Positions 1 to 64,000 of a stretch of 64,000 nucleotides of DNA are shown here, piece after piece. The translations under genes and the position numbers were made by a program. Within the stretch, counting starts at the first letter, position 1; every line of letters begins with the position of its first letter. Below the pieces are notes generated by a model. The model was not told the DNA's origin. It did not search any database and worked only from the letters and a program-made list of their open reading frames with translations. The stretch comes from Micromonospora sp. WMMD1128 (GTDB lineage Bacteria > Actinomycetota > Actinomycetes > Mycobacteriales > Micromonosporaceae), in contig NZ_CP114902.1 of NCBI RefSeq assembly GCF_027497235.1, positions 2,865,501-2,929,500 on the forward strand, read 5' to 3'.

Positions 1-184
1 GGGCGGTCGGTGGGCGGTGCCCGGCCCGGCGCTCCGGGTCCGGAAGTTTCGGCGGCACGCGACCTTCCGGGCCGGGTCGCCCGGCCCGCTGTCCGCGACC
101 GGACGACGCCGGCGCTTGAACGCGGGGGCCCGAGGCGCGATCCTGTCCCTACATCGACACCAAACGATGGAAGAGGTCCTCCGG

Positions 185-1009
185 ATGCGCCGACCGTCGC
201 TCGTCGTCCTCGTCCTCGCCGCCCTGCTCGCGGCCACCCCCGCCGCGGCCCGGGCCGGCGCCGCCCCACTCACCGAGCTGCGCACCGCCGGCACCGCCTG
301 GGGGCCCGACCCGGCCACCGGCCGCCTGACCGTCACCGTCGACGACACGGTACGCGGACCGGAGCTGGCCGCGTTGCGCCGGGCCGCCACCCGCTCCGGC
401 GCGGTTCTGCGGCACGAGCCGGGCCGGCTGCGCACGCTCATCGCCGGCGGCCAGGCGATCTACGGCGGCGGTGGGCGGTGCTCGCTCGGCGTCAACGCGC
501 GCAGCGGCAGCACCTGGTACTTCGTCACCGCCGGGCACTGCACGAACCTCGGCGCCACCTGGTACGCCGACAGCGCCCGCACCAGCGTGCTGGGCAGCCG
601 TACCGGCAGCAGCTTCCCCGGCAACGACTACGGGCTGGTCCGCTACACCGGCGCGGTGGCGCACCCCAGCGCGGTGTACACCTACCCCGGCCAGGTGACG
701 ATCTCCGGCGCCGGCAGCGCCTACGTCGGGCAGGCGGTCTGCCGCAGCGGCGCCACCACGGGCGTGCGGTGCGGGGTGGTCACCGGCTTGAACCAGACCG
801 TCAACTACGCCGAGGGCCGCGTCACCGGCCTGATCCGCACCAACATCTGCGCCGAGCCGGGGGACAGCGGCGGGCCGCTCTACGTGGCCGCCACCGGCAC
901 CGTCCTCGGGATCCTCTCCGGTGGCAGCGGCACCTGCGCCAGCGGCGGCACCAGCTACTACCAGCCGATCCTGCAGATCCTCGCCGCGTACGGCCTGAGC
1001 ATCCCGTGA
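185..1009 (+). CDS. Secreted S1-family serine protease (streptogrisin/alpha-lytic type)
   Basis: This encodes a 274-aa secreted chymotrypsin-fold endopeptidase. Residues 1-25 form a signal peptide ([15 protein letters not shown] core). Residues 26-97 look like a shortened pro-region, and the mature domain starts near the GGGRCSLG segment. The catalytic triad is visible as His118 in TAGHC, Asp148 in NDYGLV and Ser228 in GDSGGP. Cysteines pair as expected for the S1E group. I chose the ATG at 185 because AAGAGG lies 8 nt upstream; an in-frame ATG at 167 lacks such a site. The pro-region is shorter than in classical streptogrisins, so secretion and maturation may be simpler. It stands alone, followed by an unrelated gene. 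Confidence 0.9.
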
Positions 1010-1063
1010 CCGCCGGCCCGAGGGCGGAGGCCACGGACGCCGGCGGCTCGCTAGCCTGACGCG

Positions 1064-1369
1064 GTGACCGTCTACGCCCTCGCGCAGCTCACCGTTCACG
1101 ACCGGGCGCGCTACGACACGTACGTCGCCGCCTTCCTGCCGGTGCTGGCCCGGCACGGCGGCCGGCTGCTCGTCGCCGACCCCGCCCCCCGGGTGGTGGA
1201 GGGCGACTGGCCGCACGACAAGGTGGTCCTGGTGTCCTTCGACCGCCGGGAGGACTTCGAGCGCTGGTCCACCTCGCCGGAATACCGGGAGATCTCCCGG
1301 GACCGGGAGGCGGCGACCGAGGGGGTGGTCCTGCTGCTCGACGGCATCGGCCACGCCTGGCCGGCCTGA
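1064..1369 (+). CDS. DUF1330 family protein
   Basis: A 101-aa single-domain protein with the DUF1330 (dimeric alpha-beta barrel) pattern: an N-terminal YALAQLTVHDRARYDTY strand-helix unit, a central LLVADPAPRVVEGDW stretch, and the FDRREDFERWSTSPEY helix typical of the family. These proteins are small cytoplasmic dimers of unknown function related to monooxygenase-like ferredoxin folds. The GTG start at 1064 gives the family length. The gene converges on the response regulator at 1374-2042 with only 4 nt between stop codons, leaving no room for a terminator outside coding DNA. Confidence 0.8.
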   Translation: MTVYALAQLTVHDRARYDTYVAAFLPVLARHGGRLLVADPAPRVVEGDWPHDKVVLVSFDRREDFERWSTSPEYREISRDREAATEGVVLLLDGIGHAWPA

Positions 1370-1373
1370 CCGC

Positions 1374-2042
1374 TCACCGCGCTCGGCCACCGGCGCGCAG
1401 GTAGGCGAGCACGGCCAGCACCCGGCGGTTGGTGTCGTCGTCCGGCGGCAGGTCCAGCTTGGCCAGGATGTTGCCGACGTGCTTCCCTACCGCCGCCTCG
1501 GTGACGTGCAGCCGGCCCGCGATCGCGCCGTTGGAGTGCCCCTCGGCGACCAGGCCCAGCACCTCCCGCTCGCGGCGCGACAGCGCGTCGAGCGGGTCGC
1601 GCGGGCGGCGCAGCAGGTGCCGCACCACGTCCGGGTCGACGGCCGTGCCGCCGGCGGTCACCCGGCGCAGCGTGTCGGCGAACTCGGCGACGTCGGCGAC
1701 CCGGTCCTTGAGCAGGTACCCGACCCGCCGGCCGTCGCCGCTGTCCAGCAGCGCCGCCGCGTACCCGCTCTGCACGTGCTGGCTGAGCACGACCACGGCG
1801 AGGTCCGGCCGTTCCGCGCGCAGCGCGACCGCCGCGCGCAGGCCGTCGTCGCGATGCTCCGGCGGCATCCGGATGTCGGTCACCAGCAGGTCGGGTCGGT
1901 GCGTGCGGACAGCCGCCACGAGCGCCGGGGCGGAACCGACCGCGGCGGCCACCGCGAAGCCGAACCGGGTCAGCAGGCCGACCAGGCCCTCCCGGAGCAG
2001 GACCTCGTCCTCGGCGAGGACGACCCGGGTCACGGACGGCAC
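1374..2042 (-). CDS. NarL/LuxR-family response regulator
   Basis: A 222-aa two-component response regulator. The receiver domain (about residues 5-120) shows the acidic pocket AEDE (10-13), the phospho-acceptor Asp56 in VTDIRMP and the conserved Lys in LLKDRVAD. A LuxR-type helix-turn-helix (about 150-215, SRREREVLGLVAEGHSN) follows. Its start overlaps the 3' end of the histidine kinase gene 2030-3313 by 13 nt, so the two are translationally coupled. It should be a transcription factor phosphorylated by that kinase; its targets cannot be read from the sequence. Confidence 0.9.
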   Translation of the reverse strand: MPSVTRVVLAEDEVLLREGLVGLLTRFGFAVAAAVGSAPALVAAVRTHRPDLLVTDIRMPPEHRDDGLRAAVALRAERPDLAVVVLSQHVQSGYAAALLDSGDGRRVGYLLKDRVADVAEFADTLRRVTAGGTAVDPDVVRHLLRRPRDPLDALSRREREVLGLVAEGHSNGAIAGRLHVTEAAVGKHVGNILAKLDLPPDDDTNRRVLAVLAYLRAGGRAR

Positions 2043-3313
2043 GGCAGCTCCACCCGCACGAGGGTAGGCCCGCCGGGCGGGCTGGCCAGCAGCAACCTGC
2101 CGTCCACCGCGCCCACCCGGTCGGCGAGCCCGGTCAGGCCGGTGCCCCGGGCCGGGTCGGCGCCGCCCCGGCCGTCGTCCTCGACCTCCACCACCAGCCG
2201 GCGGTCGGTCCGGGTCAACCGCACCACCGCGTGCCTCGCGTGCGCGTGCCGGGCCACGTTTCCCAGCGCCTCGGAGACCACGTACCAGGCGGTGGTCTCG
2301 ACCAGCTCCGGCACCGGGCGGGGCAGGTCCGCGTGCACGGTGACCGGGACCACCGATCGGCCGGCCAGGTCACCGACCGCGCCGGCCAGGCCCAGCTCGG
2401 TGAGCTGTCGCGGGCGGATGCCCTGAACGATGCCGCGCAGCGTCACCATCAGCTCCTTGGCCTGCTCGTGCGCCGCGTCCAGCGGCCCCGCGGCCGGCGA
2501 CCCGTCCGGCACGTCCAGGCGGGCCAGCCCGAGCTGGAGGCTGAGGCTGGTCAGGCGTGGCTGAGCCCCGTCGTGCACGTCCCGCTCGATGCGGCGGCGC
2601 TCCGCCTCGTACGCGCCCATCAGGCGGGCCCGGGAACGGGTCACCTCGCGCAGCGCCACGGCGTCGGGCGCGCCGTCGAGCAGCCACCGGGCGACCGTCG
2701 CCTGCCCGACGACCAGCAGGCCGGCCAGGTAGACCAGGGCAGGCGCGGCGAGCACGCCGGCGACGGCGTACGGGACCGCTCCGGCCGGCGAGTCGACCGT
2801 GGCCCAGATCAACACGATCCGTTCCCCGTCACCGGTCAGCCAGGGCCCGGCGACCAGCGTGACGTCGAGCAGCACGAGCAGGCCGAACGTCCCGTAGGCC
2901 AGCGGCACCGCGGTGGCCAGCCAGGCGGCGTACGCGACCTCCCGCCAGGCGGCGGCGCTGGCCCATCGGGCGGCCGGCCCGCGCCGGAGCGGGCCGGCCA
3001 GCGGTCGGTCGTCGACCAGGCGGAGCCGCCACCGCTCGAGAGCGGCCACCGGCGCGCTCGCCAGCGGGGCCACCGCGAGCGCGGCCAGCGCCAGCACGGC
3101 GAGCGCGGCCAGCACCGGCACGTCGACCGGCCGGCCCCGCCGCAGCGCGCTCGCCACCAGCAGCAGCGGCGCGGCGACCACGGACCACGCGACCGCCAGG
3201 ACGCCAACGACCGGGAGCGTGCTCGCGGCGTACGCCAGGGCGCGCCAGGGCCAGGCGGTGAGCGGGTACCGGCGGTGGCGTAACGCCCCGGCCAGGTGCG
3301 ACGGCTGAGTCAT
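2030..3313 (-). CDS. Membrane sensor histidine kinase (HisKA_3 type)
   Basis: A 427-aa NarL-type sensor kinase. The N-terminal half has several hydrophobic helices (about residues 28-58, 65-90, 128-160, 180-205), resembling the membrane sensor domain common in actinobacterial kinases. Residues 235-300 form the dimerization/phosphoacceptor domain with His247 in ERDVHDGAQ. The HATPase domain has the N box SEALGNVARHA and the G box DDGRGGADPARGTGL. The signal is unknown. It is the upstream partner of the response regulator at 1374-2042, with which it overlaps. The gene starts only about 100 nt from the divergent DUF1905 gene. Confidence 0.9.
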   Translation of the reverse strand: MTQPSHLAGALRHRRYPLTAWPWRALAYAASTLPVVGVLAVAWSVVAAPLLLVASALRRGRPVDVPVLAALAVLALAALAVAPLASAPVAALERWRLRLVDDRPLAGPLRRGPAARWASAAAWREVAYAAWLATAVPLAYGTFGLLVLLDVTLVAGPWLTGDGERIVLIWATVDSPAGAVPYAVAGVLAAPALVYLAGLLVVGQATVARWLLDGAPDAVALREVTRSRARLMGAYEAERRRIERDVHDGAQPRLTSLSLQLGLARLDVPDGSPAAGPLDAAHEQAKELMVTLRGIVQGIRPRQLTELGLAGAVGDLAGRSVVPVTVHADLPRPVPELVETTAWYVVSEALGNVARHAHARHAVVRLTRTDRRLVVEVEDDGRGGADPARGTGLTGLADRVGAVDGRLLLASPPGGPTLVRVELPCRP

Positions 3314-3411
3314 GGCCCGACGCTAGCCAGCCGGCAGCCGGCCGGCCCAGCCGTCCAGGCCCCGCATCGGGGTGGGCCTGGCCCTACCCCGGACGTGCCT
3401 ATCCTGAACGG

Positions 3412-3699
3412 GTGGAACTGGCGTTCAGCGGCGAGGTGTGGTTCTGGCGGGGGCCGGCGCCCTACCACTTCGTCACCGTGCCCGACGAGCAGTGCGCGGC
3501 GCTGGAGGCCGCCGCCGCGTCGGTCACCTACGGCTGGGGCATGATCCCGGTGGGCGTCCGGATCGGCGGCACCGACTGGCGCACGTCGCTGTGGCCGAAG
3601 GACGGGCGCTACGTGGTGCCACTGCGGGTCGCGGCGCGCCGGGCGGAGGGGATCGAGCTGGGCGACCTGGTGGACGTCCGGCTGACGGTGGACGTGTGA
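3412..3699 (+). CDS. DUF1905 domain protein
   Basis: A 95-aa protein matching the DUF1905 pattern: an N-terminal beta strand [13 protein letters not shown], the sequence PYHFVTVP, then the [22 protein letters not shown] core and a C-terminal [14 protein letters not shown] strand. The family forms a small beta-barrel and often occurs alone or fused to a YdeI-type domain; its role is unknown. The GTG start at 3412 is chosen because nothing upstream in frame fits the family. The GTG of a sirtuin remnant overlaps its stop region (3697). Confidence 0.8.
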
Positions 3700-3952
3700 C
3701 CGCCGGCGACCTGGCCCAGGCGGGCCGACTGCTCGCCGCGAGCCGAACCCGGGACACCGGGCGGTGGCCGCGATCCAGGCCCGCCTTCCCGGCACCGTCG
3801 TGATCACGCAGAACGTCGACGACCTGCACGAGCGGGGTGGTGTCGCCTCCGCGGTGCGGCTGCACGGCAGCCTGTTCGCGCCCCGCTGTTCGGCCTGCGC
3901 CCACCCGGCGAGCCTCAGCTACCGCGGCGCCCGCTTCGGGAAGACGGTGTAG
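3697..3952 (+). pseudogene. Remnant of a sirtuin-type NAD-dependent deacetylase gene
   Basis: Two short in-frame pieces resemble a CobB/Sir2 deacetylase. From 3697 frame 1 reads [16 protein letters not shown], like a sirtuin N-terminus. From about 3737 a different frame reads [18 protein letters not shown], then [13 protein letters not shown] and [14 protein letters not shown], the hallmark NAD-binding (TQNVDDLH) and catalytic-His/zinc-Cys (LHGSLF...C..C) segments. Everything between the N-terminus and the NPGH helix is missing, including the GAGIS and GFRG segments of the NAD site. The reading frame changes, and the protein stops right after the first Cys pair. About 60-70 residues remain of the usual 240. 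The 3' end overlaps the convergent gene at 3919. Non-functional as a deacetylase. Confidence 0.75.
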
Positions 3953-4458
3953 GCCACCGGCCAGAACACCAGCCAGGCCGCCATGGCCAGGGTGAGCCGG
4001 GCGGTCCACGCCCACAGCTCCTCGGTCCGCTCCGCGTCGCCGACCAGGGCGATGCCGCCGAGCAGCACCGCGCAGGCGACCGCCCAGCCGAGCATGCCCT
4101 TGCCCCACTCCCGCCACTCGTGCCGGGCCCGGGCCCATCCGTAGCGCGGCGCGCGGCGCGGCGGCGGTCCGCCGGCGAAGCGGTGCGCGAACCGCTCGTC
4201 GGCCCAGCGCACCATGCTATGCCCGAACGCGACCGAGAAGCCGAGGTAGGCGGCGGCGAGGCCGTGGGCGAACGTGGCGGTGCCGCCGCGGCGCAGGTCG
4301 ATGATCGTGGCGGCCAGCAGGACGAGGTCGACGGCGGGCACGGCGAGCAGCAGCGCGGCGCCGAGGCGGGGCCGGCGCAGCGGATACCTGGCGATCAGCC
4401 CGGCGGCCAGGAACAGCCAGAACGCCACCTCGCACGCGACGATGACTCCGATGAGCAT
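3919..4458 (-). CDS. Small integral membrane protein, function unknown
   Basis: A 179-aa membrane protein with about five hydrophobic segments (near residues 3-22, 33-53, 62-82, 115-137 and 148-168) and a basic loop [20 protein letters not shown] do not recognise a named family. I start it at 4458 ([11 protein letters not shown]) because GGGGAGGTCG sits directly upstream; a longer frame reaches 4503 but would run into the promoter region of the TetR gene. It is divergent from the TetR regulator at 4533 and is probably its regulatory target. Its last codons overlap the sirtuin remnant on the other strand. Confidence 0.7.
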
Positions 4459-4532
4459 TCGACCTCCCCGTTTTAGTACGCTGTGCGATAACAACCCTAG
4501 CAATCGCCGTCCACCAGCCCCGGGAGGGCTCC
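4459..4532. promoter_or_regulatory. Divergent promoter/operator region of the TetR pair
   Basis: This 74-nt gap separates the divergent membrane-protein and TetR genes. It contains an unusually AT-rich stretch, TTTTAGTACG...GCGATAACAAC (4471-4495), with a CGC-TGT-GCG core that could be a half-conserved operator. TetR regulators commonly bind such divergent gaps. The palindrome is imperfect, so the exact operator is uncertain. The TetR ribosome-binding site GGGAGG lies at 4522-4527. Confidence 0.35.
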
Positions 4533-5126
4533 GTGCCCAAGATCGTCGACCACGACGCCCGCCGCGCGGAGCTGGCCGAGGCGATGTGGCGGGTGGTCTA
4601 CCGCGAGGGAGTCGGCGCGGCCACGGTGCGCAGCGTCGCCGCCGAGGCCGGCTGGTCGCCCAGTGCCCTGCGGCACTACTTCGCCACCCAGACCGAGCTG
4701 CTGGTCTTCGCGATGGAACACGTGATGGTCAAGGCGGCCGAGCGGCTCACCGCCCAATACCGGACCGGCGCCGCCCGCGACGTCGTCCAGCGGATGCTGG
4801 AGGAGTTGCTGCCGTTGGACCGGCAACGTGTCCGGGAGGCCGAGGTGTGGCTGCTGCTCGCCGCCCGGGCCCAGGTCGACCCGGCGGCCCGGGAACGGAT
4901 GGCCGAGGCCGACGACGGCATCCGCCGCGCCGCCGAGATCGCCGTGGCCCGGCTCACCGGCGAACAACCGGCCGACGACGCCGCGTCCGCCCGCCTGCAC
5001 GCCCTGCTCGACGGCCTCACCCTGCACGCGCTGCTGCACCCCGACCGGATGCCACCGCAACGGCTGCGTGACCTGCTCGCCGCGCACCTCGACCAACTCG
5101 CCGGCCCGAGCCCGACGACAAGGTGA
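4533..5126 (+). CDS. TetR/AcrR-family transcriptional regulator
   Basis: A 197-aa repressor. Residues 9-55 form the TetR helix-turn-helix (AMWRVVYREGVGAATVRSVAAEAGWSP, then LRHYFATQTELL). The C-terminal helical ligand domain resembles the BetI/TetR_C_6 type (VWLLLAARAQVDPAARERM). The GTG start at 4533 is supported by GGGAGG 5 nt upstream. It is divergent from the membrane protein at 3919-4458 and probably represses that gene and itself. The ligand is unknown. Just past the stop (about 5108-5215) another frame reads charged, codon-like sequence, which may be a remnant of something else. Confidence 0.85.
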   Translation: MPKIVDHDARRAELAEAMWRVVYREGVGAATVRSVAAEAGWSPSALRHYFATQTELLVFAMEHVMVKAAERLTAQYRTGAARDVVQRMLEELLPLDRQRVREAEVWLLLAARAQVDPAARERMAEADDGIRRAAEIAVARLTGEQPADDAASARLHALLDGLTLHALLHPDRMPPQRLRDLLAAHLDQLAGPSPTTR

Positions 5127-5222
5127 TCCTCGACGCGCTGCGCCGGACCATCGAGGGCAACCTGGACGCGCATGCCCGGGCGGGCGGTGGCCGCTTCGGG
5201 AACAGGGGACCCTGCTGACCGG

Positions 5223-5483
5223 TCAGATCCAGTGTTCCTCGTCGGGCAGCGGGATCTCCTGGTTCTGCTCCACCGCGTCGGCCGGGGTCAGGTCGTCGCG
5301 GACCGACTCGCCCAAGCCGGCGCGGTCGCTCGGCGGGCGCAGCACGCCCTGCTCGGCCAGGTCCGCGTCGGCCGCCTCGGGCACGGCGTCCGCCACCCGC
5401 TCGGTCGGGCCGACGACCGTCTCGTCCTGCCGCTGTTCCTGCGCGTCGGCCTCCGGCGGGCGGCGCAGCGCGTCCTCGCTCAT
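5223..5483 (-). CDS. Small acidic hypothetical protein
   Basis: An 86-aa acidic protein rich in Glu, Asp and Gln (EQRQDETVVGPTERVADAV). The repeat-like EQGVLRPPSDRAGL segment and the acidic C-terminus PLPDEEHWI resemble the disordered small proteins common in Micromonospora, but I cannot name a family. There are no membrane segments. The ATG at 5483 overlaps the stop of the upstream DUF2267-like gene (ATGA). The two therefore form a translationally coupled pair, which is the main support for its being real. Confidence 0.6.
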   Translation of the reverse strand: MSEDALRRPPEADAQEQRQDETVVGPTERVADAVPEAADADLAEQGVLRPPSDRAGLGESVRDDLTPADAVEQNQEIPLPDEEHWI

Positions 5484-5644
5484 CGCGCCGCCCGCCGTCC
5501 GGTCGGCGCGCTCCGGTCGACCAGGTCGCGCGCCTCCCCGCCGTCGATCCGCAGGGCCAGCGTGCCCCGGGTGACCATGGCGGCCTGCTCCGCGGACACC
5601 CCGCAGCGCGTGGCCACCGCGCCGATGAACTGGTCCTGGTCCAT
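5480..5644 (-). CDS. Short DUF2267-like protein
   Basis: A 54-aa reading frame starting MDQDQFIGAVATRCGVS and continuing AAMVTRGTLALRIDGGEARDL, close to one helical repeat of DUF2267 proteins (MDxDxFIxxVAxRxGVSxxxA...TLxxLxxRIxxGEARDLxxxLP). DUF2267 proteins normally have two such repeats over about 130 residues, so this is a half-length or truncated version that ends in a basic tail (TGRRAAR). Its stop overlaps the start of the acidic gene at 5483 by 4 nt. No function is established for the family. Confidence 0.6.
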   Translation of the reverse strand: MDQDQFIGAVATRCGVSAEQAAMVTRGTLALRIDGGEARDLVDRSAPTGRRAAR

Positions 5645-5908
5645 CTCGCCGCCTCCCTCTGCCGGGCCAGCGGGATTCCCGCGCTCGAGCCGGGCAAACG
5701 GACCGCCCGCCGCGCGCGACGGCGTGGCTCAGGGGCCGATCGTCGCCGCGCAGGTCGGTGAACAGGTCACCGAGGGCGGGCATCGGTCGTACCCCTCCCA
5801 TCGACCACGGATGCCGCAGGGGCGGCCGGGCCGGAAGGCCCGAGGTGCCGCCCGGTGCGGCCGGGAGTAGCGTGCGTCGCGGAAACCCGCAGCGAGGAGG
5901 TCCGGAGA

Positions 5909-6661
5909 GTGCAGCCGACGATCGTGGACGTACCCACCCCCGACGGGACGGCGGACGCCTACCTGGCCCGGCCGGACTCCGGCGGCCCGTTCCCGGGCGT
6001 CCTGCTGTTCATGGACGCGTTCGGGCTGCGGCCCCGGCTGGCCGAGATGGCCGCGACGATCGCCGACCGCGGGTACGTCGTGCTGGCGCCCAACCTGTTC
6101 CACCGTGCCGGTCCCACCCAGCCGGTCGACATGTCCGCCCTGGCCGACGAGAGCCGGCGCGCCGAACTGTTCGGGCGGGTCGGGCCGATGATGGCCGCGC
6201 TGACGCCGGACGCGGTGGCCCGGGACACCGCTGCCTACCTCGACTTCCTGGCCGCCCAGCCGGGTGTCGCGCCCGGTCCGGCCGCGATCACCGGCTACTG
6301 CATGGGCGGCACCAACGCGTTGCGGGCGATCGAGGCCCTTCCGGACCGGATCGCCGCGGTGGCCGCCTTCCACGCCGGGCACGTGGTCACCGACGCGCCG
6401 GACAGCCCGCACCGGGGCGTCGGCGCGGTGACCGGCGAGCTCTACTTCGGCCACGCCGACCAGGACGGGTCGATGACCGCCGACCAGATCGCCGTCCTGG
6501 AGAAGGCGCTCGACGCCGCCGGCGTCACCTACCGCTCCGAGGTGTATGCGGGCGCCCGCCACGGCTACACCCAGGCGGACACCCCGATGTACGACGAGCG
6601 GGCCACCGAGCGGCACTGGGCCGCGCTGTTCGATCTGCTCGACCGCACCTTCCGGGGCTGA
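5909..6661 (+). CDS. Dienelactone hydrolase family protein
   Basis: A 250-aa alpha/beta hydrolase. The triad is of dienelactone-hydrolase type: nucleophile Cys131 in GYCMGG, Asp184 or Asp186 in GHADQDGS, and His218 in GARHGY. Other family marks are the N-terminal PDGTADAYLARP and GYVVLAPNLF. It should hydrolyse a lactone or ester in the cytoplasm; the substrate is unknown because no chlorocatechol genes lie nearby. I chose the GTG at 5909, preceded by GAGGAGG 8 nt upstream, over an ATG at 5855 that lacks a site. It converges on a two-component regulator. Confidence 0.9.
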   Translation: MQPTIVDVPTPDGTADAYLARPDSGGPFPGVLLFMDAFGLRPRLAEMAATIADRGYVVLAPNLFHRAGPTQPVDMSALADESRRAELFGRVGPMMAALTPDAVARDTAAYLDFLAAQPGVAPGPAAITGYCMGGTNALRAIEALPDRIAAVAAFHAGHVVTDAPDSPHRGVGAVTGELYFGHADQDGSMTADQIAVLEKALDAAGVTYRSEVYAGARHGYTQADTPMYDERATERHWAALFDLLDRTFRG

Positions 6662-6677
6662 CCCGGCACCTGCCGCC

Positions 6678-7304
6678 TCAGCCGCCGCGGGCCCACAACG
6701 CCAGGCGTACCCGGTTGGGGCTGCCGGTCTTGGCCATCAGGCTGGTGATGTGGGTCTTCACCGTGGTCACGCCGATGTGCAGCCGGTCGCCGATCTCGGT
6801 GTTGGACAGCCCTTCGGCGACCAGGTCGAGCACGTCCCGCTCGCGGGCGGTCAACTCGGCGGCCCGCCGGGGCGCGCCGGCCCGGGCGTGCACCGCCCGC
6901 TGGACCAGCCGGCGCAGCACCTCCGGGCTGAACGGGCTGTCCCCGGTGGCGGCCCGGCGGATGCCGTCGAGCAGCTCGGCCGGGGGCGCGTCCTTGAGCA
7001 GGAAGCCGCAGGCGCCGGCGGTCAGGGCCGGATAGAGGTGGTCGTCGTCGCCGAACGTGGTGAGCACCATGACCCGGGTGGCCGGCCGGTCGGCGAGGAT
7101 CCGGCTGGTCGCGGTGATCCCGTCCACCCCGGGCATCCGCAGGTCCATCACCACCACGTCCGGCCGCAGCCGGGCGGCCAGGGCGACCGCGTCGCGGCCG
7201 TTGTCGGCCTCGCCGACGACCTCCAGGTCGGGTTGGGCGTCGCAGAGCATCCGCAGCCCGGCCCGGATGAGGTGCTGGTCGTCGACCAGCAGCACGCGGA
7301 TCAC
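6678..7304 (-). CDS. NarL/LuxR-family response regulator
   Basis: A 208-aa response regulator. The receiver has acidic residues VDDQ (7-10), phospho-acceptor Asp54 in VVMDLRMPG and Lys in LLKDAPPAELL. The output domain is LuxR-type HTH (ELTARERDVLDLVAEGLSN...TTVKTHITSL). The GTG start at 7304 overlaps the kinase stop by 4 nt (GTGA), showing coupling to 7301-8521. The receiver and HTH resemble the regulator at 30644-31330 closely in motif order, so these are paralogous systems. Confidence 0.9.
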   Translation of the reverse strand: MIRVLLVDDQHLIRAGLRMLCDAQPDLEVVGEADNGRDAVALAARLRPDVVVMDLRMPGVDGITATSRILADRPATRVMVLTTFGDDDHLYPALTAGACGFLLKDAPPAELLDGIRRAATGDSPFSPEVLRRLVQRAVHARAGAPRRAAELTARERDVLDLVAEGLSNTEIGDRLHIGVTTVKTHITSLMAKTGSPNRVRLALWARGG

Positions 7305-8521
7305 GCCGGCTCCGGCGCGGCCGGGCCGGACCGGGGAGCGGGCCGGTCCGCCCCGTTCCCCGCCGGCAGCACCGTCCGCACCCGCCAGCCGTCGCCGGTC
7401 GGACCGGCCTCCAGCCGGCCACCGAGCACCTCGACCCGCTCCCGCATCCCGACGATGCCGTGCCCGCCGCCGGCGGGCACCACGGCCGGCGCCGCGCCCC
7501 GCCCGTCGTCCGCGACCGCCCAATGCACCGCGCCGTCCACCACGGACACGGTCAACCGGGCCCGGGCCGCCGCGCCCGCGTGTTTCGCCACGTTCGTCAA
7601 CGCCTCCTGGGTCAGCCGCAGCACCGCCTGGCCGCGTACCGCGTCAAGCGTGCCGACCGCCGGGTCCACGTCGGCCTCCACGGTGATCCCGGCCTGCCGG
7701 GCCCGGTCCACCGTCGCGCCGAGCGCCGCCGGCAGCGCCGACGGCTCGATCGCGGTCAGCGCGGCGTCGTCGCGTACGCCGTCCGGCTGGCGGAGGACCG
7801 CGACCAGCCGGCGCAGGTCGGCCAGCGCCGCCGTGCCGGTGCCGTGCACGTCGTCGAAGACCGCACCGACCCGGGGATCGAGGTCGGGCAGCACGTGCCG
7901 GGCCACCCCGACCCGCAGCACCATCGACGCGACGTGGTGGGCGAGCACGTCGTGCAACTCGCGGGCGATGGCGCTGCGCTCGTCGGCGCGCGCGGCCCGG
8001 CTCTCCGACTCCCGCCGCCGCTGCTCCGCCGCCGCCCGTTCCTCGGCCTGCCGGCCCAACTCCCGGGTGGTCCGGACGACCAGGCCGAGCAGCACCGGCA
8101 GGCCGACGGTGACGGCCAGCCCGAACACGCCGGTGAGCACCTTCCGGACCGGGTCGCCGACCAGGTCGCTCACGTCGATCGCGGCCAGCAGCCCGGCCGC
8201 CAGCCAGAACGTCCGGGGCCGGGTGGCCCGCATGGTCAGCTCCAGCAGCGCCCAGCTCGCGCCGACCTGGTTGATCAGCGAGTCGTCGACGAGCGGTAGG
8301 GCCGCCACCAGCAGGGCGCACTGGAGCAGCAGGTTCAGCAGCGGCCGGCGGTGGCACAGCAGAGCCACCGCGAACGCGGCGAGCGCGAACGCCCACTGCG
8401 TCGCGGTGGGCCCGGGCCGGCCGTGCACGCCGACGACCAGGTAGCCGACGCCGCTGAGGTCGAGCAGCAGCATCCGCGCGAGCGTGTCGCGCGCGTCGAA
8501 CAGCCGCCCCACCCAGCTCAC
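7301..8521 (-). CDS. Sensor histidine kinase (HisKA_3 type)
   Basis: A 406-aa sensor kinase with about five to six N-terminal membrane helices (residues 17-155). A coiled linker rich in Glu and Arg follows (EERAAAEQRRRESESRAARADERS), then the HisKA_3 domain with His190 in ARELHDVLAHHV. The ATPase domain has N box TQEALTNVAKHA and G boxes VADDGRG and GHGIVGMRERV. The start is GTG at 8521. It forms an overlapping pair with the response regulator downstream. The signal is unknown. Confidence 0.9.
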   Translation of the reverse strand: MSWVGRLFDARDTLARMLLLDLSGVGYLVVGVHGRPGPTATQWAFALAAFAVALLCHRRPLLNLLLQCALLVAALPLVDDSLINQVGASWALLELTMRATRPRTFWLAAGLLAAIDVSDLVGDPVRKVLTGVFGLAVTVGLPVLLGLVVRTTRELGRQAEERAAAEQRRRESESRAARADERSAIARELHDVLAHHVASMVLRVGVARHVLPDLDPRVGAVFDDVHGTGTAALADLRRLVAVLRQPDGVRDDAALTAIEPSALPAALGATVDRARQAGITVEADVDPAVGTLDAVRGQAVLRLTQEALTNVAKHAGAAARARLTVSVVDGAVHWAVADDGRGAAPAVVPAGGGHGIVGMRERVEVLGGRLEAGPTGDGWRVRTVLPAGNGADRPAPRSGPAAPEPA

Positions 8522-8530
8522 CGCGCCAGC

Positions 8531-8992
8531 CTAGGCAACCGGCGCGGCCGGGGCCACCGCGTCGGTCCCGCCGCGCGTCCGCCGCCACCCGGCCCGGAGC
8601 GCGAGGTGGACGGCCAGGCCGAGCGGGCCCAGCAGGATGGTGAGCACCAGCACCGGCGCGGTGAGCAGGGCCGGGATGCCCCGCTCCCGGGCGTCGGACC
8701 AGATCCACCGCCCGACGAACAGGTCGAAGCCGATCATGTGGGCCCAGGCCGCCGCCGCGCCGTCGGCGGTGCCGAGCAGGTCCCGCAGACCGTCGAGCGT
8801 GGGCGCGGTGACCACCGGCAGCACCGCGCCGAGCGCCGGCAGCACCAGGAGCGCGTAGACAAGCAGGACCGGCGCCACGATCAGCGGCGAGCCGACCACC
8901 CGCGCGGTCCACGACCAGCGGGGCGCCAGGATCATCAGCGCCCAGAACGGCGCGGCGAGGGCGAACGTCAGGCCGAACAGCGTGCCGCTCAT
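8531..8992 (-). CDS. ABA4-like (DUF4281) membrane protein
   Basis: A 153-aa protein with four hydrophobic helices, matching the ABA4-like family (DUF4281): FGLTFALAAPFWALMILAP at the N-terminus, the conserved WAHMIGFDLFVGRWIWSD in the middle and a last helix GIPALLTAPVLVLTILLGP. The plant member is linked to neoxanthin synthesis; bacterial members are uncharacterised. The ATG at 8992 overlaps the upstream membrane gene's stop by 4 nt (ATGA), so the two are one transcript. It ends 9 nt before the start of the kinase gene in the same direction. Confidence 0.8.
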   Translation of the reverse strand: MSGTLFGLTFALAAPFWALMILAPRWSWTARVVGSPLIVAPVLLVYALLVLPALGAVLPVVTAPTLDGLRDLLGTADGAAAAWAHMIGFDLFVGRWIWSDARERGIPALLTAPVLVLTILLGPLGLAVHLALRAGWRRTRGGTDAVAPAAPVA

Positions 8993-9921
8993 CCGACCAG
9001 CACCACCGGGGTACGCCGGGACCGGCGGGCCAGGACCAGCCCGGTGGCCGCCGCGGTGGTGAGCGCCAGTGCCGCCGCCACGGTCAGGGTGAGCCCGTCC
9101 GGGCGTGACAGCGGCTGCCCGCGCAACGCCTGCCAGGTGAGCAGCAGTGTGAGCGCGGCGTACGCGACGCCGCCGACGAGCACCAGCCGGGCCCGGGTCA
9201 GCGCGTCCAGCCGGGCGCCGACGAAGCGGTCGAGCAGGATCGCCAGCAGGGGCAACGCCTGCAACGCGTGCAGCCCGACGAAGTGCCCGACGCGCAGGTC
9301 GCCGCCGGTGGTGCTCCAGCCGACCAGCGGCAGGCCCGGGCCGCCGTCCGGCACGCCGACGCTGTGCGCCCCGTTGATCCCGGCCGGCGCGCCGGCTGGA
9401 CGTTGCATCACCATCGGGACCGCGACGAGCATGCCGAGCAGCGACACCCCGAGGCCGAGCCGGACCGCGTACCCGCCGGCCCGGTCCGGCGTGGGCCGCC
9501 GCAGCAGCGCGACCGCGAGCACGGCCTGGGCCAGGAAGAGCACCATGATCGCCGCGCCCATGATGTCGAACAGCGCCGCGTTCAACGTGGTGGTGCCGTT
9601 GAAGTGGCTTGTGGTGCCGCGGACCACCTGGACGACGATGGCCACCATCTCCACCACCGCCACGGCCACGATCACGGTGGCGGCCCGTTCGGCGAGCCGG
9701 CTGCGCCTCGGCAGCAGCGAGAGCATCCAGGCCAGGGTGACGCCGTAGAGCACGAACGAGAGCGCGAACTTCAACGGCTTGAGCCAGGCGGGCGCGCCGG
9801 TGAGCACCCGGGGGTCGGCGACGACGCCGACCGCGGCGACGACGGTGAGCACCGCCATCGCGGACACGAGGAGCATCAGGGGGCGGTGCCATCCGGCCGC
9901 CCGGTTCCACACGGTTGTCAT
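8989..9921 (-). CDS. Conserved multi-pass membrane protein, function unknown
   Basis: A 310-aa integral membrane protein with about eight helices. Conserved-looking features are PAWLKPLKFALSF near the first loop, GTTSHFNGTTTLN, and GGDLRVGHFVGLHALQALPL with two His that could bind metal or heme. I know this pattern from hypothetical actinobacterial membrane proteins but not with a function. It is co-transcribed and overlaps by 4 nt with the ABA4-like gene. The pairing suggests a shared membrane role, which is inference only. Confidence 0.75.
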   Translation of the reverse strand: MTTVWNRAAGWHRPLMLLVSAMAVLTVVAAVGVVADPRVLTGAPAWLKPLKFALSFVLYGVTLAWMLSLLPRRSRLAERAATVIVAVAVVEMVAIVVQVVRGTTSHFNGTTTLNAALFDIMGAAIMVLFLAQAVLAVALLRRPTPDRAGGYAVRLGLGVSLLGMLVAVPMVMQRPAGAPAGINGAHSVGVPDGGPGLPLVGWSTTGGDLRVGHFVGLHALQALPLLAILLDRFVGARLDALTRARLVLVGGVAYAALTLLLTWQALRGQPLSRPDGLTLTVAAALALTTAAATGLVLARRSRRTPVVLVG

Positions 9922-10048
9922 GCCTGTAGATGCTCGTGACCGGCCCGGCCGTGCGCGCCCGACCGGGAGCCGCGGTCGCGGCCACCGGTCCGACGGGCGT
10001 CTCCTACCCGGGGAGGAGGGGACGCTCCCGGCCCGCCGGGACAGCGAC

Positions 10049-10076
10049 CGGCCGGCGGGTGGCTCCCCGCCGGCCG
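10049..10076 (-). terminator. Candidate hairpin terminator after the penicillin acylase gene
   Basis: An 11-bp perfect GC stem (10049-10059 with 10066-10076) and 6-nt loop lie 10 nt past the stop of the acylase gene on its transcript side. There is no clear T-tract, which is common for actinobacterial terminators. The remainder of 9922-10086 holds no gene. Confidence 0.45.
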
Positions 10077-10086
10077 ACCGCCGGTG

Positions 10087-13000
10087 TCACCGTCCGTAGA
10101 CCTCGAACTCGTAGAGTGAGAAGCCGTACGAGGTGGCCCGCTTGACCCCGTACACCCGCACGTAGCGGGCGGTGACCGGGGCGAAGGTGGCGTTGTCGAC
10201 GCCGCCGTTGCCGGTGGTGGTGGCGAACACCGGCGTCCAGGAGCTGCCGTCGCCGGAGACCTCGATCCGGTACGACGTGGCGTACGCGGACTCCCAGCGC
10301 AGCACCGCCCGGCCCACGGTGCGGGCCGCGCCGAGATCGACCCGCAGCCACTGGTTGTCGTTGTAGCTGCTGGCCCACCGGCTGGACAGGCTGCCGTCGA
10401 CCGCCTTGTCCGGCGTGTAGCCGGTCAGGAACTGGGTGCTCGACGCGCTCGCCGGGCGTCCCTGGGCCAGGTTGGTGACGTCGTCGCCCCGGCGGGCCGG
10501 GAATGAGACGACCTGCTGGTAGGTGGGGCGGTTCTGCCAGGCGATCAGCGGGTGGGTGATGCCGCCGAGGCCGGACTGGGCGATCGAGTCGGCGCACCAC
10601 TGGTCACCGGCGGAGCAGGACTTGTCGCCCGGGTAGACCGTGCTGGCCGGCGCGGCGGCGGCCTGGCCGAGCGCACCGAGCAGCGCCGTGCGGCAGGCGC
10701 CGAGGTCGCCGTTGCCGCAGTACGCGCGCCCGAGCCCGCCGGCCACCGGGTCGCCGAGCACGGCGCGCACGTCCTTGTCGACGTAGCCCCACCAGCCATG
10801 CTGGAACGACGAGCCCTTGTGCGCCTGACCCTGGAGCGCCCAACTGACCGCGCCGTCGCGACCGCCGTTCTGCCCGCCCGACGGCGCCTCGTTCACCTCG
10901 ATGGCGTCGACCAGCGCGGCGTACAGGTCGGGGCCGAGCCCGGGGCGGAACTCCGCCGAGGCCAGCAGCGGCCACCAGGCGTCGAAGATCCGGATGGCGT
11001 CGGCGTGCTGGTAGACCTTGGACCCGGGCGAGGTCTCCACCCGCCGGGTGCCGGCCTGCTGCCAGGCGCGCAGCTTGCCGATTGCGTCGGCCAGCGCCGG
11101 GTCGGTGACCGGCGCGCTGTCCAGCACCCGCAGCAGGTCGGGAAGGACCTGCTGGCCGCGCAGGTCGGTCACCGCCGCGTCCGCCATGATCTTGACGACG
11201 TCGGCCCGGCCCAGCTTGCGCTGGGCGATCGCCGCGCGCACCGGCCCGTCGAGCAACTGACCCCGGTGTACGGAGCCGAAGCTGAAGTTGCCGTCGGCCG
11301 CCCCGAAGTCCCGCGCCTGCTTGTTGTTCCAACTGACGTAGTAGTCCTGGTTCACCGACTGCGGGTGCGCCGACGCCGGGGCGTAGCTGGCGTCGTTGGT
11401 GTCCGGGTTCCAGCCGGCCCACTCGTACGCCGGCTCGGCCTTCGCCGGCAGGTTCGGGTCGGTGACCGACGACCGGACCGGGTTCGCGCCGGAGTTGAAG
11501 TACGCCGCCTCGGTCGAGTTGACGTAGAACCAGTTGAACGCGTACCCGACGCTTGCCGCGGACGCCTGGAACGCCGCTGCGCTGCCCATCGCCGCCGGGT
11601 CGTTGAACGCCTGGAAGCCGATCGCCGAGTCGGCCTCGTGCCGGTAGGTGGACCGCAGCTTGGTGAACGCAGTCGGTTGCCCGTTCACCAGCCCCCGGTG
11701 GGAGACCAGGCCGTACTTCGTGCGCAGCGCGCGCAGCGTGTACGAGCCGGCCGGGGTGGAGTCGGCGAGCGTCGGCGACCAGGAGTTGCGCTGCTCCAGC
11801 GCCTCCATCGCGAGGCACTGGCCGTGGTAGAGGTAGCGGTTGCTGCCCAGCGTCGGCGCGCTGCCGTCGGTGGTGCACAGCGGCACCGCGTACGTGTCGG
11901 TCAGGTCCTGGGAGGCCGAGGTGGCGCTCCACGCGTAGTCCTGGCCGCGGCCGAGCAGCACGTAGAGGTTGAGTCCGGCGAACGCGGCGCCGCGCGCGCT
12001 GATCCCCGGCCCCTGCAACTCCTGGAGCATGAGCAGTTGCGGGGCGAAGTAGCCGGTCTGCGGCCCGAACACGGCGACCGGGTTGCCGGTGGTGGTGTGC
12101 CGGCCGGAGACCACCACGGCGTTGGACATGCCGTGTTTGCGCAGGTTGGACAGCCCGCCGAGCAGGTCCTTGGTGGTGGTGCTGGCACCGGTGCGGGCGG
12201 TGGCTCCGCCGCGCTTGTCGTAGGCGAGGGGCTCGGCGGTCACGGTGCCGGCGTCGGGGAGCACCACGCTCGTCGCGCCGGGCGGCGTCGCCCCGTACGG
12301 GAAGCTCTGCCCGTCGTGCAGGGTGAGCACGGTCTCCGGGTCGTTCTGGGAGCGGAACGCCGCCCACACCCGGTCGCCCTCGCCTGTGCCGTACTTGGCT
12401 CGGGCGGCGACCCGGACCAGCGCGGACTGGATCTCGCTGCCCCCGCCGCCGCCGAACAGGCCGCCGATCACGCCGGCGGTGGCGATCAGGTCGGTCATGG
12501 TGAAGTGCTTCGGCTTGCCGGCGCCGGCGAGCACGTACTCACCGGGGTAGTTGTCGTCGGCGATGGACTTGTCGATGTAGGCGTTGATGCCGGCGATGTA
12601 GTCGACGACGTCGGTGTAGAGCTGCTGGCCCCGGGCGCCCCGGGTGCGCAGCGCGTCCACCTGGGCCTGGAGGTCCGCCTCGGTGTAGGGCGAGTTGGCC
12701 CAGACGCTCTGCTCCAGCTCCCGGTTGCCGGGGGCGCCGCCGGCGAACGAGCTGACGTTGCCGCGCCCGACGTGCCGCAGCAGGTCCATCACCCAGAGGC
12801 GGTCCTGCGCCCCGGCGTAGCCGGCGCCGAACATGGTGCCGCCACGGGTGGTGCCGGTGACGTGCGGTACGCCGGTGGCCTTGTCCCGCACGATGGTGAC
12901 GTCGGAGCGCGGCGAGACGGTGCTCTCGACCTGCCCGGCGGGGACGCCGAACGAGGAGTCGTTGTAGAACTGGGCGATCTGCTCGTCGGTCAGCCCGGCG

Positions 13001-13272
13001 TAGTTGTAGACCAGGTTCGCGTACTCGTCGAGCTGGTCGCTGGAGTGCGCCGGACGGGTGCCGAGCGCCTGGTGGGCCAGGATGGCGACGAGCGTGGCGT
13101 TGCCGTTCTGGCCCGGGGGCAGGATGTCGGCGCACTGGCCGAGGCAGTAGTCGTTGGCGGCGAACGTGGTGGCCGCGAGCGCCGGTGACGGCGGGGTGAC
13201 GGTCAGGACGCTCGCGGTCAGGGCGGCGGCGGTGAGTGCCGCGAGCCGGGCGCGGAGTGGGGGACGGGGCAT
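10087..13272 (-). CDS. Secreted penicillin acylase family amidase with C-terminal F5/8 type C domain
   Basis: A 1061-aa secreted Ntn-hydrolase precursor. Residues 1-33 are a signal peptide. The alpha-chain region includes PHVTGTTRGGTMFGAGYAGAQDRLW, typical of the family's substrate pocket. The autocatalytic cleavage point is probably before Ser383 in KHGMSNAVVVSG, where Ser becomes the N-terminal nucleophile of the beta chain. Residues about 925-1061 form a discoidin-like F5/8C carbohydrate-binding domain (NLAQGRPASAS...DKAVDGSLSSRWAS...YVRVYGVKR). The family hydrolyses amides such as beta-lactam side chains, acyl-homoserine lactones or lipopeptides; the extra domain suggests surface binding. 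ATG 13272 is chosen for GGAGG upstream. Confidence 0.9.
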   Translation of the reverse strand: MPRPPLRARLAALTAAALTASVLTVTPPSPALAATTFAANDYCLGQCADILPPGQNGNATLVAILAHQALGTRPAHSSDQLDEYANLVYNYAGLTDEQIAQFYNDSSFGVPAGQVESTVSPRSDVTIVRDKATGVPHVTGTTRGGTMFGAGYAGAQDRLWVMDLLRHVGRGNVSSFAGGAPGNRELEQSVWANSPYTEADLQAQVDALRTRGARGQQLYTDVVDYIAGINAYIDKSIADDNYPGEYVLAGAGKPKHFTMTDLIATAGVIGGLFGGGGGSEIQSALVRVAARAKYGTGEGDRVWAAFRSQNDPETVLTLHDGQSFPYGATPPGATSVVLPDAGTVTAEPLAYDKRGGATARTGASTTTKDLLGGLSNLRKHGMSNAVVVSGRHTTTGNPVAVFGPQTGYFAPQLLMLQELQGPGISARGAAFAGLNLYVLLGRGQDYAWSATSASQDLTDTYAVPLCTTDGSAPTLGSNRYLYHGQCLAMEALEQRNSWSPTLADSTPAGSYTLRALRTKYGLVSHRGLVNGQPTAFTKLRSTYRHEADSAIGFQAFNDPAAMGSAAAFQASAASVGYAFNWFYVNSTEAAYFNSGANPVRSSVTDPNLPAKAEPAYEWAGWNPDTNDASYAPASAHPQSVNQDYYVSWNNKQARDFGAADGNFSFGSVHRGQLLDGPVRAAIAQRKLGRADVVKIMADAAVTDLRGQQVLPDLLRVLDSAPVTDPALADAIGKLRAWQQAGTRRVETSPGSKVYQHADAIRIFDAWWPLLASAEFRPGLGPDLYAALVDAIEVNEAPSGGQNGGRDGAVSWALQGQAHKGSSFQHGWWGYVDKDVRAVLGDPVAGGLGRAYCGNGDLGACRTALLGALGQAAAAPASTVYPGDKSCSAGDQWCADSIAQSGLGGITHPLIAWQNRPTYQQVVSFPARRGDDVTNLAQGRPASASSTQFLTGYTPDKAVDGSLSSRWASSYNDNQWLRVDLGAARTVGRAVLRWESAYATSYRIEVSGDGSSWTPVFATTTGNGGVDNATFAPVTARYVRVYGVKRATSYGFSLYEFEVYGR

Positions 13273-13516
13273 GGCGATCCTCCGGGGACGCGGAGTCGGG
13301 CCTTCGGTGCGCCCGGCTGCCGTGCCGACGTCTCGCCCTCCGCGCCCGGGCGTTCCACCCGGAGGTGAGAATGACTCATATCTATCTCCGGGCAATGATC
13401 GGCGGCGGACCGTCGCCCCGGATAGCCGTCGTTCACCACCCGCCAATGCCGACGTTTCGCCCGCCCCGCCGCCCGTGGACGTGACGCCGGGGGTGGCCCC
13501 GTCGCCACCCCCACCG

Positions 13517-14650
13517 TCAGCGCCTGCGGAACGACTGGCGCACCACACCCCCGACCAGCGCGCACCACGTGGTGGTGCTGACCTTGCCGGTCGGCGGCAG
13601 CCCGTGCAGGCGTTGCAGATCCTTCACCGCGCTGCGGGTCGCGTGGTCGTACTCGCCGCTCGGGGTGACCTCGGCGTAGCCCTTGGACGCGAGCATGAAC
13701 TGCGCGGCGGTCACCGGGACGCCGCTGTCGCGCTGGCTGAGCTCCGGCGCGAGGGTCTCCCACGTCGGCGCCGTCAGGGTGGCGTCGACGTCGACCGGGA
13801 TGCCGTTGCGGGCCTGCCAGTCCTGCACCGCCGCGACGGTGGTCGCGTCGAAGACGCCGGTGACCGGCACCGCGTAGCCGCGGAAGCTGAGCAGGTACTG
13901 CGCCACCCGGACCGTCGGGCCGCCGACGAAGCGCCAGATGTCCGGCCAGCGCCGCGCCGGCACGTCGCCCAGGCGGGTGCCGAGCGTGCGGAACACCGCC
14001 CGCCGCAGCGCCGGGAACTCGCGGTAGAACATCGCCCCCGGGCACTGGGTCTCGCGAAAGTCCCAGTGGCCGAAGATGTCGTGCGCGTGCAGCCCGTACT
14101 GCCGGCAGATCGCGACGCACAGCCGGGTGAGGCCGTCGAGCAGCTCCTCCGGCGGCGTCTCGGTGACGTAGGTGCCCTCGTTCTCGATGCCGATGGCCCG
14201 GCCGTTCTCGCCCGGGCAGTGCGCGGCGATCATCTGCCGGTCGCCGGCCCGCAGCCGCTCCAGGCTGCCGTGCCGTCCCTCCAGGACGTGACCGCCCCGG
14301 CTCACCGTGAAGTGCTGCCCGGTGTCCGACCAGCCGTTGCCGTCCATGTGCAGGTCCTGGCAGTCGCGGGCGAGCTGCTCGGCGTGCTCCTTCGAGTAGT
14401 CGGTGACGTTGGGGAACGCCATGTGGTGCACGATGATCTTGTTGGTCGGGGTGGCGCTGACCGACAGCGGACCGGACGGCGGACGGGCGGCCCACCCGTC
14501 GCAGCCGATGATCCAGTCCAGGTCCGCGCCCGGGGCGGCCTGCGCGGCGGCCGGCAGCGCGAGCTCGCTCCCGACGACGGCGACCGCGGCGGCGCCGAGT
14601 CCGGCCCGTAGCAGCGTACGGCGGTCCAGCTCGGAATGATCGAAGTGCAT
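13517..14650 (-). CDS. Exported N-acetylmuramoyl-L-alanine amidase (PGRP-like) with two peptidoglycan-binding repeats
   Basis: A 377-aa exported amidase. A twin-arginine signal (DRRTLLRAGLG, then a hydrophobic run to AAQAAP) occupies residues 1-40. The amidase_2/PGRP domain carries zinc ligands His75 (IIVHHMAF), His195 (FGHWDFR) and Cys203 (TQCPG). Two C-terminal PG_binding_1-like repeats follow (TVRVAQYLLSFRGY... and VTAAQFMLASKGY...). It should cleave the lactyl-amide bond between muramic acid and L-Ala in peptidoglycan. The start at ATG 14650 sets the RR motif at the correct distance. The gap 13273-13516 up to the acylase gene holds no gene I can support. Confidence 0.9.
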   Translation of the reverse strand: MHFDHSELDRRTLLRAGLGAAAVAVVGSELALPAAAQAAPGADLDWIIGCDGWAARPPSGPLSVSATPTNKIIVHHMAFPNVTDYSKEHAEQLARDCQDLHMDGNGWSDTGQHFTVSRGGHVLEGRHGSLERLRAGDRQMIAAHCPGENGRAIGIENEGTYVTETPPEELLDGLTRLCVAICRQYGLHAHDIFGHWDFRETQCPGAMFYREFPALRRAVFRTLGTRLGDVPARRWPDIWRFVGGPTVRVAQYLLSFRGYAVPVTGVFDATTVAAVQDWQARNGIPVDVDATLTAPTWETLAPELSQRDSGVPVTAAQFMLASKGYAEVTPSGEYDHATRSAVKDLQRLHGLPPTGKVSTTTWCALVGGVVRQSFRRR

Positions 14651-14814
14651 GGCATCTCCTCGATGGCCCGACCGAGGCCGAGCGATGTAAAGGAACTCCA
14701 GTTTCGGCACGCGAGCCGAAGAATATTGCCATCGCCCCCGCGAGCGCCAGAGGACAAATACCGCACCCGCCGATCCGGCCGTACGCTGGTGCCGCGCGGG
14801 GGAGGGGAGCGGGC

Positions 14815-16593
14815 ATGAGGGGCGGTCGGGCGCGACTGGACCGGCGTAGCGTGCTGGCCGCGGTCGGCGGGCTGGCGGTCGCCGGGGTCGGCGTACCGCT
14901 CGGGCTGGCCGCCACCCGCGACCGCCCGCAGCCGGCGGCACGCGCGCGTCGGCCGATCAGCATGGCCATGCACCTGCACGCCTCGTTCAGCGAGGGCGTC
15001 GCCAGCTACGCCGCCCACCTCGACCAGGCCCGGCGCAACGCCGTCGACGTGCTCTGGTGGACCGACCACGACTTCCGGGTCGCCGCCCACGACCACCGCC
15101 GCGTCGTGCACTTCGACGGCCCGGAGGAACTGGAGGGCGGTCTGGCCTGGACCTGGCGCCCGACCACCGAGGGGCGGCTCAGCGACTCGGCCGCCGACTT
15201 CGTGGCCGCGCCGGACGCGCCCGACGGCCCCGGCCGCGCGCTGCGCCTCACCGCCGCCGGCGCCGGCACCCACTGGTACGCGGGCAAAGCCTGGAACTGG
15301 ACGCACACCGGGAACATCTCCGACACCACGCTGCACCTCGACGTGCGACCCGAGGCGACCGGCCCGCACGTCACGCTCACCGTCGAGATCGCGTTGTCCC
15401 ACCACCCGGCCGGACCCGACCGCCCCGCCGGCCAACTCGTGCTGCGCTACCGCCTCGGCGCGGCCGACACCGTCCGGCACACCGTCGACGGCCGGCACGG
15501 CACCGTCGACCTCCCCGCCCCGGCCGGCGCCTGGCGGCGGCACACGTTCGCACTGCTCGCCGACGTCCGGCGGCTCTGGCCCGACGTGGTGGCCGGCGAC
15601 AACTCGCTGCGCGGGCTGCGCCTCGGCGTGACCGTGACCGGCGGCGCGCGGGGCGCGTACCTGGTCGACCGGCTGGTCTTCGACCGCGCCCGGCGGGCCG
15701 GGCAGGCCGGCGATGAGATGCGCGCCGAGGTGCTGCGCGGCTACGCCGGGGCGTACCCGGGCGTCACCCACCACCGGGCGTACGAGGTGTCGATGGTGCG
15801 GCACCTCAACTGGTTCGGCGGAGACGGCACCCTGCCGCCCTTCCCGTCCCCGCCGTACCGGGACAACGACGTCGACGCCACCGAACGGATGGTCGAGTTC
15901 CTGCACGCTCACGGCGGCGTGGTCTGCTGGAACCATCCGCTCGACGTCGAGCGGCGCGACGCGCTGGCCCGGCTGCTGGTCACCCGGCGCGCGCTCGGCG
16001 TCGACCTGATCGAGATCGGACGGACGCCTGTCGAGGACCACCTCTGGGCGTACGACGTGGCGGCCCGCAACGCCCTCCCGCTGACCGCGGTGGGGGTGAC
16101 CGACGACCACGACGGCACCGACTGGCGGGCCGGCCGGGACCGGTACGTCACCTCCGTCTGGGCCGCCTCGACCGACCGCGACGACCTGCTCGCCGCGCTC
16201 CGCGCCGGGCAGGCGTACTTCGCCGACCTGGCCCGCTACCGGGGCGCGCTGGACCTGGAACTCGGTGGCCACAGTGCCATGGGCGCACAACCCGCCGTCA
16301 CCGACGACACCGCCACCGTCCGGCTGCGCGCCACCGACCTGCCGGCCGGGGCCACCCTGGAGGTGGTCACCGGAGAGGTCGACATGGCCGGCGCCGCGGA
16401 CCCGAACCCGGCGATCCGGACCGGACACGTGCCGTGGCGGCAGTTGCGCCAGGGCTGGCACGACCTGCCGGTGCGGGTGGGCGCCGGCGCTTACGTACGC
16501 ACCCAGATCCGCGATCGTGACGGCAGCATCGTTGCCGCGAGCAACCCGCTGTGGCTGCTGCGCCAGGCCCCGCCCCGCGTGCGCCGCTTCTGA
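14815..16593 (+). CDS. CehA/McbA-like PHP-domain metallohydrolase, exported
   Basis: A 592-aa protein with a Tat-like signal (LDRRSVLAAVGGLAVAGV, residues 8-30). The PHP-type metal site is visible as HLHASFSEG (His53, His55), WWTDHD (Asp84, His85, Asp86), CWNHPLDVE and VTDDHDG. The middle region (about 100-260) is a beta-rich insertion that includes DTTLHLDVRPE and resembles a carbohydrate- or polyphosphate-binding sandwich. The CehA/McbA family includes carbaryl hydrolase and other phosphoesterase-like enzymes; the substrate here is unknown. The ATG at 14815 is supported by GGGGAGGGGAGCGGGC directly upstream. It is divergent from the amidase, whose gene starts 165 nt away. Confidence 0.85.
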   Translation: MRGGRARLDRRSVLAAVGGLAVAGVGVPLGLAATRDRPQPAARARRPISMAMHLHASFSEGVASYAAHLDQARRNAVDVLWWTDHDFRVAAHDHRRVVHFDGPEELEGGLAWTWRPTTEGRLSDSAADFVAAPDAPDGPGRALRLTAAGAGTHWYAGKAWNWTHTGNISDTTLHLDVRPEATGPHVTLTVEIALSHHPAGPDRPAGQLVLRYRLGAADTVRHTVDGRHGTVDLPAPAGAWRRHTFALLADVRRLWPDVVAGDNSLRGLRLGVTVTGGARGAYLVDRLVFDRARRAGQAGDEMRAEVLRGYAGAYPGVTHHRAYEVSMVRHLNWFGGDGTLPPFPSPPYRDNDVDATERMVEFLHAHGGVVCWNHPLDVERRDALARLLVTRRALGVDLIEIGRTPVEDHLWAYDVAARNALPLTAVGVTDDHDGTDWRAGRDRYVTSVWAASTDRDDLLAALRAGQAYFADLARYRGALDLELGGHSAMGAQPAVTDDTATVRLRATDLPAGATLEVVTGEVDMAGAADPNPAIRTGHVPWRQLRQGWHDLPVRVGAGAYVRTQIRDRDGSIVAASNPLWLLRQAPPRVRRF

Positions 16594-16608
16594 CCAAACG
16601 GCGTGAAT

Positions 16609-16645
16609 GGGATGTCACGGGTGTGGGTTACACCCGTGACATCCC
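16609..16645. terminator. Bidirectional intrinsic terminator
   Basis: A perfect 16-bp stem (16609-16624 with 16630-16645, arms GGGATGTCACGGGTGT) and a 5-nt loop lie between the convergent metallohydrolase gene and the small secreted-protein gene. Being exactly symmetrical, it can stop transcription from either side, although no long T-tract follows. Confidence 0.8.
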
Positions 16646-16660
16646 GCGCCGCCTGGCCGA

Positions 16661-17017
16661 TCAGCAGTGGCCGACGCTGGCCTGGTTGTACACGTAAGAG
16701 GAGTGGACGATCCACTGGTACCGGTAGGGCACCGCGCCGATCTGGAACCACCTGCTGCTCTTGTAGTTGCCGGTGGCTTCCACGCCGTCGAACCAGCAGG
16801 TCATCCCCACCGGCTGATTGTTGTTCAGGGTGAGCGTGGAACCAGGAACGCACCCCGAGGCGGCGTGGCAACCCGCGATGACGGCGGAGCCGTTGTTGTT
16901 GAAGACAAACGGGCCCGCCGCCGAGGCGGGCGTTGTCGTCAGCGTCAGCGCCACGACGGTGGAGACAAGACCGGCGCTCGCGCGCCACGAACCGCGTCTG
17001 AGGTGACCGCTGTTCAT
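16661..17017 (-). CDS. Small secreted cysteine-containing protein (SH3-like?)
   Basis: A 118-aa secreted protein with a signal peptide ending TTTPASAAGP (about residue 34). The mature part has four Cys and a core CWFDG...YKSSRWFQIG...YQWIVHSSYVYNQASVGHC. The next gene upstream encodes a protein with the same CW-x-DG...N-RWF...V...Q-x-x-V...C order, so the two are tandem paralogs. The pattern suggests a small beta-barrel like bacterial SH3 domains stabilised by disulfides. No function is known. The ATG at 17017 has GAAAGG upstream. Base composition is lower in GC than the flanking hydrolase genes. Confidence 0.7.
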   Translation of the reverse strand: MNSGHLRRGSWRASAGLVSTVVALTLTTTPASAAGPFVFNNNGSAVIAGCHAASGCVPGSTLTLNNNQPVGMTCWFDGVEATGNYKSSRWFQIGAVPYRYQWIVHSSYVYNQASVGHC

Positions 17018-17048
17018 CAGATTGCGCCTTTCGATCGATGGAACAGGG

Positions 17049-17459
17049 TCACTTCCAGCTTGAGCACCACGGCACGAATGCCTGAATGGGCACCTGCGCG
17101 GCGCTGACCCAGCCCGTCTTCGAGCCGGCCGTCGTATCTGCGGTCACCTTGAACCAGCGGTTTGTGGATGGTTCACCCGCCCACTCGCCGTCGCGCCAAC
17201 ACCAGGTCCTGTCCCACTGGTTGCCCACGACCGAGCCCATGACGCCATTGGCGCCAGCCCCGTCGGGGCATTGGATCTGCCGTACTGATCCGCATACGCG
17301 TACGTTCGTGTGGTCGAGAACGTAGCTGACGTCCCCGGCGGCGGCTTCGGCCGGCCGCGCCCCCACCAGAGTGACGACGCTGGATCCGGTGATGGCAGTG
17401 AGGGTGGCGAGGGCGACAGCACAGGCACCACCCCGCTTCTTGCGTCTGGTCGTATCCAT
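17049..17459 (-). CDS. Small secreted cysteine-containing protein, paralog of the next gene
   Basis: A 136-aa secreted protein. The signal peptide has an RRKKRGG basic start, a hydrophobic run ALATLTAITGSSVVTLVG and cleavage near PAEAAAG. The mature region has five or six Cys and the motif WCWRDGEWAGEPSTNRWFKV followed by TGWVSAAQVPIQAFVPWC, parallel to the downstream paralog (CWFDG...SSRWFQIG...SSYVYNQASVGHC). The TGWVSAAQV segment is typical of bacterial SH3 domains. The ATG at 17459 is preferred over a longer frame because the signal peptide then starts correctly. Only 31 nt separate it from the paralog, so they probably share a transcript. Confidence 0.7.
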   Translation of the reverse strand: MDTTRRKKRGGACAVALATLTAITGSSVVTLVGARPAEAAAGDVSYVLDHTNVRVCGSVRQIQCPDGAGANGVMGSVVGNQWDRTWCWRDGEWAGEPSTNRWFKVTADTTAGSKTGWVSAAQVPIQAFVPWCSSWK

Positions 17460-17603
17460 CGATTCCACCGTCCACCTTTCTCGTCGGGCACCGGCGTTGT
17501 CGCCGGCGCGCCTTCGACGGTAGGGGCGGACGGGAAGGTGCGACTCAGGACTTGCACCGCGTTTCGGTCGATGCAAGGCCCAAGCCGCCCGAACGGATCA
17601 TCG

Positions 17604-19178
17604 TCACGTCCCTTGGCGAATGTGAACGGGCCGATTCAGCCACCACGCCGCCGCTCGACGCGCAACCTCGGGTAACCGGGCATCGGTGGCCAACTGTCTC
17701 AGCGTCCCTTGGCGCTCTCTGAGGCCGAGGGCGTAGATGATGGCTTCGAGTACGGACAGCCCTTCAGGCACACGATGCGCAAGCCGTTGAACGACGCCCT
17801 CGACCGCCGCGTCGGATGGTCCGTTGCCGATGTGGCCACCGGCGTGCGCGGCGGAGACTCGTACTGCGGTCGGAAGATCTTCCGCGATGATCAAACGATC
17901 GATCAACCCTTGTTGGCGATCGTCGCCGAGGATCCGCAGTGAGTCGAGCACTGTCTCGGTCTTGGCCGGTTCATGTCGGGCGCGGCCGTTGGCGATCTCA
18001 TCTGCGAGAGCCCTGGCCAGTCCCGAGCGGTACGGGGTAGCCGCGAGCAGGAAGCGGGTGTACAGCCGTACGTCCAGCGAAGAATGGTGGAGTATGTCGT
18101 CCACCAAGAAGGGAAGGAACACATCAGCCCGGTCGATTCGGTGGAGCGTTGTCTCCGCCTCCGCTCTGTGTGCTATCCGCTCGGCCAGGTGACGCCGCCG
18201 ATCTGACCGGTCCTCCTGGACGCGGCCGCTGCTCCGGCTGTGTCTCGGGAACTGATCGTGATGCCGGTCCCGGTCCGCCAGCAGCGCGCTGGCAAGTTGT
18301 CCGGCCAGGTACTCGCTGTCCCGATCCGGGAGCATCTCCCTCGTCAAGTGGGTCAGCTCAATGATCTGTCTGTCGTTGAAGTGGCCGGCGTTCGTCTTCC
18401 GCGTCGCGGCAAGCAGTGCCCCGATCCTGGCCCGGCGGTGGGTCGGAGCCCTCAGTTGGGCGAGTACGTGCCGCGACGCGTCCGGATGGGCGGTTGCTTC
18501 GAGGGCACAGACTGTCTCGATGAAAACCTGGTTGTCGCGGTCTCGGGCCAGGCTCACGCAACTGTCGATAGCCGCAGGGCCTCCCGTCGGGTGGACCAGC
18601 AGCCGAGTGAGAGCCTCATGCCGTTGCAGCCACCCGATGCCGCCCGAGCCGATCATTTCGGCAAGCAACCGGTCGCTCATCTCCGACCATGCTCTTGACG
18701 GAACCAGTCGGATCGTCGGTTCGGTGATCAGTGCGGCGGTGAGCTCATCCCATTCCGCGCCGCTGAGCGGTGTCGCACTCAGGGCCATGTCGAGCAGGTG
18801 ATCGAGTCGTCCGGGAGGCTCCGCCGTTGCCCCGTCCCGACGCAGCGGAAGTTGTAGCGATGCGGCCGGAGCGGCGTACCGACGCAAGGTGTCCAGCGGT
18901 GCCACGAGAGTATTCGGTGCCAGGCACAGGAGTTCCTCATAGCGGCGGACAGCGGCGTGCGGCACTGGGGTGTGGCCGGATTCCCACCGGGACACCCGGC
19001 TCTCACTCACGCGCCCCCTCGTCCAGGAGCCACCATCGAAAGCTGCCACGAAGCGTGTGGCCGGATTGGCTTCCATCACCGGTGAGAGAACTCGATTCAC
19101 CCGCAGCAGCCAACCAATCGTCTGGGCGATGCCAGTGCGGCGCAACAAACCAGTTGACACCCTCAGTGACGGAGTCAT
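17604..19178 (-). CDS. XRE-family helix-turn-helix regulator with long helical C-terminal domain
   Basis: A 524-aa protein. The N-terminal region (about residues 10-90) reads as an XRE-type DNA-binding domain: TGIAQTIGWLLRVNRVLSP, then RVSESRVSRWESGHTPVP and YEELLCLAPNTL. The remaining 430 residues are alpha-helical with repeated short helical units (for example NRDNQVFIETVCALEATAHPD and ARAGGHIG-like stretches), resembling HEAT or TPR scaffolds in large actinobacterial XRE regulators. The ATG at 19178 precedes MTPSLRVSTGLLRR. Third-position GC is visibly lower than in neighbours, suggesting transfer. It lies directly upstream of the two secreted proteins in the same direction and may regulate them. 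Confidence 0.7.
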   Translation of the reverse strand: MTPSLRVSTGLLRRTGIAQTIGWLLRVNRVLSPVMEANPATRFVAAFDGGSWTRGRVSESRVSRWESGHTPVPHAAVRRYEELLCLAPNTLVAPLDTLRRYAAPAASLQLPLRRDGATAEPPGRLDHLLDMALSATPLSGAEWDELTAALITEPTIRLVPSRAWSEMSDRLLAEMIGSGGIGWLQRHEALTRLLVHPTGGPAAIDSCVSLARDRDNQVFIETVCALEATAHPDASRHVLAQLRAPTHRRARIGALLAATRKTNAGHFNDRQIIELTHLTREMLPDRDSEYLAGQLASALLADRDRHHDQFPRHSRSSGRVQEDRSDRRRHLAERIAHRAEAETTLHRIDRADVFLPFLVDDILHHSSLDVRLYTRFLLAATPYRSGLARALADEIANGRARHEPAKTETVLDSLRILGDDRQQGLIDRLIIAEDLPTAVRVSAAHAGGHIGNGPSDAAVEGVVQRLAHRVPEGLSVLEAIIYALGLRERQGTLRQLATDARLPEVARRAAAWWLNRPVHIRQGT

Positions 19179-19554
19179 GGCCTGAGAGTAGTGATTCTCG
19201 GTTGTCCGCGACAACGCGTCGCGGTGCGCCGAGCATCCCGGCACCCGGAGTGAGGAGGCCCGGCACATTCTCGGCCAGGGTGCTGCTGGTGCGGCGACAC
19301 GAGGAGACGCGGCGGACCGTGGCACTGGCCCGCACCGCCGACCGCGGGTTTGCGCCGGTCTGCTGCAGTGGCGGTGTGTCCGTTACCGACCATCCGCCGC
19401 CCGGCCCCGGGCCGAGGGGACACCACCGGTCCGGGATCGCCGTCCGGCGTGCGGAAGCGTCCGTTGCGCCGATGGACGGCAGCGTCGACGGGACCAGAAT
19501 GACCAGCGAGGCGGCCACCGACATCCGCCCCGGGAGCGCTGTGGGGTTCGTGGC
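19179..19554. other. Intergenic region between divergent XRE regulator and Ser/Thr kinase
   Basis: This 376-nt stretch holds no gene I can support. Short open frames exist on both strands but lack ribosome sites and family resemblance. The XRE-proximal end contains the partial palindrome GAGAGTAGTGATTCTC (19183-19198), the most AT-rich spot, and is the likely promoter or operator of the regulator. Promoters for both divergent genes must lie here. Confidence 0.4.
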
Positions 19555-21183
19555 ATGAGCGGCTGGCAGCTGTCCGGCTACACGCCGGTTCGTACGCTCG
19601 GCTCGGGGGCGTCGGGCAGTGTCGTGCTCGCCACCCACGACGTCACCGGCACCCCGGTTGCGATCAAGTACCTGGTCCGCGACCTCGGCGCCGACTCCTC
19701 CTTCCGCGCCGCCTTCCGGGACGAGGCCCGGCTGCTCGGTGAGGTCGACGACCCGCACGTCAGCCGGCTCTACGAGTATGTGGAGTCGTCGCACGGCGCG
19801 GCCATCGTGATGGAGTTGGTCGACGGCGTCTCGCTGCGGCAGATGCTGCGCGCGCACGGCCCGACCACACCCGAGGCGGCGTTGTGCGTGCTGAAGGGCT
19901 CGCTCGCCGGGCTCGCCGCCGCGCACGCCCACGGGGTGGTGCACCGCGACTACAAGCCGGAGAACGTGCTCGTCACCGGCGCCGGATCGAGCAAGCTCGC
20001 CGACTTCGGCATCGCCATGCCGATCGGCCAGGGCTCGGACACCACCGTCTCCGGCACGCCCCGCTACATGGCCCCGGAGCAGTGGACCGGCGCTCCCGCC
20101 AGCCCGGCCTGCGACATCTACGCCGCCACCGCCACGTTCTTCGAGTGCCTCACCGGGCAGCCCCCGTACCCGGGTCCGGGTCTGCTCTTCCTGCGCGACC
20201 AGCACGCCACCGCGCCGATCCCCACCGACCCGGCGCCCGCCGAGGTGCACGAGCTGCTGCGGCACGGCATGGCCAAACGCCCCGACGACCGGCCGCAACC
20301 GGCTCAGGTCTTCCTGGACCTGCTGGACCGGGTGGCCGGCGCCGGATACGGCCCGGAGTGGGAGGAGCGCGGGCTGCGCGAGCTGGCCCAACGGGCCGCC
20401 CTGCTCGCCGCGCTGTGGCCGTTTCCCGAACGGGCGGAGGGCGCGACCGCGCTGGCCAGCACCGCGCTCGGCACCACCGCCGTCCGGGGCGGCCTGTTCC
20501 GGCGGGGACGCAAGCGGGTAGTGCTGGCGGCCGGCGCCCTGGTCGCCGCCGTGCTGGTCGGCGGTGCCGGCTACAGCTACGCCTCCCGCGAGACCCCGGT
20601 CGCCGCCGATGCGCCCGGCGGCCCGACGCCGGCCGGTTCCGCCTCCACCGACCCGGCCACACCGGCCCCGACGGGTGCCGCGTCCCCGGCTGCCACCCCC
20701 ACCCCGTCCGCTCTGCCCACCCCGCCGGCGACCACGCCGGACGCGACCTGGGCGCCGACCCGACCCCCGGTACGCACCAGCGCGCCGACTCCCACCCCGT
20801 CGCGCAGCAGCGCGCCGCCGCCCCCGCGGGACGTCACCGCGCCGGTCGTCGGCGGCGTCGGCGCCGACCCCGGCGAGCTCGAACCGAAGGGCTGCCCGTT
20901 CGGCGTCCAGAGCAGCACCGTCACCGCCACCGTCACCGACGACCGCGACTCTCCGGCCGCCCTGAGGGTCACGTTCCGCTACACCCTCCAGGGCGCCACC
21001 GGGACGGTCCGGATGGCCGCCGCCGGGCGCGGCGTGTTCACCGGCACGCTCGGTCCGCTGGCCGCACCGAAGCAGAGCAGTCGCATCCCGATCCAGGTCA
21101 CCGCCGTCGACGCCGCCGGCAACACGGCCACGTCGGCGAAACCGGTGTACGTGACGCTCTACCACTACTGCACCCCCGGCTAG
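19555..21183 (+). CDS. Transmembrane Ser/Thr protein kinase (PknB-like) with extracytoplasmic Ig-like domain
   Basis: A 542-aa kinase. The catalytic domain (1-265) has the glycine loop GSGASGSV, Lys38 in VAIKYL, HRDYKPEN (Asp132), DFG (150-152) and the activation segment TTVSGTPRYMAPEQ with probable autophosphorylated Thr. One transmembrane helix (about 325-342, VVLAAGALVAAVLVGGAG) is followed by a Pro/Thr-rich linker and a C-terminal domain (about 440-542) with two Cys and beta strands like an Ig/BatA-type sensor. No PASTA repeats are present, so it is not a canonical PknB. It heads a run of three same-strand membrane genes whose proteins carry repeated Thr motifs. Confidence 0.9.
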   Translation: MSGWQLSGYTPVRTLGSGASGSVVLATHDVTGTPVAIKYLVRDLGADSSFRAAFRDEARLLGEVDDPHVSRLYEYVESSHGAAIVMELVDGVSLRQMLRAHGPTTPEAALCVLKGSLAGLAAAHAHGVVHRDYKPENVLVTGAGSSKLADFGIAMPIGQGSDTTVSGTPRYMAPEQWTGAPASPACDIYAATATFFECLTGQPPYPGPGLLFLRDQHATAPIPTDPAPAEVHELLRHGMAKRPDDRPQPAQVFLDLLDRVAGAGYGPEWEERGLRELAQRAALLAALWPFPERAEGATALASTALGTTAVRGGLFRRGRKRVVLAAGALVAAVLVGGAGYSYASRETPVAADAPGGPTPAGSASTDPATPAPTGAASPAATPTPSALPTPPATTPDATWAPTRPPVRTSAPTPTPSRSSAPPPPRDVTAPVVGGVGADPGELEPKGCPFGVQSSTVTATVTDDRDSPAALRVTFRYTLQGATGTVRMAAAGRGVFTGTLGPLAAPKQSSRIPIQVTAVDAAGNTATSAKPVYVTLYHYCTPG

Positions 21184-21236
21184 GAGTACGACGTGCCCGC
21201 TGCCCAGCACCGCAGCCCGGACCGGGGACGGCCGGC

Positions 21237-22187
21237 GTGACCCGGCCGGAGGAGCCCACCGAGGCCCTGCCCACCCATGCCCTGCCCACCGACCCGCCCC
21301 GGGACGAGCCCACCGTCCACCTCGTCCCGCCCCGGGACGAGCCCACCGTCCTCCTCGTCCCGCCCCGGCCCCCGGTCGACGCCGACGCCACCGCGCCCCT
21401 GACCGCCGGCCGCGCGTCGGAGCCGACCGTGCACCTCGCGCGCCCGACCGCCGGAGCCGCCACGACCGTGCACCTGACCGGCCCGGTCGGCGCGGAGCAG
21501 AACAAGCCGTCACGCGCCGGCGCTACGGAGCCGACAGCGCATCTGGGCCCACCGGGGCAGCCCGGCGGGCAGCCGACCGTCGCGTACCGGTCGACGGGCG
21601 CCGGACCGACCGTGCCGGGGGCGACCGTCGGGGCGTACCGGGAACCGACGGCGCGGGCGGTGAACGGCGGGTTCGGGCCCGCGCCCGGCGGTGAGCTGCG
21701 CTTCGGCCCGGGCGTGCCGGCGACGCCGCCGCCGGCCCCGGCCTGGCCGGTCGCGCCGCCGGCCCGCCCGCCGCGTCCGGTCTGGCGCCGGTTCGTCTCG
21801 GTGCTGTCCACAGTGCTCACCGCGGCGCTGCTGGTGGTGGTGGGGCTCTACCTGTGGCAGCGGCTGCGGCCGCTGGAGATCGAGCAGGTCTCGGTGGCGG
21901 TGCCCCGGCCGGCCGGGGTGGCCTGCGACGTGACCGTCGATGTGGTCGCCACGGTCCGCACGAACGGGCGGGCCGGGACCATCCGCTACCAGTGGTTCCG
22001 CTCGGACGCGCCGCCCGGCGCGCTGCTCTCCGAACGGGTCGGCAGCGGGCAGCGGACCACCATGCTCACCCTCAAGTGGACGTTCAGCGGGGTCGGCGCG
22101 ACCACCGGGACGGCCACCGTCAACATCGTCGAACCGTCGCCGGTGCAGGCCGGCACGCGCGTCAGCTACCGCTGCCCCGGCGGTTGA
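21237..22187 (+). CDS. Membrane protein with repeated Thr motifs and extracytoplasmic domain; candidate kinase substrate
   Basis: A 316-aa protein. Residues 1-175 are disordered, Pro-rich and carry repeated EPTVHL/TVHLT/EPTAHL/TVAYR motifs, including two nearly identical 11-residue units PRDEPTVHLVP. One membrane helix (about 188-207, VLSTVLTAALLVVVGLYLW) leads to a C-terminal beta-rich domain (IEQVSVAVPRPAGVACDVTVD...YRCPGG) with two Cys, similar in architecture to the kinase's own outer domain. The GTG at 21237 is 53 nt after the kinase stop. The repeated Thr sites facing the cytoplasm suggest multisite phosphorylation by the adjacent kinase; this is inference. I do not recognise a named family. 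Confidence 0.7.
   Translation: MTRPEEPTEALPTHALPTDPPRDEPTVHLVPPRDEPTVLLVPPRPPVDADATAPLTAGRASEPTVHLARPTAGAATTVHLTGPVGAEQNKPSRAGATEPTAHLGPPGQPGGQPTVAYRSTGAGPTVPGATVGAYREPTARAVNGGFGPAPGGELRFGPGVPATPPPAPAWPVAPPARPPRPVWRRFVSVLSTVLTAALLVVVGLYLWQRLRPLEIEQVSVAVPRPAGVACDVTVDVVATVRTNGRAGTIRYQWFRSDAPPGALLSERVGSGQRTTMLTLKWTFSGVGATTGTATVNIVEPSPVQAGTRVSYRCPGG
21300..21365 (+). repeat. Two tandem 33-bp in-frame repeats
   Basis: Units 21300-21332 and 21333-21365 differ at a single base visible in the comparison (CCAC versus CTCC context), encoding PRDEPTVHLVP then PRDEPTVLLVP. This is recent in-frame duplication inside the Thr-motif region of the membrane protein gene. Confidence 0.85.
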
Positions 22188-22259
22188 GCGTTTCCCTGCG
22201 CGCCGCTCAGGGTAGGCCCACCCGGAACTACCCCTGACCCCGTGCGTGGAGGCCCTTAG

Positions 22260-23390
22260 ATGAGAGACAACTTCAGCGACGCGGTGGGCGACGCGTTTCG
22301 TTCGGTAATGCTCTTCCTGCCCAAGGCGGTCGCGTTCGTCGCGATCCTGGTCGCCGGCTGGCTGATCGCCAAGGCGGTGCTGAAGCTGGTCGACAGGATC
22401 CTGGAGCGGTTGCACTTCGACCGGGCCGTGGAACGTGGCGGGATCAAGACCGCGCTGGCGCGCTCGAAGTACGACGCCAGCGACATCGTCGCCAAGCTCG
22501 CCTACTACGGGGTGCTGCTGGTGACGCTCCAGCTCGCGTTCGGCATCTGGGGGCCCAACCCGATCTCGGACCTGATCGCCGGCGTGGTCGCCTGGCTGCC
22601 CAAGGCGTTCGTCGCGATCGTCATCGTGGTGGTGGCCGCCGCCATCGCCCGCGCGGTGAAGGACATCATCTCCAGCGCCCTCGGCGGTCTCTCCTACGGC
22701 CGGGTGCTCGCAAACCTCGCCTCGGTGTTCATCCTCGGCCTCGGCGTCATCGCCGCGCTCAACCAGATCGGCGTCGCCACCGCGGTGACCACGCCGGTGC
22801 TGATCGCGGTGCTGGCCACCGTGGGCGGCATCCTGGTGGTGGGCGTCGGCGGCGGCCTGGTCCGGCCGATGCAGAGCCGCTGGGAGAGCTGGCTGAGCCG
22901 GGCCGAGGAGGAGTCCCGGGCCATCGCCACCCACGCCCGCGCCTACCAGGCCGGCCGGCGTGACCTGGAGACCCGGCTCGCCGCGGACCGCGAGGCCGAG
23001 CTGACGCAGCCGGTGACCCGGGACGCCGAGCCGACCCCGCAGGTGACGCGGGACGCCGAGGCGGACCGCACCCAGCCGGTTCCGGTGTACGCCGGCTCCG
23101 CCGAGCCGACCCAGCCGGTGCCGGCGCAGCAGGTGCCGGCGCAGACGACGCCGACGCAGGTCGGTGGCGACCCGGCGGTGGCGGCCGCTGGCGAGACCAC
23201 CCAGGTCATCCCGTCGCTCGCCGACTCCGAGCGCACCCAGCCGACTCAAAGCACCCAGCCGGCTCCGGGCGCTCAGCCGGCCGCCGGCACCGCGCCGGCC
23301 ACGCCGCGTCAGTCGACGGCCCAGCCGGCCGCGGAGAGCGAGACGACGATGGTCATCCCGCAGGCGGACGCGGAGAAGTTCCGCCGCTGA
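22260..23390 (+). CDS. MscS-like conserved TM-helix membrane protein with Thr-Gln-rich tail
   Basis: A 376-aa membrane protein. The N-terminal 210 residues contain about five helices with the conserved TM-helix repeat of MscS-like proteins (LPKAVAFVAILVAGWLIAKAVLKLVDRIL, and WLPKAFVAIVIVVVAAAIARAVKDII). The beta domain of true MscS channels is missing. The tail from about 235 is cytoplasmic or disordered and full of short motifs ELTQPV, RTQPVP, EPTQPVP, ETTQVIP, ERTQPTQ and ETTMVIP. TQVI/TTMVI-like threonines are typical actinobacterial kinase or FHA-binding sites. GGAGG at 22248-22252 supports the ATG at 22260. It lies downstream of the kinase on the same strand. Confidence 0.8.
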   Translation: MRDNFSDAVGDAFRSVMLFLPKAVAFVAILVAGWLIAKAVLKLVDRILERLHFDRAVERGGIKTALARSKYDASDIVAKLAYYGVLLVTLQLAFGIWGPNPISDLIAGVVAWLPKAFVAIVIVVVAAAIARAVKDIISSALGGLSYGRVLANLASVFILGLGVIAALNQIGVATAVTTPVLIAVLATVGGILVVGVGGGLVRPMQSRWESWLSRAEEESRAIATHARAYQAGRRDLETRLAADREAELTQPVTRDAEPTPQVTRDAEADRTQPVPVYAGSAEPTQPVPAQQVPAQTTPTQVGGDPAVAAAGETTQVIPSLADSERTQPTQSTQPAPGAQPAAGTAPATPRQSTAQPAAESETTMVIPQADAEKFRR

Positions 23391-23411
23391 GCCGACGGCG
23401 CACGAACCACC

Positions 23412-23439
23412 GGGGCGGGATCCAATCGGGTCCCGCCCC
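23412..23439 (+). terminator. Intrinsic terminator after the MscS-like gene
   Basis: A 9-bp stem (GGGGCGGGA 23412-23420 with TCCCGCCCC 23431-23439), extendable by three inner pairs (one a G-T wobble), lies 21 nt after the stop. It closes the kinase gene cluster. The rest of the 23394-23774 gap holds an inverted repeat (23544-23598) and no gene I can support. Confidence 0.7.
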
Positions 23440-23543
23440 AAGTGATCAAAAAGAATGCGTCATCGAAAGACTCGGCCCCGACGCAAGTCCTTGATCGCGC
23501 GAGACGTCGCCCGACGGCCAGCCGCAGCCGGAGGGAGGGCGTC

Positions 23544-23598
23544 GATCATGGAGTTGGCGGCCGCGGGGAGCGCTCTCGCAGCGGCCAACTCCATGATC
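23544..23598. repeat. Dispersed inverted repeat, GATCATGAAGTTGGCGG family, copy 1
   Basis: Arms GATCATGGAGTTGGC (23544-23558) and GCCAACTCCATGATC (23584-23598) are a perfect 15-bp inverted repeat with a 25-nt spacer. Related copies lie at 41617-41671, 47227-47281 and 59188-59242, always intergenic. Confidence 0.85.
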
Positions 23599-23774
23599 AG
23601 CAGGATCCCCGACGGCGTCGGCCCGCCTGACCGAGCCTGCCGTCAAGAGCGCGGTCCGGTTAGGATCGTCGGTATGACCTGGCGATGGTGACGCCCACCT
23701 GAACGACGAGCCCGCGGGCCGCCGCGGACACCCTGCACTCCGACCGGTGTCCGCTCCGACCCGTGGGAAGGCCC

Positions 23775-25142
23775 ATGCTCGTCGCTCCTGCCCGCGTGCC
23801 CGCGACCCGCCGACTGGCGGCGACCCTCTACGGCTACGCGTTCCTCACCGACCTCGTCCTGCTCTACCCGCTCTACGTGCTGCTGTTCGCCGACACCGGG
23901 CTGTCGGTCGGGCAGATCTCCTCGCTGTTCGTCCTCTGGTCGGCCGCCGGCATCCTGCTGGAGGTGCCCTCGGGGGCGTGGGCCGACGCGCTGTCCCGGC
24001 GACTGCTGCTCCGCCTCGCGCCGCTGCTCACGGCCGCCGGCTTCGCGCTCTGGGTGCTGCTGCCGTCCTACCCCGCGTTCGCCGTCGGGTTCCTGCTCTG
24101 GGGCGCCGGCGGCGCGTTGCGCTCCGGCGCGCTGGAGGCGCTCGTCTACACCGAGCTGGACCACCTCGGCGCGGCCGACAGGTACGCCCGGCTGATCGGC
24201 CGCACCCGCACCGCCGAGGTGCTCGGCGCGGTCGGCTCGGGGCTGCTCGCCGGGCCGGTGTTCGCGTTCGGTGGCTACCTCGCGGTCGGCGCCGCGAGCG
24301 TGCTGACCTGCCTGCTCGCCGCCGCCGTCGCGGCCCGCCTCCCGGAACGCCGGCCCACCGCCACGCCCGCGCCGGTGCCCGCCGCCACCGGGCCGGCGCC
24401 GGACGGGGCCGTGCCGGCTCTCGTTCGGCCCGCCTCTGGCGAGGCCGTGCCGGACGTCAGGCCCCCGTCTGGTGAGGCCGTGCCGGCCGGCGGGTCGGCC
24501 GCGCCGCCGCCGTCCGGCGGCGCCACGGGGGAGCAGCCGCCCGGCGAGCCCGGCTGGCGGGACCGCGTGCGCGGCGGACTGGCCGAGGTACGCGCCCACC
24601 GCGCCGTCCGGGCCGCCGTGCTGCTGGTCGCCGCCGTGGCCACGATCTGGGGTGGGCTCGACGAGTACACCGGGCTGCTGGCCCGCGACACCGGTGTCGC
24701 TGAGACGACCGTGCCACTGCTGCTCCTGCTGCTGTGGGGCGGGATGACCGCGGGTGGACTGCTCGCCCCGCTGGGCGAGCGGCTTTCCGACCGGGGGCAC
24801 GCCGGCCTGCTGGTCCTCGCGGCGACGGCGACGGCGGCCGGCGCGCTGCTGCGCCATCCCGCCGGGTTCCTGCTGCTGGCGGTCGCGTTCGCCGCGTTCC
24901 AACTCGCCACCGTGCTCGCCGACGTGCGGTTGCAGGCCCGGATCAGCGGCGACGCCCGGGCCACGGTCACGTCGCTGGCCGGGATGGCCACGGACCTGAC
25001 CACGGTGGCTTTCTACGGCGCGTACGGGCTGCTCGCCGGCGCGGTCGGCAACCCGGTCGCGTTCGCGGTGGCCGTGCTGCCGTACCTGCTGGTGGCGCTC
25101 TGGCTGTGCCCCGATCGGGCGGTGAATCAGGGGAAGAAGTAA
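23775..25142 (+). CDS. MFS transporter
   Basis: A major facilitator superfamily permease of 455 aa with about 12 membrane helices. The first half has ATLYGYAFLTDLVLLYPLYVLLFADTG and the loop GAWADALSRRLLLR of family type. A long cytoplasmic linker (about residues 195-265) contains repeated PSGEAVP-like units that are low-complexity and variable. The second half has GLDEYTGLLARDTGV. It may export or import a small molecule; the substrate is unknown. The ATG at 23775 follows GGAAGG; a GTG at 23763 is possible. It ends 32 nt before the transketolase gene. Confidence 0.85.
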   Translation: MLVAPARVPATRRLAATLYGYAFLTDLVLLYPLYVLLFADTGLSVGQISSLFVLWSAAGILLEVPSGAWADALSRRLLLRLAPLLTAAGFALWVLLPSYPAFAVGFLLWGAGGALRSGALEALVYTELDHLGAADRYARLIGRTRTAEVLGAVGSGLLAGPVFAFGGYLAVGAASVLTCLLAAAVAARLPERRPTATPAPVPAATGPAPDGAVPALVRPASGEAVPDVRPPSGEAVPAGGSAAPPPSGGATGEQPPGEPGWRDRVRGGLAEVRAHRAVRAAVLLVAAVATIWGGLDEYTGLLARDTGVAETTVPLLLLLLWGGMTAGGLLAPLGERLSDRGHAGLLVLAATATAAGALLRHPAGFLLLAVAFAAFQLATVLADVRLQARISGDARATVTSLAGMATDLTTVAFYGAYGLLAGAVGNPVAFAVAVLPYLLVALWLCPDRAVNQGKK

Positions 25143-25174
25143 CCAGAAGCGAGCATGCCACTACGGTGGGTCCG

Positions 25175-27037
25175 GTGACCCTGCAAGCACAGCGCACCCT
25201 GCGCGACGAGGACCTGACCGGGCTGGCGGAGCTGGCAGCCCAGTTGCGGGTGGACGTGATCCGGTGCAGCACCATGGCCGGATCCGGGCACCCCACCTCG
25301 AGCCTGTCCGCCGCCGACCTGCTCGCCGTGCTCGTCGCCCGGCACCTACGCTACGACTGGTCCTACCCGGGCAACCCCGGCAACGATCACCTGATCTTCT
25401 CCAAGGGCCACGCCTCGCCGCTGCTCTACGCGGTGTTCCGGGCCGTCGGCGCGATCAGCGAGCAGGAACTGCTGGAGACGTACCGCCGCGCCGACTCGCG
25501 CCTGCAGGGCCACCCCACCCCGGTCCTGCCCTGGGTGGACGTCGCCACCGGCTCGCTCGGGCAGGGCCTGCCGGTCGGGGTGGGGGTGGCGATCGCCGCC
25601 CAGTACCTGGACCGGTCGCGCGCCCACGTCTGGGTGCTCTGCGGTGACAGCGAGATGGCCGAGGGCTCGATCTGGGAGGCGCTGGACAAGGCCGGCCACT
25701 ACGGACTGCGCCACCTCACCGCGATCGTCGACGTCAACCGCTTCGGCCAGCGCGGACCGACCGAGCTGGAATGGGACCTGGACACCTACCGGCGGCGGGT
25801 CGAGGCGTTCGGCTGTCGGGCGATCGTCGTCGCCGGGCACGACCTCGGCGCGATCGACGAGGCGTACGGGCAGGCCCGCGACGGCGCCGGGCCGACCGTG
25901 GTGCTGGCCCGCACGGTCAAGGGCAAGGGCGTGCCCGAGGTCGAGAACGACCCGTCCTGGCACGGCAAGCCGCTCGACCCCGAGCTGGCCGACCGGGCGG
26001 TACGGGCGCTCGGCGGGCCACGGCGGATCCGGGTCGCCGCGCCGAGACCGCACGCCGCGCCGCGCGCCACCCCCGCCGAACACGGCCAGCCGGACCTGCC
26101 CCGGTACGAGCGCGGCGCGAAGGTCGCCACCCGGGACGCGTACGGGGACGCGCTGCGCGCCCTCGGCGCCGCCCGACCCGACGTGGTCGCCCTCGACGGC
26201 GAGGTCGGCGACTCCACCCGGGCCGACCGCTTCGCCGCCGCGTACCCGGACCGGTTCTTCCAGATGTACATCGCCGAGCAGCAGCTCGTCGCCGCCGCCG
26301 TGGGCCTGGCGGTCCGGGGCCGGCGGCCGTTCGCGGCGACGTTCGCCGCGTTCTGGTCCCGGGCCTACGACTTCATCCGGATGGCCGGCGTCTCCCGCGC
26401 CGACATCGCCCTGGTCGGCTCGCACGCCGGGGTGGAGATCGGCCCGGACGGCCCGTCGCAGATGGGGCTGGAGGACATCGCCGCGGTACGCGCCGTGCCC
26501 GGCTCCACGGTGCTCTGCCCGGCCGACGCGGTCTCCTGCGCGGCGCTCGTCGCCCAGATGCCCGACCGTTCGGGCGTGGCCTACCTGCGCACCACCCGCG
26601 GCGCGTACCCGGTGCTCTACGACAACGGCGAGGAGTTCCCGATCGGCGGCAGCCGGGTGGTGCGCGACGGCGGCGACGTGGTGCTGCTCGGCACCGGCGT
26701 CACCGTGCACGTCTGCCTGGCCGCCGCCGACGAGCTGACCCGGGAGGGCATCGACGCCCGGGTCGTCGACCTCTACTCGATCAAGCCGGTCGACCGGGAG
26801 CGCCTGCTGGCGGCGGTCCGGGACACCGGCGGCCGGCTCGTGGTGGTCGAGGACCACTACCCCGAGGGCGGCCTCGGCTCGGCCGTGCTGGAGGCGCTGG
26901 CCGACCTGGCCGAACCGGTGCGCGTGCGGCACCTGGCGGTACGCGGGCTGCCCGGCTCCGGCACCCCCACCCAGCAACTCGACCGCGCCGGCATCGGCGT
27001 GCACGCCGTCGTCGCCGCGGCGCGCACCCTCGCCTGA
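25175..27037 (+). CDS. tkt: Transketolase
   Basis: A 620-aa thiamine-diphosphate transketolase of the pentose phosphate pathway (transfers two-carbon ketol units between sugar phosphates). The N-terminal domain has STMAGSGHPTSSLSAADLL, KGHASPLLY, and the ThDP site GSLGQGLPVGVG, GDSEMAEGSIWEAL with DVNRFGQRG. The middle domain has EQQLVAAAVGLAVRGRRPF and GPSQMGLEDIAAVR with the DGPSQ segment, and the C-terminal domain follows. It is shorter than the roughly 700-aa housekeeping enzyme, so it is probably a second copy or of the short subtype. The start is GTG at 25175. An intergenic repeat begins 4 nt after its stop. Confidence 0.9.
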   Translation: MTLQAQRTLRDEDLTGLAELAAQLRVDVIRCSTMAGSGHPTSSLSAADLLAVLVARHLRYDWSYPGNPGNDHLIFSKGHASPLLYAVFRAVGAISEQELLETYRRADSRLQGHPTPVLPWVDVATGSLGQGLPVGVGVAIAAQYLDRSRAHVWVLCGDSEMAEGSIWEALDKAGHYGLRHLTAIVDVNRFGQRGPTELEWDLDTYRRRVEAFGCRAIVVAGHDLGAIDEAYGQARDGAGPTVVLARTVKGKGVPEVENDPSWHGKPLDPELADRAVRALGGPRRIRVAAPRPHAAPRATPAEHGQPDLPRYERGAKVATRDAYGDALRALGAARPDVVALDGEVGDSTRADRFAAAYPDRFFQMYIAEQQLVAAAVGLAVRGRRPFAATFAAFWSRAYDFIRMAGVSRADIALVGSHAGVEIGPDGPSQMGLEDIAAVRAVPGSTVLCPADAVSCAALVAQMPDRSGVAYLRTTRGAYPVLYDNGEEFPIGGSRVVRDGGDVVLLGTGVTVHVCLAAADELTREGIDARVVDLYSIKPVDRERLLAAVRDTGGRLVVVEDHYPEGGLGSAVLEALADLAEPVRVRHLAVRGLPGSGTPTQQLDRAGIGVHAVVAAARTLA

Positions 27038-27040
27038 GGT

Positions 27041-27098
27041 GCAAGGCGGGGGCCCCGCTTAACGCATTCGGTATAGGCGGGGCCCCCGCTTAACACCA
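27041..27098. repeat. GGGGCCCC/GTTAA palindromic repeat, copy 1
   Basis: Two GGGGCCCC palindromes each followed by GCTTAAC (GCGGGGGCCCCGCTTAAC and GCGGGGCCCCCGCTTAAC), separated by GCATTCGGTATAG. The copy at 27523-27578 is its near reverse complement, and more distant relatives are at 37071 and 54585. It lies between the transketolase and ychJ-type genes, ending 5 nt from the latter's stop. Confidence 0.85.
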
Positions 27099-27102
27099 CT
27101 GC

Positions 27103-27492
27103 TCACTCCAGCAGCGCGTCGAGGTAGACCCAGCGGCCGTCCTCCCGGGCGAAGCGGCTGTGCTCGGCCAGCACGCCGGGCCGACCGCCCTCGCGGTAGT
27201 GCGCCCGGAAGCGGACCGTGCCGGTGCTGTCGAACAGGCCGCCCTGCCCGGTCTCCAGCACCTCCAGCCGGATCCACCGGGTACCCCGGTCCAGCTCAAG
27301 GCGCTCCGGCCGGGTCCGCGAGTGCCAGCTCCGCAGCAGGTAGCCGGCGTCGCCGAGCGCGAACGCGCTGAACCGGGAACGCATCAACGCCGCCGCGGTC
27401 GCCGCCGTCGCCGTGCCTTGGTGCACCGGGGCGCAGCAGTCCTCGTACGGTCGCGCCGAGCCGCAGGGGCAGGCCGTTGTCCGCTTCGCCAT
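27103..27492 (-). CDS. ychJ: YchJ family SEC-C motif protein
   Basis: A 129-aa protein with an N-terminal zinc-binding SEC-C-like motif (CPCGSARPYEDCCAPVH: Cys-x-Cys, then Cys-Cys-x-x-x-His) and the YchJ core: ALMRSRFSAFALGDAGYLLRSWHSRTRP and the C-terminal beta strands RFRAHYREGG and EHSRFAREDGRWVYLDA. The family has a cystatin/NTF2-like fold and unknown function. Length and start match the family exactly. The gene is bracketed by two inverted copies of the GGGGCCCC/GTTAA repeat (27041-27098 and 27523-27578). Confidence 0.9.
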   Translation of the reverse strand: MAKRTTACPCGSARPYEDCCAPVHQGTATAATAAALMRSRFSAFALGDAGYLLRSWHSRTRPERLELDRGTRWIRLEVLETGQGGLFDSTGTVRFRAHYREGGRPGVLAEHSRFAREDGRWVYLDALLE

Positions 27493-27522
27493 GCCGCGAT
27501 TCTCGCCTCCCGCCCGGAAGGC

Positions 27523-27578
27523 GTTAAGAAGGGGCCCCGCCTATACCGAATGCGTTAAGAAGGGCCCCCGCCTTACAC
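27523..27578. repeat. GGGGCCCC/GTTAA palindromic repeat, copy 2, inverted
   Basis: The sequence GTTAAGAAGGGGCCCCGCC...TATACCGAATGCGTTAAGAAGGGCCCCCGCC is close to the reverse complement of the copy at 27041-27098. Together the two copies bracket the ychJ-type gene as inverted repeats. This copy lies upstream of that gene and of the divergent phosphotransferase gene and may carry or block promoters. Confidence 0.85.
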
Positions 27579-27626
27579 CCCAGCGGGGCAGCGGGGCTCG
27601 GCGGGGCGCACTAGTCTTCGAGGATC

Positions 27627-28628
27627 ATGAGCGGCAGCCCGACCCGGCGCGACCTGGACCCGGAGGCGGTGCGCCACTACGTCGCCGCCTCGCTGGGGCC
27701 GGCCGTCGACGTGGCCGACTGCGGCCCGCTGACCGGCGGCGGGTTCGCCGCGGTGTGGTGGGTTCGCCTCGCCGACGGGCGTGACGTGGTGCTCAAGGTC
27801 GGTCCGCCGCCGCACGTGCCGCTGCTGCGTTACGAGCGCGACATGATCGGGGCAGAGGCGCGCTACCTGCGGCTGGTGGCCGTCCGCGCGCCCACCGTCC
27901 CGTCGCCGGCGCTGCTGCACCACGGCCGGCACGGCGAGCTGGGCGACTGGCTGCTCACCGAGCGGCTGCCCGGTCGTACCCTGTGGGACCTGACCCTCGC
28001 CGGGGCGGACGTCGCGGCGTTGCGGGCCGAGTTCGGCCTGGCGCTGGCCGCGCTGCACGCCGTCACCGGCGACCGGTACGGCTACGACGGTGGGCGCGCC
28101 GCCGCGTCCACCTGGCGGGAGGCGTACACCGCGATGGTGGACGACCTGCTCGCCGACACGGCGGACTGGGCGGTGCCGTTGCCCGCGCCGGCGTCCCGGA
28201 TCCGGGAGTTGGTCGCCCGGCACGCCGCCGTCCTCGATCGGGTACGCCGCCCGGCGCTGCTGCACTTCGACGGCTGGGCCGGCAACGTGCTTGCCGTCGA
28301 GGGGCCGGACGGCACGCCACGGCTCAGCGGCCTGGTCGACGGCGAGCGGTACCTGTGGGGTGACCCGCTGCTCGATCTGGTCTCGCCGCTGCTGTTCCGC
28401 CGGGCGGAGGACGAGCCGGACGACCCGCTGCTGCGGGCGTACCGGACGGTGGCGCCGTTTCCGTGGGACGCCGGGGTGCGGCGGCGGCTCGGCCTCTACC
28501 GGCTGTATCTCTATCTGCTGATGACCGTGGAGATGCCCAGCCGCGCGATCACCGCGGAGACGGACCCGGGTCGGGTGGCGCTGCAGGCCGAGTTGCTCGA
28601 CGCCGAGCTGGCCGACCTCGCCGGCTGA
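27627..28628 (+). CDS. Aminoglycoside phosphotransferase (APH) family kinase-like protein
   Basis: A 333-aa kinase-fold protein. Lys57 in VVLKVGPP is the ATP lysine, Brenner's motif LLHFDGWAGNVLA (His213, Asp215) is the catalytic loop, and GLVDGERY (Asp238) takes the DFG position. The family phosphorylates aminoglycosides, choline, fructosamine or other small molecules; the substrate cannot be assigned. Phe-Asp replaces the usual G-D in the HxD motif, as in several APH-like members of actinobacteria. The ATG at 27627 is the first start after the intergenic repeat. Confidence 0.85.
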   Translation: MSGSPTRRDLDPEAVRHYVAASLGPAVDVADCGPLTGGGFAAVWWVRLADGRDVVLKVGPPPHVPLLRYERDMIGAEARYLRLVAVRAPTVPSPALLHHGRHGELGDWLLTERLPGRTLWDLTLAGADVAALRAEFGLALAALHAVTGDRYGYDGGRAAASTWREAYTAMVDDLLADTADWAVPLPAPASRIRELVARHAAVLDRVRRPALLHFDGWAGNVLAVEGPDGTPRLSGLVDGERYLWGDPLLDLVSPLLFRRAEDEPDDPLLRAYRTVAPFPWDAGVRRRLGLYRLYLYLLMTVEMPSRAITAETDPGRVALQAELLDAELADLAG

Positions 28629-28714
28629 GAAGCGTCCGGGCCGGCCGCTCACGGGACGGCATCGGAGTAGGACCGGCCGGCGCGGGGTGATCGCGGGCGT
28701 CGCCGGGAGCAGCG

Positions 28715-29362
28715 TCAGCGGGTGGCGGTGGCGAAGACCACGATGTTGTCGGGATAGCTGCCGGTACGCGGGTTGAACCGCCCGCCGCAGGTGATCAGGC
28801 GCAGCCGGGCCGCCGCGCCGCCGCCGTACACCCGCTCGGTGGGGAAACGGTCCTTCGGGTACGTCCCGACGCCGTCCACGGTGAACGCCGCGGTCCGGCC
28901 GTCGGCGCGGACCACCCGGACGGTGTCGCCGGGGCGCAGCCGGCCGAGGTCGAAGAAGACCGCCGGGCCGCGCTGCGTGTCGACGTGCCCGACCAGCACC
29001 GCGTTGCCGGCCTGGCCGGGCGCGGGGCCGGGGCGGTACCAGCCGGCCACCTCGGGGCGCTCCAGCGGCGGCACCTCAAGCGCGCCGTCGTCGGTGGCGA
29101 CCGGCACGATCTCGGCGTCCACGCCGATGCGGGGAATGACGACCCGGGCGGGCGTCGAACGGGGGAGCGTCGGGCCGTCGGCGCCGGGGCGTTCGGTGGC
29201 CGGCGCGGCGGAGGACCCGGGTTGCGGCGGCGACGCCGAGGTGCTGCCGAGACCGGCCGAGACCAGCCCGGCGCCGGCGGCGCCGGCGAGGGTGACGGCG
29301 GTGACCACGGCGGCCGTGCGGGCCCGCGACGGCCCGCCCCGGCGCCGGTGGGACGAGGACAC
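28715..29362 (-). CDS. Class F sortase
   Basis: A 215-aa membrane-anchored transpeptidase. A basic N-terminus (MSSSHRRRGGPSRAR) and one helix (about 17-38) act as an uncleaved anchor. A Pro/Ser linker follows, then the sortase domain starting PARVVIPRIGVDAEIVPV. Catalytic residues are His126 in VGHVD, Cys192 in RLITCGG and an Arg in RFNPRTGSY (195 or 199). GWYRPGP and GHVDTQRGPAVFF are typical of class F, the actinobacterial class that replaces classes A and E in some species. The start is GTG at 29362. It is transcribed together with the candidate surface protein upstream (78 nt gap). Confidence 0.9.
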   Translation of the reverse strand: MSSSHRRRGGPSRARTAAVVTAVTLAGAAGAGLVSAGLGSTSASPPQPGSSAAPATERPGADGPTLPRSTPARVVIPRIGVDAEIVPVATDDGALEVPPLERPEVAGWYRPGPAPGQAGNAVLVGHVDTQRGPAVFFDLGRLRPGDTVRVVRADGRTAAFTVDGVGTYPKDRFPTERVYGGGAAARLRLITCGGRFNPRTGSYPDNIVVFATATR

Positions 29363-29439
29363 GGATCCGGCTCCCTCCGACGTGGACGCGGGGGCCCGCG
29401 CCGGGTGGACCGGCGCGGGCGACCCGCTCGGCGTGCCGT

Positions 29440-29925
29440 TCAGGCGGTGGCGCCCGCGCGCCGCCGGCGGCGGATCAGGACGTACGCTCCGCCGCCGAGC
29501 GCGCCGGCGGCCAGCGCGCCGCCCGCGACCAGCACGCCGGTGTCGCCGTCCCGGCCGCCGGTGCCGGCCTGCGCGCCGCCGATCGGGGTGACGGTGAACG
29601 TTGCGCTGCCGCCGTCGCTGCCGTCGCCGCAGGTCGCGGCCACCGTGTACGTGCCGAGCGTGAACCCGGCGGTGAAGAGTTCGGCGCTCAGGCCGCCGCC
29701 GGCGGCGGCCGTGGTGGACCTGACGTTCTGGTCGCGGTCCGGCCCGGTGACCCGGAAGATCGCGTCACCGGCCTTCGGGTTGCACGTGGTGGTGAGCACG
29801 ACCGTGCCGCCGACCGGCGTGGTGGCCGGTGAGACCCTGGTGTCCGCCAGCGCGGCGGCCGGCAGCAGCAGTGCGCCGAGGCCCACGCCGACCGCCGCCG
29901 TGCCGAGAATTGACTGTGCCTTCAT
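29440..29925 (-). CDS. Secreted/membrane-anchored protein, probable sortase partner
   Basis: A 161-aa exported protein. The signal peptide (1-27, ending ALADT) is followed by an Ig-like beta domain with two Cys (TTTCNPKAGDAIFRVTG and VAATCGDGSDG). A short Gly-rich spacer leads to a C-terminal helix VLVAGGALAAGALGGGAYVLI and a positive tail RRRRRAGATA. The architecture is that of a sortase substrate, but no LPxTG-like motif precedes the helix; the nearest sequence is GGRDGDTG. It may be a plain C-terminally anchored protein or carry a non-standard motif. It lies immediately upstream of the class F sortase gene in the same direction. Confidence 0.7.
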   Translation of the reverse strand: MKAQSILGTAAVGVGLGALLLPAAALADTRVSPATTPVGGTVVLTTTCNPKAGDAIFRVTGPDRDQNVRSTTAAAGGGLSAELFTAGFTLGTYTVAATCGDGSDGGSATFTVTPIGGAQAGTGGRDGDTGVLVAGGALAAGALGGGAYVLIRRRRRAGATA

Positions 29926-30132
29926 CCGCGTCTTCCCTCACTTTTCGTCCGCTGTCTGCGTGGGACGTCGTTCGGGTGGCCAACTCCGTGACTAGCACCG
30001 GTGTGGCCAACACTAGGAGGGTTGAGACAGTCACTGGGGGTAATTGAGAAATCTTCGTTGCCGTCCGGTGTTACCCCTCTCGCCACCGGCCGACGGACAT
30101 GTCGGCACGTCGAGGATGAGACCGGACAGGCG

Positions 30133-30612
30133 TCAGGACGACCCGTGCGGGCTGAGCGCCGCCGACCACAGGGCGATCCGGCGGTCCCGGCTTCGCCGGC
30201 TCAACAGCGCGAAGCAGACGGCGAGGACGACGAGGTCCGGATGCCGCCCGGTCACCTCGACGTCGACCGGGGCGCCCGGCCGGCCCGACGTGCGCGCGGT
30301 GACGGTCCCCCCGGGCCGGGTCAGCACACCCTCGTACCGCCGGAACCCGCGCGTCGTCCGCCACCCGGCCGGGGTGTCCATACCGGCCCACCGGGCCGAC
30401 GGCGGCTCCAGTTCGAGCAGCGGCGCGTCCGCCGGCCCGGCGGTGATCCGCAGCCGGCGTCGGCCCTGGGCGCGTAACGACCAGGCGCCCTCGGACGTGG
30501 TCGCGTCGGCGCGGACCAGGCCACGGTCGGCGTGCAGCGTCCCGCGCGGCGAGGTCCCCGCCGTCAGCGTCCACAGTCGGCGGCCCGTGCGGCGCAGCGT
30601 CAGATCAGTCAT
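30133..30612 (-). CDS. Hypothetical beta-rich protein
   Basis: A 159-aa protein without signal peptide. Alternating hydrophobic strands (GTLHADRGLVRADA, GAWSLRAQGRRRLRITAG) and the sequence WAGMDTPAGWRTTRGFRRYEGVLT suggest a beta-sandwich. A hydrophobic segment LVVLAVCFALLSRRSRDRR near the C-terminus could be a short membrane anchor. I do not recognise the family, although the pattern recalls LURP-one-like scramblase-related domains. It is 31 nt from the response-regulator gene upstream of it and in the same direction, so it may share that transcript. Confidence 0.6.
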   Translation of the reverse strand: MTDLTLRRTGRRLWTLTAGTSPRGTLHADRGLVRADATTSEGAWSLRAQGRRRLRITAGPADAPLLELEPPSARWAGMDTPAGWRTTRGFRRYEGVLTRPGGTVTARTSGRPGAPVDVEVTGRHPDLVVLAVCFALLSRRSRDRRIALWSAALSPHGSS

Positions 30613-30643
30613 GTCGTACCCCCGTGATCGTGGTGTGAGCGGC

Positions 30644-31330
30644 TCAGCCGGACGGCGGCTCCGGCCGTACCAGCCCGGTGTCGTACGCGAGGACCACCGC
30701 CTGGATGCGGTCCCGCAGCCCCAGCTTGGTGAGAATCGCGGAGACGTGGGTCTTCACGGTTGCGGTGCTCAGGTGCAGCCGGGCGGCGATCTCCGCATTG
30801 GACAGCGCCCGCGCGGTCAGGGTGAGCACCTCCCGCTCCCGGGCGGTCAACGCCGCGAGCGCCCGGTCGGCGGCGGGTGCCGGGCCGGGCAGCCGGTCGG
30901 CGAACCGGTCCAGCAGCCGTCGCGTCACGGTCGGCGCCAGCAGCGCCTCACCCCCGGCCACCACCCGCACCGCCTCGGCGAGGTCGGCCGGGCGGGTGTC
31001 CTTGAGCAGGAAGGCGCTCGCCCCGGCGCGCAGCGCGGCGTAGACGTGCTCGTCGACGTCGAACGTGGTGAGCATGACGATCCGGGCGGGATTGCCGGCG
31101 GCCACCAGGTCCCGGGTCGCGGCGATGCCGTCCCGCCGCGGCATCCGCACGTCCATCAGCACCACGTCGGGCCGGGTACGCGTCGCCACCGCGACCGCCT
31201 CGACGCCGTCCGCCGCCTCCCCGACCACGGTCAGGTCGGGCCGGGCGTCGAGGACCATCCGCAGCCCGGCGCGGATCAGCTCCTGGTCGTCGGCGACCAC
31301 CACCCGTACGCACTCACTCCTCGCGCTCAC
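30644..31330 (-). CDS. NarL/LuxR-family response regulator
   Basis: A 228-aa response regulator. The receiver has VADDQ (12-16), phospho-acceptor Asp60 in VVLMDVRMP and Lys in FLLKDTRPADLA; the LuxR HTH reads ALTAREREVLTLTARALSN...TATVKTHVSAIL. The GTG start at 31330 overlaps the kinase stop by 4 nt. Its first codons (GTGAGCGCGAGGAGTGAG, VSARSE) match the opening of the 59-bp tandem repeat at 49282-49458. The extra VSARSE residues are absent from paralogs, so a repeat seems to have supplied this start. Confidence 0.9.
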   Translation of the reverse strand: MSARSECVRVVVADDQELIRAGLRMVLDARPDLTVVGEAADGVEAVAVATRTRPDVVLMDVRMPRRDGIAATRDLVAAGNPARIVMLTTFDVDEHVYAALRAGASAFLLKDTRPADLAEAVRVVAGGEALLAPTVTRRLLDRFADRLPGPAPAADRALAALTAREREVLTLTARALSNAEIAARLHLSTATVKTHVSAILTKLGLRDRIQAVVLAYDTGLVRPEPPSG

Positions 31331-32424
31331 CGGACCGCCGCCCGCACCGGGAGCTGCGCGCGTACCCGGAAACCGCCGGCCGGCAGCGGGTCGGCGTCGA
31401 GCGTGCCGCCGAGCAGCCGGGCCCGTTCCCGCATGCCGACGATGCCGCGCCCGCCGGGCCGGCGGGCCGGCGCCGAGCCGTCGTTGACCACCTCCAGCCG
31501 CAGCAGCCCGTCGCCGTAGCGGACGTTGACGTCGGCGCGGGTCGCGTGCCCGTGCCGCAGCGCGTTGGTAAGCGATTCCTGCACGATCCGGTACGCGGAG
31601 AGCTGCACCCCGCCGGGCAGCGCCTCGCCGTCGCCCTCCCGGCGTAACGTCACCGGCAGCCCCACCGCGCGGACGGCGTCGACGAGCGCGTCGAGCTGCG
31701 CCAGCCCCGGCTGCGGCCCGTCCGGGTCCGACCCGTCGTCGGCGGTCAGCGCGTGCAGCATCGCCCGCAGCTCGGTAAGCGCCGACCGGGCCGCCGTGTT
31801 GATCGACCCGAGCGCGGCACGGGCCTGCGCCGGGTGCCTGTCGAAGACGTCCTCGGCGGCGACGGCCTGCACGGCGATCACCGCCACGTGGTGGGCGACC
31901 ACGTCGTGCAGCTCGCGGGAGATGCGCTCCCGCTCGGTGGCGCGTACCTGCCGCTCCCACTCGCAGCGCCGCTGCGCCTGGGCGCGGAGCAGCTCGCCGA
32001 TCGACCAGCTGAGGCCGAGCGCGGTCACCGCGAGCAGCATGTCCCGCCAGCCGCCGCTGACCAGCTTCCACGGCGTGGGCGCCACCAGCACCGCGAGCGC
32101 GGCGAGCGAGAACCGCGGCGGTCGGAGCCGGGCGACGTAGGACAGCGGCGCGGCCACCAGACCGAGCCAGCCCAGCGTCGGGCAGAGCGCCTCCAGGCCG
32201 ACGCCGGCGAGCGCGGCCACCGCGAGCGCGTACCCGGGTCGGCGCCGGATCCAGAGCAGGCAGCTGGCCTGCAGCACCGCTAGGCCGACCGCGGCGGCGG
32301 TCCCGCCCGGCGTGGCCGGGCCGACGTCCGAGGTCAGCAGCACGAGCAGCGACACGCCGAGACAGGCCGCGGCGATGCCGCCGTCGAGCAGCAGCAGGAA
32401 CCGGGTCCGGGACAGACACTTCAT
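31327..32424 (-). CDS. Sensor histidine kinase (HisKA_3 type)
   Basis: A 365-aa sensor kinase with about five N-terminal helices (8-150), a linker QRRCEWERQVRATERER, the phosphoacceptor His173 in SRELHDVVAHHVAV, N box VQESLTNALRHGHA and G boxes VVNDGSAP and GRGIVGMRER. The ATG at 32424 (MKCLSRTRF) is preferred; a GTG at 32451 preceded by GAGG is an alternative. It overlaps the response-regulator gene by 4 nt. It is the third NarL-type pair in the window and is divergent from the DUF6069 gene, with 175 nt between them. Confidence 0.9.
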   Translation of the reverse strand: MKCLSRTRFLLLLDGGIAAACLGVSLLVLLTSDVGPATPGGTAAAVGLAVLQASCLLWIRRRPGYALAVAALAGVGLEALCPTLGWLGLVAAPLSYVARLRPPRFSLAALAVLVAPTPWKLVSGGWRDMLLAVTALGLSWSIGELLRAQAQRRCEWERQVRATERERISRELHDVVAHHVAVIAVQAVAAEDVFDRHPAQARAALGSINTAARSALTELRAMLHALTADDGSDPDGPQPGLAQLDALVDAVRAVGLPVTLRREGDGEALPGGVQLSAYRIVQESLTNALRHGHATRADVNVRYGDGLLRLEVVNDGSAPARRPGGRGIVGMRERARLLGGTLDADPLPAGGFRVRAQLPVRAAVR

Positions 32425-32599
32425 GTCCCGGATGCTAGGCCGCCGACCCACCTGACCTCATCGGCCGCGAGACGGACATCCGGCCCGCCCGTGGTTCCCG
32501 GGACGGAGCCGGGAACCGGCCCGCGGCGCGATCCGCGTGACGCCCCGCCGGCCCTAGCGTCGTCCGCAGTCGATTTCACCGCACCGGAGGTACGCACCG

Positions 32600-33016
32600 A
32601 TGGAAACCACGATCCCGAGCGCCACCGTCCGTCCGTCCCGCCGCCGCGACCGGCTGTTCACGGTGCTCGCCGCCACCGCCGCCACGCTGCTGGGCTGGGC
32701 CGTCGCGGTGCCGCTCGCCGGGGTGGAGCTGACCGCCCGCGGCGGCGGCGCCGAGCAGCGGGTGACGCCGGTGGCGGTGGCGGTCAGCACGGTGCTCGCC
32801 GGGTTGGCCGGCTGGGCGCTGCTGGCCCTGCTGGAGCGGTTCACCGGCCGGGCGCGGACCGTCTGGAGCGTGGTCGCGGCGCTGGTGTTGCTGCTGTCCC
32901 TGGTCGGGCCGCTGACCGGGGGAGTGGGCCGGGCGGCCACGGTGACGCTCGTGATCCTGCACCTGCTCGCCGGCGCGGTGCTGGTGCCCGGCCTGCGGCG
33001 TACCGCCGCGCGCTGA
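32600..33016 (+). CDS. DUF6069 family membrane protein
   Basis: A 138-aa protein with four membrane helices in the DUF6069 pattern: RRRDRLFTVLAATAATLLGWAVAVPLAGVEL, then AVAVSTVLAGLAGWALLALLER, WSVVAALVLLLSLVGPLTGG and VTLVILHLLAGAVLVPGLRR. The conserved GWALLALLER and GPL segments fit the family, whose role is unknown. It is divergent from the sensor kinase and probably regulated by that system, because NarL-type pairs often control adjacent membrane genes; this is inference. Confidence 0.8.
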   Translation: METTIPSATVRPSRRRDRLFTVLAATAATLLGWAVAVPLAGVELTARGGGAEQRVTPVAVAVSTVLAGLAGWALLALLERFTGRARTVWSVVAALVLLLSLVGPLTGGVGRAATVTLVILHLLAGAVLVPGLRRTAAR

Positions 33017-33109
33017 CCGGCCGGGCCGGGACCGCCCGCGACGGGGGTGGGCGGCTCCGGCTCGTCACGGTGCGTGACATTGGCGGGCGCCCGGGCGTGG
33101 CTCGCTCCC

Positions 33110-33237
33110 GCCTTTGCTCTGCAGCCATCCGCGCAGCAGGCACGGAACGTCACCGAACCGGTCCACCCCCGCCGGTGGCGGACCGTGCGTCTGAGCAGCT
33201 CAACCACCTGCTGCGCGGATGGCTGCAGAGCAAAGGC
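33110..33237. repeat. 128-nt near-palindromic element with perfect 31-bp terminal inverted repeat
   Basis: Arms 33110-33140 and 33207-33237 (starting GCCTTTGCTCTGCAGCCATC) are perfectly complementary over 31 bp. Inside, GCACGG (33140-33145) pairs with CCGTGC (33183-33188), and CCGCC-GGT-GGCGG forms a central hairpin. The whole element folds into one long stem. It sits in the 498-nt gene-free gap 33017-33514, which otherwise holds nothing I can support apart from the YCII promoter region. Confidence 0.9.
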
Positions 33238-33514
33238 ACCGGGGGGCATCAGTCCGTCCCGGGCCGTGCCATCACGCTCGGCAATCATTGCGCTGCGTGA
33301 CCAACGTCGTCCGGTGATATCAAGCCAGCAACCACCGCCGAGGCGATACGGCTAGCCTCCTAGGACGCCTTAGGGGCGGTGCCGCACCTCCCTCGGCAGC
33401 TGTCGGGACTCGGCCACGAATTTTTCTGCTCGGGATGTCGAGAACCCGGGGCCGGCTCCGTCCCCGGTCCGAACGCGGCCAGAATGAGTCGCACCCGCAT
33501 CGAGGAGAAGCATC

Positions 33515-33925
33515 ATGGCGAAGTACCTGCTGCTGAAGCACTACCGTGGCGGCCCGAAGCCGGTCATCGACATGCCGATGCTGGACCGGTGGACGCCGGA
33601 GGAGGTCACGGCGCACGTGCAGTACATGAACGACTTCGCGGCCCGCCTGGAGTCCTCCGGCGAGTTCGTCGACGGTCAGGCACTCTCCCCGGAGGGCACC
33701 TTCGTCCGCTACGACGGGGAGGGGCGCCCGCCGGTCACCGACGGCCCGTTCGCCGAGACGAAGGACCTCATCGCCGGCTGGATGGTGATCGACGTGGACA
33801 GCTACGAGCGTGCCCTCGAACTGGCCGCGGAGCTGTCCGCCGCGCCGGGGCAGGGCGGCCGGCCGATCCACGAGTGGCTGGAGCTGCGCCCGTTCCTGAC
33901 CGAGCCGCCCACCATCACGGAGTGA
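33515..33925 (+). CDS. YCII/DGPF-domain protein
   Basis: A 136-aa protein with the YCII fold (KYLLLKHYRGG at the N-terminus) and the DGPF-type motif VTDGPFAETKDLIAGWMVIDVDS. Genes of this type accompany ECF42 sigma factors, and here it lies 9 nt upstream of one. Family members are ferredoxin-like small proteins; an Asp-His pair may be catalytic in some, but the function of this group is not settled. GAGGAG lies about 9 nt before the ATG at 33515. Confidence 0.85.
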   Translation: MAKYLLLKHYRGGPKPVIDMPMLDRWTPEEVTAHVQYMNDFAARLESSGEFVDGQALSPEGTFVRYDGEGRPPVTDGPFAETKDLIAGWMVIDVDSYERALELAAELSAAPGQGGRPIHEWLELRPFLTEPPTITE

Positions 33926-33934
33926 CCTGATCCG

Positions 33935-35071
33935 ATGGACGACGTGATGCTGCGCAGCCTCACGCCGAGCGTTCTCGGTGTCCTCGTCCGCCGCGGAGCT
34001 GACTTCGCGGCGGCCGAGGACGCCGTGCAGGACGCGCTTGTCGAGGCGCTCCGCGTGTGGCCGGCCGGCCCGCCGCGCGAGCCGAAGGCGTGGCTTGTCA
34101 CCGTCGCCTGGCGCCGGTTCCTCGACATGGCGCGCGCCGACGCCGCCCGGCGCCGGCGTGAGGAGACCGTCGACGAGGAGCCGGCGCCCGGGCCGGTGTC
34201 CGGGGCGGACGACACGCTGCGGCTCTACTTCCTCTGCGCGCATCCGGCGCTGACACCGTCGTCGGCGGTCGCGCTCACCCTGCGCGCCGTCGGCGGGCTC
34301 ACCACCCGCCAGATCGCCCGGGCGTACCTGGTGCCCGAGGCGACCATGGCGCAGCGGATCAGTCGGGCCAAGCGCACCGTCACCGGCGTACGGTTCGACC
34401 AGCCCGGCGACGTCGCGACCGTGCTGCGCGTGCTCTACCTGGTCTTCAACGAGGGCTATTCCGGCGACGTCGACCTCGCGGCCGAGTCGATCCGGCTCAC
34501 CCGGCAGCTCGCCGCCGCCATCGACCATCCCGAGGTGGCCGGGCTGCTCGCCCTCATGCTGCTGCACCACGCGCGCCGGGCCAGCCGCATCGGCCCCGGC
34601 GGCGGTCTGGTGCCGCTCGCCGAGCAGGACCGCCGCCGGTGGGACACGGGTCTCATCGCCGAGGGCGTGGAGATCCTGCAGGGGGCGCTGGCCCAGGACC
34701 GGCTGGGGGAGTTCCAGGCGCAGGCCGCCGTCGCCGCCCTGCACGCCGACGCGCCCACCGCCGCGGAGACCGACTGGGTGCAGATCGTCGAGTGGTACGA
34801 CGAGTTGGTCCGCCTCACCGACAACCCGGTCGTCCGGCTCAACCGCGCGGTCGCGGTCGGCGAGGCGGACGGCGCACGGTCCGGGCTGGCGGCGCTCGCC
34901 GAGCTGGACGAGACGCTGCCCCGGTACGCGGCGGTGGCGGCGTACCTGCACGAACGCGACGGCGACCGGCCGACGGCGGCCCGGCTCTACGCCGACGCGG
35001 CCCGCAAGGCCACCAGCATCGCCGAGCGGGACCACCTGACCCGCCAGGCCGCCCGCCTGAACACCCGGTGA
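33935..35071 (+). CDS. ECF42-type RNA polymerase sigma factor (DUF6596)
   Basis: A 378-aa sigma factor. Region 2 (about 10-75) has FAAAEDAVQDALVEALRVWP and PKAWLVTVAWRRFLDMAR; region 4 (about 105-160) has LTTRQIARAYLVPEATMAQRISRAK. A long C-terminal extension (about 170-378) follows (LYLVFNEGYSGD...HDAPTAAETDWVQIVEWYDEL...NRAVAVGEADG), the helical TPR-like domain that defines ECF42. This extension is needed for activity in characterised members. There is no anti-sigma gene nearby, consistent with the group. It is co-transcribed with the YCII/DGPF gene. Confidence 0.9.
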   Translation: MDDVMLRSLTPSVLGVLVRRGADFAAAEDAVQDALVEALRVWPAGPPREPKAWLVTVAWRRFLDMARADAARRRREETVDEEPAPGPVSGADDTLRLYFLCAHPALTPSSAVALTLRAVGGLTTRQIARAYLVPEATMAQRISRAKRTVTGVRFDQPGDVATVLRVLYLVFNEGYSGDVDLAAESIRLTRQLAAAIDHPEVAGLLALMLLHHARRASRIGPGGGLVPLAEQDRRRWDTGLIAEGVEILQGALAQDRLGEFQAQAAVAALHADAPTAAETDWVQIVEWYDELVRLTDNPVVRLNRAVAVGEADGARSGLAALAELDETLPRYAAVAAYLHERDGDRPTAARLYADAARKATSIAERDHLTRQAARLNTR

Positions 35072-35172
35072 GGCGGGTACGGCGGGCGTCGAGCTGAACC
35101 GTCGGCGGTGGCCGGTGGGGTCCTCGACGGTGGGCTCCGATGGCGCGCCTCGCCACACGCTAGCCTGCGGGC

Positions 35173-35718
35173 ATGGATCTGGGGCCGCACGGCGAGCGGG
35201 TGGCCGTGTCCCTCGCGCGCCGACTCGACCGGCTGACCTTCGAGGATCTGGCCACCGACCAGGTGACCGCCCGGCTCGTTGACGCCGTGGTCGAGTGGGC
35301 GACAGATGAGGGTTGGCGGGTCTACCGCCGGGCGGCGAGCGTGCTGCCGTTGCCGCCGCCGTTGTCCGGGCGGCAGTCGGTGCTCGACGTCGCCTGCGCC
35401 CGGCCGGACGGTCCACCCGTCGTCGTCGAGGTCGACCACACCGACCGTCGACGGACCGTGGAGAAGCTGCTGGCTGAGGCCGGGGCCGGACGGATCCCGA
35501 TCTGGCTGCGCTGGGGCGTACCCGGGTTCGCCGCGCCACCCGCGCCGATCCGGATGGTGACGGTCGAGGTGTCCCGCCGCAACGGTTCGGCCGGCCGGGG
35601 GCGGCTGCACTCGCGGCGACCGGTGGCGGACCGGCCGGCACCTGCGCACTCGGTCACGGCGGTCGGCCCGGCGGCCCCGGTCGCGTTGCCGATTCCCCTC
35701 CCTGGCGAGCCCGACTGA
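35173..35718 (+). CDS. Hypothetical protein with possible PD-(D/E)xK nuclease-like core
   Basis: A 181-aa protein. The region 60-115 reads GRQSVLDVACARPDG...VVVEVDHTDRRRTVEKLLAEA...IPIWLRWG: an Asp on one strand, then E-V-D on the next, followed by a helix. This resembles the core of restriction-endonuclease-fold proteins, although the expected Lys is replaced by Asp-His. The C-terminal 60 residues are Pro/Ala/Arg-rich and disordered. I do not recognise a named family. The ATG at 35173 begins MDLGPHGERVAVSLARRL. It stands alone between the sigma factor and an MFS gene. Confidence 0.55.
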   Translation: MDLGPHGERVAVSLARRLDRLTFEDLATDQVTARLVDAVVEWATDEGWRVYRRAASVLPLPPPLSGRQSVLDVACARPDGPPVVVEVDHTDRRRTVEKLLAEAGAGRIPIWLRWGVPGFAAPPAPIRMVTVEVSRRNGSAGRGRLHSRRPVADRPAPAHSVTAVGPAAPVALPIPLPGEPD

Positions 35719-35789
35719 GCGGAGTGGCGTGTGCGGGGCCTCCGTAAATTGCTCGGCGGGCGGCGCTGTCACTGGTAGCTTGCCCCGTC

Positions 35790-37043
35790 GTGACGGGGGA
35801 ACGACTCGGGGGGCGCTTCGCCCGCCTGTGGACCGCGAGCACGCTGTCCGCGCTCGGCAGCGGCACGGCCACGGTGGCCGCCCCGCTGTACGTGGCGTCG
35901 CGTACCGACGACCCGCTCGTGGTGTCCGCTGGCGCGGCGGTGTCGTGGTTGCCGTGGCTGCTGTTCGCGCTGCCCGGCGGGGTGCTGGCGGACCGGGTGG
36001 ACCGGCGTCGGCTGATGGTGCTCATCGACTGGGTGCGGGTCGTCGCGCTGGCCGCGCTGGCCGCGGCGATGCTCGCCGACCGGGCCGGGATCGTGCTTCT
36101 CTACCTGGTGCTGTTCGTGGTCAACGCCGGTGAGGTGGTGTTCCGCGTCGCCGCCCAGGCGGTGCTGCCGGCGGTGGTGCCCCGGTCCCGGCTGGAACGG
36201 GCAAACGGCTGGCTGAGCGGCGGCGCCCAGGTGACGCAGAACATGGTCGCCGGCCCGCTCGGCGGGTTCCTGTTCGTGCTCGCGGCGGCGGCGCCGTTCG
36301 CGCTCAACGCCGGCACGTACGCGCTCAGCGCCGTGCTCGTCGGTCTGCTCGCCGGCACGTATCGCGGGGAGGGGGCGAGGACCGGGCCGCGCTCGGCGCG
36401 GGCGGAGATCGCCGAGGGCTTCCGGTGGCTGCTGTCGCAGCGGCTGCTGCGTACCATGGCCGTGCTGATCGGGCTGCTCAACGTCACGCTGACCGCGGCG
36501 ATCGCGGTGCTGGTGCTGCTCGCGACCGAGCGCCTGGGCCTCGGTTCGGTCGGCTACGGCGCGTTGTTCACCTGCCTGGCGGTGGGTGGGCTGCTCGGCT
36601 CGGTCGTCGGTGACCGGTTGATCGCCGCCTTCACCGCGACCTGGACGGTGCGGGTGGGCCTGCTTGTCGAGGCCGGCCTGCACCTGGCGTTGGCCGCGTC
36701 GCGCAGCGCGGCGGTGGTCGGGTTCGCGTTGTTCGCGTTCGGGGTGCACGGCGCGTTGTGGAACATCGTGGCCAACTCGCTGCGGCAGCGGCTCACCCCG
36801 CCGGCGATGCTGGGTCGGGTGGGCAGCACGACGTTGTTCGTCGCGGCCGGCGGCAACTGCGTCGGCGCGTTGCTCGGCGGCGTGGTGGCGGCCCGGTACG
36901 GCATCACCGCCCCGTACTGGGTGGGCTTCGTGGTGGCGGTCGCGGTGATCGCCGCGACGTGGCGGGTCTTCGACCGGGCCACGGTGGCCGCCGCGTACGC
37001 CGAGCCGGCCGTCGCGGAGGTCCGCGAGCTGGCCACCGGATAG
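35790..37043 (+). CDS. MFS transporter
   Basis: A 417-aa permease of the major facilitator superfamily with about 12 helices. Characteristic elements are the N-terminal RLWTASTLSALGSGTATVAAPLYV, the loop PGGVLADRVDRRRLMVLIDWVR, and AQAVLPAVVPRSRLERANGWLSGG, which is typical of the MFS_3/enterobactin-exporter-like group (often exporters of siderophores or macrolides). The substrate is unknown here. The start is GTG at 35790, 69 nt after the preceding stop. A GGGGCCCC/GTTAA repeat starts 27 nt after its end. Confidence 0.85.
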   Translation: MTGERLGGRFARLWTASTLSALGSGTATVAAPLYVASRTDDPLVVSAGAAVSWLPWLLFALPGGVLADRVDRRRLMVLIDWVRVVALAALAAAMLADRAGIVLLYLVLFVVNAGEVVFRVAAQAVLPAVVPRSRLERANGWLSGGAQVTQNMVAGPLGGFLFVLAAAAPFALNAGTYALSAVLVGLLAGTYRGEGARTGPRSARAEIAEGFRWLLSQRLLRTMAVLIGLLNVTLTAAIAVLVLLATERLGLGSVGYGALFTCLAVGGLLGSVVGDRLIAAFTATWTVRVGLLVEAGLHLALAASRSAAVVGFALFAFGVHGALWNIVANSLRQRLTPPAMLGRVGSTTLFVAAGGNCVGALLGGVVAARYGITAPYWVGFVVAVAVIAATWRVFDRATVAAAYAEPAVAEVRELATG

Positions 37044-37070
37044 CCCCCGCGCGCGAACTGCCCACCGGTT

Positions 37071-37124
37071 TGTTAAGCGGGGGCCCTTCCTCTACCGCAG
37101 GCGTTAACCGGGGCCCCCTCCTTG
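37071..37124. repeat. GGGGCCCC/GTTAA palindromic repeat, copy 3
   Basis: TGTTAAGCGGGGGCCCTTCC, a spacer TCTACCGCAG, then GCGTTAACCGGGGCCCCCTCC. It matches the copy at 54585-54641 most closely (both share TTCCTCTACCG). It lies between the MFS and lycopene cyclase genes. Confidence 0.8.
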
Positions 37125-37155
37125 AATCGTCCCGCGGGTGTGGCAGCGTGGGTGG

Positions 37156-38343
37156 GTGTCCGCTTTCTCCCCGGTCGACGTCGACCTCGCGCTGGTCGGC
37201 GGCGGTGGCGCCGCCTCCCTGGTCCTGGCCGCCCTGGACCGGCATCGGGTGCGCGGCGTGCGGGTGGCCGTGGTGGATCCGGTCCGCAAGCGCGGCCAGG
37301 ACCGCACCTGGGCGTTCTGGGGCACCCCCGGCGGCGACCTCGATCCGCTGCTGAGCGCGAGCTGGTCGCGGGTGGAGGTGGTGACGGCGGCGGGCCGCCG
37401 CGTCCTGCCGTTGGACCCGCTGCGGTACGCCATGCTGCGTTCCGCCCCGGTCTACGACCGGGCTGCCGAGGCGGAACGGCGGCTGGACGCGGTGCGGATC
37501 GGCGCGGCGGCGGGGGAGGTGCGCGACGACGGTGCTCGGGTGACCGTGCACGACCCCGCCGGTGGGGTGTTGGTGCGGGCCGGCTGGGTGCTCGACTCCC
37601 GGCCCCGCCCGCCCGCGCGGCCGGGGCGTACGACCTGGTTGCAGCACTTCCGGGGGTGGTGGTTGGCGGCCGAGAAGCCGACGTTCGACCCGGGCCGGGC
37701 GGTGTTGATGGATTTCCGCACCCCGCAGCCGGAGCGCGGGGTGTCCTTCGGGTACGTGCTGCCGGTCGACGACCGGTTCGCGCTCGTGGAGTACACCGAG
37801 TTCGGGCCGGCGGTGCTCGACGACGCCGGCTACGACGCGGCGCTGCGCGGCTATGCCGGGCTGCTCGGTCTGGACCTGGGCGCGCTGCGGGTGCGGGAGG
37901 TGGAGAACGGGGTGATCCCGATGACCGACGGCCCGTTCGTGGCCCGCCCGAGCCCTCGGGTGGTGCGTTTGGGCACCGCCGGTGGGGCGACCCGGCCGTC
38001 CACCGGGTTCACGTTCTCCGCCATGCTGCGCCAGGCCGACCAGGTGGCCCGGGCCGTGGCGGCGGGTCGCCCGCCGGTGCCCGCGCCCGCGTACCCGGGT
38101 CGGCACCTGTGGATGGACGCGGTGGCGTTGCGGGCCCTGGACCGGGGGCACGTGGCCGGGGTGGAGTTCTTCGAGCGGCTGTTCGACCGCAACCCGCCGG
38201 AGCGGGTGCTGCGCTTCCTCGACGGCGTCACCAGCCCGGTCGAGGACCTGGCGGTGATGCGGTCCAGCCCGTTGCTGCCGATGACCGGCGCGGTGCTCGG
38301 GGACGCCGCCGGCCGGCTACGCGCCCGGCTGCGCCCCGCCTAG
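37156..38343 (+). CDS. crtY: Lycopene beta-cyclase family protein (CrtY type)
   Basis: A 395-aa FAD/NAD-binding cyclase. The dinucleotide fold DLALVGGGGAASLVLAALDR opens the protein, followed by VVDPVRKRGQDRTWAFWG, the CrtY hallmark (D-x-x-x-x-x-x-x-x-T-W-x-F). FRGWWLAAEKPTFDP, MDFRTPQ, VEYTEFGP and the C-terminal GGATRPSTGFTFSAMLRQAD match the family's active-site regions. It should cyclise the ends of lycopene to beta-carotene. No crtE, crtB or crtI gene lies in the window, so the cyclase is isolated from its pathway here. GTG 37156 is preferred over an upstream ATG at 37138. Confidence 0.85.
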   Translation: MSAFSPVDVDLALVGGGGAASLVLAALDRHRVRGVRVAVVDPVRKRGQDRTWAFWGTPGGDLDPLLSASWSRVEVVTAAGRRVLPLDPLRYAMLRSAPVYDRAAEAERRLDAVRIGAAAGEVRDDGARVTVHDPAGGVLVRAGWVLDSRPRPPARPGRTTWLQHFRGWWLAAEKPTFDPGRAVLMDFRTPQPERGVSFGYVLPVDDRFALVEYTEFGPAVLDDAGYDAALRGYAGLLGLDLGALRVREVENGVIPMTDGPFVARPSPRVVRLGTAGGATRPSTGFTFSAMLRQADQVARAVAAGRPPVPAPAYPGRHLWMDAVALRALDRGHVAGVEFFERLFDRNPPERVLRFLDGVTSPVEDLAVMRSSPLLPMTGAVLGDAAGRLRARLRPA

Positions 38344-39444
38344 GGTCGCGGCGACCCGGTCGCGCACCAGCGCCCGCAGCCGCTCCATCGGGTCGCCGTC
38401 GCCCGCGCCGAGCCGGTTGCGCACCGCCGCCACCGTCAACCCCAGTTCCGGGTACGCGAACGCGAGGCTGCCGCCGCTGCCGGCGGTGCCGAACGACCCG
38501 TCGTCGTCGACCGCGTACCCGAGCCCGAACGTGCTCTCCTGCCCGAACACCCACTCCTGCGCGCGCACCGCGGGCGCGGACACGGCGCGCAGCCGCTCGG
38601 GGGAGATCAGTCGGACCCCGTCGACCGGGCCGAGCAGCGCCGCGTACATCCGGGCCACCGCGCGGGCGCTCATCGTGCCGACCGACGGCACCTCGGCGCG
38701 GAGCACGTCCGGGTTGCCGCCGATCGTCGCGTCCGGCCGGACCGCGGGCGGGGCCACCGCGTCGAAGTGCGGCAGGTTGGCGCCGGCCCAGGTCATCATC
38801 GCGGACAGGCCGGCGTCCTCCAGCCGGGCCAGCCGGGGCAGCTCCGCCTCGGGTACGGCGAGGAACAGCTCCCGGTCGACGGCGAGCGGCCCGGCCACCT
38901 CCTCGGCGAGGACCCGGGAGATCGACCTGCCGGTGACCCGGCGGACCACCTCGCCGACCAGCCAGCCCCACGTCCAGGCGTGGTAGGCCAGCCGTTCGCC
39001 GGGCGCCCACAACGGCTTCGCGTCGGCGAGCAGATCGCACATGCGCTGCCAGTCGGTGAAGTCGGCGGGGGTGATGTCGGCGGGCAGGGCGGGCAGGCCG
39101 GCGGTGTAGGTGAGCACGTGCCGCAGCGTGATGCCGTCCTTGCCGTTGCGGGCGAACTCCGGCCACACCCGCGCCAGCGGAACGTCGTAGTCGAGGCGGC
39201 CCTGCTCGGCCAGCACGTGCACCACGGTCGCGGTGAGGCCCTTGCCGGTGGAGACCGCGTGCACCGGCGTGTCGGCGGTCATCGGCCGGCCGGCGTCGGT
39301 GTCGGCGAGGCCGGCCTGTTCCTCGACGATCGGCGCGCCGTCGAGGTAGGCGGCGACCTGCACGCCGGCCTCCCGCCCGGAGGTCACCAGGTCGTCGATC
39401 GTCGCGCGCACTTCGGCCCGCAGGCCGTCCCATCGGTCGTCCAC
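38317..39444 (-). CDS. Serine hydrolase of the beta-lactamase (class C/esterase) family
   Basis: A 375-aa cytoplasmic-looking beta-lactamase-fold hydrolase without signal peptide. The nucleophile is Ser65 in STGKG (S-x-x-K), Tyr154 in YHAW is the Y-x-x base, and GSGGS near residue 335 takes the third-motif position. LTYTAGLP is the typical loop of EstB/EstA-like esterases. It probably hydrolyses esters rather than antibiotics. The start is GTG at 39444, chosen to begin just before the first conserved helix; no strong ribosome site is visible. Its end overlaps the convergent lycopene cyclase by 27 nt. Confidence 0.85.
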   Translation of the reverse strand: MDDRWDGLRAEVRATIDDLVTSGREAGVQVAAYLDGAPIVEEQAGLADTDAGRPMTADTPVHAVSTGKGLTATVVHVLAEQGRLDYDVPLARVWPEFARNGKDGITLRHVLTYTAGLPALPADITPADFTDWQRMCDLLADAKPLWAPGERLAYHAWTWGWLVGEVVRRVTGRSISRVLAEEVAGPLAVDRELFLAVPEAELPRLARLEDAGLSAMMTWAGANLPHFDAVAPPAVRPDATIGGNPDVLRAEVPSVGTMSARAVARMYAALLGPVDGVRLISPERLRAVSAPAVRAQEWVFGQESTFGLGYAVDDDGSFGTAGSGGSLAFAYPELGLTVAAVRNRLGAGDGDPMERLRALVRDRVAATLGGAQPGA

Positions 39445-39569
39445 GGTCAGGGAGCCTGCCAGAGCGCCGCGTCGGCGTCGCCCGGTTTTTCGTCGTCGAT
39501 GTCCCTCCGCCGGAGCCGTGAGACGGTGCGCCGTCGAGGGTCGGGCGGCGCACCCGGTAGGTTGCCGGC

Positions 39570-40142
39570 ATGGCGGAGGCGGAGACCGGCCGGGTCGTGG
39601 AGATCTGGACCGACGGCGCATGCAGCGGCAATCCCGGGCCCGGTGGCTGGGGCGCGGTGTTGCGCTGGGGCGGGCACGAGCGGGAGCTGTGCGGTGGCGA
39701 GGCGGCCTCCACCACGAACAACCGGATGGAGCTGACCGCCGCGATCGAGGCGTTGGAGAGCCTGACCCGCCCGGTGACCGTGCGGCTGCACACCGACAGC
39801 ACCTACGTGCGTAACGGCATCACCGGGTGGTTGAACGGGTGGAAGCGCAACGGCTGGGTCACCGCCGCGAAGCAGCCGGTGAAGAACGCCGACCTGTGGC
39901 AGCGGTTGGAGGCCGCCTGCGCCCGGCACGACGTCACCTGGCTGTGGGTGAAGGGCCACAACGGACATCCGGAGAACGAACGCGCCGACGCGCTCGCCAA
40001 CCGGGGGATGAGCGAGTCGCGGGGCGGCGGTTCACCGGCCACCCCGCGCACGCCGGCGGCTCACCGCAGCGGGCGGCCCTCCTCGATCTCCTCCGGCCCG
40101 TCGGCCGGGTCGGCGGCGCCGGAGACGGCGTCCACGTCGTAG
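39570..40142 (+). CDS. rnhA: Ribonuclease HI with disordered C-terminal extension
   Basis: A 190-aa RNase HI. It cleaves RNA in RNA-DNA hybrids during replication and repair. Catalytic residues are Asp15 ([11 protein letters not shown]), Glu54 ([10 protein letters not shown]), Asp76 (HTDSTYV) and Asp140 (NERADALAN); [13 protein letters not shown] supplies the His loop, and [14 protein letters not shown] is the handle region. The family ends near residue 148; here a Ser/Pro/Arg-rich 40-residue tail continues and overlaps the convergent gene by 82 nt. The tail is probably non-functional read-through sequence. Confidence 0.9.
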
Positions 40143-40321
40143 CCGGCCCGGCTGGTGTCCCGCGCCGAGCGCCGGTCCTCGGCCGGCAGGTCGGCGAAGT
40201 CGTCGCCGCTGTCGTCAGTGGTGTGCAGGGATTCGCCCGGCGGGCGCAGGGACGCCTCGTAGGCGGTGGCGCCGTCCGGTTCGTCGCCGGCCGCGCGGCC
40301 GAAGGACTCTTCACTGGTCAT
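40061..40321 (-). CDS. Small acidic hypothetical protein
   Basis: An 86-aa highly acidic protein ([53 protein letters not shown]) without hydrophobic segments; it is predicted to be disordered. I cannot assign a family. It resembles the acidic protein at 5223-5483 only in composition. The ATG at 40321 lacks a strong ribosome site nearby. Its 3' end overlaps the RNase HI gene tail by 82 nt, so one of the two ends is likely less constrained. Confidence 0.5.
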
Positions 40322-40594
40322 GTCGCACTCCTGCCCGCATCCGGTGACGGCAAACGTTCAGCGGGCCGCGTCCGGGTGCGTCGGCATCGACGAGCCGCCC
40401 GAACTGCTGCCGGACGCCCCGCCGGCCATACCCGACCCGTCGTCCTCGGTCACCTCGCCCGATATCCCACCGGTCCCGCCCCCGTCCCACCTCGACTGTT
40501 CCCGCCGCCTACCCACCCCACCCCCACCAAAACCCCACCCACCCCGCCCCGCCGCCCGCCCACCTCACCCACCCGCCGTCCCCCGCCCCAGCGG
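40322..40594. other. Low-complexity C-rich gap
   Basis: I see no gene here. The second half (about 40480-40590) is a long C-rich tract built from CCACCC-like units on the plus strand, ending at the inverted repeat 40595-40650. The promoter of the acidic gene at 40321 must be in the first part. Confidence 0.4.
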
Positions 40595-40650
40595 TGATCA
40601 AGGGGTTCACGTCGAGAGGCCGCGTTGTCGAGACGCGAACTCCTTGATCA
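40595..40650. repeat. Inverted repeat with GATCAAGGAGTTC arms
   Basis: Arms TGATCAAGGGGTTCACGTC (40595-40613) and GACGCGAACTCCTTGATCA (40632-40650) match at 17 of 19 positions across an 18-nt spacer. It resembles the GATCATGAAGTTGGC family in design but has a different arm sequence. The stop codon of the pentapeptide-repeat gene lies inside its right arm. Confidence 0.85.
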
Positions 40651-41550
40651 ACGGGGATGGCGCGGGCGGGGATGGTGGGCCGGGCGGTGGCGGGGTGGGC
40701 GAGGTGCGGTGGGGGTTGGGGGGCGGGACGGGGTTAGCGTCAGGAACCAGTGCGCGGGGCGGCGCAGGCCGGGCGGTAGGACGGTGCGGTGGTCGCCGCG
40801 GGCGGCGTCGAGCTGGGACTGGTGCGTGAACAGGCACTCGCCGAGATCGGCGCCGCGCAGGTCCGCGCCGCGCAGATCGGCCCCGGTCAGGTCGGCGGCG
40901 CCGAGCCGAACCCCGCGCAGGTCCGCCCCGATCAGGGTGGCGCCGCGCAGGTTCGCCCCGGCCAGCGCGGCGCGGCGCAGGTCCACGCCGATCAGCACGG
41001 CGCCCCGGCGGTCCGGCCCGGCCCGACCGGCGCGGGCCTGCTCGCCGGCGCTCGACAGCAGTCGGTTGACCCGGTCCCGGTGCGCGTCGGCGTCGACCGC
41101 GAGCAGTTCCTCCGGAGTGCCGTCGGTGAGCCGGCCGGTCTCGTCCCGCGCGGCGGCCAGGTTGTCGCGCAGCGGACCGGGCGGGGTGAGCCGCACCGCC
41201 TCGGTCAGATACCAGAGCAGCTCGTGCAGCGGTCGCAGCACGGCGAACGTGTCGAACATCCGCCGTGCGGTCGCCGGGTCCGTGCGCCAGTCGTGGCCGG
41301 CGAAGGTGCCCTGGGTGAGGTGCTGGCCGGCACCGAAGCAGTCGAACACGGTGCACCCGGGGAAGCCGCGTTGCCGCAGCTCCGAATGGATGCCGCAGCG
41401 GGAGTCGGGGCGCAGGTTCGGGCAGGGCCGCCCGGCCGGCTTGTCGATGGCGAAGTCGGCCGAGGCGGCGAACGCCGGCGCGACGCAGCAGACCCCCGCG
41501 CAGCGCGCGCAGTCCGCCCGCAACTCCCACCCCTCGCGCTCACCGGTCAT
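40648..41550 (-). CDS. YkgJ-type cysteine-cluster plus pentapeptide-repeat protein
   Basis: A 300-aa fusion. Residues 10-65 hold a Cys-rich metal-binding cluster of YkgJ type (DCARCAGVCC, CPNLRPDSRCGIH, GCTVFDCFGAG). A helical middle follows (about 75-165). Residues about 175-235 contain pentapeptide repeats A(D/N)LRG: LIGVDLRRAALAGANLRGAT, GADLRGVRLGAADLTGADLRGADLRGADLGE, which form a right-handed beta-helix. The role is unknown. The last 25 residues (RPPTPTAPRPPRHRPAHHPRPR) are encoded by C-rich low-complexity DNA, and the stop is supplied by the inverted repeat 40595-40650, so the native end may have been lost. Confidence 0.8.
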   Translation of the reverse strand: MTGEREGWELRADCARCAGVCCVAPAFAASADFAIDKPAGRPCPNLRPDSRCGIHSELRQRGFPGCTVFDCFGAGQHLTQGTFAGHDWRTDPATARRMFDTFAVLRPLHELLWYLTEAVRLTPPGPLRDNLAAARDETGRLTDGTPEELLAVDADAHRDRVNRLLSSAGEQARAGRAGPDRRGAVLIGVDLRRAALAGANLRGATLIGADLRGVRLGAADLTGADLRGADLRGADLGECLFTHQSQLDAARGDHRTVLPPGLRRPAHWFLTLTPSRPPTPTAPRPPRHRPAHHPRPRHPR

Positions 41551-41616
41551 CCGCCGCCCCCTCCGACATCCGGTCCATTCTCCGCTGGCCCACCACCCGC
41601 ACCCCACCCGCCCCGC

Positions 41617-41671
41617 GATCATGAAGTTGGCGGCGCCCGCCGTTCGAATTGTCGCCGGCAACCTCATGATC
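41617..41671. repeat. Dispersed inverted repeat, GATCATGAAGTTGGCGG family, copy 2
   Basis: Arms GATCATGAAGTTGGCGGCG (41617-41635) and CGCCGGCAACCTCATGATC (41653-41671) pair at 17 of 19 positions. It sits between the pentapeptide gene start and the WYL gene end, a 134-nt gap. Confidence 0.85.
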
Positions 41672-41684
41672 GGCGGGGCGGGTG

Positions 41685-42665
41685 TCAGGGCCGCTTCCGC
41701 GAGTAGAGGGCGGCCAGGGCGGCGGCGGTGTCGGCCAGCCGGGTGCGGAGCGCGGCGGGAGAGAGGACCTCCACGTCGGCGCCGAGCCGCAGCAGGTCGC
41801 CGTGCGCGTGGGTGAGCGACTCGATGGGGATGACGGCCCGCACCCAACCCGCCGCGTCGGGCGGGCCGGCGGACGCCTCGGCGGCGGCGACCACCACGTC
41901 GCTGCCGATCTCCCGCAGCCGCGCCCGCCCGCCCGGGGAGAGCCGGACGGTGGCCTCGTCCCGGTGCAGGCCGGCCCGGAACGCGACCACGTGCGCCCGC
42001 CACCACGCCGGCAGGTCGAACTCCGGCCGGTCGAACGGCTCGTCCAGCGGGGTGAGGTCGAGGATCTGGTTGACCCGGTAGGTGGCCGGCTCGGCGCGGT
42101 CCGGCCGGGCCGCGACCACGTACCAGCGGCCACCCTTGAGCACCAGCCCGTACGGCTCCAGCACCCGGGTCACCTCGCCGCGCCAACCGCGGTAGCGGAC
42201 CCGGACCCGATGTTCCCGCCACACCGCCTCGGCCGCCTCGGCCAGGTGCGGTGACGGGTCGCCGTCGGAGTACCAGCCCGGCGTGTCCAGGTGGAAGCGC
42301 TGCTCCAGCCGAGCGGCCCGGTCGGCCAGCGGGGCGGGGAGCGCGGCGCGCAGCTTGAGCTGCACGGCCGCCACGACCGACTGGTAGCCCAGCTCGGCGG
42401 CCGGCCCGGGTAGCCCGGCGAAGAGCAGCCGGTCGGCCTCCTCCCCGGTCAGCCCGGTCAGCCGGGTACGCCAGCCGTCGACAAGCCGGTAGCCGCCGGC
42501 GTGTCCGGCCTCGCCGTACAGCGGGATGCCTGCGGTGTGCAGCGCCTCGACGTCCCGGTAGATCGTGCGTGCCGACACCTCCAGGCGGGCGGCCAGGTCG
42601 GCGGCGGTGAGCCGGCCGTGCGCCTGGAGGAGCAGCAGGATGGACAGGAGTCGACTGGCCCGCAT
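41685..42665 (-). CDS. WYL-domain transcriptional regulator (YafY type)
   Basis: A 326-aa regulator. An N-terminal winged-helix HTH_11 ([38 protein letters not shown]) is followed by a WYL ligand-sensing domain ([31 protein letters not shown]) and a WCX-like C-terminal domain. WYL regulators sense nucleotides or other small ligands. It is divergent from 42710-43225 with 44 nt between the starts and presumably regulates it. The ATG at 42665 matches the family start exactly. Confidence 0.9.
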
Positions 42666-42709
42666 CCGCTGACACTAGCTGTCAGGGGAGCGGCCCTACG
42701 GTCCCCGGC

Positions 42710-43225
42710 ATGGCCTTCCACGACAAGGAGCTGACCGTGCCCGGGACCGTCGAGGTCGCCGGCCGGCACGTCAAGCGCTACCACATCGACCAGCCGCGGC
42801 GTCGCCTCGAACCGGAGGTGGTCGCCGCCGCGTCCGCGTACCTGCCGTCGCTGCTGCCCGCCCCGGACGGCGGCACCCCGCCGGCGAGCTGGGTGGTGCT
42901 GCACCGGGGCGCGGACACCGGGGCGTACCTGTTGGCGTACAGCTGGTTCTTCGACAACGTCGTCGAGTGCCGGATCGCGATCGCCGGGCAACCGGCGCTG
43001 GCCTGCCCGGACGACGACCCGGCGCACTTCGTCGACCTGGACCGGCCCGGGGTGGGGTGTGTCTGGGAGCTTGGCGTGCTGGAGCACGAGCGGCTCGCGT
43101 GGATCCGGCACGTGCTCGCGCCCGAGGCGCCCGACCTGGCCGGCTACCTGGCCGACGTGCGCGCCGAGGGGCCGGTGGGGCGAGCGCGCCCGGGCGGCGT
43201 GGCCGGTGGCGTGGTGGTGCGGTAG
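42710..43225 (+). CDS. Conserved hypothetical protein
   Basis: A 171-aa cytoplasmic protein beginning ELTVPGTVEVAGRHVKRYHID, with WVVLHRGADTGAYLLAYSWFFDNVVECRIA and a C-terminal VWELGVLEHERLAWIRHVLAPE helix. The pattern is conserved among actinobacterial proteins of unknown function; no catalytic motif is evident. It is divergent from the WYL regulator, whose target it may be. Its last 27 codons overlap the 3' end of the convergent TetR gene by 82 nt, and that tail is Gly/Arg/Val-rich. Confidence 0.65.
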   Translation: MAFHDKELTVPGTVEVAGRHVKRYHIDQPRRRLEPEVVAAASAYLPSLLPAPDGGTPPASWVVLHRGADTGAYLLAYSWFFDNVVECRIAIAGQPALACPDDDPAHFVDLDRPGVGCVWELGVLEHERLAWIRHVLAPEAPDLAGYLADVRAEGPVGRARPGGVAGGVVVR

Positions 43226-43857
43226 ATCGCGGTCAACCAGACGTCGAGCAGCACGTCGACCACGTCCCGCTCGGCCACCGCCGGGCCGTCCCCGGCGAAC
43301 GTCGCGTACCAGACCCGCTCGTTCATCGAGTTGAGCGCGATGGCGAGGTCCCGGGCGGGCAGCCCGTCCGGGGCCGCGCCGCGGGCGCGTTCCACCTCGA
43401 CGGCGGCCTGCACCGCGCGTACCCAGCGTTCCAGGACCTCGGCCCAGAGCCGCCGCACCTCGGCGTTGGTGCCGCGCACCTGGGCGCACGCCAGCACCAC
43501 GTCCCGGTGGGCGCCGAAGATCGCGTGGAACCGGGCGATCAACTCCCGCCACCTGGCACGCGGGTCCTCGGCGAGCCGGTCCAGCACGTCGCCGGCGGCG
43601 GCGTCGGCCTCCTCGGTGACCCGGTCGAGCAGGGTGAGCAGCACCGCGTCCTTGGCGGGGAAGTAGAAATAGAAGGTGGGCCGGGAGATGCCCGCGCCCC
43701 GGGCCAGGTCGTCGATGGAGATGTCGCCGAACGGTCGCTCCCGCAGCAGGCGCTCGGCGGTGGCCAGGATCGCGACCTCCCGGTCGTCGCCGGTGGAGCG
43801 GCCGGCCCGCCGCCCGCGCGTCGGCGCGGCGCCGGTCGGCGTACGGGCGGGGCTCAT
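43144..43857 (-). CDS. TetR-family repressor, EthR-like
   Basis: A 237-aa TetR repressor. The HTH is ILATAERLLRERPFGDISIDDLARGAGISRPTFYFYFPAKDAVL, close to EthR-type proteins, followed by a large helical ligand pocket (about 70-215). The C-terminal tail (ATPPGRARPTGPSARTSAR) is disordered and overlaps the convergent gene. It is divergent from a Baeyer-Villiger-type monooxygenase, as EthR is from EthA in mycobacteria. A perfect palindrome of 16-bp arms lies 21 nt upstream of its ATG at 43857. It should repress the monooxygenase operon, probably until a ketone-like ligand binds. Confidence 0.85.
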   Translation of the reverse strand: MSPARTPTGAAPTRGRRAGRSTGDDREVAILATAERLLRERPFGDISIDDLARGAGISRPTFYFYFPAKDAVLLTLLDRVTEEADAAAGDVLDRLAEDPRARWRELIARFHAIFGAHRDVVLACAQVRGTNAEVRRLWAEVLERWVRAVQAAVEVERARGAAPDGLPARDLAIALNSMNERVWYATFAGDGPAVAERDVVDVLLDVWLTAIYRTTTPPATPPGRARPTGPSARTSAR

Positions 43858-43877
43858 GTCGGCCGATGCTACACCCG

Positions 43878-43915
43878 GTCAACACCCTGTCGATTCCACT
43901 CGACAGGGTGTTGAC
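43878..43915. promoter_or_regulatory. Operator palindrome of the TetR regulator
   Basis: Perfect inverted repeat: GTCAACACCCTGTCGA (43878-43893) and TCGACAGGGTGTTGAC (43900-43915) with a 6-nt spacer. It contains repeated GTCGA/TCGAC half-sites as in EthR-type operators and overlaps the -35 box of the monooxygenase promoter. Confidence 0.85.
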
Positions 43916-43940
43916 TGGTTTCGGGAGCGGTGGCTAGTGT
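43911..43940 (+). promoter_or_regulatory. Promoter of the monooxygenase operon
   Basis: TTGACT (43911-43916) and TAGTGT (43935-43940) with an 18-nt spacer fit a housekeeping-sigma promoter. The -35 hexamer lies within the operator's right arm, so repressor binding would block polymerase. The gene's ATG is 32 nt downstream. Confidence 0.6.
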
Positions 43941-43971
43941 CCGGTCCACCGCGGGCAGAACGGGAGAAGCG

Positions 43972-45465
43972 ATGGCCCCCGACCACGTCGACGTCCTCAT
44001 CGTCGGCGCCGGCCTGTCCGGCGTCGGCGCCGCCGTCCACCTGGGTCGCGAGTGCCCCGGCAAGACCTACGCGGTGCTGGAGGCCCGCGGCGCGATCGGC
44101 GGGACCTGGGACCTGTTCCGCTACCCAGGCGTCCGCTCCGACTCCGACATGTACACCCTCGGCTACTCGTTCAAGCCGTGGACCGACCCGAAGGCGATCG
44201 CCGACGGCGAGTCGATCCGCCGCTACGTCCGGCAGACCGCCCGGGAGTACGACGTCGAGCGGCACATCCGCTTCCACCACCGGGTGGTACGCGCCGAGTG
44301 GGACAGCGCGACCGCCCGCTGGACCGTGCACGCCCACCGCGACGACACCGGCGAGGACACGACGCTCACCTGCGCGTTCCTGTTCGCCAACTCCGGCTAC
44401 TACCGCTACGACGAGGGCTACACCCCGCGCCTGCCCGGCGTCGAGCGGTACGCCGGCACGCTCGTGCACCCGCAGCACTGGCCGCAGCGGCTCGACTTCA
44501 CCGGCCGGCGGGTGGTGGTGATCGGCAGCGGCGCTACCGCGGTCACCCTGGTCCCCGCCATGGCCGAGCGGGCCGCCCACGTCACCATGCTCCAGCGCTC
44601 ACCGACGTACGTCATCTCGCTGCCCTCGCGCGACAGGTTCGCCGACGCCGCCCGGCGGTGGCTGCCCCCCACGGCCGCCTACGCCGTCACCAGGTGGAAG
44701 AACGTGCTGCTCGGGGTGGCCAACTTCCAGCTCAGCCGACGCGCGCCCGGGCTGGTGAAGCGGTACCTGCGCCGGGCCGCCACGGGCCGGCTCCCCACCG
44801 GGTACGACGTGGACCGGCACTTCTCGCCCCGCTACGACCCGTGGGACCAGCGGCTGTGCGTGGTGCCCGACGGGGACCTGTTCACCGCCCTGGCCGACGG
44901 CCGCGCGTCGGTGGTGACCGACACCATCGACACGTTCACCGCGTACGGCATCCGGCTCGCCTCCGGCGCGGAGCTGCCGGCCGACATCGTGGTCACCGCC
45001 ACCGGCCTCAACCTGCTCGCGCTCGGCGGCATGACGCTCGCCGTCGACGGCGTCGACGTCGACCTCGCCGCCACCGTGGCCTACAAGGGCATGATGCTCT
45101 CCGGCGTGCCGAACTTCGCCATGACGATCGGCTACACGAACGCGTCCTGGACGCTGAAGGCGGACCTGGTCGCCACCTACGTCTGCCGGCTGCTGCGCCA
45201 CCTCGACGACACCGGCCAGCAGATCGTCACCCCCCTCGCCCCGGACACCGACGACCTGGCTCCGATCATCGACCTACGGTCCGGGTACGTGCTGCGCTCC
45301 GTCGACCAACTGCCCAAGCAGGGGCCGCGCGCGCCGTGGCGGCTGCACCAGAACTACCCCCGGGACGTACGCCTGATGCGGCACGGGCCGCTCACCGACG
45401 GCGTCCGGTTCGCCCGGGCCGGCGTGCCGGCCACCGCCGCCCACTCTGGAGGCAACCATGCGTGA
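43972..45465 (+). CDS. Flavin-containing Baeyer-Villiger-type monooxygenase (EthA-like)
   Basis: A 497-aa FAD/NADPH monooxygenase. The FAD site is VLIVGAGLSGVGAAVHL (12-17 GAGLSG), followed by GGTWDLFRYPGVRSDSDMYTLGYSF, the pattern of EthA/MymA enzymes. The BVMO fingerprint is present in the form Y-A-G-T-L-V-H-P-Q-H-W (about 160-170), and the NADPH site is VVVIGSGATAVTL. It should insert oxygen into a ketone to give an ester, or oxidise sulfur or nitrogen. GGGAG precedes the ATG at 43972. It overlaps the SDR gene by 8 nt and leads a three-gene operon. Confidence 0.9.
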   Translation: MAPDHVDVLIVGAGLSGVGAAVHLGRECPGKTYAVLEARGAIGGTWDLFRYPGVRSDSDMYTLGYSFKPWTDPKAIADGESIRRYVRQTAREYDVERHIRFHHRVVRAEWDSATARWTVHAHRDDTGEDTTLTCAFLFANSGYYRYDEGYTPRLPGVERYAGTLVHPQHWPQRLDFTGRRVVVIGSGATAVTLVPAMAERAAHVTMLQRSPTYVISLPSRDRFADAARRWLPPTAAYAVTRWKNVLLGVANFQLSRRAPGLVKRYLRRAATGRLPTGYDVDRHFSPRYDPWDQRLCVVPDGDLFTALADGRASVVTDTIDTFTAYGIRLASGAELPADIVVTATGLNLLALGGMTLAVDGVDVDLAATVAYKGMMLSGVPNFAMTIGYTNASWTLKADLVATYVCRLLRHLDDTGQQIVTPLAPDTDDLAPIIDLRSGYVLRSVDQLPKQGPRAPWRLHQNYPRDVRLMRHGPLTDGVRFARAGVPATAAHSGGNHA

Positions 45466-46330
45466 CCTGGACTTCTCCGGCGGCACCGCGGTGCTCACCG
45501 GCGCCGCGAGCGGCATCGGCGCGGCGCTCGCGCACGGCCTGGCCCGACGCGGCGCCGACCTGGTCCTGCTCGACCGCGACGCCGACGGGCTGGCCGCCGT
45601 GGTGGCGGCGATCCGGGCCGCGCACCCGGACCGGCGGGTCGAGACGCACCTGGTCGACCTCGCCGACGCCGACGCCACCGACCGGGTCGCCGCCGAGATC
45701 CACCGCGCCCATCCCCGGATCCGGCTGCTCGTCAACAACGCCGGCGTCGCGCTCGGCGGCCGGTTCGACCAGGTCACGCTGGACGAGTTCCTCTGGGTCA
45801 TCGAGATCAACTTCCGGGCGGTGGTGCGGCTGACCCACGCGCTGCTGCCGGCGCTCAAGGCCGAGCCGGGCGCCCACCTGGTGAACGTCTCCAGCCTCTT
45901 CGGCCTCATCGCCCCCGCCGGGCAGGCCGCCTACGCGGCGAGCAAGTTCGCCGTACGCGGATTCACCGAGGCGCTGCGGCACGAGCTGGTCGACGACGGG
46001 ATCGGCGTCACCTCGGTGCACCCGGGCGGCATCCGCACCCGGATCGCGGCCCGCGCGCGGGTCGGCAGCGGCGTCCCGATCCAGGAGTACGAGGCCGGCC
46101 TCCGACAGTTCGAGAAGCTGCTCACGATCGACCCGGCGACCGCCGCCGAGACGATCCTGCGCGGCGCGGGGCGTCGTCGCGGCCGGGTGCTGATCGGCTG
46201 GTCGGCGAAGCTGCCCGACCTGCTCGCCCGGATCGCCCCCGCCGGCTACGGCCGGGTGCTGGCCCTGGGCATGCGCCCGCCGCGTACGCCGGTGTCCCGT
46301 GCCGCCCCGGGGCCCGGTCGGTCGGCGTGA
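45458..46330 (+). CDS. Short-chain dehydrogenase/reductase
   Basis: A 290-aa SDR. Cofactor motif TGAASGIG (14-21), NNAG (93-96), catalytic Ser145/146, Tyr159 and Lys163 (AYAASKF). The C-terminal part (RARVGSGVPIQEYEAG, then a membrane-proximal VLIGWSAKLPDLLARIAPAGY) resembles SDRs next to EthA-type monooxygenases. It probably oxidises an alcohol to the ketone used by the monooxygenase, or the reverse. It overlaps the monooxygenase stop by 8 nt and the hydrolase start by 4 nt (GTGA), so all three are coupled. Confidence 0.9.
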   Translation: MRDLDFSGGTAVLTGAASGIGAALAHGLARRGADLVLLDRDADGLAAVVAAIRAAHPDRRVETHLVDLADADATDRVAAEIHRAHPRIRLLVNNAGVALGGRFDQVTLDEFLWVIEINFRAVVRLTHALLPALKAEPGAHLVNVSSLFGLIAPAGQAAYAASKFAVRGFTEALRHELVDDGIGVTSVHPGGIRTRIAARARVGSGVPIQEYEAGLRQFEKLLTIDPATAAETILRGAGRRRGRVLIGWSAKLPDLLARIAPAGYGRVLALGMRPPRTPVSRAAPGPGRSA

Positions 46331-47181
46331 CAGTCGCCCTGCCGGCGGTCGACGAGCGCACCGTGGGCGGACGGCGGATGCGCTGCCGGATCACCGGCGA
46401 CGGGCCACCGGTGGTGCTGCTGCACGGCATCGGCCGTACCCTCGACGACTTCACCGCGCTGCACGCGGCGCTGGCCCGGGACCACCGCGTGCTCGCCGTG
46501 GACCTGCCCGGCCACGGCGGCTCCGCGCCCCTCGACGGGCCGCACACGCTGCCCGCGCTGGCCGGCGCGGTCGCCGGTTTCCTCGACGCCGCCGGGGTCA
46601 CCGGCCCGGCCCACCTGGTCGGCAACTCCCTCGGCGGGGCGGTGGCCATGCGTGTCGCCGCCGACGCCCCGCACCGGGTGGCGGACCTGGCGCTGCTCGA
46701 CAGCGCCGGCTTCGGGCGGGAGGTGACCGTGGCGCTGCGGCTGCTCGCGGTGCGCCCGCTGGCCCGGCTGCTGCTGCGCCCGCACCCGGCCATCGCCCGC
46801 CGCACCGAGCGGGCCATCTTCTTCGACCCGGCGTACGTCACCGACGAGCGGGTCGCCACCGCGCTGGCCGTGGCCCGGCAGCCGCACGCGGCCCGGGTGA
46901 TCCGGGAACTCGTCCGCCACCTGGGCACCTGGCGTGGGGTGCGCCCGCGCTGGCGCGCCGAGCTGCTCGACGCGGTGGCCGCGCTGGACCTGCCCACGCT
47001 GCTGGTCTGGGGCGACCGCGACCTGATCCTGCCCGCCGCGCACCTGGCGTACGCGCGGACCCGGCTGCCCGGGGCGCGGGCCCACCTGTTCCGCGACACC
47101 GGCCACATGCCGCAGATCGAGCGGACCATCGAGGTGGAGGCGCTGCTGCGCGACCTCTGGTCCGCCCGCCCAGCCCTCTGA
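46327..47181 (+). CDS. Alpha/beta hydrolase
   Basis: A 284-aa alpha/beta-hydrolase. The oxyanion segment VVLLHGIGRTLDD, nucleophile Ser101 in VGNSLGG, acid in WGDRDLILP and His in DTGHMPQIE form the triad. In this operon it would hydrolyse the ester made by the Baeyer-Villiger monooxygenase, completing a ketone to alcohol plus acid route. This is inference from context; the motifs show only an esterase-like enzyme. The GTG start at 46327 overlaps the SDR stop. Confidence 0.85.
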   Translation: MTVALPAVDERTVGGRRMRCRITGDGPPVVLLHGIGRTLDDFTALHAALARDHRVLAVDLPGHGGSAPLDGPHTLPALAGAVAGFLDAAGVTGPAHLVGNSLGGAVAMRVAADAPHRVADLALLDSAGFGREVTVALRLLAVRPLARLLLRPHPAIARRTERAIFFDPAYVTDERVATALAVARQPHAARVIRELVRHLGTWRGVRPRWRAELLDAVAALDLPTLLVWGDRDLILPAAHLAYARTRLPGARAHLFRDTGHMPQIERTIEVEALLRDLWSARPAL

Positions 47182-47218
47182 CCCACCCCACCACCCCACC
47201 ACCCCACCACCCCACCCC
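47182..47218. repeat. CCACCCC simple-sequence tract
   Basis: About five imperfect units of CCACCCC directly after the hydrolase stop. Low-complexity DNA of the kind also seen near 40480-40590; no coding role is seen. Confidence 0.7.
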
Positions 47219-47226
47219 GCCAGGTT

Positions 47227-47281
47227 GATCATGAACTTGACGGCGTCGGGTGTCCGATTTGTCGCCGCCAACTTCATGATC
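47227..47281. repeat. Dispersed inverted repeat, GATCATGAAGTTGGCGG family, copy 3
   Basis: Arms GATCATGAACTTGACGGCG (47227-47245) and CGCCGCCAACTTCATGATC (47263-47281) match at 17 of 19 positions. It follows the monooxygenase operon and precedes an MFS gene, so it could act as a terminator of that operon. Confidence 0.85.
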
Positions 47282-47382
47282 GCGCCGCCGTGGCGCGGGA
47301 GGGGTGGGGTGGGTGGGTGGTCTGCGCCACGGTGTGGGGGCGGGGGGATGGGGGGCGGGGGACGGGCGCGCACCATGGATGC

Positions 47383-48726
47383 ATGAGGCAGGCGTGGCGC
47401 GAGGCGGTGGCGCCTCAACACCGCCGCCACCAGGCTCGGGACGCCACGGTGAGTGTCGGCCGCCGACCCGCCGGCCTGGTCTACGCGGTGGCCGTCACCG
47501 CGTACGTGGCAGCCGTGTTCCACCGCGGCTCGCTCGGCGTGACCGGGGTGGACGCGACGGACCGCTTCGGTATCAACGCGTCCGCGCTCGCCACCTTCTC
47601 CGTCGCCCAGCTCGCCGTCTACGCGGCCATGCAGATCCCGGTCGGGGTGCTGCTGGACCGGTACGGTTCGCGCCGGCTGCTGCTGGCCGGCGGCGCGCTC
47701 ATGGTGGCCGGGCAGCTCGTGTTCGCGGTCGCCGTCGACGTGCGCCTCGCCGTCGTCGCCCGGGTGCTCGTCGGCCTCGGCGACGCGATGACGTTCATCA
47801 GCGTGCTGCGGATCGTGGCGTTCTGGTTCCCCGGCCGGCGCAACCCGTTGCTGGTGCAGCTCACCGGCACCATCGGTCAGCTCGGGGCGGTGCTCGGCGC
47901 CGTACCCCTGGTGGCGCTGCTGCACCACGCGGGCTGGACCCCGGCGTTCCTGACCGCGGCGGCGCTCGGCGTCACGGTGCTGCTGCTGGTCCTCGCCGTG
48001 GTGCGGGACACCCCGCACGCCGGGCACGTCACCGCGCTCGCCCCCGGGTTCGCGACCGTGCGTCGGCAGCTCGCCGACGCGTGGGCGCAGCCCGGCACCC
48101 GGCTGGGCCTGTGGACGCACTTCGTCACCCAGTTCTCCGGCTCGGTGTTCGCGCTGCTGTGGGGTTACCCGTTCCTGGTGCAGGGGCAGGGTTACTCACC
48201 CACCGCCGCGGCCGGGCTGCTGACCCTGATGACGGTGGTGACGCTGGCGTGCGGTCCGGTGGTCGCGCACCTGTGCGCCCGGCACCCGTACCACCGTTCG
48301 GTGGTGGTCTTCGCCATCACCGCCGCCACCGCCGCGGTCTGGGCGGTGGTGCTGTCCTGGCCCGGCCGCGCCCCGCACGGGTTGATGGTGGCCCTGGTGG
48401 TGGTGCTCGCGGTCAACGGCCCCGGCGCGGTGATCGGCTTCGACTACGCCCGGACGTTCAACCCGGTGCACCGCATCGGCAGTGCCACCGGCATCGTCAA
48501 CGTCGGCGGGTTCGCCGCCTCGATCGTGCTCATCCTGGCCGTGGGCGTGGTGCTCGACCTGGCCACCCCGGCCGGGCGGGCCGCCCCGCCGCTGTCCGCG
48601 TTCCGCCTGGCGTTCGCGGTGCAGTATCTGCTCTGGGCGTTCGGCGCGGTGCAGGTGCTGCGTTACCGCAACGCGGCCCGGCGTCGGTTGGCCGCCGAGC
48701 GGGCGCCGGTGGCGGTGCCCGCCTGA
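47383..48726 (+). CDS. MFS transporter (nitrate/sugar-phosphate-like group)
   Basis: A 447-aa permease. The motif VFHRGSLGVTGVDATDRFGINASALATFSVAQLAVYAAMQIPVG is the N-terminal signature of the MFS_1 group related to hexuronate/nitrate transporters, with DRYGSRRLLLAGG as the loop 2-3 motif. Twelve helices are present. The ATG at 47383 gives an extra 22 basic residues (RQAWREAVAPQHRRHQ); a GTG at 47449 (VSVGRRPAGLVYAV) may be the real start, as it sits directly before the first helix. No ribosome site decides it. Confidence 0.8.
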   Translation: MRQAWREAVAPQHRRHQARDATVSVGRRPAGLVYAVAVTAYVAAVFHRGSLGVTGVDATDRFGINASALATFSVAQLAVYAAMQIPVGVLLDRYGSRRLLLAGGALMVAGQLVFAVAVDVRLAVVARVLVGLGDAMTFISVLRIVAFWFPGRRNPLLVQLTGTIGQLGAVLGAVPLVALLHHAGWTPAFLTAAALGVTVLLLVLAVVRDTPHAGHVTALAPGFATVRRQLADAWAQPGTRLGLWTHFVTQFSGSVFALLWGYPFLVQGQGYSPTAAAGLLTLMTVVTLACGPVVAHLCARHPYHRSVVVFAITAATAAVWAVVLSWPGRAPHGLMVALVVVLAVNGPGAVIGFDYARTFNPVHRIGSATGIVNVGGFAASIVLILAVGVVLDLATPAGRAAPPLSAFRLAFAVQYLLWAFGAVQVLRYRNAARRRLAAERAPVAVPA

Positions 48727-48739
48727 GGACGCGGCCCGG

Positions 48740-49156
48740 TCAGCGGCGCCGCCGGTGGGTGAGCGAGTCCAGCATCAGGGTCACGCCCGCACCGACCAGC
48801 CACACGTCCTTGGCCAGGCCGATGCCCGCCTGGCTCGGCCGCAGGCTGGTGCCCTCCCGCATGCCCGGCGTCTTCAGGTAGAGCTGCACCAGCCCGGCGC
48901 CGAACGCGGTGAGCGCGGCGCCGGCGAGCAGCGACGGGACGAACGGGGCGAGCAGCGCCGCGCCGAGGGCCATCTCGCCGCGGGAGAGCAGCACCGCGAA
49001 CCGGTCCGGCGGGACCTGCCCCAACTGCGGGATCGCCCCGGCGGCCATGCCGTGCACCCCGGCGGCGGCCTCGCCCTCAAGCGTCCGCTTGGACAGCCCG
49101 GAGTTCAGGATGTACGCCCCGATGGCCACCCGCAGCGGCGCATGCGTCAACCTCAT
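48740..49156 (-). CDS. DoxX-like membrane protein
   Basis: A 138-aa protein with four hydrophobic helices: RVAIGAYILNSGLSK at the N-terminus, ALGAALLAPFVPSLLAGAALTAFGAGLVQLYL, and GIGLAKDVWLVGAGVTLMLDSL. The pattern fits small DoxX-like membrane proteins (quinol-binding family), but the assignment is weak. GGGAGTGATC precedes the ATG at 49156. The start codon lies within GATCATGAGGTTGAC, which recalls one arm of the GATCATGAAGTTGGC repeat family. It converges on the MFS gene with 13 nt between. Confidence 0.7.
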   Translation of the reverse strand: MRLTHAPLRVAIGAYILNSGLSKRTLEGEAAAGVHGMAAGAIPQLGQVPPDRFAVLLSRGEMALGAALLAPFVPSLLAGAALTAFGAGLVQLYLKTPGMREGTSLRPSQAGIGLAKDVWLVGAGVTLMLDSLTHRRRR

Positions 49157-49281
49157 GATCACTCCCGTTCGACGTCGGAGAACCGGCACTGGCGGATACC
49201 CGGCGTCGACCGGGACAATCCGCCCGGTGCCACCGGGCCACCGGCGATGATCGGCGGTAGGTTCGGCGGGGGACCAGCAGC

Positions 49282-49458
49282 CGGTGAGCGCGAGGAGCGA
49301 GCCGGTTCTGCGAGCCCCGCAGTCGCGAACGAAGGAGGCACGGTGAGCGCGAGGAGCGAGCCGGTTCTGCGAGCCCCGCAGTCGCGAACGAAGGAGGCAC
49401 GGTGAGCGCGAGGAGCGAGCCGGTTCTGCGAGCCCCGCAGTCGCGAACGAAAGAGGAG
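49282..49458 (+). repeat. Three tandem 59-bp repeats, each with RBS and GTG micro-ORF
   Basis: Units begin CGGTGAGCGCGAGGAGCGAG at 49282, 49341 and 49400. Units 1 and 2 are identical; unit 3 diverges in its last few bases. Each carries AAGGAGGCAC followed by GTG and reads [20 protein letters not shown] then TGA, with the stop overlapping the next GTG (GTGA). The last unit's GAGG lies upstream of the mycothiol dehydrogenase start. The rest of 49157-49463 has no gene. Confidence 0.9.
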
Positions 49459-49463
49459 GCAGA

Positions 49464-50552
49464 GTGAGTCAGGAAGTCCGGGGAGTCGTGTCGCGGCGCA
49501 AGGGCGCACCCGTGGAGGTGACCACGATCGTGGTGCCCGACCCGGGGCCGGGCGAGGCGGTGGTACGCGTCCAGTCCTGCGGCGTCTGCCACACCGACCT
49601 GCACTACCGCGAGGGCGGCATCAACGACGACTATCCGTTCCTGCTCGGCCACGAGGCCGCCGGCGTCGTCGAGCAGGTGGGCGACGGCGTCACCGACGTG
49701 GCCCCCGGCGACTTCGTGGTGCTCAACTGGCGGGCCGTGTGCGGGCAGTGCCGGGCCTGCCGGCGCGGCCGGCCCTGGTACTGCTTCGCCACCCACAACG
49801 CGGCGCAGAAGATGACCCTCACCGACGGCACCGAGTTGGCCCCCGCGCTGGGCATCGGCGCGTTCGCCGAGAAGACGCTCGTGCACGCCGGGCAGTGCAC
49901 CAAGGTGGACCCGTCCGCCCGGCCCGCCGCCGTCGGGTTGCTCGGCTGCGGCGTGATGGCCGGCCTCGGCGCGGCCATGAACACCGGGAACCTGACCCGG
50001 GGCGACTCCGTCGCGGTGATCGGCTGCGGCGGTGTCGGTGACGCCGCGGTGGCCGGCGCGGCCCTGGCCGGCGCGACCACGATCGTCGCGGTGGACACCG
50101 ACTCCCGCAAGCTCGACTGGGCGCGGAAGTTCGGCGCCACCCACACCGTCAACGCCTCCGAGGACGATCCGGTCGAGGCGATCCGCGCGGCCACCGGCGG
50201 GTTCGGGGCCGACGTGGTGATCGACGCGGTGGGTCGCCCGGAGACCTGGAAGCAGGCGTTCTACGCGCGGGACCTCGCCGGCACGGTCGTCCTGGTCGGC
50301 GTGCCGACCCCGGAGATGACCGTCGACCTGCCGCTGCTCGACGTGTTCGGCCGCGGCGGCGCGCTCAAGTCCAGCTGGTACGGCGACTGCCTGCCCAGCC
50401 GCGACTTCCCGATGCTCACCGAGCTCTACCGGCAGGGTCGCCTCGACCTGGACGCGTTCGTCTCCGAGGAGATCGCCCTCGACCAGGTCGAGGAGGCGTT
50501 CACCCGGATGCACCACGGCGACGTGCTGCGGTCGGTGGTGGTCTTCCCGTGA
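49464..50552 (+). CDS. mscR: S-(hydroxymethyl)mycothiol dehydrogenase (formaldehyde dehydrogenase)
   Basis: A 362-aa zinc medium-chain dehydrogenase of the mycothiol-dependent formaldehyde-oxidising subfamily. The catalytic zinc region is [29 protein letters not shown]; the structural zinc loop is [15 protein letters not shown]; the NAD site is [12 protein letters not shown]. The subfamily oxidises the formaldehyde-mycothiol adduct and may also reduce S-nitrosomycothiol. The GTG start at 49464 has GAGGAGG upstream, immediately after the 59-bp repeats. Its stop overlaps the MBL hydrolase by 4 nt, making a two-gene detoxification operon. Confidence 0.9.
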
Positions 50553-51178
50553 CCGCCCGCGTCGACCACACCGTCACATCCGGCACGTTCTCGCTGGACG
50601 GGCAGACGTTCGACGTGGACAACAACGTCTGGGTGATCGGCGACGACGACGAGTGCGTCGTCGTCGACGCGCCGCACGACGTGGCCGCCATCCGCGCGGT
50701 CGTCGGCGACCGTCGCGTACTCGCGATTCTGGCCACCCACGCCCACGACGACCACGTCCGGGTCGCTCCCGAACTGGCCCGGGCGACCGGCGCGCCGGTG
50801 CTGCTGCACCCGGCGGACCGGGTGCTGTGGGATCAGGTCCACCCGGACACGCCGCCGGACGGCGACCTCGTCGACGGGCAGACCGTCACCGTCGCCGGCA
50901 CCACGCTGCGGGTCCTGCACACGCCCGGCCACAGCCCGGGCGCGTGCAGCCTCCACGCCCCGGAGTTGACCGCGGTCTTCACCGGCGACACGCTCTTCGC
51001 CGGCGGTCCCGGCGCGACCGGCCGCTCCTGGAGCGACTTCGACACCATCGTCGAGTCGATCCGCGCCCGGCTGCTCACTCTGCCGTCGGAGACCGTGGTG
51101 CACACCGGGCACGGCGACGACACCAGCGTCGGCGCGGAGGCGCCGCACCTCGACGAGTGGATCGCCCGGGGTCACTGA
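50549..51178 (+). CDS. MBL-fold metallo-hydrolase (mycothiol thioester hydrolase, probable)
   Basis: A 209-aa metallo-beta-lactamase-fold hydrolase. Zinc ligands are in THAHDDHV (H-x-H-x-D-H), HTPGHSPG, and the later [14 protein letters not shown] and HTGHGDDT motifs, as in glyoxalase II-like enzymes. As it overlaps the S-(hydroxymethyl)mycothiol dehydrogenase gene (GTGA), it probably hydrolyses S-formylmycothiol to formate and free mycothiol. The role is inferred from family and operon context; the domain alone shows a thioesterase-like enzyme. Confidence 0.85.
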
Positions 51179-51408
51179 ACCGTCCGGCGGTGCTACTGGC
51201 CCGGTCCGACAGTGCCACCGGCCCGGCCCGGTAGCGCCGCCGGGCCGGGCCGCCGTCGTCCGGAGCACCGGTGATCGTCCGCCGGGCAGGTGCGGCATCC
51301 GGACCGGTGCCGCACCGTAACGAAGGGACGGTCGGCTCGCCCCCGCCCGCGGCGTACCCGAAGGAATTCCCTGGCCCGCCCGCGCCCGGCCCGGCGATAC
51401 TCGGCCGC

Positions 51409-52494
51409 GTGCCCGCGACGACCCTGACCGCCGCCCAGTCCGCCGCCCTGCGGCACGTGCGCGACGTCGCGCTGCGGGACCGCCCGGCCGCGCTCGCCGT
51501 GATCGCGGCACACCTCGCCGACGCCGGCGCCGTCGTCCGGGGCGAGGAGGTCGTCGCGGCGGTGACCGGGTACGGCCGGCTGACCGTCAACTTCCACCCC
51601 GACCGGCTGCTGCGCGACGGCCGTACCGTGGTCGAGGCGCTCGACGCCGAGGGTGTCTACCGCAGCCAGTTCGAAACCGGCATCGGCAACGGCGGACTGA
51701 CCGCGTATCCCGGCGGGGACCGGGACGTCTGGGAGGAGGCGATGTTCGGCGGCGCGTACCAGCGTCCGGGTGTGCTACCCGCGGAGCGTCCGAAGTACGG
51801 CGGCCTGAACCTGCTCGACCATCCCGACGGCGCCTGCCCCCGGTTCGGCTCCTGCCACCTGCGGCTGCGCCCGGAGGTCCTGGCCCGGACGACGTTCACC
51901 TTCGGCGACAGCCACCTCCGGCCGACCGAGGTCGGCACCGCCACCGCCTTCGAGCCGGTTCTCGCCGCGCTGCTCACCTCCACCGCCGACACCGGCGTCA
52001 GCCTGGGCGTGTCCAAGATGGACACCGGCATCCTGCTGCGGACGCTGCTGTCGCGCCGGGAGCGCGCATCGGAGCGGGCCGGCCGCGCGCTCGACGACTA
52101 CATCGAGGCGCAGGTGCACGGTGAGGTCCGCCTCGCCCGCGACGTCGTGGCGGTGGTGGTCGACCCGTCGTTCCGCGACACCGACGTGGGACGCCGCCTC
52201 GTCGGGATCGCTGGCCGGCACGGCTTCGCGTTGCGCTGGCACGCCGGGTTCGAGCTGCCCGTCGACGGCGTCGACGCCGATTTCCGCGGACCGGACATCC
52301 CGCCGCTGGCCGCCCGCGTGCACGCCGAGTTCGGCCGGCCGGGGGAGCCGCTGTACGCGGCGTTGATCGGCCGCGCCGCCGCCTCCCTGGCCCGCGAGCC
52401 GCAGCGTTGGGCCGACCGCGGGCCGGCCGAGTTGACCTGGCAACACCTCAAGCAACTCTGGCACGTCCTGGTGCGGTTCGGCGGTCCGACCTGA
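51409..52494 (+). CDS. DUF3626 domain protein
   Basis: A 361-aa protein of the DUF3626 family, marked by TVNFHPDRLLRDGRTVVEAL, YRSQFETGIGNGGLTAYPGGDRDVWE, KYGGLNLLDHPDGACPRFGSCHLRL and EAQVHGEVRLARDV. NFHPDR and DGACPRFGSCHL are conserved patches that suggest a catalytic or nucleotide-handling site; family members are uncharacterised but are sometimes found with toxins. GTG 51409 is chosen as just before the first conserved helix. The 51179-51408 region before it holds no gene. Confidence 0.85.
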   Translation: MPATTLTAAQSAALRHVRDVALRDRPAALAVIAAHLADAGAVVRGEEVVAAVTGYGRLTVNFHPDRLLRDGRTVVEALDAEGVYRSQFETGIGNGGLTAYPGGDRDVWEEAMFGGAYQRPGVLPAERPKYGGLNLLDHPDGACPRFGSCHLRLRPEVLARTTFTFGDSHLRPTEVGTATAFEPVLAALLTSTADTGVSLGVSKMDTGILLRTLLSRRERASERAGRALDDYIEAQVHGEVRLARDVVAVVVDPSFRDTDVGRRLVGIAGRHGFALRWHAGFELPVDGVDADFRGPDIPPLAARVHAEFGRPGEPLYAALIGRAAASLAREPQRWADRGPAELTWQHLKQLWHVLVRFGGPT

Positions 52495-52703
52495 TCGTCC
52501 CTTTTGTCGGAGTGACGCGCCCGGTGTCCGTTGCTGCGGGTGACCTGGACCGCAGCTCGCGCCTAGACCGACATAACCGGAATGACCGACACACCGGGCT
52601 GGTTGAGTCCCCCGTACCGTCGGCATCCAAACCCGTGCCGCCGGTCGACCCCCGAGGGGCGCTCACCCCGGAGCGCGTCGTAACGATCGAAAGGGCAACC
52701 ATC

Positions 52704-53429
52704 GTGAAGCAGCACGTCGCTCGATGGCTCCCCGCCATCGCGAAGACCGCCGCCGAGAAAACCAGCGGCATCACCCGCAACCGTCGGGCCGTACTCACCG
52801 TCGCCGGCGTGACCGCCCTGGGCGGGCTCGCCTACGGCCCCACCGCCGTCGCCGCCCCGGTGACAAGCGGACCGCACGCCGGCGCCGTGGCCGCCATCGA
52901 CCTGGCCACCGGTAGGAAGTCCGGCACCGAGGTGGCGAAGTCCGGCCTGACCACCGGCAGCGACAAGGTGCCGACCAAGGCCGACCGGCCGAGCCGGGAC
53001 ACGCTCATGCCGCACGGCGTCGAGGGCGCCCAGTCGCGCATCCCGCTCGACGACGCGCAGGTCGAGAATGCCAAGGCCATCGTCGAGGCGGCCAAGGACA
53101 CCGGCGTGGGGGAGCGGGGCGCCGTCATCGGCGTCGCCACCTCACTCCAGGAGTCGAAGCTGTACAACCTGGGTCACCTCGGCAGCTACAACGACCACGA
53201 CTCGGAGGGCCTGTTCCAGCAGCGTCCGTCGTCCGGTTGGGGCACGTCCGAGCAGATCACCGATCCGGAGTACGCCAGCAAGGCGTTCTTCGGCGCGCTG
53301 AAGAACATCGGTGGCTGGCGGGACCTGCCGCTGACCAGCGCGGCGCAGACGGTCCAGGTGTCCGCCTACCCGTACGCGTACGCGCAGTGGGAGGAGCAGG
53401 CGGCGGACATCGTGCAGCAGCTCTGGTGA
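52704..53429 (+). CDS. Exported protein with QESKL domain (transglycosylase-like?)
   Basis: A 241-aa exported protein. A long basic leader (1-32) precedes the hydrophobic run AVLTVAGVTALGGLAYGPTAVAAP. A linker follows, then a conserved domain of about 120 residues: AKAIVEAAKDTG, GVATSLQESKLYNLGHLG, NDHDSEGLFQQRPSSGWG, QITDPEYASKAFFGAL and AQTVQVSAYPYAYAQWE. The Glu in QESKL and the GLFQQRPSSGWG loop recall lysozyme-like/transglycosylase active sites. A paralog is encoded at 53973-54530. The GTG at 52704 has GAAAGGG 8 nt upstream. Confidence 0.75.
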   Translation: MKQHVARWLPAIAKTAAEKTSGITRNRRAVLTVAGVTALGGLAYGPTAVAAPVTSGPHAGAVAAIDLATGRKSGTEVAKSGLTTGSDKVPTKADRPSRDTLMPHGVEGAQSRIPLDDAQVENAKAIVEAAKDTGVGERGAVIGVATSLQESKLYNLGHLGSYNDHDSEGLFQQRPSSGWGTSEQITDPEYASKAFFGALKNIGGWRDLPLTSAAQTVQVSAYPYAYAQWEEQAADIVQQLW

Positions 53430-53440
53430 CACCGTCACCC

Positions 53441-53478
53441 CCGACCGGCCGGCCCCGCTTCCGGGGCCGGCCGGTCGG
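53441..53478 (+). terminator. Intrinsic terminator
   Basis: A perfect 16-bp stem CCGACCGGCCGGCCCC (53441-53456) with GGGGCCGGCCGGTCGG (53463-53478), loop GCTTCC, then CTTT. It lies 11 nt after the stop of the exported-protein gene. Confidence 0.9.
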
Positions 53479-53972
53479 CTTTCCCCGGTCGGGCGTGCCC
53501 GCCCCGAGCCGGGACATTTGGCATGTGCGGGACATTCAGGCCGGTGTGCCCAATGGGCTGATACACCTGTCGCTGTCCCAGTCCCGGCGCGGAGCGCTGA
53601 TACACCCACGACCTTCCACTCATGGCCCGGCGAAAGCGCGGGTGGAACGGTGTGGGCGTCTTCGTGTGCGGGTGGGTGGGGTGTCCGGTTCGGGGGTGGT
53701 GGGTGGCACTCTGGCGGCGGAATCGTCGCGGGGGTGGGGGCGTTGTAACGCGGTGAACGACCGAGGAAGGCCGGCGCGCCCATGCCGCGCGGCCGACCCC
53801 GCCCCCGGGAATGACGGTGGGTAGCCGGTCGTTACACAGTCACTCCGGCCCACCCGCGCCCCGCCCCGCGAAGGCCGCCGGAACCCCCGAACTTTGAGCG
53901 CCTGACGGTGCTCGCCCGCGCGCCGACCACCCCCGCTCGGCGTGTGTGTCGACCCCCGGAATGGAGCCCCCC
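53479..53972. other. Long leader region of the second exported-protein gene
   Basis: These 494 nt contain no gene I can support. There is an 11-bp direct repeat GCTGATACACC at 53557-53567 and 53596-53606. Further on, GTTGTAACGCGGTGAACGACC (around 53738) and CCGGTCGTTACACAG (around 53826) can pair partly. The size and the paired segments suggest a regulatory leader, but it does not match a riboswitch class I can recognise with confidence. Confidence 0.35.
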
Positions 53973-54530
53973 ATGAACACGATTCTGCGTAAGAGTGTCC
54001 TGGGTATCGCTGGTCTGGCGTTCACCGGTGGTGTGTTCGCCGGTCCGATCGCCGCCCACGCCGACACCCCCACCCACACCGGTAAGCCCGTCACCGCCAC
54101 GGCCGTGGTGCAGGCCGAGGGCAAGCAGTCGACTATCGACCTGAACGGTGAGCAGACCGCCAACGTCAAGGCGATCATCGCCGCGACGAAGAAGGCGGGC
54201 CTGCCCGAGCGGGCGGCGGTCATCTCCATCGCCACCAGCTTGCAGGAGTCGAAGTTGGAGAACCTGGGTCACCTGGGCGACACCAACGACCACGACTCGC
54301 TGGGTCTGTTCCAGCAGCGTCCGTCGAGCGGTTGGGGTAGCCCGGAGCAGATCACCGACCCCGAATACTCGACGCTGGCGTTCCTGAAGGGCCTGAAGCA
54401 GGTTGACGGCTGGCAGGACATGCCGCTGACCGAGGCCGCGCAGACCGTCCAGGTGAGCGCCTACCCCGACGCCTACGCCCAGTGGGAGAACCAGGCCACC
54501 GACCTCGTCACCCAGCACTGGAACAAGTAA
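53973..54530 (+). CDS. Secreted protein with QESKL domain, paralog of the preceding gene
   Basis: A 185-aa secreted protein. The signal peptide ends at AHADTP (about 29). The mature domain repeats the paralog closely: ISIATSLQESKLENLGHLG, NDHDSLGLFQQRPSSGWG, EQITDPEYSTLAFLKGL, AQTVQVSAYPDAYAQWE. The shared Glu and the GLFQQRPSSGWG loop suggest a lysozyme-like enzyme or peptidoglycan-binding factor. The ATG at 53973 follows GGAG. The codon use, relatively rich in GGT and CTG, is typical of a well-expressed gene. Confidence 0.75.
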   Translation: MNTILRKSVLGIAGLAFTGGVFAGPIAAHADTPTHTGKPVTATAVVQAEGKQSTIDLNGEQTANVKAIIAATKKAGLPERAAVISIATSLQESKLENLGHLGDTNDHDSLGLFQQRPSSGWGSPEQITDPEYSTLAFLKGLKQVDGWQDMPLTEAAQTVQVSAYPDAYAQWENQATDLVTQHWNK

Positions 54531-54538
54531 CGGATACC

Positions 54539-54573
54539 CGAGAGCCGGCACCCGCCCAGGGTGCCGGCTCTCG
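54539..54573 (+). terminator. Intrinsic terminator
   Basis: A perfect 15-bp stem CGAGAGCCGGCACCC (54539-54553) with GGGTGCCGGCTCTCG (54559-54573) and 5-nt loop, 9 nt after the stop. It ends the second exported-protein transcript. Confidence 0.9.
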
Positions 54574-54584
54574 TGCTACCGCTT

Positions 54585-54641
54585 GTGTTAAGCGGGGCCC
54601 CTTCCTCTACCGGAGGCGTTAACGGGGGCCCCCGCCTTGCG
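54585..54641. repeat. GGGGCCCC/GTTAA palindromic repeat, copy 4
   Basis: GTGTTAAGCGGGGCCCCTTCC, TCTACCGGAG, then GCGTTAACGGGGGCCCCCGCC. It overlaps the last codons of the DHA2 exporter, whose tail GAPVNASGRGRGPA is encoded by the repeat. Confidence 0.85.
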
Positions 54642-56099
54642 TGCGGAGCGGTGGCCGGCGACGATGTCGGTTACGGCGACGGCCAGGGCCAGCACGATGA
54701 TTCCGGCGGCCAGCAGCAGCGAGTGCCGGAACGCCAGCCCCCAGTCGTTTTGATTCTGCGCCAGCGTCGAGAAGAACAGCGCGCCGACCGCCGCGATGCC
54801 GGCGGCGGTGCCGATCCGCTGCCCGGTCTGGAGCATGCCGGCGCCGCTGCCGGCCATCGGCACCGGCACCTCGGAGAGCGTGAGCGTCTGGTTGGGGGCG
54901 ATCACCAGACCGCTGCCCAGCCCGGCGACGAGCAGCGGCAGCGCGGTCCGCAGCGGCACGTTCTGGTGCGACCCACCGGTCAGCACCAGGTCGGTCGCGA
55001 CCAGCCCGACCACCACGGCGAGCAGTCCGATCGCGACCAGTGGCCGACCGTACCGGGTGACGACCCGGCCGCCGAGCGCGGACGCGAGCGCCGAGCCGAG
55101 CGCGAACGGGGTGATCGCCACGCCGGCCACCAGCGCGCTGTAGCCCAGGCCGATCTGGAGGTAGAGGGTGAAGATGAAGAAGATGGCGGTGAACCCGGCG
55201 AAGTAGATCAGCCCGATCAGGGAACCGAGGACGTACGAGCGCAGCCCGAACAGCCGCAGGTCGAACAGGGGTGTGGCCTGCCGGGCGAACCGGCGTTCCC
55301 AGAACGCGAAGCCGGCCAGCAGCAGCAGGCCCAGCGGGATCAGCAGCCACTTGGCCGAACCCTGCCACTGCTCCCGCTGCACCAGCGGCAGCAGGATCAC
55401 GGTGACCCCGGTGCCGAGCAGCAGCACGCCCACCGGGTCGAGCCGGTGCCGGTGGGGCTGCCCTTCGGGGCGGCCCGGCACCAGCCGCCAGCCGAGCACC
55501 ATCGCCACGATGCCGACCGGGATGTTCACGAAGAACACCCACCGCCAGCCGTGCTCCTCGCCGCCGAGTTGGATGAGCAGCCCGCCCAGCAGCGGTCCGA
55601 CCGCGGTGGAGATGCCGATGGTGGCGCCGAGCAGGCCGAAGGCGCGACCCCGGTCCGCGCCCCGGAACAGCTGCTGGATCATGCCGCTGACCTGTGGGTT
55701 CACGATGCCTGCGGCGGCGCCCTGGACGAGTCGGGCGATGATCAGCCAGGTCGACGAGGTGGCCAGGCCGGCCAGCGCGCTGGTGAGCGTGAACAGGCCC
55801 ACCCCGACCACGAACGCGGTCCGCCGGCCGCGCGCGTCGCCCAACCGTCCGGCCGGCACCAGCACCAGGCCGAACGTCAACGCGTACCCGGACAGCACCC
55901 ACTGCAGGTCGCTCGGGGTGGCGTCGAGCGCCCGGTCGATCGACGGTACGGCGACGTTGACGATGCTGACGTCGAGCAGCGTCATGAACGCCGCGACCAG
56001 GCCGACGCTCAGCGCCTGCCAGCGGCGCCGGTTGTCGTACCCGGCCTCCGGCGACCGGTCGCCGCTCATCGTGCCGTCCACAGACCGTCGATCACGCAT
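54588..56099 (-). CDS. DHA2-family MFS drug exporter (14 TM, EmrB/QacA type)
   Basis: A 503-aa drug:H+ antiporter-like permease with about 14 helices. The DHA2 marks are LLDVSIVNVAVPSIDRAL, WVLSGYALTFGLVLVPAGRLGD, GRRTAFVVGVGLFTLTSALAG, and RLVQGAAAGIVNPQVSGMI with the motif-C GLLGATIGISTAVGPLLGGLL. It probably exports hydrophobic drugs or a metabolite. The final 14-16 codons come from the GGGGCCCC/GTTAA repeat, so the original C-terminus was probably replaced. ATG 56099 is used; MSGDRS at 56069 is an alternative. Confidence 0.85.
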   Translation of the reverse strand: MRDRRSVDGTMSGDRSPEAGYDNRRRWQALSVGLVAAFMTLLDVSIVNVAVPSIDRALDATPSDLQWVLSGYALTFGLVLVPAGRLGDARGRRTAFVVGVGLFTLTSALAGLATSSTWLIIARLVQGAAAGIVNPQVSGMIQQLFRGADRGRAFGLLGATIGISTAVGPLLGGLLIQLGGEEHGWRWVFFVNIPVGIVAMVLGWRLVPGRPEGQPHRHRLDPVGVLLLGTGVTVILLPLVQREQWQGSAKWLLIPLGLLLLAGFAFWERRFARQATPLFDLRLFGLRSYVLGSLIGLIYFAGFTAIFFIFTLYLQIGLGYSALVAGVAITPFALGSALASALGGRVVTRYGRPLVAIGLLAVVVGLVATDLVLTGGSHQNVPLRTALPLLVAGLGSGLVIAPNQTLTLSEVPVPMAGSGAGMLQTGQRIGTAAGIAAVGALFFSTLAQNQNDWGLAFRHSLLLAAGIIVLALAVAVTDIVAGHRSARKAGAPVNASGRGRGPA

Positions 56100-56140
56100 C
56101 CCCGATCGCTACCCGGACCCCGGAGGGGCAAACGACATGA

Positions 56141-56377
56141 TCAGGCCGTCTGACGCGCACACCAACGGGGCCCGAAGTCCAGGCCCGACATCGGCGAGTC
56201 CTCCCGGTGCAGCAGCCCCCGCTCGGTGAGCGAGTGCAACGGCTCGTGCACCTCTTCCTCGGTCATCCCGGTCTCCTCGGCGATCAGGTCCGGGTAGGGG
56301 ACGTGTCCCCGTACCTCCAGGGCGGTGACCGCCTGGTACACCCGTTCCTCGGCCGCGGACAGCTGGACCTGAGGCAT
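56141..56377 (-). CDS. Small winged-helix protein
   Basis: A 78-aa protein: VQLSAAEERVYQAVTALEVRGHVPYPDLIAEETGMTEEEVHEPLHSLTERGLLHRED reads as a single winged-helix domain (helix-turn-helix with wing at the C-terminus), similar to small actinobacterial DNA-binding proteins. A strong GAGGAGGGAAG precedes the ATG at 56377. The target is unknown. It is divergent from the geranylgeranyl-reductase-like gene (138-nt gap) and may regulate it. Confidence 0.75.
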   Translation of the reverse strand: MPQVQLSAAEERVYQAVTALEVRGHVPYPDLIAEETGMTEEEVHEPLHSLTERGLLHREDSPMSGLDFGPRWCARQTA

Positions 56378-56515
56378 GGCTTCCCTCCTCGCCGGTGGGC
56401 CGCCCGACCCGCGGACGGCCGGCGACCGGCGGTTACCCGGGCGGACGGCGATGATGCCCACCCGAACGAGGGTCGTCGCGGGCGTGGCGACGTACCGGTG
56501 CCCTAGGCTGCACGC

Positions 56516-57652
56516 GTGATCATCTGGGACCTCGTGGTGGTCGGTGGTGGGCCCGCCGGACTCTCCGCCGCGCACGCCGCGGCCCGGGCCGGCGTGCGCA
56601 CGCTCGTGGTCGAGCGGGCCACCCATCCTCGGTACAAGACCTGCGGCGGCGGCCTGATCGGCACCTCGCTCGCCGAGGTCGGCGACCTGATCGAGGTGCC
56701 GGCCCAGGACCGCACCGACCGGGTCACGTTCACCCGCGACGGGCGGCGGGCGTTCACCCGCCGCAACGGCACGCCGCTGGTGACCATGATCCGCCGGGAG
56801 GAGCTGGACGACCGGCTGCGCGCCGCCGCGGTCGCCGCCGGTGCGCAGGTCCGCGAGGGCGTCGCGGTCCGCGCGGTGGAGCAGGACCCCGACGAGGTAC
56901 GCCTGCGGCTGGCCGACGGCGAGGTGGTACGCGCCCGGACCGTGGTGGGCGCCGACGGCTCCTCCGGCGTGACCGCCCGCCACGTGGGGGTGCGTTTCCG
57001 CCAGGTCGACCTGGGGCTGGAACTGGAGCTGCCGGTGTCCGCCGCCGAACGGGACCGGTGGCGGGGTCGGGTGCTCATCGACTGGGGGCCGGTCCCCGGC
57101 TCGTACGCCTGGGTCTTCCCGAAGGGCGACCGGCTCACCGTGGGTGTCATCGCCACCCGCGGCGAGGGTGAGCGGACCCGGGCCTACCTGCGGGACTTCG
57201 TGGCCCGGCTGGGGCTGGCCGGGATCGACCCGGAGCACGACTCCGGCCACCTCACCCGCTGCCGGGCCGAGGACTCCCCGCTGCGCCACGGCCGGGTGCT
57301 CGTCGCCGGCGACGCGGCCGGCCTGCTGGAGCCGTGGAGCCGGGAGGGGATCAGCTACGCGCTGCGCTCCGGCCGGCTGGCCGGCGCGGCGGTCGCCGGC
57401 GGGGATCTCGACGCCTACGGTCGCGAGGTCGAGGCGCGGCTGACGCCGGAGATGCGGGCCGGGCACCGGCTGTTGGACGTCTTCGAACGGCGGCCGGACG
57501 TGTTCCACGCCGTCCTGGCCAGCCCGCCCGGCTGGCGGATGTTCGTCCGGTTCTGCCAGGGGAAGGCCAGCTTCGCCGAGGCCCTGCACCGGCGGCCGGT
57601 GCGGGCCGGGTTGGCGCTCGTCGACCGGCTGCCCCCGGTCAGGGCACGATGA
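56516..57652 (+). CDS. Geranylgeranyl reductase family FAD oxidoreductase
   Basis: A 378-aa flavoprotein. The FAD fold LVVVGGGPAGLSAAHAAARAG opens the protein, followed by ERATHPRYKTCGGGLIG, the GG-reductase signature (Y-K-x-C-G-G-G). VVGADGSSGVTARHVG and VLVAGDAAGLLEPWSREGISYALRSGRLAG complete the pattern. The family reduces isoprenoid double bonds (geranylgeranyl groups, menaquinone side chains or archaeal-like lipids). In actinobacteria many members act on menaquinone or unknown lipids; the substrate here is not determined. The start is GTG at 56516. Confidence 0.9.
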   Translation: MIIWDLVVVGGGPAGLSAAHAAARAGVRTLVVERATHPRYKTCGGGLIGTSLAEVGDLIEVPAQDRTDRVTFTRDGRRAFTRRNGTPLVTMIRREELDDRLRAAAVAAGAQVREGVAVRAVEQDPDEVRLRLADGEVVRARTVVGADGSSGVTARHVGVRFRQVDLGLELELPVSAAERDRWRGRVLIDWGPVPGSYAWVFPKGDRLTVGVIATRGEGERTRAYLRDFVARLGLAGIDPEHDSGHLTRCRAEDSPLRHGRVLVAGDAAGLLEPWSREGISYALRSGRLAGAAVAGGDLDAYGREVEARLTPEMRAGHRLLDVFERRPDVFHAVLASPPGWRMFVRFCQGKASFAEALHRRPVRAGLALVDRLPPVRAR

Positions 57653-58673
57653 CCGCCCGCCCGTGGATGTCGCCCCGGCGCAGCGCCTCGTACGCCTCGG
57701 GCGCCTCGGCCAGCGGGAACGTCCGCACGTCGGCGTGCAGCCGCCCGGCCCGGCCCAATGCGATCACCTCCTGGAGTTCGGCCCGGGTGCCCCAGAACGG
57801 CACCACCACGCCGGTCTCCAGCGGCACCGGGGGCGGCTCGTCGGCGACCGGCCGGACCGGCAGCGTCCCACCGGCCAGTCCGACCAGCAACAGCTGACCG
57901 CCGGTCGCGACGACCTGCCGGGCGGTGTCCAGGGTGGGTTGCGCGCCGACGAAGTCGAGCACCACGTCCGCGCCGTCCGGCGGCGGCCCGACCAGCTCAC
58001 GGATCGTCGCCACGGCGTCCGGGCCGGCCTGCACCACGTGGTGCGCGCCGAGGCGGCCGGCCAGGTCCAGCGCCGCGACGCTGGTGTCCACCGCGACGAT
58101 CCGCACCGCGGTGGTGGCCACCAGGATCTGCACCGCCATGTGCCCCAGCCCGCCGATGCCGATGACCACGCAGGTGGTGCCGGGCCGCAGCCGGGGCCGG
58201 GCCAGCTCCACCGCGTGGTACGGGGTGAGCCCGGCGTCGGTCAGCGGGGCGGCCTGGGTCAGGTCCATGTCACCCACGTGCAGCAGCCGGGACGCCGGCA
58301 CCACCACGTGCTCGGCGAGCCCGCCGTCACGGCTGAGGCCGATGCCGCCGACCGGGACGACCCGGCAGCGGTTCTCCTCGCCGCGCAGGCAGGCCCGGCA
58401 CCGGCCGCAGCCGATGATCCCGTAGACCGCGGCCCGGTCCCCGGACGACCAGCCGTCCACGCCGGGTCCGGCGGTCTCCACCGTGCCGGCGATCTCGTGG
58501 CCGAGCGTCATCGGGGTGGGGAACATCCCCGCCTCCGCGTCGAGGATGTGCAGGTCCGAGTGGCAGGCGCCGACCGCGCCGACCCGCAGCAGCACCTCAC
58601 CGGGGCCGGCCTCCGGAGTGGGCGTCTCGGTCAGCTCCAGCACCCCGGGGGCGGTCATCCGTACCGCGCGCAT
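57639..58673 (-). CDS. Zinc-dependent alcohol dehydrogenase (MDR)
   Basis: A 344-aa medium-chain dehydrogenase. Catalytic zinc ligands lie in VGAVGACHSDLHILDAE and TLGHEIAG, structural zinc Cys in CGRCRACLRGEENRC, and the cofactor site is VVIGIGGLGHMAVQILVA. It resembles the short NAD(P)-dependent ADHs of the AdhP/Rv-type group and should interconvert an alcohol and an aldehyde. The ATG at 58673 begins MRAVRMTAPGVLELTE, the canonical start of the family. It overlaps the convergent geranylgeranyl-reductase-like gene by 14 nt. Confidence 0.9.
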   Translation of the reverse strand: MRAVRMTAPGVLELTETPTPEAGPGEVLLRVGAVGACHSDLHILDAEAGMFPTPMTLGHEIAGTVETAGPGVDGWSSGDRAAVYGIIGCGRCRACLRGEENRCRVVPVGGIGLSRDGGLAEHVVVPASRLLHVGDMDLTQAAPLTDAGLTPYHAVELARPRLRPGTTCVVIGIGGLGHMAVQILVATTAVRIVAVDTSVAALDLAGRLGAHHVVQAGPDAVATIRELVGPPPDGADVVLDFVGAQPTLDTARQVVATGGQLLLVGLAGGTLPVRPVADEPPPVPLETGVVVPFWGTRAELQEVIALGRAGRLHADVRTFPLAEAPEAYEALRRGDIHGRAVIVP

Positions 58674-58861
58674 CGCGTCGCCTCCCACCTCGTCGCCCGC
58701 AGTCGTCGCGCCGGCATACCCGTGCCGCCGCCGTTGATGCCGCGCCGCTCCATCCGGCCCGCGAGTGGAGCACGGTGGCCGTCTTCGGTCGGTCTTGACG
58801 TCCATACCGTTCCACCGAGCGCAGGATGGCTGTCCTCGCGCGCGTGGCGCACAATGCGGGC

Positions 58862-59047
58862 ATGAGCGAGCCGGTCGAGTCGTTCACCGACGAGGAGTAC
58901 GCGTTCCTGCGGCATGTCCGCTTCGGCGAGTTGCCACCGCGGGTACGCCCCGAGGAGCGCGCGGCGTCCACCGAGACGGACAGCCGCCCGGACCGGCCGG
59001 ACCCGACCGGCGGCGAGTCGGAGTGGCACCTGCGCGCCGGCGGCTGA
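58862..59047 (+). CDS. Small conserved hypothetical protein
   Basis: A 61-aa protein MSEPVESFTDEEYAFLRHVRFGELPPRV..., a helix followed by an acidic/basic disordered tail DRPDPTGGESEWHLRAGG. It resembles short proteins common in Micromonosporaceae, with a recurring FTDEEYAFLRHVRFG segment, but no function is known. The ATG at 58862 is preferred to 58826 because the sequence then begins directly before the helix. It is divergent from the alcohol dehydrogenase by 188 nt. Confidence 0.6.
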   Translation: MSEPVESFTDEEYAFLRHVRFGELPPRVRPEERAASTETDSRPDRPDPTGGESEWHLRAGG

Positions 59048-59122
59048 CCCTCAGCCAATGCCGTTCCATCCGTGACAGGGCCGCCTTGATCTTGGCGCGC
59101 AGGCCATCCCTGATCTCGCCAC

Positions 59123-59172
59123 AGATCTTGGAAGCTCCCGGCCCCTCCAGGGGCCCTCTCTTTCCAAGATCT
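59123..59172. repeat. AGATCTTGGAA inverted repeat with inner hairpin
   Basis: Arms AGATCTTGGAA (59123-59133) and TTCCAAGATCT (59162-59172) are perfectly complementary; inside, GGCCCC (59140-59145) pairs with GGGGCC (59150-59155). A bulged stem of this shape would work as a terminator for the small gene ending at 59047. Confidence 0.8.
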
Positions 59173-59187
59173 CCACTCGGTCGCGTC

Positions 59188-59242
59188 GATCATGAAGTTG
59201 GCGGTGACAAAACGGACCGGGAGCACCGCCAACTTCATGATC
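59188..59242. repeat. Dispersed inverted repeat, GATCATGAAGTTGGCGG family, copy 4
   Basis: Arms GATCATGAAGTTGGCGGTG (59188-59206) and CACCGCCAACTTCATGATC (59224-59242) are perfect over 19 bp with a 17-nt spacer. It lies 18 nt beyond the 5'-nucleotidase stop and would be in its 3' transcript. Confidence 0.9.
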
Positions 59243-59259
59243 AACCGGGCTGGGGCGGG

Positions 59260-61059
<1,800 letters not shown>

Positions 61060-61158
61060 TGCGGTGCCTTTCCATGGGGGTACGCGCCTCGTGGGCGCCG
61101 TTGCGCACGATAGACCATCAGGCGTTTTTCGGGCGCGCCTCGGGGTAGGGGCGCAGGC

Positions 61159-62061
61159 ATGAGCGAGGACCAGTACACCCGGCAGGACCCGACCGAGCAG
61201 TACGGCCAGCAGCCGGGCCGGTCGGCGCAGCGGCAGTCGACCCCCGGCACGGAGCAGGAGATGGGCTCGAAGCCGGACCACGGCGAGGAGTCCTACCGGG
61301 GCGCAGACCGGCTCAGCGGCAAGCGGGCGGTCATCACCGGCGGCGACTCCGGCATCGGCCGGGCCGTGGCCATCGCCTTCGCCCGGGAGGGCGCCGACGT
61401 CCTGGTGTCCTACCTGGGCGAAGAGGAGGAGGCGGACGCCCGCGAGACGGTCGACCTGGTCGAGCAGGCCGGCCGCCGGGGGCTGGCCGTCCGCACCGAC
61501 CTGCGCGAGGAGGCCAACTGCCGCGAGCTGATCGACCGCGCGGTCGCCGACCTGGGCGGCATCGACGTCCTGGTCAACAACGCGGCCTACCAGATGTCGC
61601 AGGACAACGGCATCGACGACATCAGCACCGAGCAGTTCGACCGGGTCTTCAAGACCAACGTGTACGCCATGTTCTGGCTCAGCAGGTTCGCGGTGCCGCA
61701 TTTGAAGGAGGGCTCGGCGATCATCAACACGTCGTCGATCCAGGCGTTCGACCCGTCGCCGCAGCTCCTGGACTACGCCACCACCAAGGCGGCCATCGCC
61801 ACCTTCACCAAGGCGCTGGCGTTGAACCTGGCCGACCGGGGCATCCGGGTGAACGCGGTCGCGCCCGGCCCGGTGTGGACCCCGCTGATCCCGGCCACCA
61901 TGCCGGCGGAGAAGGTCGAGCAGTTCGGCACCGACGTGCCGCTGGGCCGCCCCGGCCAGCCGGCCGAGCTGGCCCCGGCGTACGTCTTCTTCGCCTCCCA
62001 GGAGTCCAGTTACGTCACGGGGGAGATCCTCGGGGTCACCGGCGGCCGGCTGACGAAGTGA
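61159..62061 (+). CDS. SDR-family oxidoreductase (YghA-like)
   Basis: A 300-aa short-chain dehydrogenase of the large YghA/YgfF-like group. A hydrophilic N-terminal 40 residues (QDPTEQYGQQPGRSAQRQS) precede the Rossmann fold TGGDSGIGRAVAIAFAREGADVLVSYLGEEEE. Catalytic residues are Ser in NTSSIQAFDPSPQ and Tyr-Lys in YATTKAAI. It should reduce or oxidise a carbonyl or alcohol; in E. coli YghA is linked to oxidative stress. Only 99 nt separate it from the divergent 5'-nucleotidase gene. Confidence 0.9.
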   Translation: MSEDQYTRQDPTEQYGQQPGRSAQRQSTPGTEQEMGSKPDHGEESYRGADRLSGKRAVITGGDSGIGRAVAIAFAREGADVLVSYLGEEEEADARETVDLVEQAGRRGLAVRTDLREEANCRELIDRAVADLGGIDVLVNNAAYQMSQDNGIDDISTEQFDRVFKTNVYAMFWLSRFAVPHLKEGSAIINTSSIQAFDPSPQLLDYATTKAAIATFTKALALNLADRGIRVNAVAPGPVWTPLIPATMPAEKVEQFGTDVPLGRPGQPAELAPAYVFFASQESSYVTGEILGVTGGRLTK

Positions 62062-62071
62062 CCCGGACGGG

Positions 62072-62722
62072 TCAGCGGGGCCAGGCGGCCATCCGGCGGC
62101 GCACCTCGGCGATTCGCGCCGGGTCCAGCCCGTAGCGGGTGAACCGGCGGTCGGCGAGACCGTCGAGGTAGCGGCCGGCGGCGCGCACGTCGGCGTCCTC
62201 CAGCGCCGGATCGACCTGGCGGGCCAACGCCAGCAGCTCGGTCACCGCGTACCGGTCCAGCGCGGCGGCCACGTCGATGTAGTCGCGTACCTCCCGCCGG
62301 TTGACGAGCGCGGCGGTCTTGTTGGCGATCAGGTCCCGCACGTCCATCACCGGGCCGAAGTCCATCACCACCGGGCTGCGGTGGCGGTCGAGCCGGGCCA
62401 GGCTGAGGCGGATCCGGCGGTCGCCGCGGCTGACCACGAAGTCACGCAGGTCCCGGTCGAAGCCGTCGAACACCTCGCCCAACCCGTCCGGGTCGGCCTC
62501 GTCCACCCGGTAGCCGGCCCGTTCCAGCGCGGCGCGCACGTCGGCGGCCGCCGCGGCGGCGGCGCCCTCGACGTCGGCGAACAGGTCGACGTCCTCGGTG
62601 GGGCGGGTGACCAGGCCGTGCGCCGCCCAGGCCACGCCGCCGCCGAGCACGAACCGGTGCGGGCCGGCGGCGGCCAGCGCCACCCGGGCCACCTCCCGGT
62701 AGAAGTCGTGCGGATGCGTCAC
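62072..62722 (-). CDS. Nucleotidyltransferase-fold protein (AbiEii-like)
   Basis: A 216-aa protein. RFVLGGGVAWAAHGLVTRPTEDVDLFADV has the nucleotidyltransferase pattern hGG...DxD, with Asp-Val-Asp as the metal pair. The C-terminal half (KTAALVNRREVRDYIDVAAALDR) matches AbiEii-type and DUF6036-like minimal nucleotidyltransferases. Such proteins can be abortive-infection toxins when paired with an antitoxin gene. Here the 108-aa protein encoded upstream overlaps by 4 nt (GTGA). The start is GTG at 62722. Confidence 0.75.
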   Translation of the reverse strand: MTHPHDFYREVARVALAAAGPHRFVLGGGVAWAAHGLVTRPTEDVDLFADVEGAAAAAAADVRAALERAGYRVDEADPDGLGEVFDGFDRDLRDFVVSRGDRRIRLSLARLDRHRSPVVMDFGPVMDVRDLIANKTAALVNRREVRDYIDVAAALDRYAVTELLALARQVDPALEDADVRAAGRYLDGLADRRFTRYGLDPARIAEVRRRMAAWPR

Positions 62723-63045
62723 GCGGCGCGCAGGCTCCGGTGCCGGGCCTCCCAGGCCAGGCGTACGCCCCGGGGCAGGTTGAGCAGCGGCCACACCCGG
62801 CGCAGCGTGCCGGCGTGGATCAGCTCCCGCAGGTCGTCCATCCGGCTGGTCTCGCGCAGCACGTTCTCGTACATCCAGAGCAGTTCGTCCGGGTCGGCGA
62901 GGTCGAAGGCGCGTTCGCCGCACCACATCAGGCGCACCGGCAGCTCGACGATGCCGGCGGTGGGGCCGGTCAGCTCGGCCAGGGTGCGCGCCACCACCGC
63001 GGGACGCCCAGGTCGGGCGAGGTACGCGCTGGCGGTGGCGGACAT
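62719..63045 (-). CDS. Small protein paired with the nucleotidyltransferase (candidate antitoxin)
   Basis: A 108-aa protein, MSATASAYLARPGRPAVVARTLAELTGPTAGIVELPVRLMWCG..., with a C-terminal helical part DELLWMYENVLRETSRMDDLRELIHAGTLRRVWPLL. I cannot name a family. Tight overlap (4 nt) with the AbiEii-like gene makes it a candidate partner, as antitoxins precede toxins in type IV-like pairs, but no DNA-binding motif is evident. The helical segment could be a protein-protein interface. Confidence 0.6.
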   Translation of the reverse strand: MSATASAYLARPGRPAVVARTLAELTGPTAGIVELPVRLMWCGERAFDLADPDELLWMYENVLRETSRMDDLRELIHAGTLRRVWPLLNLPRGVRLAWEARHRSLRAA

Positions 63046-63133
63046 GGCATCAGGGTAACCCCTGCCCGGCGTGGCGAGCGCGGAAGTCGGTGACCGGCGT
63101 CACGACGGCCCGGCGGAAGAACCGACCGCCCGG

Positions 63134-63139
63134 TACCGT
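63134..63139 (+). promoter_or_regulatory. Candidate -10 element of the structured leader
   Basis: TACCGT at 63134-63139 places a start point near 63146, just before the first base of the RNA's closing stem (63148). The -35 region (about 63111-63116, GCGGAA) is not recognisable, so this is a weak call based mainly on position. Confidence 0.35.
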
Positions 63140-63147
63140 TGTGCAGA

Positions 63148-63257
63148 GCGTCGGTGTGACCAGTGTCCCCGGGCCTCACCTAAATTGCCTTCGCGGAATA
63201 CCGTTCGGCTGGAGCCGCGTCGCGCCACTCGCCGAGAGGCGACCTGCACACCGACGC
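63148..63257 (+). ncRNA. Structured RNA upstream of formate dehydrogenase (riboswitch or sRNA)
   Basis: The ends GCGTCGGTGTG (63148-63158) and CACACCGACGC (63247-63257) form a perfect 11-bp closing stem around 88 nt. Inside are a CGCGG/CCGCG stem (63192-63196 with 63215-63219) and a TCGCC-GAGA-GGCGA hairpin with a GNRA tetraloop (63229-63242). A strong terminator follows 1 nt later. No protein frame explains this. It is not a tRNA, since it has no T-arm or anticodon arm. A molybdenum-, selenium- or tungsten-related riboswitch is plausible from position, but I do not recognise a known class. Confidence 0.55.
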
Positions 63258-63258
63258 C

Positions 63259-63298
63259 CAGCGCCGCCCCGGTCACCAGGCCGGGGCGGCGCTGTTTT
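63259..63298 (+). terminator. Intrinsic terminator between structured RNA and formate dehydrogenase gene
   Basis: CAGCGCCGCCCCGG (63259-63272) pairs perfectly over 14 bp with CCGGGGCGGCGCTG (63281-63294), with loop TCACCAGG, then TTTT (63295-63298). It lies 78 nt before the gene start, so it ends the upstream RNA unless read through. The unexplained remainder of 63046-63376 has no other gene. Confidence 0.9.
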
Positions 63299-63376
63299 CC
63301 ACTCGACTCGCGAGCCCGGTTCGGCTGGCCTAGTGTGCTCAGTGTCCGCCGATCTCAGCGTGGAGGGGGTGCCCGG

Positions 63377-64000
63377 GTGGGGTTGAAGACGTTCATCCAG
63401 GGTTGGCCGGTCTACCGGCAACTCACCGGCACCGACCCGCTGGGGCGCGGGGCCGCCGCGCAGTCGGCACGCTCCGCCGAGCTGACCGCCCGCACCGAGA
63501 CCGCCGACGGCATGGCCCGGTCGGTCTGCCCGTACTGCGCGGTCGGCTGCGGGCAGCGCGTCTTCCACAAGGACGGTCGGGTCACCCAGATCGAGGGTGA
63601 CCCGGACAGCCCGATCTCCCGTGGCCGGCTCTGCCCGAAGGGTTCGGCGAGCAAGAGCCTGGTGACCAGCCCGCTGCGGCAGACGAAGGTCCGATACCGC
63701 CGGCCGTACGCGACCGAGTGGGAGGATCTGGACCTCGACGTCGCGCTCGACATGATCGCCGACCGGGTTCTCGCCGCCCGCGACGAGACCTGGGAGGACG
63801 TCGACGACGCCGGACGCCCGCTGAACCGGACGCTCGGCATCTCCAGCCTCGGTGGGGCGACCCTCGACAACGAGGAGAACTACCTCATCAAGAAGCTGTT
63901 CACGGCGATGGGGGCGCTCCAGATCGAGAACCAGGCCCGCATTTGACACTCCGCCACCGTCCCCGGTCTGGGGACCAGCTTCGGTCGCGGCGGCGCGACG
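63377..64000 (+). CDS. fdhA: Selenocysteine-containing formate dehydrogenase, catalytic subunit (5' part)
   Basis: This molybdopterin oxidoreductase oxidises formate to CO2. The [4Fe-4S] cluster ligands are VCPYCAVGCGQ and RLCPKGSASKSL. The ordinary reading frame ends at TGA 63944-63946 (residue 190), after GALQIENQARI. In formate dehydrogenases this exact place (NQAR-x-Sec-H) is selenocysteine or cysteine. Translation after the TGA resumes with HSATVPGLGTSFGRGGAT, matching the family (HGPTVASLAPTFGRG). GGAGGGGG precedes the GTG at 63377. No Tat signal is seen in the N-terminal 50 residues, unlike FdnG, so the enzyme may be cytoplasmic. The gene runs off the window. Confidence 0.9.
63944..63975 (+). 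promoter_or_regulatory. Selenocysteine UGA codon and bacterial SECIS hairpin
   Basis: TGA at 63944-63946 is followed, after 12 nt, by the hairpin GTCCCC (63959-63964)-GGTCT-GGGGAC (63970-63975). The GGUCU apical loop is that of the E. coli fdhF SECIS, which also lies 11 nt after its UGA. SelB binds such loops to deliver selenocysteyl-tRNA. Annotation that treats TGA as stop will truncate the gene here. Confidence 0.85.

Follow-up and report, generated by a model that had tools for sequence, protein, structure and literature searches.

The analysed stretch of 64,000 nucleotides (hereafter the window; G000:C1:2865501-2929500, in a genome made up of a single contig of 6.8 Mb) ends inside a gene, fdhA, that almost certainly encodes the catalytic subunit of an FDH-N type formate dehydrogenase (FDH), whose UGA at 63944-63946 would be read as selenocysteine (Sec) through a full sel-dependent route. 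Upstream of this gene lies a second element, which is probably an undescribed stand-alone structured RNA. The gene itself and the position of its UGA are plain from the DNA, which was followed past the window in the locus L001 (G000:C1:2924500-2944400; the window ends at L001:5001). The features of the gene are the following.

63362 to 63366, + strand: GGAGG, a putative ribosome-binding-like site 5' of GTG 63377, from inspection of the sequence
63377 to 64000, + strand: start of fdhA (208 codons in the window), for the catalytic alpha subunit of a formate dehydrogenase of the membrane type (NF041513, TIGR01553, Pfam domains, PDB 1kqf)
63944 to 63946, + strand: TGA, predicted selenocysteine codon, residue 190 (alignment to 1kqf_A, relatives, sole internal stop)
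63959 to 63975, + strand: bSECIS hairpin with a 6-bp stem and a GGUCU loop (fold, conservation in rows with TGA)

Starting at GTG 63377, the frame has 189 codons before TGA 63944-63946, after which it continues as HSATVPGLGTSFGRG. Read through L001, it comprises 1108 codons and ends at a TGA at L001:7704, with 918 codons 3' of the internal TGA, which is the only internal stop. The earlier note had described conserved sequence in frame after the TGA and had advised a look past position 64000, where the frame indeed stays open. The protein matches NCBIfam NF041513 (formate_DH_Act) over its full length, scoring 1969 bits where the cut-off is 1400, and also exceeds the cut-off of TIGR01553 (formate dehydrogenase-N alpha; 929.6 bits, 814.2 required); it carries at full length the three Pfam domains expected of FDH-N (Molybdop_Fe4S4, Molybdopterin and Molydop_binding), and its top match among solved structures is PDB 1kqf, the nitrate-inducible formate dehydrogenase of E. 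coli (E=2e-205). These matches bear out the identity first proposed, a Sec-type formate dehydrogenase. The residue encoded by the TGA is aligned with the X of chain 1kqf_A (NQARI-U-HSATV against NQARV-X-HGPTV), which we take to be selenocysteine, so that the TGA occupies the active-site Sec position of the family, as had been suggested. On the other hand, the expectation that annotation would yield two broken genes or a pseudogene is doubtful, because NF041513 is a dedicated NCBIfam 'exception' model for the actinobacterial enzyme.

The gene order, likewise observed directly, places fdhA, fdhB, nrfD, selC, selA and selB in one cluster. The genes for an FeS beta subunit and a membrane subunit adjoin fdhA; the genes after fdhA lie 2.7-8.1 kb past the window end, with selC-selA-selB 5-8 kb beyond it.

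L001:7697-8743: beta subunit (fdhB), 4Fe-4S; FDH-beta is the best model (181.1 bits; cut-off 334.7, not reached)
L001:8740-9879: NrfD-type membrane subunit; PF03916, 75.4 bits
L001:9926-10017: tRNA-Sec (selC); 73.2 bits (cut-off 47), anticodon UCA by ARAGORN
L001:10045-11337: selA; 401.9 bits, above cut-off
L001:11342-13105: selB; 266.5 bits, above cut-off, with a SelB winged-helix domain
G000:C1:4715273-4716181: selD; 379.5 bits, cut-off 125

The genome thus holds the complete bacterial Sec-decoding trait. All four genes predicted in the earlier note (selA, selB, selC and selD) were found, and selB and selC, whose absence from the genome would have spoken against a selenoprotein, stand in the fdhA cluster. 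The fourth, selD, lies 1.8 Mb away from the cluster, and the motif of its protein, GGGCACK, has a Cys at what is presumably the position held by Sec in some SelD proteins. No relative of the beta subunit was found in the viral contigs scanned with it.

The hairpin after the TGA reads GTCCCC-GGTCT-GGGGAC. A GGTCT-loop hairpin 12 nt after the TGA, as in E. coli fdhF, had been described before; twelve nucleotides is the distance at which the stem begins, and the loop follows 18 nt after the TGA. In the single sequence its fold does not differ significantly from chance (z -0.20), and among 5000 synonymous redraws that kept the codon usage of the gene, 737 fold at least as stably. A 6-pair stem with an RGUCU loop arose at this site in 334 of 20000 synonymous draws, and it occurs nowhere else in fdhA. 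Since neither the single-sequence fold nor the redraws are significant, the SECIS claim rests on comparison. The Rfam SECIS_1 model (RF00031) found no match in the genome, in a search that recovered 0/14 controls.

Two sets of sequences were compared. The family set consisted of 74 loci, namely L001, 70 loci picked from formate_DH_Act matches (30 as returned by the search and 40 chosen for spread), and L118, L120 and L121; 72 of them gave a row (none came from L112 and L118), 60 with TGA and 12 with a Cys codon, and the TGA rows included 35 distinct ones over 54 nt. The named relatives were the best 80 of 584 confirmed ones, with only the fdhA part 5' of the TGA as query. The TGA is present in 80/80 of these best 80 of 584, and so is the full 6-pair stem with an RGTCT loop. 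In the family set, the full stem and loop were found in 59/60 TGA rows against 0/12 Cys rows, the latter keeping 3-5 of the 6 stem pairs and, in one of 12, the loop. The same contrast holds for individual bases: the base 5' of the TGA is T and codon +2 is TCC in 60/60 TGA rows and 0/12 Cys rows, and codon +8 is CTG in 60/60 and 1/12, respectively. Among the named relatives (best 80 of 584), T precedes the TGA in 76/80 and TCC occupies codon +2 in 71/80.

In the stem the third base of codon +5 lies opposite that of codon +9; the two combine in the 60 TGA rows as C-G (41), U-A (15), U-G (3) and C-A (1), and in the 12 Cys rows as G-C (6) and G-U (4), being broken in 2. This pair alone cannot separate the two kinds of row because a standard pair is present in 10/12 Cys rows; it is the remaining stem and the loop that tell them apart. 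In the named relatives (best 80 of 584) the same pair is C-G in 48, U-A in 16, U-G in 9, G-U in 5 and G-C in 2, with a mismatch in 0/80. The mean folding energy of codons +4 to +11 is -10.8 kcal/mol in TGA rows (-15.0 to -5.2) against -4.8 kcal/mol in Cys rows (-8.9 to -3.3), the two ranges overlapping. In 17 distinct rows 99.0% of the stem cells are paired, compared with 27-69% for slid versions, and the covariation score of this subset was matched by 19/500 shuffles. Conservation and covariation are thus seen directly, and by these comparisons the hairpin behaves as a real bacterial SECIS. ARAGORN reported a tRNA-Sec within the fetched stretch of 24 of the 80 named relatives (best 80 of 584); the other 56 say little in this respect, as selC is found in this genome 5 kb downstream of the TGA, and most of the stretches stop at roughly that distance. 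The contrast, within one family, between Sec copies with a complete, covarying SECIS and Cys paralogues lacking it shows which synonymous bases the actinobacterial SelB may need.

Other explanations for the TGA have to be weighed against this record. A nonsense mutation that made fdhA a pseudogene would account for a stop codon that does sit in the frame, and a relative (G191) that also carries a TAG indicates that gene decay or sequencing error does occur; yet the same TGA in 80/80 named relatives (best 80 of 584), the 918 codons intact after it, the synonymous-site constraint on the codons around it and the presence of selC-selA-selB downstream in the same cluster reduce the chance of a pseudogene to virtually nil. 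Near-cognate suppression of UGA (e.g. with Trp or Cys) independently of the Sec machinery finds no specific support, the Cys paralogues with the same surroundings indicating that Cys is tolerable at the site; with a complete sel machinery, mostly in the fdhA cluster, and a complete hairpin confined to TGA copies among the rows examined, it is very improbable as well.

With Sec decoding as the preferred reading, SelA and SelD would make Sec-tRNA-Sec on the selC product, and the winged-helix end of SelB would hold the hairpin with the RGUCU loop, located 12-18 nt past the UGA, and deliver Sec-tRNA-Sec to the ribosome. The Sec would then serve as a ligand of the metal of the alpha subunit, presumably molybdenum (or tungsten), in formate oxidation. 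Both the delivery by SelB through the hairpin and the ligation of the metal by Sec during formate oxidation are established for this enzyme family. The FeS beta subunit would hand the electrons on to the NrfD-type membrane subunit, from which they would probably enter the menaquinone pool. For the enzyme of this genome we infer expression, Sec insertion, activity, the electron acceptor and the metal.

The trait is common in the family. Among 250 genomes drawn from Micromonosporaceae (the family having been inferred from the named relatives), 154 have a formate_DH_Act match above the cut-off and 160 a selB match above it, so that the statement of the earlier note that selenoprotein genes are sporadic does not fit this family. 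Among the matches listed for formate_DH_Act, 12 have no stop, and these 12 are the Cys rows. Several family genomes have more than one copy, either both with TGA or one with TGA and one with Cys: two Sec FDH genes are present in G227 (L120, L121), and one Sec and one Cys FDH each in G021, G032, G048, G058, G104 and G113. In the FDH of G191 (L101/L122) a TAG lies a few codons 5' of the Sec TGA, possibly a sequencing error or the mark of a decayed copy.

Some genomes depart from this pattern. Eight of the 250 (G181, G004, G030, G041, G066, G083, G238 and G243) have SelB at E 1.1e-68 or better together with distant formate_DH_Act matches only (best E 1.4e-39 to 7e-10); the SelB matches of G030 and G083 are probably just under the cut-off. 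The fetched contig of G243 starts just 5' of selC, and FDH may simply be missing from it, while G181 and G066 have tRNA-Sec and selB and no selenoprotein recognised nearby. In five more genomes (G019, G042, G054, G063 and G173) all FDH matches are weaker or partial. At the three selB loci L115-L117 no selenoprotein was recognised near selB, and L117 (G075) presents at 4030-9585 a different sel cluster, in which selB comes after tRNA-Sec, an amino-acid permease gene, a selD-like gene of the AIR-synthase family and selA; a gene for a class V aminotransferase is adjacent. According to the available part of PMC5029168, surveys of the Sec trait found FDH to be the commonest selenoprotein, often near sel genes and horizontally passed, and the part of PMC1794560 at hand describes selenoproteins in actinobacteria. 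Micromonospora, selenocysteine and formate dehydrogenase were not found together in the literature searched. The selenoprotein is a small extension of known biology, a textbook system in a new genome.

The second element sits between a divergent gene starting at 63045 and fdhA, ending about 80 nt 5' of the GTG. It has the following parts.

63138 to 63297, + strand: candidate stand-alone structured RNA (model R1), about 160 nt; R1 match of 184.6 bits at G000:C1:2928638-2928797
63148 to 63158, + strand: putative closing helix P1, 5' arm GCGUCGGUGUG (arm-permutation test)
63192 to 63219, + strand: putative helix P2, CGCGG...CCGCG (arms 63192-63196 and 63215-63219); 2/5 pairs changed on both sides, 96.7% of cells paired
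63230 to 63241, + strand: putative hairpin P4, CGCC-GAGA-GGCG; 100% of cells paired and almost invariant, weak evidence alone
63247 to 63257, + strand: putative closing helix P1, 3' arm CACACCGACGC (arm-permutation test)
63260 to 63298, + strand: terminator-like hairpin AGCGCCGCCCCGG...CCGGGGCGGCGCT, then GTTTT; both-side changes in up to 16/33 sequences

The stretch 63130-63300 folds at -91.3 kcal/mol against -71.2 kcal/mol in shuffles (z -4.73), and 0/200 shuffles were as good. Comparison of copies points in the same direction. From 39 extracted cores 36 were aligned (L186, L187 and L200 were dropped as near-duplicates), and P1, P2 and P4 were set by eye on alignment A4 and then counted, leaving the RNAalifold structures of A2 (in R1) and of the realignment unused. 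P1 has 33 distinct 5' arms among the 36 copies, and the score of each 5' arm with its own 3' arm averages 30.5 (lowest 20.5), compared with 20.3 (sd 0.76, max 23.4) when the 3' arms were permuted 1000 times; this test is alignment-free, the best helix of L189, L193 and L202 lying further out than that of other rows. On the 36-core alignment 89.9% of cells pair, against 82.5% in shuffles and 30-47% in slides, and both-side changes are seen in 58 cells, against 18.8 in shuffles, neither value being reached by any of 500 shuffles. Two weaker measures, the number of pairs changed on both sides and that of further pair types, were reached by 17/500 and 41/500 shuffles, respectively. P1 is only 83% paired in this count because its register is shifted in some rows. 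P2 shows the exchanges G-C/A-U and C-G/G-C/U-A/A-U, a small inner helix has no both-side change, and the terminator-like hairpin, absent from the output of a strict terminator scan, keeps its pairing as its sequence varies. Kinship can inflate such covariation counts; the arms of P1 differ strongly between families.

In a BLAST search of 61 genomes the RNA was found in all 37 of the same genus, the source included, with a best match of at least 146 bits in each and two or three strong copies in many; the weaker matches in other genomes consist partly of a GC-rich hairpin only. The model R1, built from 33 of 58 collected copies, matches 64/296 genomes of the class Actinomycetes with 1-4 copies each (one in the source genome) and 7/198 genomes of the phylum, all 7 from the class, in searches with rough E-values and stricter filters under which weak matches are lost. 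Copies come in groups of two or three at L285, L286, L287, L288 and G391:C26, separated by distances from a few hundred bases up to a few thousand. Partial matches occur in 67 actinobacterial plasmid records, none covering 80% of the query, and there were 0 matches in 50,697 phage records, on which ground a virus-borne origin was set aside. Rfam 15 gave no family at the gathering cut-off for the window stretch (best 29.5 bits against 72.2), nor at the cut-off in 20 other loci with copies of the RNA, and an rRNA or tRNA tail was accordingly rejected as the identity of the RNA; in a second group of 20 loci, a search up to E 0.01 reported three tRNA matches only. Five of its core strings were absent from the literature searched, and nothing in that literature, including the available parts of PMC9130861 and PMC11109978, was recognised as this RNA, which could still be the same as a numbered Streptomyces sRNA.

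Its surroundings vary. At 23 of 50 loci examined an FDH gene lies downstream on the same strand, and at the other 27 none was recognised within about 1.5 kb after the RNA. At twelve of the 50, a DAHP-synthase-like gene has the RNA at its 3' end, in one orientation at seven (L133, L141, L144, L145, L150, L159 and L161) and in the other at five (L130, L134, L143, L148 and L153); at further loci a UvrA-like gene, or one with the string LFQQRPSSGWG, is close by. The names DAHP-synthase-like and UvrA-like are our assumption from sequence motifs. The window itself holds two neighbouring genes that share LFQQRPSSGWG (52407-53429 and 53946-54530, the latter with no Pfam match), relatives of which flank the RNA in several loci. 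Seen from the enzyme, the RNA is upstream in 19 of 80 named FDH loci (best 80 of 584), and only in Micromonospora, Verrucosispora and one unnamed member of Micromonosporaceae; at one more named locus, L275, it is on the opposite strand. Within the same best 80 of 584, 59 loci have no RNA in at least 600 nt of upstream sequence and 2 more have none in a shorter one. In other families the neighbours are unrelated and often convergent, and on three plasmids the RNA lies between listed genes, in a gene table that is incomplete and has no entry for a fourth plasmid record. Ten wider neighbourhoods, in six of which a sequence pattern found the RNA and four of which were fetched around R1 matches, share one small regulator-like gene family in two cases and no recurring transposase family. 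A tight link to one partner gene was discarded, there being no constant neighbour across the loci examined. Two small adjacent genes on the - strand (62072-63045), the larger of which is presumably nucleotidyltransferase-like by its look, may form a toxin-antitoxin-like pair.

On balance we lean, at slightly better than even, towards an undescribed class of RNA in Actinomycetes, about 110 nt long and closed by a variable complementary helix around the near-invariant core GUGUCCCCGGGCCUC...GCCUUCGCGGAAUACCG...GGCUGGAGCCGCG...CGCCGAGAGGCGACC, with its own terminator and 1-4 copies at unrelated sites, acting in trans or via a conserved protein; in Micromonospora one copy would often stand directly 5' of the Sec formate dehydrogenase operon. 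Action in trans, on target RNAs or by way of a bound protein, is a guess. The copies could instead be repeat or mobile DNA, with inverted ends that mimic the helix, rather than a functional RNA. This would agree with 1-4 copies per genome at unrelated and sometimes clustered intergenic places, with the occurrence of either orientation at the DAHP-synthase-like gene (7 against 5 loci), with the partial matches on 67 actinobacterial plasmid records, and with an IS5 transposase about 2.3 kb off on one plasmid and a gene about 2 kb off in L287 that looks integrase-like. We consider it rather unlikely, in view of a core that stays near-invariant from family to family even as P1 and the terminator-like hairpin change without losing their pairing, of the lack of a recurrent transposase family in the ten wider neighbourhoods and of the 50,697 phage records with no match. 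A role as 5' leader to the formate dehydrogenase operon, either riboswitch or attenuator, would suit the same-strand FDH at 23/50 loci, the RNA ahead of 19/80 named FDH loci (best 80 of 584) and a terminator-like hairpin ending about 80 nt 5' of the GTG. Against it stand the 27/50 loci with no FDH recognised within about 1.5 kb, the unrelated and often convergent neighbours in other families, and the 59 named FDH loci (best 80 of 584) with at least 600 nt of upstream sequence and no RNA; an FDH-specific leader was rejected on these grounds, and a leader function at this operon appears quite improbable. If confirmed, the undescribed class would add to the curated library searched (Rfam 15) an RNA that it lacks and that is widespread among antibiotic-producing actinobacteria.

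Among known systems, E. coli FdnG, the FDH-N alpha subunit of 1kqf, belongs to the same family (E=2e-205), with its Sec aligned to the TGA, and an FeS beta subunit is found here too. The alpha subunit of E. coli FDH-N is exported by the Tat pathway, whereas a simple pattern for the twin-arginine motif (RRx[FLVI][LMIVF]) found none in the first 60 residues of the protein encoded here; its active site is therefore probably cytoplasmic, unlike that of E. coli FDH-N, in a variant arrangement. The third subunit is likewise different, being of NrfD type here and a cytochrome b in E. coli FDH-N. In the features tested no difference was found from the formate_DH_Act family, to which the likeness is full-length (1969 bits). 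The bSECIS of E. coli fdhF, whose sequence was checked at 100% identity, has GGTCT 18 nt after the UGA, as does the hairpin described here, although the six pairs of ours are uninterrupted, with no counterpart of the U that bulges out of the stem in E. coli. As for the upstream RNA, Ms1/scr3559 is also an intergenic actinobacterial RNA, tied to a HAD-hydrolase neighbour in the available part of PMC9130861; ours has no constant neighbour and no Rfam match at the cut-off, and is set apart by this description, not by sequence. Finally, the Sec trait of bacteria, as presented in the part of PMC5029168 at hand, places sel genes near FDH, which is likewise the case here for selC, selA and selB, whereas selD lies at a distance of 1.8 Mb.
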